Source: a virus | Virus record (IMG/VR): IMGVR_UViG_3300020183_000321 | Location: 1 to 30,992 of that record | Direction: 5' to 3' (one strand) | Length of the DNA stretch: 30,992 nucleotides | Part shown: piece after piece, positions 1-30,992 of the stretch | Layout of the letters: the number at the start of each line of letters is the position of its first letter | Position numbering within the stretch: the stretch's first letter is position 1 | Program-made: the position numbers and the translations under genes | The notes under the pieces: generated by a model | What the model saw: the letters and a program-made list of their open reading frames with translations, nothing else | Database searches by the model: none | Told to the model about the DNA's origin: nothing

Positions 1-50
1 CACAACTGACTCTGACTCAGTTTGTCCTAGTTCGAATCTAGGATCTCCAA
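1..50 (+). tRNA. tRNA-Gln (anticodon CTG), 5' part outside window
   Basis: Only the 3' two thirds of the tRNA is present. The anticodon stem ACTGA/TCAGT (5-9 with 17-21) encloses the 7-nt loop CTCTGAC, giving anticodon CTG, which reads CAG. The T arm CCTAG-TTCGAAT-CTAGG (26-42) is perfect and is followed by a 7-nt acceptor strand and a discriminator base. No CCA is encoded. It is the first of two tRNAs spaced by 3 nt, so they probably come from one precursor. The D arm and the acceptor 5' strand cannot be checked. Confidence 0.8.
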
Positions 51-53
51 TTT

Positions 54-125
54 GAGGATGTAACTCAACGGCAGAGTGTGACCCTTCCAAGGTCAATGTT
101 GCGGGTTCAAATCCCGTCATCCTCT
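54..125 (+). tRNA. tRNA-Gly (anticodon TCC)
   Basis: A complete cloverleaf can be drawn. The acceptor is GAGGATG (54-60) with CATCCTC (118-124). The D stem is ACTC/GAGT. The anticodon stem TGACC/GGTCA encloses the loop CTTCCAA, giving anticodon TCC, which reads GGA. The T arm is GCGGG-TTCAAAT-CCCGT. CCA is not encoded. GGA is the commonest Gly codon in the A+T-rich structural genes downstream, so this tRNA probably supplements the host pool during late expression (inference). Confidence 0.93.
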
Positions 126-132
126 TTTTAAT

Positions 133-744
133 ATGAAAGTTTTAATTGCTTGTGAATTTTCTGGAATTGTAAGAGATTCTTTTATTGCAAAAGGACATGA
201 TGCTATTTCATGTGATATTTTACCAACAGATTCTTCTGGTCCCCATTATCAAGGAGATGTTAAAGATATTTTGAATGATAATTGGGATTTAATGATTGCT
301 CATCCACCATGTACATATTTGGCATCAATGGGAATATGGTGGAATCATAAAAGACCAGAAAGATGGGAGCTAACTTATGCTGCAAAGGAATTTGTTGAAT
401 TTCTTTGGAATGCTCCAATAAAACATATTGCTATTGAAAATCCAATTGGTTACTTAAATAAAAATTGGATGAAACCATCACAAATTATAAATCCATGGCA
501 ATTTGGCCATGAAGCAAATAAGCCTACTTGTTTATGGTTAAAAAATCTTCCGCTGTTAACTCCAACTAAAATAGTTGATAAGGGAGAATTTTACACAAAA
601 GCAAATGGAACAAGAATGTCTAAATGGTCGCATATAACGAGTGGAACTAAAAAGACAAAAAGAGCAAAAATTGCTTCAACTACATTTAAAGGCATAGCAG
701 ATGCAATGGCAGAGCAATGGAGTAAAATAAATGTCAACACTTGA
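133..744 (+). CDS. C5-cytosine DNA methyltransferase-like protein
   Basis: A 203-residue protein with two hallmarks of the C5-cytosine methyltransferase core: a motif IV-type Pro-Pro-Cys at residues 58-60 (catalytic Cys60, context AHPPCTYLA) and a motif VI-type Glu-Asn-Pro at 102-104. The N-terminus MKVLIACEFSG fits the SAM-binding motif I strand and loop. At about 200 residues it is much shorter than a full enzyme and shows no clear target-recognition domain. Similar short proteins are common in tailed phages and are annotated as cytosine methylases; their activity is usually untested. The likely role is base modification of phage DNA against host restriction. The gene starts 8 nt after tRNA-Gly without an obvious Shine-Dalgarno sequence and overlaps the next gene by 14 nt. 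Confidence 0.75.
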   Translation: MKVLIACEFSGIVRDSFIAKGHDAISCDILPTDSSGPHYQGDVKDILNDNWDLMIAHPPCTYLASMGIWWNHKRPERWELTYAAKEFVEFLWNAPIKHIAIENPIGYLNKNWMKPSQIINPWQFGHEANKPTCLWLKNLPLLTPTKIVDKGEFYTKANGTRMSKWSHITSGTKKTKRAKIASTTFKGIADAMAEQWSKINVNT

Positions 745-1051
745 AGAAGAAATTTATGCGTTGCAGAGGTGCAAAGAATTCATCTATAGTCTTCTTGACC
801 CAAAGCAAACACCAAAAGTACCAAAAGAAATTCGTGAAAAAGCACGAAATGTGGTAAAACATTACCCCATTATGGTTGATGTTTTCGTAGAGAAGTACTA
901 TAATGAGAGGATAGTCGGGTCAAAGGCGACTACTTATGAATATTCCGAAATTGAGCGTGAAATTAAACGATATTTTGGTTCAGACATTGCCAATCTGCCT
1001 AGAGATGGAACGGCAGAAGAAGCATGTAAGTCTGATCTTTCACAAGAATAA
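731..1051 (+). CDS. Small hypothetical protein, BPSL0761-like N-terminus
   Basis: A 106-residue protein of unknown function. The first 50 residues (a helix, then a Pro-rich segment with TPKVPKEIREKAR, then a second helix ending in KHYP) recall the small family seen in proteobacteria and phages as BPSL0761-like, whose function is not known. The C-terminal half is charged and probably partly disordered. GGAG at 719-722 lies 8 nt before the ATG, supporting this start. The gene overlaps the methyltransferase-like gene by 14 nt and the deaminase-like gene by more than 100 nt, so the three look translationally coupled. Confidence 0.6.
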   Translation: MSTLEEEIYALQRCKEFIYSLLDPKQTPKVPKEIREKARNVVKHYPIMVDVFVEKYYNERIVGSKATTYEYSEIEREIKRYFGSDIANLPRDGTAEEACKSDLSQE

Positions 1052-1331
1052 GCTAGTCTCAATCGGAACCAATCAATTCAAGACCCATCCGCTTGCTCGT
1101 AAGTACGGATATGTCATTGATTGCGTTCATTCTGAGCTAGATGCGTTCAATAAGCTGCCAAAATCCTACAAAAGAGGCGAAAAGAGGTTGAAATTGATCA
1201 ATTTTCGTATGAATCGGTTTCAGCAACTTCGAAATTCTAAGCCTTGTAAGAAATGTTTGTCGTGGTGTGTTGACTTCTTTGATGAGATTTGGTACACTGA
1301 TGATGAAGGTTTTCAAGAATTGGAGATTTAA
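936..1331 (+). CDS. Cytidine/dCMP deaminase-fold protein
   Basis: A 131-residue protein with the zinc-site signature of the cytidine deaminase superfamily: His-Ser-Glu at residues 65-67 (zinc ligand and proton-shuttle Glu) and Pro-Cys-x-x-Cys at 103-107. The preceding strand-loop (VSIGTNQFKTHP) is typical of the fold. Residues 8-30 predict the N-terminal helix expected before the first strand. This supports the start at 936, which has AAAGG at 922-926, although it gives a 116-nt overlap with the upstream gene. The alternative ATG at 1005 would remove that helix. The substrate is not evident: free dCMP, a base in nucleic acid, or another amine. It sits close to a C5-methyltransferase-like gene, so pyrimidine metabolism or DNA modification is plausible (inference). 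Confidence 0.65.
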   Translation: MNIPKLSVKLNDILVQTLPICLEMERQKKHVSLIFHKNKLVSIGTNQFKTHPLARKYGYVIDCVHSELDAFNKLPKSYKRGEKRLKLINFRMNRFQQLRNSKPCKKCLSWCVDFFDEIWYTDDEGFQELEI

Positions 1332-1523
1332 ATGTATAAGCATGGCGAAAAAATTGTAAATTCTGAGAATAGCCGTCCTTGCACTGTTGTCGGCTCACAA
1401 ACCTCACGGGCAAAGGACAAGAAGGGTATGATTTACGAAGAAACTGAGTATTGTGTCCGTTATGAGGATGGCTCAACTGACTGGATTGCCGCAGACAGCG
1501 CAAAAAAGCTTCTAATCGACTAA
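1332..1523 (+). CDS. Small hypothetical protein, possible SH3-like barrel
   Basis: A 63-residue protein that I do not recognise as a named family. The alternating pattern with GEKIV near the N-terminus, a central loop rich in Lys, then YCVRYEDGSTDWIAADSA resembles small SH3/Tudor-like barrels in phage genomes, where VRYxDG-like turns are common. GGAG at 1322-1325 gives a good ribosome-binding site 6 nt before the ATG, which directly follows the stop of the deaminase-like gene. Its stop overlaps the next ATG by one base (TAATG). Confidence 0.6.
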   Translation: MYKHGEKIVNSENSRPCTVVGSQTSRAKDKKGMIYEETEYCVRYEDGSTDWIAADSAKKLLID

Positions 1524-1789
1524 TGGCATACCGCATTCACATCGATATCCCCCTCGTAGTCTCCTGCCAAGAGGAGGCTGTAATCGCCGCCAGAGCTATT
1601 ATGGAGAGTCTGGCCTCCCCAGAGGCCCTTCAGTCCGTAAAGGCCCACAATGGCACACAGGTCAACTATCGCCTTGGGGACGATACTGACCGCCAGAAGA
1701 GCAATTATTTGGTTTTGACTCCTTCAGGGCATGTTACCAACCAAAAATGTAAAATCCTCTTGACAGAGGAACCATCATCCGTAGAATGA
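1523..1789 (+). CDS. Hypothetical protein, unusually G+C rich
   Basis: An 88-residue protein of unknown function, with no transmembrane segment or recognised motif. It looks like a small alpha/beta protein: a strand IHIDIPLVV, then a helix rich in Ala and Glu, then strands in the C-terminal half. It starts in a TAATG overlap with the previous gene and so is probably translationally coupled. Its codons (GCC, CTC, CCC, GTC) and base composition (about 60% G+C between 1561 and 1620, counted by eye) are unlike the A+T-rich structural genes. This suggests a recent acquisition or a different expression class. A hairpin overlaps its stop codon. Confidence 0.55.
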   Translation: MAYRIHIDIPLVVSCQEEAVIAARAIMESLASPEALQSVKAHNGTQVNYRLGDDTDRQKSNYLVLTPSGHVTNQKCKILLTEEPSSVE

Positions 1790-1793
1790 TGGT
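1771..1793 (+). other. Hairpin just upstream of tRNA-Ile
   Basis: The inverted repeat ACCATCAT (1771-1778) and ATGATGGT (1786-1793) forms an 8-bp stem with a 7-nt loop. It covers the stop codon of the upstream gene and ends 3 nt before the tRNA acceptor stem. There is no following T run, so a terminator is unlikely. A processing or spacer structure separating the mRNA from the tRNA is more plausible. Confidence 0.5.
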
Positions 1794-1796
1794 CTT

Positions 1797-1869
1797 GGGT
1801 AGGTAGTTCAATCGGCAGAACCTTCCGCTTATAACGGCAGATGTGTGGGTTCGACCCCCACCCTACTCA
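1797..1869 (+). tRNA. tRNA-Ile (anticodon TAT)
   Basis: A 73-nt cloverleaf. The acceptor GGGTAGG/CCTACTC has one G-T wobble. The D stem is GTTC/GAAC. The anticodon stem TTCCG/CGGCA has one T-C mismatch, with loop CTTATAA and anticodon TAT. The T arm is GTGGG-TTCGACC-CCCAC. CCA is not encoded. The TAT anticodon reads ATA directly; most bacteria read ATA with a lysidine-modified CAT tRNA. ATA is frequent in the A+T-rich structural genes, so this tRNA probably supports their translation. Confidence 0.88.
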
Positions 1870-1884
1870 TTGGAGAGTATAAGT

Positions 1885-2037
1885 ATGATTATGACTGAAG
1901 AAGATAAAAAAATCGTACTAGTTCTCAAGGATGAGATTGAAAAGATCAAGGTCAATATGATTCTGGAGAATAAAAAGATTGACCAAATTGTTTCAGTTTT
2001 AACTAAAATTATTCAAAAGGAGAATAATAATGCATAA
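1885..2037 (+). CDS. Small coiled-coil hypothetical protein
   Basis: A 50-residue, highly charged protein that should be almost entirely helical, with heptad-like spacing of Ile, Leu and Val (KIVLVLKDEIEKIKVNMIL). It has no recognised family. The frame is open further upstream, but that part lies inside tRNA-Ile. The start at 1885 (MIMTEED) is chosen because GGAG at 1872-1875 sits 9 nt before it; an ATG at 1891 is also possible. It overlaps the next gene by 8 nt, and that gene's ribosome-binding site lies inside this one. A partnership with the adjacent membrane protein is possible but unproven. Confidence 0.6.
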   Translation: MIMTEEDKKIVLVLKDEIEKIKVNMILENKKIDQIVSVLTKIIQKENNNA

Positions 2038-2338
2038 TAATGTTTTTACTTACCGTTGGCTTGCTGTTTTTACCGCGTTTGCTGCTCTGATTCTACACCT
2101 TGACAATGCAAAGGCTCCACTCGTTTGGGCATTTGCTGGTCTAACCGGATTGCTGCTTATTGCAGAAATTCGTCGTCTTTCGAAGGAAGTCTGCGCTCTT
2201 GAGCGTAGCCACACTGACCGTACCCTCAATGACGGTCTTGATGATGTTCGTCGCAGCATGTGGCAACAGACGGATTCCCTGCATGAGCGTATTGACAATT
2301 GCTCAAATACTTGCTCAAAGGCAAAGACTCGTCTTTGA
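2030..2338 (+). CDS. Small membrane protein with two transmembrane helices and a coiled-coil tail
   Basis: A 102-residue protein. Residues about 8-24 and 28-46 are hydrophobic and separated by a short polar turn, predicting a two-helix hairpin in the inner membrane. Residues 47-102 are charged and helical with likely coiled-coil character and two Cys near the end. The AAGGAG-type site at 2016-2021 fits the ATG at 2030. The combination of coiled-coil partner and hairpin membrane protein, last in its transcription unit, would fit a spanin, holin-like or superinfection-exclusion role. None of these is shown by the sequence. Confidence 0.6.
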   Translation: MHNNVFTYRWLAVFTAFAALILHLDNAKAPLVWAFAGLTGLLLIAEIRRLSKEVCALERSHTDRTLNDGLDDVRRSMWQQTDSLHERIDNCSNTCSKAKTRL

Positions 2339-2360
2339 TTTGATTCGTTAATTGATTTCA

Positions 2361-2391
2361 AAAACCCCCCGGCTCCAGCGGGGGGTTTTTT
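2361..2391 (+). terminator. Strong rho-independent terminator
   Basis: AAAACCCCCC (2361-2370) pairs with GGGGGGTTTT (2380-2389) around a 9-nt loop and is followed by further T residues. It closes the early/accessory strip that contains the tRNAs. A late-type promoter begins 3 nt downstream, so this is a clear transcription-unit boundary. Confidence 0.93.
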
Positions 2392-2393
2392 CA

Positions 2394-2401
2394 TATAAAT
2401 A
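2394..2401 (+). promoter_or_regulatory. T4-type late promoter, exact TATAAATA
   Basis: TATAAATA matches the T4 late-promoter consensus exactly and lies directly between a terminator and the next gene. With the usual spacing, transcription would begin at or within a base or two of the ATG at 2407. No Shine-Dalgarno sequence intervenes, so the mRNA may be leaderless. Confidence 0.75.
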
Positions 2402-2406
2402 GCTAT

Positions 2407-2655
2407 ATGGAAAACTTTAAAGCAGTATCATCAATCAATTTTGCAGCGGCTACAGGTGTTACCTTTGCAAAGCACAAGGCATGCATGCTTGTTGCTTCTT
2501 CAATAGCATCTGGATTTACTCTAGATTTTAGAAGAGCGGATCAAGTTTTAAATACTACTCATGTTAGAGTTCCTGCTAACGATAGTTGCTACATTCCTTC
2601 AAGACTTTATGGAGCAACTGGCATAGCTAATTCATCAATTATACTTTTTAATTAA
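2407..2655 (+). CDS. Small hypothetical protein, probable virion-associated (paralogue 1)
   Basis: An 82-residue, beta-rich protein without Lys- or Glu-rich stretches, a signal peptide or a membrane helix. It resembles the protein encoded next to it. Both have a Lys-His followed by Cys-Met near one third of the length, a central strand rich in Thr and Phe, an Ile-Pro turn, and a C-terminal strand ending in Ile-Ile-x-Phe-Asn. The ATG is 6 nt after a late-promoter box and has no Shine-Dalgarno sequence. Late expression suggests a structural role such as a head or tail decoration; the function is unknown. Confidence 0.6.
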   Translation: MENFKAVSSINFAAATGVTFAKHKACMLVASSIASGFTLDFRRADQVLNTTHVRVPANDSCYIPSRLYGATGIANSSIILFN

Positions 2656-2664
2656 TAATTTACA

Positions 2665-2976
2665 ATGAAAGCACTAGCAAGAAGTTATAATGCTCCTGAA
2701 CAACATTTTCAATCTGCGGATGTTCTTTTAGATATTAGAGGTTTTAGTACTTCTCTATTAGCAAGCGGATCTATTACAAAACCTAACAAACATTGCATGG
2801 TTTTTATTGATGATAATACTGGTAATAATACTCTAACGTTTAACAATGGACCAACCATAAGAACTGCTAAAACTCAACAAGCATATCAAATTCCATTTGA
2901 AATAACTTCTTATTCTTGGTCTGGAATGGCATCGCCAAATGCAAATAGTAATGTTACAATAATCGGTTTCAATTAA
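2665..2976 (+). CDS. Small hypothetical protein, probable virion-associated (paralogue 2)
   Basis: A 103-residue, beta-rich protein similar in layout to the preceding gene product but with about 20 extra residues at the N-terminus. Shared landmarks are KHCMVF (compare KHKACMLV), a Thr/Phe strand, an Ile-Pro turn and the C-terminus VTIIGFN (compare SSIILFN). It starts 9 nt after its neighbour without a Shine-Dalgarno sequence and ends in a one-base overlap (TAATG) with the nucleotidyltransferase-like gene. The similarity was judged by eye over a short length; shared ancestry is likely but not proven. Confidence 0.6.
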   Translation: MKALARSYNAPEQHFQSADVLLDIRGFSTSLLASGSITKPNKHCMVFIDDNTGNNTLTFNNGPTIRTAKTQQAYQIPFEITSYSWSGMASPNANSNVTIIGFN

Positions 2977-3692
2977 TGCAGTATTTGACAAAATTCTTGA
3001 GGGAGAATCTTACTCTCCAATATCACTCAGAACTGAATTCAAAGTTCTGGGTCAATATTTTTCTCAAGGATGAAGTTCGTAAACAGCTTATTGAGATAGC
3101 CAAAGAATGGCTAAAATTTGCTGAAGTACCCACAAGCGCGGTTGAGGATATAGTCCTCACTGGTGGAAATGCAAATTTCAACTATACTGATAATTCTGAT
3201 TTAGATGTTCATATAATTTTAAAACCAAAAAAGCTGGATATTTGCAAAAAAGATCCAAATTATTATAAGGATAAAAAGTTAATCTGGTCATTAACTCACG
3301 ACATAAAAATCTATAATACTCCAGTTGAAGTTTACGCTCAGACAGAGAACGTTGAAATACCAAAAAATCAAGGAGTGTATTCTTTAAAAAAAGGTAGATG
3401 GTTAGTAAAACCAGAAAATTTAAATTTAGATTTTTCAAATGATTCTTTATTACAAAAAAAAATAGAAGATCATATTTATCAAATAGAACACGCAATAAAT
3501 AATACTACTGATAATAGAGCAGCAGAAAAATTATTGAACAAATTTCAAAAACTCAGAGGAGCATCTATAGCTAAAGATGGTGAATTTAGCCAAGATAATT
3601 TAATTTATAAAGAGCTTAGAAATCTTGGTTATATCGATAAAATAAGAAAATTTATTTTAAGAATGACTGATAAAAAATTATCTTTACGATAA
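2976..3692 (+). CDS. Predicted nucleotidyltransferase-fold protein
   Basis: A 238-residue protein with the core signature of the DNA polymerase beta-like nucleotidyltransferase superfamily. A Gly-Gly motif (LTGGNANFNYTDNSDLDVHI, about residues 61-80) places the metal-binding Asp-x-Asp at Asp75 and Asp77. A third carboxylate may be the Glu in the strand TPVEVYA near residue 118. The C-terminal half is helical and Lys-rich and may bind substrate or nucleic acid. T4-like environmental phages often carry such genes among structural genes. The transferred nucleotide and target are unknown. Its 3' end overlaps the convergent gene on the other strand by 9 bp, with no visible terminator between them. 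Confidence 0.7.
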   Translation: MQYLTKFLRENLTLQYHSELNSKFWVNIFLKDEVRKQLIEIAKEWLKFAEVPTSAVEDIVLTGGNANFNYTDNSDLDVHIILKPKKLDICKKDPNYYKDKKLIWSLTHDIKIYNTPVEVYAQTENVEIPKNQGVYSLKKGRWLVKPENLNLDFSNDSLLQKKIEDHIYQIEHAINNTTDNRAAEKLLNKFQKLRGASIAKDGEFSQDNLIYKELRNLGYIDKIRKFILRMTDKKLSLR

Positions 3693-5030
3693 GTAAATTA
3701 CCGGTTGTATTGTTGGAAAATTAGCTGCAATATACTGACCTATAGTTACATTTGTTGAATCTACAATATTAGTATTTACGGAAATTGTTCCGCCCATATT
3801 AGCAGTTGTTAATGATTCATAATAAAATGTTGATGGTATATCTACTGTCACATTTAATTTTATATAAGAATTTTTTTCTCCGGGAATACTATTTACAGAA
3901 TAAAAATCTGTTAATAAATTTTCCGGATCTGTATTTCCTTGTACTCTTGTAAATACTAATTGTTCTGCAATATTATTAGTTTTATTAGTAAAATGTCCTT
4001 GATAAAACAAATATACAGTTCCAACAACTAATGTTATATTAGGTGATCTTTGTCCATTAATATAAAATTTCTTTACAGAAGAAACTGTTTGTGTTTTTAC
4101 ATCTACTAAAGTATTGTAGGATTCTCCATTTGAAGGAAGAATGCTGTCAGTGACTCCATCGCATAACGTGTTAGCTGACCAGTTTACTATCAAATTTGGA
4201 TCATTTTCATTATATCGTCTTAGATATGCTTGTAATTGATTTTGATAGTCAAAACAATTTAAATAAACTCCATTTTTATTATAAACTTTTGCAGAACCAT
4301 TAGTTGTTTTATCTGTATTTAATAGATCTACTGTTCCTCTACCTCTAGAATAAACTTCTAGCGTTGTTAGTTTTCCTATTCTATTTTCAGAGATAATTGA
4401 ATCTTTTAAAAATATTATTTCTTCGCCATCACTTGAAGTTTCTACTTTTTCTACTCTAAATCTATCAACATTTTGAGTAATTCCAGAATATGAAATTTGT
4501 ATTAAATCGTCCTCATACAAACCCAATTCTTGTATAGTTCCTGCATTAGTTACTGATTTTATTATATTAGCAGTATCGCCAGTAAATCCAGAATTTAAGG
4601 ATAATTGTAAAGAATCAACAAAATATTCTTTTTCATATCTAAATTCATTAGTATTTAATTTTGTTGCACTGATTTTAGTGGCAAAAATCATATTATCGCC
4701 AGTAGAACCATCATATTGATAAATACCATCTAAATTAGATGTTATTCCATCTTGATCTTTTACATAGTAACTATCGGAAATAGAAAATGTATTTCCATTT
4801 GTTATTCCTTGTAAAAAAAATTCCAAATATTCCAAATCATCATCTGAATTGGTTTGCGTATAATCAATAATTAATTTATTAAAAGAATCATAAAAATAAA
4901 CTAATGGATTTGAATTTATTTGTTTACCAGATAAATTGAAATCACTATAAGAGCTTATTACATTGATTCCATAGGAATCTAAACTCTTTACAAGAGTAGT
5001 ATATGAATCTTTTTCGTAATAATCTGCCAT
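3684..5030 (-). CDS. Probable virion structural protein
   Basis: A 448-residue protein rich in Ser, Thr, Asn and Tyr, with strong beta alternation and no enzyme motif, as usual for phage fibre or appendage proteins. The C-terminal part (about residues 398-420) contains a Phe-Tyr-Tyr strand followed by a Met-Gly-Gly turn. This resembles the cupredoxin-like YYYC...H..MGG segments of phage structural proteins, but the Cys and His ligands are missing. The gene shares one base with the upstream gene (TAATG), so the pair is probably co-translated. It ends in a 9-bp convergent overlap with the nucleotidyltransferase-like gene. The place in the particle is unknown. Confidence 0.6.
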   Translation of the reverse strand: MADYYEKDSYTTLVKSLDSYGINVISSYSDFNLSGKQINSNPLVYFYDSFNKLIIDYTQTNSDDDLEYLEFFLQGITNGNTFSISDSYYVKDQDGITSNLDGIYQYDGSTGDNMIFATKISATKLNTNEFRYEKEYFVDSLQLSLNSGFTGDTANIIKSVTNAGTIQELGLYEDDLIQISYSGITQNVDRFRVEKVETSSDGEEIIFLKDSIISENRIGKLTTLEVYSRGRGTVDLLNTDKTTNGSAKVYNKNGVYLNCFDYQNQLQAYLRRYNENDPNLIVNWSANTLCDGVTDSILPSNGESYNTLVDVKTQTVSSVKKFYINGQRSPNITLVVGTVYLFYQGHFTNKTNNIAEQLVFTRVQGNTDPENLLTDFYSVNSIPGEKNSYIKLNVTVDIPSTFYYESLTTANMGGTISVNTNIVDSTNVTIGQYIAANFPTIQPVIYLS

Positions 5031-6091
5031 TATCTAGCTATAAAATATAGACTTTGTGATACTGTTCCTGTCGAACCACCACTCTTAGCAAATAATTTAT
5101 TAGCATTTGAAATTTCTAAAAATATTTCATCACCTTGAGCTAAAGGATAACCATTAGTAAAACCAAATGATTCTCCGATATACAAGAATTGAGTATTAGA
5201 TGCCAAAGATTTAATATTGACACCTCGTTGACATGTAAATCCTGGACTAAATTGAACAATAGCTTGTGTAACACCTAATAATCCAGTAACAAATGATGTT
5301 GGTAAAGTAAACGTATCTACCTTAATTTTAGCAGTACCATCTGTTAGAAGAGTTTCTATGGTTGGAATATGAGCAGCAAAAGATGCTCCAGAAATTCCAG
5401 AATTATTAATAGTAGTTAATAGAGATTCTAAAGTTACTCCTGTTATACTAACAGGAGAGCCAGTTGAACCTTGTACAAAAAGTGCTGTAGCATTAGAGTT
5501 TGTTACGCCAACAGTAGAACTAATATTTGCAGTTAATGAAATTGGCGCACCCAATACTTGAACCATTAGAGCATTAGATCCACCACCGTTGGTTACTCCT
5601 GCTAGTAAATTAGTACTAGGATCGAATAAACGAACATAAGCCCCGCTAGTAGCACCATCGGGGCCAACACCCATAGCTTTTATCTTGTAGCTTCCGCTTG
5701 TTAGATTAGTGGAAAAAGCTTGGGTATCGGTATAAATATTTGTTAGTAATGTGTTTCCTGCTTGATCTTGAGTAATAACAGCATTGTTTAGACCAGAGCC
5801 ATTTACTTTTAGTGAAGTTGTGCTATAATTTACTACCTGAACAGATCCTGCTGTTCCTCCACCAATAACTGTGGCTCTAGTGTTTAGTGTTACACCAGTA
5901 GATGCTAAGTATGTTGGTAGCGGATTGCTAGATGAAACTCTGGTAGCATCTGACGTTCCACCAAAAACAACTTTAGTCAATTGAACATGAGAAGTAGCAC
6001 CATAAATATCAATAACGAAATCAGTTGCAATGGTAGCAGTAAGACCACCAGCGATACCTACATTCAAATTGGGATCAGTATTATCAGGCAT
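5030..6091 (-). CDS. Probable virion structural protein
   Basis: A 353-residue protein rich in Gly, Ser, Thr, Val and Asn, with no charged or helical domain. The N-terminal segment GGTSDATRVSSSNPLPTYL (from about residue 44) resembles a motif seen in many phage capsid-decoration, neck or fibre proteins with beta-sandwich repeats. Short Gly-Val-Thr-rich segments recur, but no exact tandem repeat is visible. The ATG is preceded by GGAG (complement of 6097-6100) at good spacing. It heads a two-gene - strand unit and diverges from the gp33-like gene across a 38-nt gap holding the palindrome CTATATAG. The exact role is unknown. Confidence 0.6.
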   Translation of the reverse strand: MPDNTDPNLNVGIAGGLTATIATDFVIDIYGATSHVQLTKVVFGGTSDATRVSSSNPLPTYLASTGVTLNTRATVIGGGTAGSVQVVNYSTTSLKVNGSGLNNAVITQDQAGNTLLTNIYTDTQAFSTNLTSGSYKIKAMGVGPDGATSGAYVRLFDPSTNLLAGVTNGGGSNALMVQVLGAPISLTANISSTVGVTNSNATALFVQGSTGSPVSITGVTLESLLTTINNSGISGASFAAHIPTIETLLTDGTAKIKVDTFTLPTSFVTGLLGVTQAIVQFSPGFTCQRGVNIKSLASNTQFLYIGESFGFTNGYPLAQGDEIFLEISNANKLFAKSGGSTGTVSQSLYFIAR

Positions 6092-6129
6092 TTTTTCTCC
6101 AAATTACACTACTATATAGGGTATTAAAT

Positions 6130-6354
6130 ATGTTTATTGAACCAAACTTTAAAAATCAATTTTCTAAATTAATTATAGAACACGTTACTAAAACAAATTG
6201 CACTTATATGGATGCAATTTTAAAGCATTGTGAAGATTATGAAATAGAGCCTCAAGGGGCTGCAAAATTACTTACAAAGCCAATTATTGAAAAACTAGTC
6301 GAAGAGGGAAGAGATCTTCATATCTTACCCAAAAAGGCCAAACTTCCCTTTTGA
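6130..6354 (+). CDS. gp33: Late-transcription coactivator, gp33-like
   Basis: A 74-residue acidic helical protein. The pattern CTYMDAILKHCE, then EPQGAAKLLTKPIIEKLVEEG, then the C-terminus LPKKAKLPF matches what I know of the phage late-transcription coactivator family (T4 gp33). In T4 this protein connects RNA polymerase to the sliding clamp so that late promoters are used. The position directly upstream of gp32 fits, because T4 also has gene 33 close to gene 32. The presence of TATAAATA-type late promoters in the window supports the assignment. No Shine-Dalgarno sequence is evident. The end of the gene overlaps the -35 element of the gp32 promoter. Confidence 0.65.
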   Translation: MFIEPNFKNQFSKLIIEHVTKTNCTYMDAILKHCEDYEIEPQGAAKLLTKPIIEKLVEEGRDLHILPKKAKLPF

Positions 6355-6378
6355 CTAATCACCAGACTTTGGTATACT
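6351..6378 (+). promoter_or_regulatory. Sigma70-like promoter for gp32
   Basis: TTGACT (6351-6356) and TATACT (6373-6378) are separated by 16 nt, a good match to a bacterial housekeeping promoter. It overlaps the last codons of the gp33-like gene and would give gp32 a transcript with a leader of about 40 nt. Confidence 0.7.
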
Positions 6379-6388
6379 ACACCATCGG

Positions 6389-6420
6389 CCAAGGGAGTTC
6401 CTTGGGAAAAATTTAAGGAG
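6389..6420 (+). promoter_or_regulatory. gp32 leader with two mutually exclusive pairings
   Basis: CCAAGG (6389-6394) can pair with CCTTGG (6400-6405) around a 5-nt loop. Alternatively TTCCTT (6398-6403) can pair with the ribosome-binding site AAGGAG (6415-6420), including one G-U pair, around an 11-nt loop. The two foldings share bases and exclude each other. T4 gp32 represses its own translation by binding its leader, so a regulatory role is plausible here but inferred. Confidence 0.45.
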
Positions 6421-6425
6421 ACTAT

Positions 6426-7301
6426 ATGTCATTTAGCGATTTTAAGAAGCGTTCAAAGTCAAGTATCGAAACTCTAACTAAGAAGATCGAAGATCTAAAC
6501 AAGACTGCCGATTACAAGGATGATCGGTTTTGGCGACCAGAAGTGGATAAGGCTGGTAACGGCTATGCCGTCATTCGATTCCTTCCTGCATGTGAGGGCG
6601 AAGATGTTCCATGGGTCAAGGTCTACTCACACGGGTTCCAAGGAAAGGGTGGATGGCTGATCGACAACTGCCCAACCACACTTGGATTAAAGTGTCCGAT
6701 CTGCGAAGCCAATAGCGAACTTTGGAACAGCGGTGTTGAGAAGGACAAGGACATTGCTCGTAACCGTAAGCGCAAGCTTACTTACATCAGCAACATTCTT
6801 GTTGTAAGTGATCCTTCCAACCCACAGAACGAAGGTAAGGTGTTCCTCTTCAAGTACGGTACGAAGATCTTCCAGAAGATTCAGGAGGCCATGCAGCCTC
6901 AGTTCAAGGATGAAGAAGCTATCAACCCATTCGACTTCTGGAAGGGGGCTAACTTCAAGCTGAAGATTCGTAAGGTCGCTGGTTACACCAACTACGACAA
7001 GTCTGAGTTTGACGGTGCGGCTGAACTCTACAAGGGTGATGATGAGAAGCTTGAGAAGCTGTGGAAGACTCTCTACAAGCTTCAGGACTTTGTTGCTCCT
7101 TCTGAGTTTAAATCATACGACGAACTCAAGAAGAAGCTCAACGATGTTCTCGGCGGTGACATTCGCAGTGTTGCCCCTGCCGCTAAGAGAGCGGAGGACG
7201 AGGACGAAGTGGCTGAAGCTGCTCCTGCTCGGAAGGCTCCCAAGCCTGACGAGGACGAAGACGCGCTTGAATATTTCAAGCGACTGGCAAAGGAAGACTA
7301 A
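6426..7301 (+). CDS. gp32: Single-stranded DNA-binding protein gp32
   Basis: A 291-residue gp32 homologue (T4: 301). It protects single-stranded DNA and organises replication and recombination proteins. The basic N-terminal segment FKKRSKSS (6-13) fits the region for cooperative self-interaction. The zinc site appears as His69, Cys82, Cys90 and Cys93, close to T4 His64, Cys77, Cys87 and Cys90. Aromatic residues typical of the OB-fold core follow. The tail from about residue 255 alternates Ala/Pro with Asp/Glu and ends DEDEDALEYFKRLAKED, the acidic protein-interaction tail. AAGGAG precedes the ATG. Codon use (AAG, CGT, GTT, C-ending) is less A+T-biased than in the structural genes, consistent with early high expression. 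A terminator follows directly. Confidence 0.96.
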   Translation: MSFSDFKKRSKSSIETLTKKIEDLNKTADYKDDRFWRPEVDKAGNGYAVIRFLPACEGEDVPWVKVYSHGFQGKGGWLIDNCPTTLGLKCPICEANSELWNSGVEKDKDIARNRKRKLTYISNILVVSDPSNPQNEGKVFLFKYGTKIFQKIQEAMQPQFKDEEAINPFDFWKGANFKLKIRKVAGYTNYDKSEFDGAAELYKGDDEKLEKLWKTLYKLQDFVAPSEFKSYDELKKKLNDVLGGDIRSVAPAAKRAEDEDEVAEAAPARKAPKPDEDEDALEYFKRLAKED

Positions 7302-7322
7302 TCTTCCCTAAAATATTAGATA

Positions 7323-7997
7323 TTAAGTCCTCCACTCAGGAGGACTTTTTATTTCATCCATAAAATATTTTAAATCAGCAACATGGCCGCTATTTACATC
7401 TATTATGCCACCATCATCAAAATTTGTTATAGTTCCTGCTAAAGTGTTCAGCCGGGAATCAAAATCAGAAACACCGCCAGATTCATTTTGTTTTTGTTCA
7501 ATAGAATTTATTCTTTCGGTTATTACATCTTTTTCTACTGTAGTTAAAGATTGTGTTTCGTTTAAAATTTCAGCTAATTGATTTGCTTCAGTATTGTCTT
7601 TTATGATATCCGGTAAAATATATTTTTCCGGATTTTCCTCTGTTGGTTTTTGTTCTGGAACATTATTTTCATTATTTGGAGTCAACGAATCAGTAGGAAA
7701 GCTAACTGCTTCAGCTGTTTCTTTATTCGTTGATTTACTTAAAGTTGGTCCTTCTGGACTTTTTTCTTTTTCAGTAGTTTGTTTAGAATTTTCTTCAGAT
7801 AAAGATTCTGTCTTTTCTGGTATTGTTATAGGTTCTTTTTCTTGAGAAATTTCAATAGATGCATTTTTTTCTTCATCTCCTATCATAGATGAATAATTTG
7901 CTGCTGAAAAAACTTCCGTTTTTCCATCTAACATTTCTGTAGAGCGATTATCTTTTGGTGTTTCCTCTTCGTTAGAAAACATTTCTGTTTCTGGCAT
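7323..7997 (-). CDS. Acidic low-complexity protein downstream of gp26/gp51
   Basis: About 224 residues dominated by Glu, Lys, Ser, Thr, Pro and Asn over the first 130 positions, so it is probably disordered. A more ordered helical region follows (about 130-180), then a short Gly/Asp-rich segment and the C-terminus PPEWRT. No family is recognised. The frame opens at 8006, but there GAAGAGG abuts the ATG. The ATG at 7997 has GAGG 9 nt upstream and is the better start. The gene overlaps the 3' end of the gp51-like ORF by 26 bp and is probably co-transcribed with gp26. A tail-assembly or scaffold-like role is possible by position only. Confidence 0.6.
   Translation of the reverse strand: MPETEMFSNEEETPKDNRSTEMLDGKTEVFSAANYSSMIGDEEKNASIEISQEKEPITIPEKTESLSEENSKQTTEKEKSPEGPTLSKSTNKETAEAVSFPTDSLTPNNENNVPEQKPTEENPEKYILPDIIKDNTEANQLAEILNETQSLTTVEKDVITERINSIEQKQNESGGVSDFDSRLNTLAGTITNFDDGGIIDVNSGHVADLKYFMDEIKSPPEWRT
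7325..7350 (+). terminator. Terminator after gp32
   Basis: AAGTCCTCC (7325-7333) pairs perfectly with GGAGGACTT (7339-7347) around a 5-nt loop, and the stem runs into a T tract. It also encodes the last codons of the convergent - strand gene, so the hairpin serves or tolerates both strands. Confidence 0.88.
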
Positions 7998-8118
7998 TTT
8001 CGGCATCCTCTTCTAATTTGTTTTTATATTGATTGAAATAAATATCTCTTTCCCAAGGAAACATATTTTCAAGTTCATCAACAGAAAGAATTTTATTAGA
8101 ACATAAAAAGAAGTTCAT
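7972..8118 (-). CDS. gp51: gp51-like baseplate hub assembly protein, probably made as gp26 frameshift extension
   Basis: A short ORF of 48 residues from the ATG at 8118, with the segment LSVDELENMFPWERDIYFNQ followed by a charged helix. The Pro-Trp-Glu-Arg-Asp-Ile-Tyr core is what I associate with gp51-type proteins of T4-like phages and resembles the C-terminal part of frameshifted tail-assembly chaperones. The ATG has no Shine-Dalgarno sequence; the preceding 30 nt are almost pure A+T. The frame is open upstream of the ATG to 8166, where it meets the T TTT TTT heptamer at the end of gp26. Expression as a gp26-gp51 fusion of 287 residues is therefore likely. It overlaps the next gene downstream. 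Confidence 0.65.
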   Translation of the reverse strand: MNFFLCSNKILSVDELENMFPWERDIYFNQYKNKLEEDAENARNRNVF

Positions 8119-8147
8119 TTTATAATAAACTAATAAATCAATATGAT

Positions 8148-8834
8148 TTAAATTAAAGTAAAAAAATTAAGTACTCCATCCAATCTGAGTGTTCTTTCTA
8201 CTCCATCTGTTGTTGTATATTTCACATCTGCACAAACTTTAGGCAAATCATTAATAAATGATTTTATTTCGTTATATTCTTTTTTGGTAAGTAGAGAAAA
8301 TACTTCTTCTATATCAGAGTTACTTAGATCTTCAAAATTATAAATTGAAAATTCTTTTTGAACTTGTGATATTGAGCATTTTATAAAATGATCCATATCA
8401 AATTTTCCATCTATTGAAAGTATCTTTACAATAGTTGGAGATTCAAATTTTACTTTTAGAGTATCATCTAATTGTAGTTCAAAATATGTTTTACCATTCT
8501 TTAAAAATAAATTGGATAAGTCTAAACTAGTTTTAATTTTTTCTTGTGTTATAGGACATGTAAAATTTGTTTTTACAATTTCTCCTATTGATTTTGATCT
8601 TAATGAACAAAAAAGATATTCCATATCTTGCAATGTTATTTTTTCTTTATCAATATCATCAAAACACTTTTCAATTAATTCTAATACATTTTTGATTATT
8701 AATGATGAATTTTTTTCCTCTTTTATAATTAATAAAGATTTTTCATCAGAAACCAAAAATGGTCTAAAATAAATTTTTTCGCCAGTTGATGGTAAAATTG
8801 TTTGATACTTTGGATATGTTCGTTGAAATTTCAT
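8148..8834 (-). CDS. gp26: Baseplate hub subunit gp26 / tail assembly chaperone-like
   Basis: A 228-residue protein (T4 gp26: 208) with features of the T4 gp26 baseplate family: an N-terminal strand pair LPSTGEKIYFRPFLVSDEK (14-32), a helix and the conserved MEYLFCSLRSKSIGEIV (71-87), then a Cys-containing beta segment starting FTCPIT. T4 gp26 is needed to build the baseplate hub. The gene starts 9 nt after the tube-like gene without a Shine-Dalgarno sequence. Its last codons hold a T TTT TTT heptamer leading into the gp51-like frame, so two products are likely: gp26 and a gp26-gp51 fusion. That arrangement resembles tail-assembly-chaperone pairs of other tailed phages. Confidence 0.8.
   Translation of the reverse strand: MKFQRTYPKYQTILPSTGEKIYFRPFLVSDEKSLLIIKEEKNSSLIIKNVLELIEKCFDDIDKEKITLQDMEYLFCSLRSKSIGEIVKTNFTCPITQEKIKTSLDLSNLFLKNGKTYFELQLDDTLKVKFESPTIVKILSIDGKFDMDHFIKCSISQVQKEFSIYNFEDLSNSDIEEVFSLLTKKEYNEIKSFINDLPKVCADVKYTTTDGVERTLRLDGVLNFFTLI
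8160..8166 (-). other. Candidate -1 frameshift slippery heptamer
   Basis: On the - strand the bases read T TTT TTT in the gp26 frame, an ideal X XXY YYZ heptamer. It covers Phe224 and Phe225, three codons before the end of gp26. Slipping back one base continues with TAC TTT AAT TTA and stays open through the gp51-like ORF to the TAA at 7972. In the -1 frame a stop lies just 5' of the heptamer, so the open frame begins where it is needed. No strong stimulatory stem-loop is visible in the A+T-rich sequence downstream. Confidence 0.6.
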
Positions 8835-8843
8835 ATTTTAAAA

Positions 8844-9470
8844 TTATTCTGGGAACTCTTGACCGCGTAATAAACCGGAACCACCAGAATTTGATGGTAT
8901 TGTAAATTCATAAGATCTAAAAACAAAAAAGACATCAAATCTTGCTGGATCTCCACTTTTTGCGGTCATTGTAATAGGATTTAATTTAATCGGAAATGCT
9001 TCTCTAAAAGTAAATAATCCTTTTACATTTCCATTCATATCTAGACACTCTATTTCTACTAATCCTGGTCTTGCATAATCATTATATGATCTAGCAAACG
9101 AAATATTAGAAGATGGAAATGGTATCATACCATCTTGCACCATAAGATTCATCCATGTTTCCATTTTAGCATAAGTTGACCAGTTTTGTTCAATAGGAAA
9201 TGTAATGAGAAGATTTGATTGGTATTGTGTAATGGAACGAGAGAATCCAGTATCGTTGTATGATTGAGAAATTGGAATATTTCTTCCCAATCCTGTGCTG
9301 CCAATTCTATCAACAATGGTATCTATTTGTCTTCCACCAAATGAAACTTCCAACGCAGTCATTGTATTTGTTCCATTTGGTGTATATACAATGACATTAA
9401 ATCTATTGGATCTTTGAATTCCTCCAGAGTTTATTAATAGGGATCTGATTGTGTCTATTGAATTACTCAT
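8844..9470 (-). CDS. gp54: Tube-fold baseplate protein, gp54-like (tail tube initiator)
   Basis: A 208-residue protein of the tail-tube-like type. It opens with GGIQRSNRFNVIVYTP (about 16-31), which parallels the GGTRKNRF start of the two tube proteins at the end of the window. It then has alternating strands, a central NWSTYAKMETWMNLM helix and a C-terminal strand pair before a flexible Gly/Ser tail. In T4, gp54 and gp48 form the tube-like layers between hub and tube. The close association with gp26 and the nearby gp48 supports gp54. A shorter length than T4 gp54 (320) leaves room for another tube-like baseplate role. It overlaps gp4 by 4 bp (ATGA). Confidence 0.6.
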   Translation of the reverse strand: MSNSIDTIRSLLINSGGIQRSNRFNVIVYTPNGTNTMTALEVSFGGRQIDTIVDRIGSTGLGRNIPISQSYNDTGFSRSITQYQSNLLITFPIEQNWSTYAKMETWMNLMVQDGMIPFPSSNISFARSYNDYARPGLVEIECLDMNGNVKGLFTFREAFPIKLNPITMTAKSGDPARFDVFFVFRSYEFTIPSNSGGSGLLRGQEFPE

Positions 9471-9895
9471 CGAAATAAATTTGTTTCTGTTAGTATTTTA
9501 AAATTCCATCTATTACTTTCGCAGAGATTTTTAGCAGCTTTCCATTTTGCATCATTTACTAGAAATGTTTTCATTTCATTTTTATATGATTTAGTTTTAG
9601 AATTTTTTGGAGCTTCTGTTTGTTTCTTTGGTTTTACTTCAACAATTAAAGTTTTTTCTTCTCCATTTTTTTCTTTTAGAAGAACTAAAAAATCAGGATA
9701 GTAAATATGTTTTTTGTTATCAATAGGAGACATATAAGGTATTTTTATGCATTCGTAGCACCACTTAATTACATTGTCTTGCGAATCGAAATATTTGCAC
9801 AATTTTCTTTCCCACAAAGATTTGCAAAGAATTTTATCCACATTACCAACATATTTTGTTGTGTTTTGTGGAATAAATTTTGTCTTATATGGCAT
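9467..9895 (-). CDS. gp4: Head completion protein gp4
   Basis: A 142-residue protein (T4 gp4: about 150). The opening FIPQNTTKYVG then KILCKSLWERK (about 21-31) matches the head-completion protein family, which usually reads KPKNPxKYxG then YRSSWE. Tyr-Pro-Asp (66-68) followed by a strand with Glu-Val-Lys (86-88), together with Glu29, forms a PD-(D/E)xK nuclease-like site. In T4, gp4 is required to finish packaged heads so that tails can join. The frame is open further upstream to 10024, but that part lies in the divergent gp48 gene and is not credible. The start at 9895 gives the family's normal N-terminus. Confidence 0.85.
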   Translation of the reverse strand: MPYKTKFIPQNTTKYVGNVDKILCKSLWERKLCKYFDSQDNVIKWCYECIKIPYMSPIDNKKHIYYPDFLVLLKEKNGEEKTLIVEVKPKKQTEAPKNSKTKSYKNEMKTFLVNDAKWKAAKNLCESNRWNFKILTETNLFR

Positions 9896-9924
9896 GTAAA
9901 TATATATTAAAAGAAAATAAAAAA

Positions 9925-10755
9925 ATGGCTCAATTCGTATATCCAATAGATGATGTAACAGAAATACCTTATTGGTTAATATTTCATCATGCCCCATATA
10001 GTGTTTTAGCTGAGGAAAGAACAAGGGACGCTATTGTTTCCCGATCTGAAGGATATATTCAATTACCCTTGCCACAAGAACTTTTAATAAAGACAGATCA
10101 CGAATATAATGCAATGGTGGGTACAGTTGGTGGGGAACAATTATCAAAGGCAAATGAATTAAATACAGTTGGCGGAAGACCAGCGTTATATAAAAAATTT
10201 CTTGTAGATAGAGCATTGTATAGTTTAGAACAGGCTTCTACTACTTCTACATATAGAAGATTTGGAAATACAAATGAAATGACTCTAGTAAATGAAGCTA
10301 GAAGAGTAATTACTTTAGAGTATATTTTAATTCCTAGAAGTTCATTTGAATCAAGAACTATAACCGATATGTGCAATTATTTTAGAACTTTTTCTTATCC
10401 TGCTGCTACTTCAACTCCAGAAAGAACTTTTCCGCCAGATTTATGGAGAATAGCTGTAGCGGGTGAGGGCGAAACTGAATTTTTAAGTGCTTCTTGGCTT
10501 TCAGATCCATTAGTTTGCGTTCTTAGAGCTGTACATATAAATAAAAGTCCAATTCCACAAGATGTTCCTAGATTTTTTGAAGACGGTGGACCAATGGCAA
10601 CAGCAATAACACTAGTATTTCAAGAACACGAAACAGGAACACAAAAAGGGGGAAAAGTATTCAGCAAGTCTGAATTAGCTGCACAAGCATTAGCTGGAGC
10701 GGCACAACAACCCGGTAGCGGAGGTGGCGGCGGCGGTGGGGGACAGGGAAATTAA
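9925..10755 (+). CDS. gp48: Baseplate tail-tube cap gp48
   Basis: A 276-residue protein. The segment RRVITLEYILIPRSSFESRTITDMCNYF and the C-terminal half with GGPMATAITLVFQEHE fit the T4 tail-cap (gp48) family, which sits at the junction of baseplate and tail tube and starts tube polymerisation. The C-terminus ends in a run of eight Gly (SGGGGGGGGQGN), probably a flexible tail. The frame continues upstream to 9880, but the ATG at 9925 (MAQFVYP) is preferred because it keeps the divergent gp4 start separate. The upstream sequence is A-rich with no clear Shine-Dalgarno sequence; TGTAAATA at 9895-9902 may be a weak late promoter. The stop overlaps the next ATG by one base. Confidence 0.78.
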   Translation: MAQFVYPIDDVTEIPYWLIFHHAPYSVLAEERTRDAIVSRSEGYIQLPLPQELLIKTDHEYNAMVGTVGGEQLSKANELNTVGGRPALYKKFLVDRALYSLEQASTTSTYRRFGNTNEMTLVNEARRVITLEYILIPRSSFESRTITDMCNYFRTFSYPAATSTPERTFPPDLWRIAVAGEGETEFLSASWLSDPLVCVLRAVHINKSPIPQDVPRFFEDGGPMATAITLVFQEHETGTQKGGKVFSKSELAAQALAGAAQQPGSGGGGGGGGQGN

Positions 10756-11498
10756 TGTTCAATAAACTCAATAAAATTTTATATAATTTTGAAGGAAAGG
10801 AATTAGCATTATTTAATTTTTCTAATGGTTATTCTATTAAAAATTTTAAAAATACTATTTTTTCTAAAAAAATAAATTATGATTTATTACTTGATAAAAT
10901 TTCAATAGAGAATTACTCAGATTTTAAATATTATTATATACCATTTTATTGTGGAGAGATTTTAAATCCATTTTTAGAATTTCCAAAATTTCAAAAAGAT
11001 ATAGAAGAAGAAATAGATTTGTATAAAGCTATTTTTTATAGTGGGATTTCTGGTTCATCATTTTCTTCTGGTGATTTGATAGCTGCTGCTACAGCAGGAT
11101 TTTGTGCAAACTTTGACGTAACACAAAATTTTGGTTATATAGTCGATAAAGAAGAAAACTTAAATAAATTAAAAGCTTTAGTAATTGGTTCTTTAGGTAC
11201 TGGAACTAATTATGTCTTTAGAAAAGAAAATAATAAATGGAATCAAAAATATTCGTTTGAATTAGAATTAGTAGAAAATTTTGCTGATTCTATTGAATAT
11301 TTTATTGATAGTGGTGTGGAAGAAAAAAATAATACAACTAAATTAAATGAATATTATGATTTTAAAAATGGTATTTCTGGTATAAATAGTGTGTTTCTTT
11401 CAAGTCAAGAAACATATAAAAAAGATAAAGAAATACTATATTTTATTGATTCTTATTCGTTAACAAATTTTGAGAATGAAATAAATGGCACTAGCTGA
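10755..11498 (+). CDS. Possible baseplate wedge protein (gp53-like), unconfirmed
   Basis: A 247-residue, very A+T-rich gene. Residues about 50-85 (IENYSDFKYYYIPFY, then GEILNPFLEFP) recall the segment of T4 gp53-like wedge proteins in which a Trp/Tyr-rich strand is followed by an Ile-x-Asn-Pro...Trp-Pro turn. The rest is not recognised. The position between gp48 and the hub genes is appropriate for a baseplate component. It shares one base with gp48 and overlaps the hub gene by 14 nt, so all three are probably translated in series. The gp53 assignment is tentative; baseplate protein of unknown type is the safer statement. Confidence 0.5.
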   Translation: MFNKLNKILYNFEGKELALFNFSNGYSIKNFKNTIFSKKINYDLLLDKISIENYSDFKYYYIPFYCGEILNPFLEFPKFQKDIEEEIDLYKAIFYSGISGSSFSSGDLIAAATAGFCANFDVTQNFGYIVDKEENLNKLKALVIGSLGTGTNYVFRKENNKWNQKYSFELELVENFADSIEYFIDSGVEEKNNTTKLNEYYDFKNGISGINSVFLSSQETYKKDKEILYFIDSYSLTNFENEINGTS

Positions 11499-13938
11499 TC
11501 CTCTTATAATTAAAGAACTTACCATAACACATGGTAGAGATCCCGATAACATTAAATGGGAAATAATTAAAAATAATCAAAGTTTTGGTTATTTTGAAGA
11601 TATTGTTATAGAAGAAAGTATGTTGGGTACAGTTCCTACTGGTACTTTGATATTAAAAGATCAGGGAGATGTTGCAGCAGATTTTAATTTTACAGGAAAA
11701 GATAAACTAAAAATAGTAATAATTGATATTACTGGAATAGAAAGAGTATTTGATAATTTTTACATCTATCAAGTTAATAGATTAACTAATTATCAAACAA
11801 CAGAAACACCAAAAATAATTTCATTAAAATTTGTTGATGGTTCTTATTTTACAAATTCAAGAGTATCTTTTGATTTTGAAGAAGATATAAAACTTATTGC
11901 AGCAACAGGTGAAACTGATAGCTGGATAAAAGATATTTTTAACCAGTATTTTCCTAATCAACAAGATAAAATTTGGATCACACAAACATCAAATTATGCT
12001 TGGTTGAAAAATAAAAATCTTACTTATCCAGTAGGCAGAAGATTTGATAATACTAAATTTTTAACTTTACTTAATTATCTTTCTGAATACGCCACATCAA
12101 CACCAGCAATAACAACCGAAAAAACAAAACAAAGAACTTTTGCTTATGAATCATCTTTGGTAGAAGATTCAACAAAAGAAGAACCAATACCAACACAAGA
12201 ACCATTTCCAGATATGTTCTTCTGGAAGGATTTACACACAATTAACTTTGTTTCGGTAAGAGAATTGATTGATACTGATCCAGTTTCTATATTTTCTGTT
12301 ACTGATACAGAGGCTTATTCTGGACCTATTAGTGACCAAGATACTCCAATTAAGATAGATTACATAGAGCAATACACAACTTCGTTCATGGACTTGGAGA
12401 ATAATGGTGCTTTTGCTTCTTACTATGAAAGAATAGATCCTAACTTAGACGATCCTATTTCTTTCTTATTAGATCAAAGAAATTCGTTAACAAAGAAAAA
12501 CGTATATTATAATATTACTGATTTTGCTCCAGTATCAGCATATAACTTTTACGATAGTGTTACTAGCAAATGGAAAGTAGAAGATGCTCCAAAATTTGAA
12601 AATTTTCCATTAGAGCTGAATGATGAAATAGTTCCTCCACAAAAACCATCTGATCCAATTTATGTAAAGAGATTTTATGATCCAGATGCTTATGGCTTTT
12701 TTGATAATTCTGCTGAGAATTCGCCTTATATAGAACCAATCTATACTTATAGAACAAATTCTGGTTTTACTCTCTCAAACGAATATTCCTCAAGAGCTTC
12801 TACTAACTACTGGCAATGTATGTTTGATATTGAGGAAGAAGATCCAAATGAAAAAGCACAGGAAAGTGGTTCTGATGCAACAATAAAAGAAGTTGCAAAA
12901 AAATATATTGTGTTCAAAAAAATAAATGCAGAAAATACTGCTCATTATTATAAACTTAGATCTTTAAAAGAAAAATGGAATGTATACAAATATGTTATAT
13001 GTTGCATTTATAGACCAGCCATAGAGCCATTCTGGGCTTTAATAACTAATGCCAGACAAATACCTGGACAGACATGGAGACAAGGAGTTGCATACGAATA
13101 TAGTTGGTCTGAGATAAATTTTTTCCCAACAGGTATTTCTGGATTTACATTTGAAGGTTCCATTTCTTTAAGAAATCCAAAATTTGCTGTAAATTTTGGT
13201 TCTAGAGTTTCTACAACAAATTTATATGAAATTGTAGCTGAAGGTGGCGAGCCAGTTTTTGTACCAGATGATGGTGGACCTCATCCAAGTCCAATAATTT
13301 ATGATCAAGATGATCCATCTGCATGGCCAGAAGGTGTAACATTAGAATATTCAAGTCTTGCTTATAACATAAATGAATTTTTTAATGGTCCGACAGGTGG
13401 GGCAAATTATGCAGGACCAGGAACTAATTTTAATATTGCAGACTACCCAACAAAATTTTTTAATATTCCTGTTGGAGGATATCACGACCCTTTTCAAGCT
13501 GCACAATATTCTGTTAGTATTCCTGGTCAAATAGTTAGAATGTATCAAATAGATGTCGCATCTATACCGGGAATAACTTTTAATAGACAGTCTTACGAAT
13601 TGATGCCTTTCATTTATGTTTTTGATGTTGCTAATGATAAAGAAGGTACATGTGATGTATCAACTGCACTTACAGCCACAGCATTAGCCTCTGAATCTAT
13701 TTGTATTCCAGATAATGCTCCTTTTGAATACTGTTGTTGCGTTTATGATTCTTCGATAGATTGCCAACAAACAGATGATGGTTTTTATCCTCGTAATTGT
13801 GCAGTGTTTGAATGTTATAATTTGGTTAGAAGTTATGAGCCAAGTTGTACAAATTGTTGGTCTGAATTATGTGCATACTATGCTCAAGCGTTGTGTGATT
13901 GTACTAGTCTTCCTGGGTGTCCTACTTATTCTCCATAA
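11485..13938 (+). CDS. Baseplate hub protein, N-terminal and insert domains (gp27-like)
   Basis: An 817-residue protein. Residues about 8-90 (EDIVIEESMLGTVPTGTLIL, a Gly-Lys-Asp-Lys-Leu strand, then VFDNFYIYQVN) have the layout of the first barrel of gp27/gpD-type hub proteins, which form the central trimer under the tail tube. A second hub-like segment, FFWKDLHTINFVSVRELID, occurs near residue 250. The middle is long and Pro/Tyr/Asp rich. The last 75 residues contain 12 Cys, including a CCC triplet, and may form a disulphide or metal-bound module. The usual C-terminal hub barrel is missing here but is encoded by the next ORF in the same frame, after a single TAA. Confidence 0.65.
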   Translation: MALADPLIIKELTITHGRDPDNIKWEIIKNNQSFGYFEDIVIEESMLGTVPTGTLILKDQGDVAADFNFTGKDKLKIVIIDITGIERVFDNFYIYQVNRLTNYQTTETPKIISLKFVDGSYFTNSRVSFDFEEDIKLIAATGETDSWIKDIFNQYFPNQQDKIWITQTSNYAWLKNKNLTYPVGRRFDNTKFLTLLNYLSEYATSTPAITTEKTKQRTFAYESSLVEDSTKEEPIPTQEPFPDMFFWKDLHTINFVSVRELIDTDPVSIFSVTDTEAYSGPISDQDTPIKIDYIEQYTTSFMDLENNGAFASYYERIDPNLDDPISFLLDQRNSLTKKNVYYNITDFAPVSAYNFYDSVTSKWKVEDAPKFENFPLELNDEIVPPQKPSDPIYVKRFYDPDAYGFFDNSAENSPYIEPIYTYRTNSGFTLSNEYSSRASTNYWQCMFDIEEEDPNEKAQESGSDATIKEVAKKYIVFKKINAENTAHYYKLRSLKEKWNVYKYVICCIYRPAIEPFWALITNARQIPGQTWRQGVAYEYSWSEINFFPTGISGFTFEGSISLRNPKFAVNFGSRVSTTNLYEIVAEGGEPVFVPDDGGPHPSPIIYDQDDPSAWPEGVTLEYSSLAYNINEFFNGPTGGANYAGPGTNFNIADYPTKFFNIPVGGYHDPFQAAQYSVSIPGQIVRMYQIDVASIPGITFNRQSYELMPFIYVFDVANDKEGTCDVSTALTATALASESICIPDNAPFEYCCCVYDSSIDCQQTDDGFYPRNCAVFECYNLVRSYEPSCTNCWSELCAYYAQALCDCTSLPGCPTYSP

Positions 13939-13945
13939 CTAAATA
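13938..13945 (+). promoter_or_regulatory. Possible late promoter, ACTAAATA (weak match)
   Basis: The sequence matches TATAAATA at six of eight positions, ends 6 nt before the ATG at 13951 and begins at the last base of the preceding stop codon. The spacing equals that of the better boxes at 2394 and 15036, which is the main reason to list it. Confidence 0.35.
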
Positions 13946-13950
13946 TTAAT

Positions 13951-14670
13951 ATGTCTAGCAATTTTATATTACAATCTTTAATACAAAGTCCCGGTCTTGT
14001 TGGACAAATAAACGAAAAATACGCAGAACATAAAAACTATAAATGCGCAAATCCAGGAGCAATTGAAGGTAAAATATCTTCAATAAAACAATGTGAAGAC
14101 TTATTTTTTAAAGATACGAAGGGAGAATGGTTACCCGGAATAACATTTAGACCAAAAGAACCAGAACCATCAGATATTGATATTGATAATGCTTTTAAAT
14201 CTTTAAATGGTTGTACATTTTTAGCGACAGAATTAGGATATGAGTATCTTGGGTGTAATTTTTCAGATCCAGATGCTGTGTTTAGTTGTAATTGTCCTAT
14301 AGTTGGAACTAAATATCCAAAATTATTAAAAATAGCAACAAAGAATGCAACTTTTTGGAATACTGATTTAAAGGTTCCTTTGATGCGCGGAGCTTTTAAA
14401 ACTTTATTAGATGCTTATAAAATTAAAATAAGAGTAACTGGAACTTTCCGCGTTTGGCCCGGTAATATTGTTCAGATATTCGATCCAGCACATCCAGAAT
14501 ATCAAATAGCTGATCGCAAATTAAATGGAAATTGGTTAGTTTTAAGTATGTCTCATAGAATTTTTAAAGATAGACATCATGAAACTACTTTAGTATTATC
14601 TGCTCTTCCTAATTCTGGATTTTTTAATTCTCACCGTTCAAATATTCAAGATATAAATATACAGACATGA
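13951..14670 (+). CDS. Baseplate hub C-terminal domain protein (gp27-like)
   Basis: A 239-residue protein. Its C-terminal half (KIRVTGTFRVWPGNIVQIFD, then LNGNWLVLSMSHRIF, then ETTLVLSAL) matches the last barrel of gp27/gpD-like hub proteins, where a Gly-Asn/Asp-Ile/Val turn and an asparagine-glycine hairpin are typical. The N-terminal part (about 1-120) contains several Cys and a Pro-rich segment. The ORF is in the same frame as the preceding hub ORF, with only TAA CTA AAT ATT AAT between the last Pro codon and this ATG. It may be an independent subunit completing the hub, or it may sometimes be joined by stop-codon readthrough. No Shine-Dalgarno sequence is present; a weak late-promoter box lies 6 nt upstream. 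Confidence 0.65.
   Translation: MSSNFILQSLIQSPGLVGQINEKYAEHKNYKCANPGAIEGKISSIKQCEDLFFKDTKGEWLPGITFRPKEPEPSDIDIDNAFKSLNGCTFLATELGYEYLGCNFSDPDAVFSCNCPIVGTKYPKLLKIATKNATFWNTDLKVPLMRGAFKTLLDAYKIKIRVTGTFRVWPGNIVQIFDPAHPEYQIADRKLNGNWLVLSMSHRIFKDRHHETTLVLSALPNSGFFNSHRSNIQDINIQT
14652..14659 (+). promoter_or_regulatory. T4-type late promoter, exact TATAAATA
   Basis: An exact TATAAATA inside the end of the hub C-terminal gene, ending 8 nt before the ATG of the gp25-like gene. Transcription would start one or two bases before that ATG. No Shine-Dalgarno sequence lies between. Confidence 0.55.
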
Positions 14671-15044
14671 GTTTAAAGGATCTAGATATCTATTTTAGAA
14701 CAAATTCTCAAAATGACATTAATAGCATTTCGCAGACATTTTTTGTAAAACAACAAATAAAAAATATATGTGTAACTGAAATTAATGGTTTTAGATTTAA
14801 TAAAAATATTGGATCTGGATTAGATGAATTAAAATTTAATAATAGCAAATCTAGGCAAATTTATTTGTTAAATTTTCTAGAATCAAAATGCAAACTACTT
14901 ATAAAGGGATTGCAAACAATTTCATTTTCTGTTGATAGATCTGATATTTTCAATAGAAAAATTTATTTTAATGTCAACTATAGCAAAAATTCAGATTCTT
15001 CTACATTAAGCAATTCTTCGTTCAAGTTTTATTTGAATAAATAA
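14667..15044 (+). CDS. gp25: Baseplate wedge protein gp25-like
   Basis: A 125-residue protein (T4 gp25: 132). The pattern of an N-terminal DLDIYF strand, then VKQQIKNICVTEINGFRFNKNIGSGLDEL (about 27-55), then a helix and two C-terminal strands fits the gp25/GPW family. In that family QSIKNLIxTxxGExxxNPxxGSGL is the conserved core. The EPR motif usual after the helix is not seen. Gp25 is a wedge core subunit that connects the hub end of gp6/gp7/gp53 to the sheath. The position directly before gp6 supports the call. The ATG overlaps the previous stop (ATGA). Confidence 0.75.
   Translation: MSLKDLDIYFRTNSQNDINSISQTFFVKQQIKNICVTEINGFRFNKNIGSGLDELKFNNSKSRQIYLLNFLESKCKLLIKGLQTISFSVDRSDIFNRKIYFNVNYSKNSDSSTLSNSSFKFYLNK
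15036..15043 (+). promoter_or_regulatory. Late promoter-like box AATAAATA
   Basis: It matches the NATAAATA form of the T4-type late promoter, ends 6 nt before the gp6 ATG and overlaps the stop codon of the gp25-like gene. There is no Shine-Dalgarno sequence between box and ATG. Confidence 0.55.
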
Positions 15045-15048
15045 TTTT

Positions 15049-16776
15049 ATGAACGAGCCAAAAAACATAGATCTTATCAGTCTTGATTATAACGATCTAA
15101 AAGAAAATCTGAGAACATATCTAAAATCAACTAGTTATGCCAATACTTTTGATTTTAATAGCGAAGGCACTGCAATTGACATGTTGCTGGGGCTTTTTAC
15201 TTATAATAATTTAATTTGGTTACATTATTTACATGCTCTGAACAATGAAAGCTTTATTGATAGTGCTCAAAAAACAAGTTCTTTGGTAAAATTATTACAG
15301 ACAAATGGGTTTACGGCTAATAGATATAAATCATCTACTTGTCTAGTAACATTTAGTAAAAACAATAGTTCTGTTGCGGAAATTGATAAATTTGCTGTTA
15401 TACAAAATAAAAATTCAAATAATAATCTAGTAAATTTTTACTATGTCGGTCCAAGAACAACTGTTGATATTTCAACTACTTTAGAATTTTATTCTGGATC
15501 TAAATTAGTTAAAAATTTAGTTCCTGTGGTTGATTATGATAACCAAGAAATAGAATTACCAGATTCTAATATTGATATTAGAACAATAGTTGTAAATATC
15601 AACGATGAATATTGGACTAATTATACAAATGAACCAATAATCGGAACAAATGCAACATCAAAAATATTTTTTACTGTGAATAAAGGTTCAAAAATCTTTA
15701 TCAAATTTGGTAAAAATATTCAATCAGCTGATCTAACTATAGGCAAATCTCTATCTTCTACTGACACCACAAGAGTATCTTATGTTGTTTCTAATGGAGA
15801 AAAGGGCAATAATACAAGTTTTAGTTCTATTTCACAATTTGTACAGAATGGTTCTTTAAATGTACCATCAGTATCAATAACATCAAATACCTCTTCTGGT
15901 GGTTATTCGGAAATTGATAACGAATATTTAAAATATATTAGTCCTAGATCATACGGATATTCTTCTTTAGTTACAAAAAGCGATTTTGAATATGTAATTG
16001 CAAATTCTGGATTGCTTCCAACATTGTCTCAAATTGATCAACGAGTATCAGTTTTTGATGGGCAAGAATATAATGATCGTTACGGAACAGTTTATTTTTC
16101 TATAATTGATTTAGGAGTTACTTCTACTGAAGTTTCTTCCTTGATTCAGCTATTGAAAACAAAGATGGTTGTCGGATTAAATCTTGAGTATATCGAATCG
16201 CAAGATTTTACAGGAAAAATAGCTTTAGCGTGTAAGTTGGATACTAGAAAAACAACAAACACTAAAGCTAATTTACAATCACAAATAACAAATAATATAA
16301 TAGATAATTATTCAGATAAATTATTTTTTAATGATATTTCTAAATCTGCATTGATTAATATTTGCGTTGGAATTGATTCGAATATTTCAATATCGGATTC
16401 TAATATCACAATTTTATTTGATAAAACAATTAGTTTATCCTCACAAAAAGTAATTAGATTTTACAATGAAATAGAGTCCTTTTATACAAATCTAGTAACT
16501 ACAAATTTATCTACATCGCAAATTAAATTTGTAAATTCTAGTACAGAAGTACCAGAATTAAATGGATTTAAATATATTGAGGCTATAAATTCATCTGGTG
16601 CAGTTGTAAATAATAAAGTGGGAATTTACAATCATACTACTGGTTTTATTCAAATATACGATCATATTACTACAGACGATTCTTTAACATTTACCATAAC
16701 TCCCGCAAGTTCTTCCATAACAGCAATAAACAATATGGCTGTTGAATACGAAATAGATTCTGTTACAATAACATGA
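15049..16776 (+). CDS. gp6: Baseplate wedge protein gp6
   Basis: A 575-residue protein (T4 gp6: 660). The N-terminus has the standard gp6 layout: SLDYNDLKENLRTYLKS, then FDFNSEGTAIDMLLGLFTYN, then LNNESFIDSAQK (about 65-76), followed by a helix. The middle contains beta-rich domains, and GEKGNNTSF with the following strands resembles the Baseplate_J-like core shared by contractile injection systems. Gp6 forms the continuous wedge ring of the baseplate. A late-promoter box lies 6 nt upstream, and the stop overlaps the next start by 4 bp (ATGA). The C-terminal 150 residues are Ser/Thr rich and more divergent. Confidence 0.88.
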   Translation: MNEPKNIDLISLDYNDLKENLRTYLKSTSYANTFDFNSEGTAIDMLLGLFTYNNLIWLHYLHALNNESFIDSAQKTSSLVKLLQTNGFTANRYKSSTCLVTFSKNNSSVAEIDKFAVIQNKNSNNNLVNFYYVGPRTTVDISTTLEFYSGSKLVKNLVPVVDYDNQEIELPDSNIDIRTIVVNINDEYWTNYTNEPIIGTNATSKIFFTVNKGSKIFIKFGKNIQSADLTIGKSLSSTDTTRVSYVVSNGEKGNNTSFSSISQFVQNGSLNVPSVSITSNTSSGGYSEIDNEYLKYISPRSYGYSSLVTKSDFEYVIANSGLLPTLSQIDQRVSVFDGQEYNDRYGTVYFSIIDLGVTSTEVSSLIQLLKTKMVVGLNLEYIESQDFTGKIALACKLDTRKTTNTKANLQSQITNNIIDNYSDKLFFNDISKSALINICVGIDSNISISDSNITILFDKTISLSSQKVIRFYNEIESFYTNLVTTNLSTSQIKFVNSSTEVPELNGFKYIEAINSSGAVVNNKVGIYNHTTGFIQIYDHITTDDSLTFTITPASSSITAINNMAVEYEIDSVTIT

Positions 16777-17528
16777 TAATATTTTTTAATCAAAATAAAA
16801 ATCAGAATCTAACTCCTGCTCAATTAGATCTAAATGCTGGAGCTGAATATGCGCTTGGTGTGTTAAATCAAAACTACACTTTAGAAACAACAAGAAATAA
16901 TAGAAATTATTCTTATAGAATACAAAACCAATTTCCTTCTTGGTTAATAACTGAATCAGAAAATAATTCTTCATACAATACTATAAATTTAGTACAGGAA
17001 TTATATAATTGGATTTTTTCGAAGAATGGTTTAGATCTTTATCCAAACTTCGAAAATCTTCAAAATCCATTTTATACTAATCAAGAATCATTAAAAAAAA
17101 TATACTCATCATTATTCTCTAATTTTGATTTTTCTGATTTCAATGATATAAAAGTTTTAAGGGAATTTTTAATATCAAATAAAGAAAAATTCATAGAGAA
17201 AAAAGGAACAGAAGAATCTTTTAAAGTATTCATACAGACTTTTTTTGATTCTGCTTTCAACGATTTTAAAATTGAATATGGCTCAGATAATACTTTTTTA
17301 CTGAACGAATCAGATACAAATACAGAAGTATTATCGGATGGTAGATACAATCAAGAATTTTCTATAAAATTAGAAGCTAATATTGATGAAAAATATCAGG
17401 ATGATTTTGTATCTTTACTGAAGCCAATGGGCTTTTACTTCGATTTAGTTGGTAGCGAAAATACCCTATTCTCCGGTACAGTAACGACTTCTTTAGACAT
17501 AGAACCAGAAGAAATCATAATTTCTTGA
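16773..17528 (+). CDS. Baseplate wedge protein, gp7 / tail protein I-like
   Basis: A 251-residue protein. Residues about 125-160 (DIKVLREFLISNKEKFIEKK, then GTEESFKVFIQTFF) match the signature helix pair of gp7-type wedge proteins and of tail protein I in other contractile phages: a helix, Lys-Gly-Thr, then a Ser-Phe helix, followed by an Ile-x-Tyr strand. T4 gp7 has over 1000 residues, so this is a reduced form with one core domain. Location between gp6 and the gp8-like gene, as in T4 (6-7-8), supports the role. It overlaps gp6 by 4 bp. The 15-nt gap to the next gene has no Shine-Dalgarno sequence. Confidence 0.6.
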   Translation: MIIFFNQNKNQNLTPAQLDLNAGAEYALGVLNQNYTLETTRNNRNYSYRIQNQFPSWLITESENNSSYNTINLVQELYNWIFSKNGLDLYPNFENLQNPFYTNQESLKKIYSSLFSNFDFSDFNDIKVLREFLISNKEKFIEKKGTEESFKVFIQTFFDSAFNDFKIEYGSDNTFLLNESDTNTEVLSDGRYNQEFSIKLEANIDEKYQDDFVSLLKPMGFYFDLVGSENTLFSGTVTTSLDIEPEEIIIS

Positions 17529-17543
17529 TCCATACATAACTGT

Positions 17544-19415
17544 ATGCCAAATGACTCGTCATCTAGATACTCTTTTGCTGTAGAGAAATTTATAAATTCC
17601 GCTCTAACTAATGATTTTTACATTGGTCTTGGCGTAGATTCTATTGGATATGAAGCTAAAGATACACGTTTAAATAAGAAAGTGGCTAATGTTTCTAGTT
17701 TTATCAAAAGAGTAAAATTAAGTGATATAAATTCTGCTTTTAAGAGAAATGATTGGTATGAAGGGAAAACCTTCAAAGTTTTTGATACCACAGATCCAGA
17801 CATATCAAGCAGTACTTGTTACAATACATCTACAAATGAATTATTCTTGTGTATTGAAAATTCTAGTCAAAATAAATTTTTAAATAGAAATTTTGCATCA
17901 AGATCTAAATTTGCTCCTTCAGGATCTAATGGCAGTATAATTGATACAAATGATGGATATAAATGGTTAAAAATAAACTACGATCCGTCACCATTATCTA
18001 CCAATTACATTAGAATTTTTGGTATAGAAGGTATGCAAAATTTTAAAGGATTTACCGCTGATAATTCAGGACCAACCGCAGCTGTAACATCCTTGCATGG
18101 GGCTTCTGGACTGACTTATGGAACATGCTGCCTATACGTCAAGGAAGGCTTTGTAGAGCCTATTACGGGCAAAACATACTCGTCTGGAGATATATTAGCC
18201 GCTTATAAGGTAGCTAATGCTTGGTCGTGTGACCATCTTGGTCAATTAACTGACTTACAGTCCGTATTTAAACCTTACATAACTGGTTCAGAATATGGAG
18301 GATTTTATAATATTTCATCTACTAGCGGATGCACACCATGCGAAGCATCATATACAGATGTGACACCATTTTTATCATTTGCGTCTGGTGGATCTGCTGG
18401 ATATTCATCTACCAGTACATATAGAAAAAATTATGAAATTCTATCATCAATTCCATCTGGATGCATATTAAATGCAATTATAAATGATGTTTCTTCGACA
18501 TCATATTATGTAAGTACCGAAAGACCAGAATTAAGCATCAAAGTTAATGGAACAATAGGTTCGTGCAAAGGTTATCTAAAAACTGAATATATTGGTGGAA
18601 ATTATGGTTGGAAAGTAACTGGTATTGAACTTGAAAATCAACTATCAAGTAGTAATATAACTTATGCTGAAGCTGTAAATATTATTGATTCTACCGGATC
18701 TGCTTCTTCTGGAGATTTTTCTAATCTTCTAGCATCAATACAATTTAATTTATCACCAATTACAAAGACACAAGAATCATATCTTTCAGTAATGGATTTA
18801 CTTAGAACAGATAAAATATCTGTTTCAGCAAGTATTACTACAGCAAATTTACAATCTCTTATTCCAACAATAGGAGCAACATATTCATTCTCAAGTGCCT
18901 TCTTAACTTCAAATATTAAAAATTCTTCTGGTTACAAATTTGGACCAAAGATTTATAGAGATTTTACTGAATATTTGAAGACTAGCACTACTGCTTCTAT
19001 CGAAGCAATACAAGGAGATTTAAATAGTATTTCGTTTGAAACTGTAGCAACAGATATAGTATCAAGTGATATTTCTACAAATTATTTGGTTAATAGAGAT
19101 ACACAAGATAAAAAGATTGGATCCGGAGAAACAGAATTTGAACCAGGTAAACCAATTTTCAGTTATAACTTTGCTTTCGATAATGTTTCTTCTGGGCAAA
19201 CCAGTGGAACATTTGAAATTAGCAGATATAATGCTTATAGCCTGAGTAGTGGGGGAACATTATTCTTCCAGACGCAGGGAGCAACATATGGTGTTGTTCA
19301 AGTAAATGGTGTAACAGGATCGCAAATAAATATGTCAGATTGTGATGTTTTATTTGCAACCGATAGTGCGTTTAATCAAGACAAAAACACAGTAACTTTA
19401 ATTTTCAATATCTAA
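17544..19415 (+). CDS. gp8: Baseplate wedge protein gp8-like
   Basis: A 623-residue protein, nearly twice T4 gp8 (334). The N-terminal 160 residues carry the gp8-like order: FYIGLGVDSIGYE, then a segment of variable loops, then SFIKRVKLSDINSAFKRNDW, a Cys-Tyr-Asn strand, FLCIENSSQN, and finally NDGYKWLKINYD. The last of these corresponds to the conserved DGYxWkymY segment. The C-terminal 400 residues are Ser/Thr/Gly rich beta material with scattered Cys and look like an added appendage domain. Gp8 lies on the outer wedge, and in T4 it follows gp7 as here. The short protein encoded next may dock on it. Confidence 0.72.
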   Translation: MPNDSSSRYSFAVEKFINSALTNDFYIGLGVDSIGYEAKDTRLNKKVANVSSFIKRVKLSDINSAFKRNDWYEGKTFKVFDTTDPDISSSTCYNTSTNELFLCIENSSQNKFLNRNFASRSKFAPSGSNGSIIDTNDGYKWLKINYDPSPLSTNYIRIFGIEGMQNFKGFTADNSGPTAAVTSLHGASGLTYGTCCLYVKEGFVEPITGKTYSSGDILAAYKVANAWSCDHLGQLTDLQSVFKPYITGSEYGGFYNISSTSGCTPCEASYTDVTPFLSFASGGSAGYSSTSTYRKNYEILSSIPSGCILNAIINDVSSTSYYVSTERPELSIKVNGTIGSCKGYLKTEYIGGNYGWKVTGIELENQLSSSNITYAEAVNIIDSTGSASSGDFSNLLASIQFNLSPITKTQESYLSVMDLLRTDKISVSASITTANLQSLIPTIGATYSFSSAFLTSNIKNSSGYKFGPKIYRDFTEYLKTSTTASIEAIQGDLNSISFETVATDIVSSDISTNYLVNRDTQDKKIGSGETEFEPGKPIFSYNFAFDNVSSGQTSGTFEISRYNAYSLSSGGTLFFQTQGATYGVVQVNGVTGSQINMSDCDVLFATDSAFNQDKNTVTLIFNI

Positions 19416-19416
19416 A

Positions 19417-20127
19417 ATGAGCAACAACTACCCTTTCGAAAACCAATTTCCTTTAACAAACTACCCTTATTCTAGTAGATTCTGGGGTTCGAATGTAGAT
19501 TTAGATCCAAAAAAGAACTACACGTTTATTGGATTTAAACCAAAGACTAGATTACAAGCTTCAGAATTAAATGAATTGCAAGAAATTTTTGCAATGCAAA
19601 ATACATTGAATTTAAATCTAATAAGGGAATGGTTTAATGAACTAAATGGCACTACATGTGATGGGCCAGCATGGGAAGGAGCAACACCTCTATATCCTAA
19701 AACTCATCCAGATGGTTTGACATATGAGAATATGGTTACCTATTCTTATACTGGTACTGGAGGCGTTACATTTACTTTTAATGAGGGATGGTATCTTTCT
19801 ACTCTTAAGTCAGGAGTAAAGCAGTGGATATATTTAAATGCCGATTCTGTTATTAATATAACTCCTACAAATAATACAGAATATTATGCAGGATTATCTC
19901 TAACTACAGATTATATCGATTGTTCAGAAGATGGAACATTGATGGATAATTCTTCTGGTGCTGTTTCAGAATCTATATGTGGAGCTGATAGATATCAAAT
20001 ATTGTTTAGCACATCACAAATAACAGGTACTACTAGCTATAACAACGATTTATTTCAGAAAGTAATTAAATTTGGTTTGTCCGGATCTACATTTTCCGTA
20101 CAATACATCAATGGATTAACAATATGA
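19417..20127 (+). CDS. Baseplate/tail fibre attachment structural protein
   Basis: A 236-residue protein. The motif FKPKTRLQASELNELQEIFAMQ (about 40-61; the first residues vary) is the N-terminal attachment element found in many phage tail and fibre proteins, where PGxxLQAxELNELQ begins a helix. The remainder is aromatic-rich beta structure ending in VQYINGLTI. The position directly after the gp8-like gene suggests a part equivalent to the gp9/gp10 region of T4 (outer baseplate, fibre attachment), but no specific homology is visible. It starts 2 nt after the previous stop, without a Shine-Dalgarno sequence. Confidence 0.6.
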   Translation: MSNNYPFENQFPLTNYPYSSRFWGSNVDLDPKKNYTFIGFKPKTRLQASELNELQEIFAMQNTLNLNLIREWFNELNGTTCDGPAWEGATPLYPKTHPDGLTYENMVTYSYTGTGGVTFTFNEGWYLSTLKSGVKQWIYLNADSVINITPTNNTEYYAGLSLTTDYIDCSEDGTLMDNSSGAVSESICGADRYQILFSTSQITGTTSYNNDLFQKVIKFGLSGSTFSVQYINGLTI

Positions 20128-20137
20128 GGTTTTAATT

Positions 20138-20731
20138 ATGGCTCAAAATAAGCCTTGCAAGTGTGGAAACAATTCAAGCGAAAAATTGCTTTTTAATAGA
20201 AAACCAGTAGAAAAAATGAAACTTCCAATAAAGGAAGAACCTATGTCTATACCAAATCCTTTTAATATGATTCAAAGCTATGCAATGTCAATTATATCAA
20301 AAGGATTTACCAGTAAAAAGGTAGAAAAGGAAACAAAGCAATTAAGAGTATTGAGCTGTTTCGGTAACGGATCTTCTATTCCTCCCTGCGAACATTTAAG
20401 CAAATCTACTACAGAAGGAAAATTTTTCTGTGGCGGATGTGGTTGTGGGGATAGAAAACAAACTTGGTTAAATGGAAATGAAAATGAATATAGTAAATTA
20501 GATTTTCCAAAACTAAATTGTCCTCTTAAGATGCCGGGATTTACAAATTATATTCCATGTACAATTTTTGAATCAAATAATCCAGATAACAGAAAAAATA
20601 AAATAGAAAGTTTAAATGTAGAAGATGTCGAAAATGTAACTGTAACTATTCCAGATGCACCTGAAGAATTGCAGAAAATTTTTGATAAAATTATTGAATC
20701 AGAGGAAAAGAAAAAATTAGAGAAGGAATAA
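20138..20731 (+). CDS. Cys-rich, probable zinc-ribbon protein
   Basis: A 197-residue protein with nine Cys by residue 141: Cys7, Cys9, Cys74, Cys84, Cys98, Cys101, Cys103, Cys128 and Cys141. The core FFCGGCGCGDR and the later LNCPLKMPGF resemble small phage zinc-ribbon proteins with a CxxCGC...CPxGxW pattern, embedded here in a larger protein. The C-terminal 50 residues are acidic and helical and end in a Glu/Lys-rich coiled coil. GAGG at about 20127 precedes the ATG. It lies between baseplate and neck genes, so it could be a virion or assembly factor; the function is unknown. Metal (zinc or iron-sulphur) cannot be decided from sequence. Confidence 0.6.
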   Translation: MAQNKPCKCGNNSSEKLLFNRKPVEKMKLPIKEEPMSIPNPFNMIQSYAMSIISKGFTSKKVEKETKQLRVLSCFGNGSSIPPCEHLSKSTTEGKFFCGGCGCGDRKQTWLNGNENEYSKLDFPKLNCPLKMPGFTNYIPCTIFESNNPDNRKNKIESLNVEDVENVTVTIPDAPEELQKIFDKIIESEEKKKLEKE

Positions 20732-20736
20732 TTGTG

Positions 20737-20744
20737 CATAAATA
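20737..20744 (+). promoter_or_regulatory. Late promoter-like box CATAAATA
   Basis: It matches the NATAAATA form of the T4-type late promoter in the short gap before the neck genes, ending 7 nt before the gp13 ATG. The gap has no other signal and no Shine-Dalgarno sequence. Confidence 0.6.
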
Positions 20745-20750
20745 AATGTA

Positions 20751-21554
20751 ATGGCACAACCAAACTCCAAGCAAACTCTAATTGATTACGCATTTAGAAC
20801 TCTGGGAGCACCAGTAGTAGAAATAAATGTAGATCATCAACAAGCATTAGATAGACTTGATGATGCTTTACAATTCTTTTCAGAACGACATTATGATGGT
20901 GTTGAAAGAGCATATTTTTCATATGTTCTTACTGAACAAGATATAGCAAACAAGTATCTAAATACAAATAATTTAGGTCCTATTGTAGGATCCTCTGCGG
21001 AATCGCCTACTGGATATGATATTCTTTCGGTATTAAGAATATTTCCATTTGGTTCTCTTAACGCAAATGAATTATTTGATATTAGATATCAATTAGCTTT
21101 AAACGATGTTTATGGTATTAATACCAATTTAGGATTTATTAATTCTACACCAATAGCAAATTATGATTTGACAAAAAGATATATTAGACTTATTGAAATG
21201 ATGTTCGATCCAGAAAGAACAATTCGGTTCAATAAAGTAACAAATAAAATATACATTGAAACTGACTGGACTGCTCTCAAAGCAGGAACTTATCTAGCTA
21301 TAGAAGCATATGTTAATTTAGATCCAGATAAGTATCCAGAAATATACAATGATAGAATGTTAAAAAAATATTTTACTGCTCTAATAAAAAGACAATGGGG
21401 ACAAAACTTATCAAAATTTGATGGTGTTGCTTTACCCGGAGGAGTGCAGCTTCGTGGAGGTAATATTCTTGGAGAAGCAATACAAGAAATAGCATTATTA
21501 GAAGAACAAATAATTTCTTCTTACGAACTACCTCCTGATATGATGACAGGATAA
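20751..21554 (+). CDS. gp13: Neck protein gp13
   Basis: A 267-residue protein (T4 gp13: 309). The N-terminus LIDYAFRTLGAPVVEINVD, then DRLDDALQFFSERHYDG, is the characteristic gp13 opening. A conserved segment AIEAYVNLDPDKYPEIYNDR follows near residue 180, and a C-terminal helix includes EAIQEIALLEEQI. In T4, gp13 and gp14 form the neck that seals the packaged head and receives the tail. The gene is the first of a continuous neck-terminase-tail-portal block, and a late-promoter box lies 7 nt upstream. One nucleotide separates it from gp14. Confidence 0.92.
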   Translation: MAQPNSKQTLIDYAFRTLGAPVVEINVDHQQALDRLDDALQFFSERHYDGVERAYFSYVLTEQDIANKYLNTNNLGPIVGSSAESPTGYDILSVLRIFPFGSLNANELFDIRYQLALNDVYGINTNLGFINSTPIANYDLTKRYIRLIEMMFDPERTIRFNKVTNKIYIETDWTALKAGTYLAIEAYVNLDPDKYPEIYNDRMLKKYFTALIKRQWGQNLSKFDGVALPGGVQLRGGNILGEAIQEIALLEEQIISSYELPPDMMTG

Positions 21555-21555
21555 A

Positions 21556-22494
21556 ATGGCTCTAAATCCTTATTTTAAATTTCAATCAACAGAACAAGAT
21601 GTTGTAGAAACAAACATCATAGAAATTATTCGTATGATGGGTAAAAATATTTACTATATTCCAAGAGAATATGTTCAATTGGATAGATTATTTGGGGAAG
21701 ATCCATTAAATAAATTTTCCAAAGCATATCAAATTGAAATGTATGTTGCTTCAGTTTCTGGTTTTGGTGGTGGGGATGTTGTAGGAAAATTTGGTCTAGA
21801 AATAAAAGATACTTTAAATTTAGTTGTCAGTAAAAAAAGATTTACAAAAGAAATTACAGAAAAATCTTCTGACATAATTAGACCCAGAGAAGGTGATATT
21901 TTATATTTTCCTTTGTCTAAAACAATGTTCGAAATCACTTTTGTCGAACACGAACTTCCATTTTATCAATTAGATAAAAATTATGTGTTTACTTTAAGCT
22001 GCGAAACATTTGCATATTCTATGGAAAATTTTGATACTGGTACAGAAGCAGTAGATGCTATAAATGATTTCAAGCAGAAAATTTACATGTTTAAGACTAC
22101 AACATCAGATTCTGGTCTTACTGCTTCTTACAATAAAATACTTCGTGGTGATAAGTTTGAAATGACTGGTGTTATAACTGGATCGACTGCTTACTTTAGA
22201 GTATTGGATTTTGATATTTCTGGTTCTACTATGACATCAGAAATGCAATCTTTGGATGGAATAACATTTACTCTTCCAAGAACAATAAGAAGCACGACAA
22301 GCGGAATTACATTTACTATACATGGTACAGATACTTCTAATAGCTATGGTCCAGTAAATATAGTTCTTGATGATATAGAAGGAGAAACCCCTCCATTAGA
22401 TTATCAAAGAGGATTTACTGGATCTGGTAGCAAATATAGTGAACCTATAATTAATTTTAGCGAAAAAGATCCATTCTCAGAAGGTAACTACTGA
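21556..22494 (+). CDS. gp14: Neck protein gp14
   Basis: A 312-residue protein (T4 gp14: 256). The N-terminal half matches gp14 of T4-like phages: a start with LNPYFKFQSTEQDVVE, then YYIPREYVQLDRLFGEDP, then IEMYVASVSGFGGGD, then FPLSKTMFEITFVEHELPFYQ and SCETFAYSMENFDTG. The region from about residue 180 to 260 is a less conserved Ser/Thr beta segment. It partners gp13 in the head-tail neck. The start at 21556 follows the gp13 stop with an AGG upstream, and its stop overlaps the next ATG (ACTGATG). Confidence 0.92.
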   Translation: MALNPYFKFQSTEQDVVETNIIEIIRMMGKNIYYIPREYVQLDRLFGEDPLNKFSKAYQIEMYVASVSGFGGGDVVGKFGLEIKDTLNLVVSKKRFTKEITEKSSDIIRPREGDILYFPLSKTMFEITFVEHELPFYQLDKNYVFTLSCETFAYSMENFDTGTEAVDAINDFKQKIYMFKTTTSDSGLTASYNKILRGDKFEMTGVITGSTAYFRVLDFDISGSTMTSEMQSLDGITFTLPRTIRSTTSGITFTIHGTDTSNSYGPVNIVLDDIEGETPPLDYQRGFTGSGSKYSEPIINFSEKDPFSEGNY

Positions 22495-23579
22495 TGTTTA
22501 ATACATTTAATAATCAATCAATTAGAAAATTAGTTGTTGCTTTTGGGTCATTGTTTGATGAAATCTATGTAATAAGAAAAAACGAAACAACAGATATAGA
22601 AGATAAAATAAAAGTACCTATTACTTTTTCATCGAAAGAAAAATTTTTAAGAAGATTAGAACAAAATTCTTCAATTACTGATAATATCAAAACACAAATA
22701 AATCTACCATACATGAGTTTTGATATTTCTGCTATGGGTTATGATAATACTAGAAAAAGAAATAAATTAAGAGTTTCAAGTGCTATTGTTGAAGGTGAGA
22801 CTTTAGATGAAGCCACAACATACAAAACATTTTCAGAAACTCCTATTTTATTAAACATGAATTTGTATTTTTATGTAAGAAATCTTGATGAAGGATATCA
22901 AATAATTGAACAAATAGTCTCCTATTTTAATCCAGAATTTAATATGAGATTAAATTTTAATGAGATATTTAAAAATATTAATGTATCTGTTTCTTTAAGA
23001 GATATTAGAATAAGTGATGATCATGAAGGATCTTTCAATACAAAAAGAACAATAACAGGAACAATATCATTTCAAGTTTTTAGTTATCTTTTTGGTGAAA
23101 TAAAAACAGGTTCTTCCACACGATCATTTATTTTTACTCAAGATCCAGATCCAGATCCTGTGACTTATGCTGCATTATTAAATGCTCAGGGATCAAGTAT
23201 TGTTATGAATACTAGTTATTCTAATCAATTTTATACTCTTTCTGACAATTCTACTACTTTTATTTCTAATTTTATATGGGAAGAAAATAATGTTAATGAA
23301 TTGCAAACATCAATACAATTATTAGATTTAGCAAATAATAAAATTGTTTCTCAAATTAGAAAAACTGCAAATACTTTATCACTAACCCAGAATGATGTAG
23401 ATATAATATTACAAGAACTTACTGTTTATGTCGGAGCAAATCCTTTAGATACAGTTCCTTGTATTGGGGGACTAAATTTAATTGATTATGAAAAACCAAA
23501 ATATTACTTTAAGATTTCTAACGGAAGCGTTAGTACTACCTTCAAAGCAAATATAAATTCTATAGAAGTTTGTCAGTAA
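22494..23579 (+). CDS. gp15: Tail completion / sheath stabiliser protein gp15
   Basis: A 361-residue protein (T4 gp15: 272). The N-terminal 220 residues follow the family: NNQSIRKLVVAFGSLFDEIY, KVPITFSSKEKFLRRLEQ, LPYMSFDISAMGYDNTRKRN, then a Phe-Tyr-Val-Arg strand and ITGTISFQVFSYLFG. Gp15 caps the tail end that joins the head and stabilises the sheath. Residues 225-361 form an extra beta domain after a DPDPDP linker, so the protein is longer than its T4 counterpart; this part is unrecognised. It overlaps gp14 by one base and lies directly upstream of the terminase genes, as in T4. Confidence 0.9.
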   Translation: MFNTFNNQSIRKLVVAFGSLFDEIYVIRKNETTDIEDKIKVPITFSSKEKFLRRLEQNSSITDNIKTQINLPYMSFDISAMGYDNTRKRNKLRVSSAIVEGETLDEATTYKTFSETPILLNMNLYFYVRNLDEGYQIIEQIVSYFNPEFNMRLNFNEIFKNINVSVSLRDIRISDDHEGSFNTKRTITGTISFQVFSYLFGEIKTGSSTRSFIFTQDPDPDPVTYAALLNAQGSSIVMNTSYSNQFYTLSDNSTTFISNFIWEENNVNELQTSIQLLDLANNKIVSQIRKTANTLSLTQNDVDIILQELTVYVGANPLDTVPCIGGLNLIDYEKPKYYFKISNGSVSTTFKANINSIEVCQ

Positions 23580-23594
23580 TAGTGAAATTGTTTT

Positions 23595-24011
23595 ATGGAA
23601 AATCTAGATAATTTTTTTAATATTGAACAACCAAGTAAAGGACCAACTGCAATAGAGCAAGTTTCTCCTGATAAGGATTTCGATTACGCCAAGCGTAATA
23701 TGTACGACATCATTGAGAAATCCAAGGTTGCTCTTGATGGTATTATGAAGGTTGCTTCTGAAGGCGATTCTCCCAGAGCATATGAAGTTGTAACTCAAAT
23801 GCTGAAAACCATGTCAGAGATTAACAAGGATCTCATAGATCTTGAGAAGATCAAGAACGAAGCAAACAAGACTACAATAAAGTCAACAACGAACAATTCG
23901 TTCTTTATTGGTTCTACAAGTGATCTTCAGGATCTAATCAATCCTGAACGGAGCAAGAAAAAGGCTCTAGATATAATTGATGCGGAAGTGAAGAATGTCG
24001 AGGAAATTTAA
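23595..24011 (+). CDS. gp16: Terminase small subunit gp16
   Basis: A 138-residue protein (T4 gp16: 164). The central region, FDYAKRNMYDIIEKSKVALD, then a Pro-Arg-Ala-Tyr-Glu-Val-Val helix and INKDLIDLEKIKNEA, is the coiled-coil hairpin expected of gp16, which binds concatemeric DNA and regulates the gp17 ATPase and nuclease. The first 20 codons are A+T rich, after which the codon use shifts to a less biased pattern that continues into gp17. No Shine-Dalgarno sequence is obvious. It overlaps gp17 by 17 nt, so the two subunits are translationally linked. Confidence 0.88.
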   Translation: MENLDNFFNIEQPSKGPTAIEQVSPDKDFDYAKRNMYDIIEKSKVALDGIMKVASEGDSPRAYEVVTQMLKTMSEINKDLIDLEKIKNEANKTTIKSTTNNSFFIGSTSDLQDLINPERSKKKALDIIDAEVKNVEEI

Positions 24012-25638
24012 AGGTTACTTAGGTAATCCAAACCTAAAAGAAGCGGGAGTAAAGATTGACTTCACCGAAGAACAGATTCGGGAGTATGTTCGTTGCTCTC
24101 AGGATCCGATCTACTTCATCAAGAAATATGTCAAAGTCGTATCTCTTGATAAGGGTCTAGTTCCATTTGAACTATACGATTATCAAGAAGATATGGTAAA
24201 TAAGATGCATAACAATCGTTATATGATTGCCAAACTGCCTCGTCAGTCTGGTAAGAGCACCACGATTGTAGCATTTATTCTGCACTACATTCTCTTCAAC
24301 CAGAGCATGAGCGTAGGTATTCTGGCAAATAAGATGAATACTGCCAGAGAAATTCTTGGCAGACTTCGCCTAGCCTACGAGTATCTTCCCAAGTGGCTTC
24401 AGCAGGGCATCATCGAATGGAACAAGACTTCCATTCACTTGGAGAATGGCTCCAAGGTCATGGCCTCTGCTACTTCATCATCTGCTGTTCGTGGTGGTTC
24501 GTTCAACCTAATCTTCTTGGACGAGTTCGCCCATGTCCCCCAGAATGTAGCAGAAGAATTCTTTAGCTCAGTTTACCCAACCATCACATCAGGACAGACC
24601 ACCAAGGTCTTCATGGTATCTACCCCTAACGGCCTGAACATGTTCTACAGCTTCTGGAAGGGGGCTACAAGGAAGCCTGGGGACGAAGGAAAGAACGAGT
24701 ATGTTCCCATAGAGGTATCGTGGAGACAGGTCCCTAAGTACGCTGGTGGGCCTCTACGCGACGAAGAGTGGAAGCAGCAGATGATTGCTCAGACCAGCGA
24801 ACAGCAGTTTGAACAAGAGTTTGAATGCTCGTTCCTTGGTTCTTCAAATACACTTATCAGTGCCAGCAAATTAAATTTACTACAATTTGATAAACCTTTA
24901 GTCAGAGAACCTAGCGGTCTTTGCATCTATGACGAGCCGAAAGATGAACATGCTTACTTCATCATGGTTGATACTGCAAGAGGTCAAGGTAAAGACTACA
25001 CAGCTATGGTTGTTATAGACTCTACAGAAAAGCCACACAGGGTAGTGGCAAGGTACAGAAATAATACCATTTCACCCTTCGATGTTCCTCCTGAGCTATA
25101 CGCGCTGGCAACAAAATACAATAACGCTCACTTATTAATCGAAGTAAATGATATCGGTGGCCAGATTGCCGATGTAATGCATGAAGAATTTGAATACGAA
25201 AACATTATTCAGACCACAATGATGGGCAGGGCTGGGCAGAAAGTTTCTCTAGGCTTCGGGCGTGGTACTAAACAAAGAGGTGTTAGAACAAGCGCAGCAG
25301 TCAAAAAACTGGGTTGTGCTGTTTTAAAAACTCTAATTGAGCAAGATAAACTGCTGGTTAGAGACTATGACATCATTCAAGAATTGATGACATTTATTTC
25401 CAAGCATCAAACATTTTGTGCGGACGATGGCTATACGGACGATTTAGTTATGTGTTTAGTTTTGTTTGGATGGCTAACCCGACAAGGTTACTTTGAAGAG
25501 ATCATAGATATGCAAAGGAAAAAAATAATAAATACCACAGAGAAAGAGGAGGAAGAAAATACTACTTTTTTTGTCGGACCAGACAAATTTGATAATATTT
25601 TCAAAGAAGGTAAAGATATTTGGTTTACACAGGAATAA
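23995..25638 (+). CDS. gp17: Terminase large subunit gp17
   Basis: A 547-residue packaging motor and nuclease (T4 gp17: 610). ATPase domain: Walker A LPRQSGKST (81-89) with Lys87, Walker B LIFLDE (172-177), coupling motif VSTPNG (208-213). Nuclease domain: Asp326 in MVDTARG, Glu383 in LIEVND, and Asp482/Asp483 in GYTDDLVM, matching the three acidic residues of the RNase H-like active site. All key residues are present, so the enzyme should be active. The first 280 codons use many C/G-ending codons, whereas the last part is A+T rich like the tail genes. The start lies in gp16 with a purine-rich site upstream; a coupled start is likely. Confidence 0.97.
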   Translation: MSRKFKGYLGNPNLKEAGVKIDFTEEQIREYVRCSQDPIYFIKKYVKVVSLDKGLVPFELYDYQEDMVNKMHNNRYMIAKLPRQSGKSTTIVAFILHYILFNQSMSVGILANKMNTAREILGRLRLAYEYLPKWLQQGIIEWNKTSIHLENGSKVMASATSSSAVRGGSFNLIFLDEFAHVPQNVAEEFFSSVYPTITSGQTTKVFMVSTPNGLNMFYSFWKGATRKPGDEGKNEYVPIEVSWRQVPKYAGGPLRDEEWKQQMIAQTSEQQFEQEFECSFLGSSNTLISASKLNLLQFDKPLVREPSGLCIYDEPKDEHAYFIMVDTARGQGKDYTAMVVIDSTEKPHRVVARYRNNTISPFDVPPELYALATKYNNAHLLIEVNDIGGQIADVMHEEFEYENIIQTTMMGRAGQKVSLGFGRGTKQRGVRTSAAVKKLGCAVLKTLIEQDKLLVRDYDIIQELMTFISKHQTFCADDGYTDDLVMCLVLFGWLTRQGYFEEIIDMQRKKIINTTEKEEEENTTFFVGPDKFDNIFKEGKDIWFTQE

Positions 25639-25641
25639 CAT

Positions 25642-26820
25642 ATGCCACAAATTAATATAACAGAAAATTCAGCAAATTTAATTAATACAATAGCATCTCA
25701 AGCATCTTCCCATATTTCTGTATTTTTTTGTGGAACTACGTTTTATAATAAATTGGTAGAAGGGGAAAGTCCAGTACCAGTTTATAAGCAATATAATACA
25801 CCACAAGAATTAATATCAGAATTTGATATTTCGGTTCTTGCTGGAACTTCTAGTGGTCTTGCTACTCCTGGTGATGAAAAGGGATTTAGCGGAGGTACTA
25901 CTCTAGATAGAGAATTACATTCGGCTTTAAATTATCTTGAATATGGTGGAATTTTAATTGCAGCAACCGGAGCAACTCAATTGGGGTCTGTAAATATTCC
26001 GTTTGATTCTGCATTCTATGAAAGAAGAGATAAATTTAATGATGTTGTAGCCTTTGTAACTATTTTTGAAGATGTTGTTGGTGTTGTTGGTTCTTCATTT
26101 GAATTTAGAAATGGTACTAATGGAGAATATCCATCAACATATTCTGGTGGAGGATTTGGTATTTTAGGATTTACAGGCGTTAATGGTAGCACTTTTGATA
26201 ATCAGTTTTTCTCAGTTCTTGGAAGAAAAGAAAGAACTAGATTATATGGAGGAGAAACAGCTAACATTAGTATATTGATGGTTTCAGACGCTGCTGGATG
26301 TATTGCCAGAACAGATGCAGAATATTTTCCTTGGTATGCTCCAGCTGGAACTGTTCGTGGACAGATTAATAATTTTTCAAAATTAATTCCTGCGCTTGAT
26401 GATAATGATATAACAACTTTGCAATCTCAATCAGTTAATTGTTTTAATAATATTATTGGTTTAGATGGTGCTTATCTTTTAGGAGATAAAACATGTGAAG
26501 TAACATCCACATCAAATAAAGTTCAGTTAGGAGTAACTAGATTAGTAAACTATATCGGTAGATCATTTAAACCAATAATTTCTAGTGCATTGTTTGAACT
26601 AAATGATGCAGAAACAAGATCTAAAATAGTAACATCTGCTACATCAGTTTTGGAATTTATTAAATCGGGAAGAGGTGTTTCTTCTTATTCTATAGTGTGT
26701 GATGAAACAAATAATACAACTGCTGTACAAGAAGCAAGACAAATAGTGGTGGATTTATCGTTTAAACCAGTATTCTCTGTAAATGAAGTTTCGTTTAGAT
26801 TTGTAATTAATCAATCTTAA
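25642..26820 (+). CDS. gp18: Tail sheath protein gp18
   Basis: A 392-residue sheath protein, shorter than T4 gp18 (659), so some outer domains are missing. The conserved core includes FPWYAPAGTVRG (229-240) and the C-terminal domain from about residue 310 (FELNDAETRSKIVTSATSVL, then a Gly-Arg-Gly-Val turn, then the SYSIVCDETNN strand, then the VVDLSFKPV strand). The latter forms the inner layer and inter-subunit handshake in contractile sheaths. It begins 4 nt after gp17 with AGG upstream and ends in a one-base overlap with a second sheath-like gene. Codons are A/T-ending despite the expected high abundance. Confidence 0.92.
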   Translation: MPQINITENSANLINTIASQASSHISVFFCGTTFYNKLVEGESPVPVYKQYNTPQELISEFDISVLAGTSSGLATPGDEKGFSGGTTLDRELHSALNYLEYGGILIAATGATQLGSVNIPFDSAFYERRDKFNDVVAFVTIFEDVVGVVGSSFEFRNGTNGEYPSTYSGGGFGILGFTGVNGSTFDNQFFSVLGRKERTRLYGGETANISILMVSDAAGCIARTDAEYFPWYAPAGTVRGQINNFSKLIPALDDNDITTLQSQSVNCFNNIIGLDGAYLLGDKTCEVTSTSNKVQLGVTRLVNYIGRSFKPIISSALFELNDAETRSKIVTSATSVLEFIKSGRGVSSYSIVCDETNNTTAVQEARQIVVDLSFKPVFSVNEVSFRFVINQS

Positions 26821-28094
26821 TGAATGATATTTCATTTCAATTTAATACAATAGAAGCAAAAAAGAATGTAGATGTTGCTCTTTTAATCTACGATTCTGAT
26901 TATTTTACATACTTAAAATTAACATCTGAAAAATATTATGTAATAGATTCTTTCGAAAAAATTACATCTTTAATAAAAGATGCTAATTATACTTTTTTAG
27001 ATTCTTCTATCTCTACTTTTGAAGATTTTTTAGATTTTACAAAAATAATTGATAGAGGAGATATTGCTAGAAAAATTGATTTTTATAATCATCTAATATT
27101 AGATCAATTACATTATGGATATAATATTATATTAGTTAATTGTTCATCTAGCACATCAGAATCAAATATTCAATACGCATTGAATGAAAAGAATATAAAA
27201 TTACTAGCTTATGATCCTTTAAAACTTAATATAAGCAATTATTTAAAAACTTTAATAATAAATAATAAAATACCAATAATTTTTAATTGCAATAGATCTA
27301 ATAATACAGTATATGAAACAAGTTATACGGATCATAATAGAATTGTTATTATTAATATTTTAGATTTATATCTAAGAAATTTTATTACCTCAGATTTTTC
27401 ATATCTTACTTACAGTTGCGGAGGAATTAAAAAAATATTAAGATATTATTCTTCCAGAAATAATGGTATAAATGAGGAAGACCAAATAGAAAGTAAAAAC
27501 TATACATGTGTCTCTTTAATGAGTGATGCTATTGGAGTATTTTCTAGATCTTTGAATACAAATCCTTGGTTACCCCCAGCTGGTTTTGTACGAGGAAAAA
27601 TTTTAAATCAAGATTTTGCTACTGCAAACAATATAGAATTAGAACAAATAATACCAAATACTCCATCAAATCTAAATGATCTAGAAATAATTTATGATCG
27701 CGGAGTCAATTTACCTATAAAAATTTCTGGTGATGCTGGCATCATATCATATTATTTTAATAGTGATTTTTCTGGTGCTACAATGGATCAAAATCCTTTA
27801 AAACAAAGTATCACATATGCAAATCTTATATTTAATGTTACAAGTAAAATCAAATCTATATTAGCATCATCATTATTTGAACAAAATGATGATCAATTGA
27901 GAAATATAATAAAAAGTAAAATACAACAGTATTTAATTTCAGTTAAATTAAATCAAGGTATTGAAGAATTTTCTGTTGTTTGCGATAGTTCAAATAATAC
28001 TATTGAAGATATAACTAATAGAAAATTAACAGTTGATATTTTTATTAAACCATCGCAAAGCATAAATTTCGTAGAATTAAGCTTTACTACATAA
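26820..28094 (+). CDS. Second, divergent tail sheath-like protein
   Basis: A 424-residue paralogue of the adjacent gp18. The conserved core NPWLPPAGFVRG (249-260) corresponds to FPWYAPAGTVRG, and the C-terminal domain repeats the same order: SLFEQNDDQLRN, EEFSVVCDSSNN, then a VDIFIKPS strand. The N-terminal 200 residues are very Asn/Ile/Lys rich and not obviously similar to gp18. All catalytically neutral structural landmarks of the inner sheath layer are kept, so it could polymerise or co-assemble with gp18, or form a special ring at one end of the tail. It is tightly coupled to gp18 (TAATG), with no Shine-Dalgarno sequence. Its abundance and location in the particle are unknown. Confidence 0.82.
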   Translation: MNDISFQFNTIEAKKNVDVALLIYDSDYFTYLKLTSEKYYVIDSFEKITSLIKDANYTFLDSSISTFEDFLDFTKIIDRGDIARKIDFYNHLILDQLHYGYNIILVNCSSSTSESNIQYALNEKNIKLLAYDPLKLNISNYLKTLIINNKIPIIFNCNRSNNTVYETSYTDHNRIVIINILDLYLRNFITSDFSYLTYSCGGIKKILRYYSSRNNGINEEDQIESKNYTCVSLMSDAIGVFSRSLNTNPWLPPAGFVRGKILNQDFATANNIELEQIIPNTPSNLNDLEIIYDRGVNLPIKISGDAGIISYYFNSDFSGATMDQNPLKQSITYANLIFNVTSKIKSILASSLFEQNDDQLRNIIKSKIQQYLISVKLNQGIEEFSVVCDSSNNTIEDITNRKLTVDIFIKPSQSINFVELSFTT

Positions 28095-28097
28095 CAT

Positions 28098-28613
28098 ATG
28101 CCATCAATTACTAATTTTACATCAAATTTTAAAGGTGGTACTAGAAAAAATAGATTTCTAGTAGAAGCAGTCTGGCCTTCTGGTGTAGGATCGCCAGTAG
28201 CAACATATCATGTGTTAGCCGCTACTTTACCGTCTTCTACTCTGGGCAGAGTTACTTTTCCGTATAGAGGAAGACAGGTTCACTTTGCTGGGGATAGAGA
28301 ATATGAAGATTGGGAAATTTCTGTTTTAGATGATTCTCCTGCATTCGGGACTTTGTGGAGATCATTTCAAGAATGGCATAAAAAAATAAATGGCCATGGT
28401 TCTAATACACATTCTGCTAGTGATGAATCTTTTACTAACTTAAAGCAACCTTGGATAGTAAGACAAAAAGATTTAAATGGAAATACTATTAAAAATATGC
28501 GTTTAGTTGGTTGTTATCCTTCAATTGTAGGACCTATAGATTTTGATATGGGATCACAAGTTTATAATACCTTTGTGGTAAAAATGGCTTATGATTATTT
28601 CGAAATTTTTTAA
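28098..28613 (+). CDS. gp19: Tail tube protein gp19
   Basis: A 171-residue protein, close to T4 gp19 (163). The start NFTSNFKGGTRKNRFLVEA and the segments LPSSTLGRVTFPYRGRQVHF, DREYEDWEISVLDD, and the C-terminus MAYDYFEIF follow the tube family, which stacks as hexameric rings inside the sheath. The gene lies after the sheath genes, as in T4. The upstream ATAACATATGCC is nearly identical to the sequence before gp18. A second, related tube-like gene follows after 9 nt. Confidence 0.9.
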   Translation: MPSITNFTSNFKGGTRKNRFLVEAVWPSGVGSPVATYHVLAATLPSSTLGRVTFPYRGRQVHFAGDREYEDWEISVLDDSPAFGTLWRSFQEWHKKINGHGSNTHSASDESFTNLKQPWIVRQKDLNGNTIKNMRLVGCYPSIVGPIDFDMGSQVYNTFVVKMAYDYFEIF

Positions 28614-28622
28614 AGGAATATA

Positions 28623-29153
28623 ATGTCACAATCAATACAAAATTTTAAATCAAATTTTTTTGGTGGTACTAGAAAGAATAGATTCGAAGTTACAGGTAAT
28701 TTTCCTTATGGTGGAGCCTGGAATAAATTTCAAGTCTATGGAACTCAATTACCACAAAATAATTTATTGACATTAGAATTTGATCATGTTGGTAGAAAAT
28801 TAAAGTTACCCGGTGATAGAGTTTATGGTGTTGGAGGAAATTCTCTATGGACTGTTTTAGTATTAGATGATAATAATCAAAATCCATCTAAATTATGGCA
28901 GGCTTTACATGGATGGAGTAACACCATAAATAATCACACAGCAAATACTGGTTCTCAAACCAATGCTAGTGATTATAAAGCTTCTGTATGGACAGTTAGC
29001 CAGTTAAATTTGAATTGCAATAGTATAATAAAACAAGTCAAACTTTATGGTTGTTGGCCTGTTCAAGTAGGAGAAATAGAATTAGACGAAAGATTACCAA
29101 ACGAATTTGTTACGTTTCAAGTTGCATTTTCTTTTGATTATGCTGAATTTTAA
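28623..29153 (+). CDS. Second tail tube-like protein (gp19 paralogue)
   Basis: A 176-residue paralogue of the preceding tube protein. NFKSNFFGGTRKNRFEVTG is almost the same as the gp19 start. It also has TQLPQNNLLTLEFDHVGRKL, PGDRVYGVGGNSLWTVLVLDD, a LWQALHGWSNTINNH helix matching LWRSFQEWHKKINGH, and a C-terminal FSFDYAEF. Length and fold are fully conserved, so it is probably functional. AAAGGA lies at good spacing before the ATG; gp19 lacks such a site. It may build a distinct ring or tube segment. Confidence 0.87.
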   Translation: MSQSIQNFKSNFFGGTRKNRFEVTGNFPYGGAWNKFQVYGTQLPQNNLLTLEFDHVGRKLKLPGDRVYGVGGNSLWTVLVLDDNNQNPSKLWQALHGWSNTINNHTANTGSQTNASDYKASVWTVSQLNLNCNSIIKQVKLYGCWPVQVGEIELDERLPNEFVTFQVAFSFDYAEF

Positions 29154-29166
29154 TTATGGAGTATAA

Positions 29167-30702
29167 ATGGCTATAAATTTATTTGGATTTAAATTTGGTA
29201 AGGATGAAAAAGCAGAAAAACAAAATCTGCAAAACTTTACTCCTCCAGAGGAGTTTGATGGAGCATATACCCTTGAAGGTTCCGGAGTTTACGGAACATT
29301 TATTGATTTCATGGGTTCTGCTAAAGATGAACATGCTACTATTTCTCAATATAGAGCAATGGCTTTATATCCAGAAGTAGATACGGCAATTGATGAAATT
29401 GCAAACGAATCAATTGTTAATGGACATGATAGAAAACCAGTAAAATTAGACTTATCAAAAATAAATTTTTCAGAAAATGTAAAAAGCAGAATTTATTATG
29501 AATTTGATAATATTTTAAATTTATTAGATTTTCACGATAAATCGTATGAAATTTTTAGAAGATGGTATATAGATTCAAAATTATATTTCTATATTTCAAT
29601 TGATATGGATAATCCATCTGATGGAATCAAACAATTAGTTCCACTAGATTCAACAAAAATTAAAAAAGTCCGTAAAGTAAAATCTACTAATGCAAAAAGC
29701 GGAAGTGATTCCTTATCAATTATAAAAGATATTGAAGAATTTTATCTTTATTCGAATAATGATAAAAATTCTATAATAGCTACTAATTCTGGTGGTGTTA
29801 AAATTTCTCCAGATTCTATCTGCTATGTCCATTCTGGAATGGTCGATATGAACTCAAAGAGGGTTCTAGGATTCCTTCACAAGGCAATTAGACCTTTAAA
29901 CATGCTAAGACAAGTAGAAGATGCAATTGTCGTATATCGCATCTCCCGTGCTCCAGAACGTAGAATTTTTTATGTGGATGTTGGTAACTTGCCAAAGCAA
30001 AAGGCAGAACAGTATATCCGCGAACTTATGAACAAATACCGCAATCGTATGATTTACAACCAGACAACTGGCGAAATCAAAGACGATAGAAACCAAATGG
30101 CAATGCTTGAGGACTTCTGGCTTCCAAGAAGAGAAGGTGGTAGAGGAACAGAAATTACCACTCTTGACGGGGGACAGAATCTAGGCGAACTTACAGATGT
30201 GGAGTATTTCAAGAAAAAGTTATATTTTGCATTAAATATTCCCCCATCAAGATTGGTGGGCGAAAATGGCTTTAATCTTGGAAGATCGGCTGATATCACG
30301 CGAGATGAGGTCAAATTCTATAAATTTGTTGAAAGATTACGTTATAAGTTTTCAGGATTATTTTCACAATTATTAAGAGTTCAATTAATTTTGAAAGGAA
30401 TAATCACAGAAGAAGATTGGAATCTCATTTATCCTAATGTTAATTTTGTTTTTAATAGAGATTCTTATTTTAATGATCTAAAAGATGCTGAAATACTTTC
30501 AGCTAGAATGGATCTAGCTGCTGCTATGGAACCAATGATTGGTAAGTATTATTCTACGAATTATATTAGAAAAAATATTCTTAAACAGTCTGAAGAAGAA
30601 ATTGAAGAATTAAATAAAGAAATGGCAGTAGATCTAGCAAAAATGCAAGAAGAACAAATGCAACAATTGCAAATGCAACAAATGGCTCAAGGCCAAGAAT
30701 AA
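29167..30702 (+). CDS. gp20: Portal protein gp20
   Basis: A 511-residue portal (T4 gp20: 524). The N-terminal segment ISQYRAMALYPEVDTAIDEI, then ANESIV, and the central region VYRISRAPERRIFYVDVGNL, then KAEQYIRELMNKYRNRMIYN, are standard for the family. The segment NIPPSRLVGENGFNLGRSAD follows, with the C-terminal Met/Gln-rich tail. The portal forms the dodecameric ring at the packaging vertex, binds gp17 and nucleates prohead assembly. GGAG lies just before the ATG. The central part (about 29820-30200) uses more G/C-ending codons than the ends. It is followed by the prohead-core gene, as in T4. Confidence 0.96.
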   Translation: MAINLFGFKFGKDEKAEKQNLQNFTPPEEFDGAYTLEGSGVYGTFIDFMGSAKDEHATISQYRAMALYPEVDTAIDEIANESIVNGHDRKPVKLDLSKINFSENVKSRIYYEFDNILNLLDFHDKSYEIFRRWYIDSKLYFYISIDMDNPSDGIKQLVPLDSTKIKKVRKVKSTNAKSGSDSLSIIKDIEEFYLYSNNDKNSIIATNSGGVKISPDSICYVHSGMVDMNSKRVLGFLHKAIRPLNMLRQVEDAIVVYRISRAPERRIFYVDVGNLPKQKAEQYIRELMNKYRNRMIYNQTTGEIKDDRNQMAMLEDFWLPRREGGRGTEITTLDGGQNLGELTDVEYFKKKLYFALNIPPSRLVGENGFNLGRSADITRDEVKFYKFVERLRYKFSGLFSQLLRVQLILKGIITEEDWNLIYPNVNFVFNRDSYFNDLKDAEILSARMDLAAAMEPMIGKYYSTNYIRKNILKQSEEEIEELNKEMAVDLAKMQEEQMQQLQMQQMAQGQE

Positions 30703-30707
30703 AAAAT

Positions 30708-30715
30708 TCTAAATA
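30708..30715 (+). promoter_or_regulatory. Possible late promoter TCTAAATA
   Basis: It matches TATAAATA at six of eight positions, between the portal gene and the next gene, with an AAAGGA ribosome-binding site and ATG placed at normal leader spacing downstream (16 nt from the box). A weak call. Confidence 0.35.
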
Positions 30716-30730
30716 TAAAGGAAAAAAACT

Positions 30731-30992
30731 ATGATAAGCAAAAAAATAATCGAATCAATTCTATCCGAAAATGCAATTAACGCTAAAAAATTAATTGAAG
30801 AGGATTTAGCTGTTAAGCTTGGAGAAAGATTAGCAGAAGAATATGTCCGTGTTTCTAAACAAACATTTAATGAAGATTACGAATACGGCCCAGCTGTTAC
30901 TAGTGAAGAAGAAGATGAAGAAGAAATGATGGACAATGAAGATAATGGCGAAGAAGATGACGAAGAAGAAATGACGGAAGAAAAAAATGCAG
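30731..30992 (+). CDS. Prohead core protein gp67/gp68-like, 3' end outside window
   Basis: The first 87 residues of a protein running off the window. The opening ISKKIIESILSENAINAKKL, then a LAVKLGERLAEEYVRV helix, resembles the short prohead core proteins of T4-like phages, which begin with a helix, Asn/Ala-x-Ala-Lys and further helices. It is followed by an extremely acidic stretch (Glu/Asp from about residue 55). Such proteins are internal scaffold components. The position directly after the portal gene corresponds to genes 67/68 in T4. AAAGGA precedes the ATG. The choice between gp67 and gp68 needs the missing part. Confidence 0.65.
   Translation, partial: MISKKIIESILSENAINAKKLIEEDLAVKLGERLAEEYVRVSKQTFNEDYEYGPAVTSEEEDEEEMMDNEDNGEEDDEEEMTEEKNA

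Follow-up and report, generated by a model that had tools for sequence, protein, structure and literature searches.

The gp26-gp51 junction

The window, by which we mean the whole stretch of DNA analysed, is an IMG/VR record of 30,992 bases. The features that concern us are as follows.

7323..8006, minus strand: ORF of 227 aa downstream of gp26, in the tape-measure slot (weak PHROG match, E 0.014)
7972..8118, minus strand: 'gp51' ORF counted from its ATG, probably not the true start (SD and selection tests)
7972..8166, minus strand: extension read in the -1 frame (64 codons counted from the heptamer, then a stop), gp51-like C-terminal part of the putative long chaperone (PHROG 634, 5e-15)
8112..8131, minus strand: second predicted hairpin, 8 bp, overlapping the gp51 ATG (fold prediction)
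8134..8150, minus strand: predicted AT-rich 7-bp hairpin TAAATCA/TAT/TGATTTA, 9 nt 3′ of the heptamer, candidate stimulator (50-nt fold z -2.85, 70-nt z -2.23)
8148..8150, minus strand: 0-frame stop (TAA) of gp26 (direct reading)
8148..8834, minus strand: gp26-like ORF, 228 aa, putative short tail assembly chaperone (TAC-N; PF12322 T4_baseplate 6.7e-43, PHROG 150 5e-44, AF2 pLDDT 91)
8160..8166, minus strand: slippery heptamer T_TTT_TTT (direct reading; TTTTTTN in relatives)
8173..8179, minus strand: Shine-Dalgarno-like (SD-like) AUGGAGU, with GGAG at 8177-8174, 6 nt 5′ of the heptamer (duplex dG -5.9 kcal/mol with the anti-SD)
8844..9470, minus strand: tail-tube-family gene upstream, 9 nt before gp26 (PHROG 45 tail tube, 7.9e-13)

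On the minus strand the gp26 ORF ends with the codons CTT AAT TTT TTT ACT TTA ATT TAA. Direct reading agreed with the first-pass annotation in placing an in-register heptamer three sense codons 5′ of the stop. A TAA at 8169-8167, directly 5′ of the heptamer, closes the -1 frame; past it no stop occurs until the TAA at 7974-7972, at the end of the gp51-like ORF. As also claimed, the slip codons are separated by 14 codons from the gp51 ATG at 8118, this ATG (preceded by ATTATAAAATG) is without a Shine-Dalgarno sequence, and a fusion would be 287 residues long (223 + 64). Profile matches to both parts of the gp26/gp51 chaperone family are present (PF12322, PHROG 150 and PHROG 634), and that to PHROG 634, 'baseplate hub assembly catalyst', begins at residue 3 of the translated extension, 5′ of the gp51 ATG.

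The downstream ORF at 7323-8006 is rich in Glu, Ser and Pro; in other T4-like phages this slot holds a long ORF (tape measure, lysozyme or unnamed), and two loci of the same clade as the window, L148 and L152, carry versions of 224-226 aa. Profile searches of the neighbouring ORFs recognised no tape-measure gene adjoining gp26/gp51 in the window; in Cr30 the second gene past gp51 is annotated as tape measure. The minus-strand ORF 9467-9904 encodes a head-closure protein (PHROG 218, 1.3e-47), which also matches a TnsA-like endonuclease domain (PF08722, 6.4e-24). Two pairs of adjacent plus-strand ORFs were noticed by eye. Those at 28098-28613 and 28623-29153 have similar starts (..NFTSNFKGGTRKNRF.. 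and ..NFKSNFFGGTRKNRF..) and look like duplicated tail-tube genes, and those at 25642-26820 and 26820-28094 are sheath-sized with C-terminal ends alike, perhaps a duplicated tail sheath.

Conservation of the heptamer and selection on the -1 frame

Are the heptamer and the open -1 frame kept at the gp26-gp51 junctions of related phages, as the first-pass annotation would have it? IMG/VR loci were gathered by three gp26 scans and one scan with the gp51 extension; an alignment of distant gp26 sequences (A2) was too variable to serve as a query. Of 592, 545 and 595 matches in the large scans the best 80 were taken in each case; some contigs recur between scans, and one locus, L145, has the very sequence of the window. 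At 80/80, 10/10, 80/80 and 78/78 newly fetched loci, 248/248 in total, the heptamer is an in-register TTTTTTN and gp51 follows in the -1 frame. GenBank holds 582 records with a gp26 match, of which a small part was read, namely 14 relatives and a further eight picked among distant matches; 16 of the 17 single-copy records have the same arrangement. The relatives of the window (L145-L152, 92-100% identity with one at 66%) all keep the heptamer.

The exception is the Pseudomonas phage Cygsa01 (L113, 1072-1982), the sole single-copy relative examined that lacks a canonical heptamer, gp51 still being in the -1 frame. The junction there reads AGC ATT TTC ACC TAA TG and the gp51 start overlaps the gp26 stop. 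Possibly this phage has swapped frameshifting for re-initiation, or uses another site.

The full set has 313 entries: the window and 312 loci, among which some records recur. No TAC-N profile match was given by seven entries, every one from a two-copy phage: L109 and L110, whose junctions were read directly, the copies of these two, and the fragment L144. gp51 lies in the -1 frame in 271 entries and 269 of these have the heptamer, the two misses being copies of Cygsa01. Removal of near-copies reduced the 269 to 217, in which the heptamer is spelled TTTTTTC (160), TTTTTTT (42), TTTTTTA (13) or TTTTTTG (2).

Codon choice at the site is far from random. Given the amino acids and the codon use of each gene, T_TTT_TT is expected in 95.6 of the 217 sequences (log10P -82.7 for 217), the set having been selected as heptamer-bearing, a selection that cost just 2 of the 271 entries. 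The heptamer spelling is used by 10 of 212 further Phe-Phe pairs in these genes, and in-register TTTTTT occurs elsewhere only 39 times in the 52,536 codons of the 217 gp26 ORFs. A chance T run is ruled out by these values. T4 gp26, which needs no frameshift, retains the ..KEFF.. motif yet spells EFF as GAG TTC TTT, and this together with the codon test rules out conservation of Phe-Phe at the protein level alone.

A tblastn search with the extension (E limit 1) matched 470 phage records, 427 of them over at least 80% of its length. The alignment starts at residue 1 in all 60 best rows, and in 51 of 60 rows taken at even steps. With the PHROG 634 match, these alignments place the beginning of gp51 homology at the slip site, ahead of any ATG.

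Selection was assessed over the same stretch. Across codons 5-18 after the slip site dN/dS is 0.124 in the -1 frame (4,677 pairs) and 1.54 and 1.22 in the other frames, a comparison that, like those of pN and pS below, is descriptive because sequence pairs are not independent. At the 112 entries with no ATG before codon 20 the -1 frame has pN 0.198 and pS 0.835, for which no ratio is quoted as pS is saturated, and the other two frames have pN/pS of 0.320/0.223 and 0.301/0.309. When GTG and TTG are also counted as starts, 71 entries remain, with 0.211/0.815 in the -1 frame and 0.329/0.254 and 0.306/0.312 in the others. Across the family, the stretch preceding the ATG is under protein-level purifying selection in the -1 frame only. 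In the clade of the window the counts are small: near relatives differ there by 0 nonsynonymous and 2-3 synonymous changes, and L152 by 6 nonsynonymous and 4-6 synonymous changes.

These results bear on the possibility that gp51, rather than being reached by frameshifting, is a separate small protein translated by independent initiation or termination-reinitiation, the T run merely encoding a conserved Phe-Phe. Public annotation is compatible with this, as 10 of 13 annotated relatives have a gp51 CDS of its own starting 3′ of the slip site and the other three have none, and so are the overlapping start in Cygsa01 and the first ATG, which in 83 of 217 relatives is codon 5, near the 0-frame stop. 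Yet an SD sequence (dG <= -5) precedes the first gp51 ATG in 2% of the 216 sequences that have such an ATG, the share being 49% at the 217 gp26 starts and 5% at control positions; the -1 frame is constrained 5′ of any ATG, GTG or TTG; Phe-Phe is fixed as T TTT TT here and hardly ever at other pairs, with T4 gp26 spelling it otherwise; and T4 gp51 has the fused architecture described below. We consider a solely separate gp51 very improbable.

A combination is unlikely but deserves more credit: the long chaperone would come from frameshifting, and re-initiation would supply some free gp51 that has its own role. The ATG at codon 5 means that re-initiation could add free gp51 in that part of the family, and SD sequences close to gene ends may help restart, according to the part of PMC5009743 available to us. 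Against it, the first ATG of the window is 14 codons beyond the slip site and without SD.

Candidate stimulators of frameshifting

The first-pass annotation saw no strong stimulatory RNA structure. This holds for the window, which has a weak AT-rich hairpin only, but not for the family, which has candidate stimulators in the form of an SD-like element and, in one clade, a stem.

Pairing with the anti-SD of the 16S tail peaks 7-9 nt 5′ of the heptamer (216 of the 217 sequences), with a mean dG at a gap of 8 nt of -6.65 kcal/mol against a background of -0.51. A dG of -5 or lower occurs within 20 nt 5′ of the heptamer in 84% of sequences and 13% of control windows. The element is largely forced by the protein, yet it is stronger than the protein forces: the observed pairing is -6.99, as opposed to -5.20 after synonymous recoding, and the conserved Glu at this position is encoded by GAG in 120 of 167 cases compared to 1,319 of 5,014 elsewhere. 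A second, weaker anti-SD peak, 31-34 nt 5′ of the heptamer (mean about -2.2 kcal/mol), is family-wide and perhaps reflects the codon content of a conserved motif.

On the 3′ side, the 50-70 nt following the heptamer fold better than shuffled sequences (mean z -1.73 and -1.56; 61 of the 217 sequences), with values of -0.21, -0.42 and -0.28 in three control regions. In the P-SSM2-like clade, picked by peptide motif alone (55 distinct 48-mers from the 269 entries), an 11-bp stem modelled on the P-SSM2 fold starts 5 nt 3′ of the heptamer. In this register 92.6% of cells are paired, compared with 24-45% when the model is slid by 1-3, and individual pairs form in 71-100% of sequences. Both sides change most clearly at pair 20-34 (T-A 29, A-T 10, G-C 8, unpaired 8), the one pair on which covariation support for the cyanophage stem mainly rests. 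No downstream structure shared by all clades was found, the stem at +5 being clear only in the P-SSM2-like clade, and an Rfam search gave a single match (E 0.4) far under its gathering score. The 7-bp hairpin of the window contains just one G-C pair, and L152 retains it only in part; it is a weak and unproven candidate.

The layout of internal SD, heptamer and downstream stem-loop resembles that of Escherichia coli dnaX as given in the available part of PMC5600365. From the portion of PMC5009743 at hand, an SD stimulator is named for dnaX and many IS elements; dnaX differs from the present case in slipping on A_AAA_AAG, where we see TTTTTTN, and in that its shifted product is the shorter one. 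An internal SD of dnaX type is found in the window as a predicted element (dG -5.9, gap 6 nt). A dnaX-type stem-loop close downstream is present in the P-SSM2-like clade, the window having its AT-rich hairpin.

Could the long form arise from transcriptional rather than ribosomal slippage on the T run? The window has a run of seven T and TTTTTTT occurs in 42 of the 217 sequences, but the 160 spelled TTTTTTC have runs of six, and bacterial slippage is described on runs of 9 (PMC5009743, in part). Moreover, ribosomes would account better than polymerase for pairing with the anti-SD and for a stem placed 5 nt 3′ of the heptamer. Polymerase slippage is in our judgement exceedingly improbable.

T4-type phages and the tail assembly chaperones

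The products of T4 genes 26 and 51 both match PF12322 (8.8e-64 and 3.9e-52) and match each other by BLASTP (2e-6). When the profiles of T4-type gp51 and of gp26 are aligned (E 1.1e-13), residues 13-202 of gp51 are covered and about 47 of its residues remain, which correspond to the extension; PHROG 634 matches T4 gp51 at 147-246. At the level of sequence, then, T4 gp26 and gp51 are paralogues, gp51 being gp26 plus the extension.

PF12322 is found once in each of the 17 heptamer records searched (two partial) and once in Cygsa01. It occurs twice in T4, 44RR, 50AhydR13PP, KP15, JSE and AB1I1P (partial) and in five IMG/VR T4-type records; three pieces in each of two more IMG/VR records, G002 and G006, are due to a gene cut by contig ends in the former and split between frames in the latter. 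The split gene (C1:125062-125666 of G006, around L105) is a T4-type long gp51 lying over two frames, either a sequencing error or a broken gene. The heptamer is absent from the short gene in all six two-copy GenBank records, and equally at the IMG/VR loci that T4 gp51 retrieved (10 of 10), among which L099 is truncated ahead of the gene end. The two-copy phages examined lack the heptamer and the single-copy phages have it, Cygsa01 excepted, so the frameshift has been exchanged for a second gene between lineages. The pattern that the first-pass annotation counted against frameshifting, intact gp26 and gp51 with no slippery site, is thus seen in T4-type phages. In these, however, gp51 consists of a whole gp26 paralogue and the extension, so that the long form is encoded directly.

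In a tree of 37 proteins the frameshift rows fall to one side of a branch (92/88) and the long gp51 sequences form one group (99/98); the short T4-type gp26 sequences are together, with the long-branched KP15 apart. KVP40 and phiAS5, Straboviridae with one copy, fall on the frameshift side. The frameshift state likely came before the two-gene state, a judgement that stays at likely since the tree is unrooted.

An AF2 model of window gp26, built with 62 IMG/VR relatives, has pLDDT 91.0 and pTM 0.85. Foldseek gave no significant match to this model in the PDB; among viral models it found 52 at E <= 0.001, and of those with names the foremost are baseplate hub subunits. In VIA-align two PDB rows lead: 3fgx, an uncharacterised protein regarded as TAC-like (Z 8.2, rmsd 4.0, 84 aligned), and the tail assembly chaperone of HK97, 2ob9 (Z 7.0, rmsd 3.8, 80 aligned). 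Both alignments lie within gp26 residues 1-93, the N-domain, and the next PDB row has Z 4.6; as the tool notes that models with no clear match often reach a best Z of 7-8, the modelled resemblance of the N-domain to the HK97 structure supports a TAC fold and does not prove it. A model of T4-type gp51 displays a similar order of elements with C-terminal helices; no TAC was among the rows realigned to it, a result that leaves room for the fold. PDB sequence searches gave no convincing relatives.

Among the known systems nearest to this locus is lambda G/GT, with relatives in HK97 gp13 and P2 E/E+E′; the lambda slip site is G_GGA_AAG. The gp26 locus shares with lambda gpG/gpGT a short ORF, a heptamer near its 3′ end, a -1 extension and a tail-tube gene upstream. 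It differs in the slip site, T_TTT_TTN, in a further domain that follows the N-domain of gp26 and in the SD-like stimulator. T4 gp26/gp51 are homologous proteins, and T4 gp51 is built like the predicted fusion; T4 differs in having two paralogous genes, divergently placed, with no slippery site. T4 paralogy and the tie between copy number and heptamer suggest that gp26/gp26-51 works like lambda G/GT. Assignment of gp26/gp51 to the lambda G/GT class of frameshift chaperones, proposed in the first-pass annotation, is supported by conservation of the heptamer, selection on the -1 frame and the architecture of T4 gp51.

We regard it as very probable, on these comparisons, that gp26 and the gp51-like ORF of this marine T4-like virus are one recoded gene giving two chaperone forms by -1 ribosomal frameshifting. 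Most ribosomes would end at the gp26 stop and release the short chaperone of 228 aa. A minority, slowed by the internal SD-like sequence and, in at least one cyanophage clade, by a downstream stem-loop, would let two Phe tRNAs slip one base back on T_TTT_TTT, read the gp51 part and yield the long chaperone of 287 aa. If the pair acts as lambda G/GT does, the tape-measure protein would be coated by many copies of the short form and few of the long, whose extension would bring in tail-tube subunits. We infer the slippage, its efficiency and the division of labour between the two forms. For lambda the accessible part of PMC5009743 gives a gpG:gpGT ratio of 30:1, with G binding the tape measure and T the tube subunit. 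The same text counts against the proposal in one respect, U_UUU_UUU and U_UUU_UUA being far weaker shift sites than A_AAA_AAG in E. coli constructs.

How much of this is new? T4-like TACs were reportedly identified by Vladimirov, Gautam and Davidson in 2022. Their study (Vladimirov et al., Virology 566:9-15) is cited in the PRFect paper for some T4-like phages having one short gene and one fused long gene, and in the Adele paper with reference to T4-like phages whose TAC-N genes carry poly-T slip signals (PMC10885494/PMC12846349, both available in part). The gp26/gp51 frameshift class, as far as these extracts go, is already published and is not new. The SD-like element, the stem-loop and the clade of the window were found independently here; a partial search of the literature gave no description of an SD-like element or stem at the gp26/gp51 junction, and the stimulators may be new. 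We put forward, at even confidence, a wider proposal: that in marine T4-like phages a cassette of the SD-like element 7-9 nt upstream, T_TTT_TTN and the P-SSM2-like stem sets the ratio of short to long chaperone, that the two-copy T4 lineage swapped it once for a duplication, and that the stimulators and their clade-specific turnover are undescribed.

Cyanophage gp51 is recorded as having about 20% of the length usual for gp51 in other T4-like phages, with the first ~200 residues missing (PMC3037559, in part). Its shortness would be explained if the missing part is gp26, supplied by frameshifting. None of 16 annotated single-copy GenBank records has a joined CDS; three have no gp51 CDS at all. 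The public records of DSL-LC03, S-PRM1 and ACG-2014h (L002, L004 and L008) lack a gp51 CDS though their -1 extension is intact. gp26/gp51 would be better annotated as a joined CDS. The statement in PMC5009743, again from the part available, that the tail-chaperone frameshift is conserved in long-tailed phages 'except T4' is qualified by this reading. The two solutions, frameshift and second gene, are a natural pair with which to study the importance of the short-to-long chaperone ratio.
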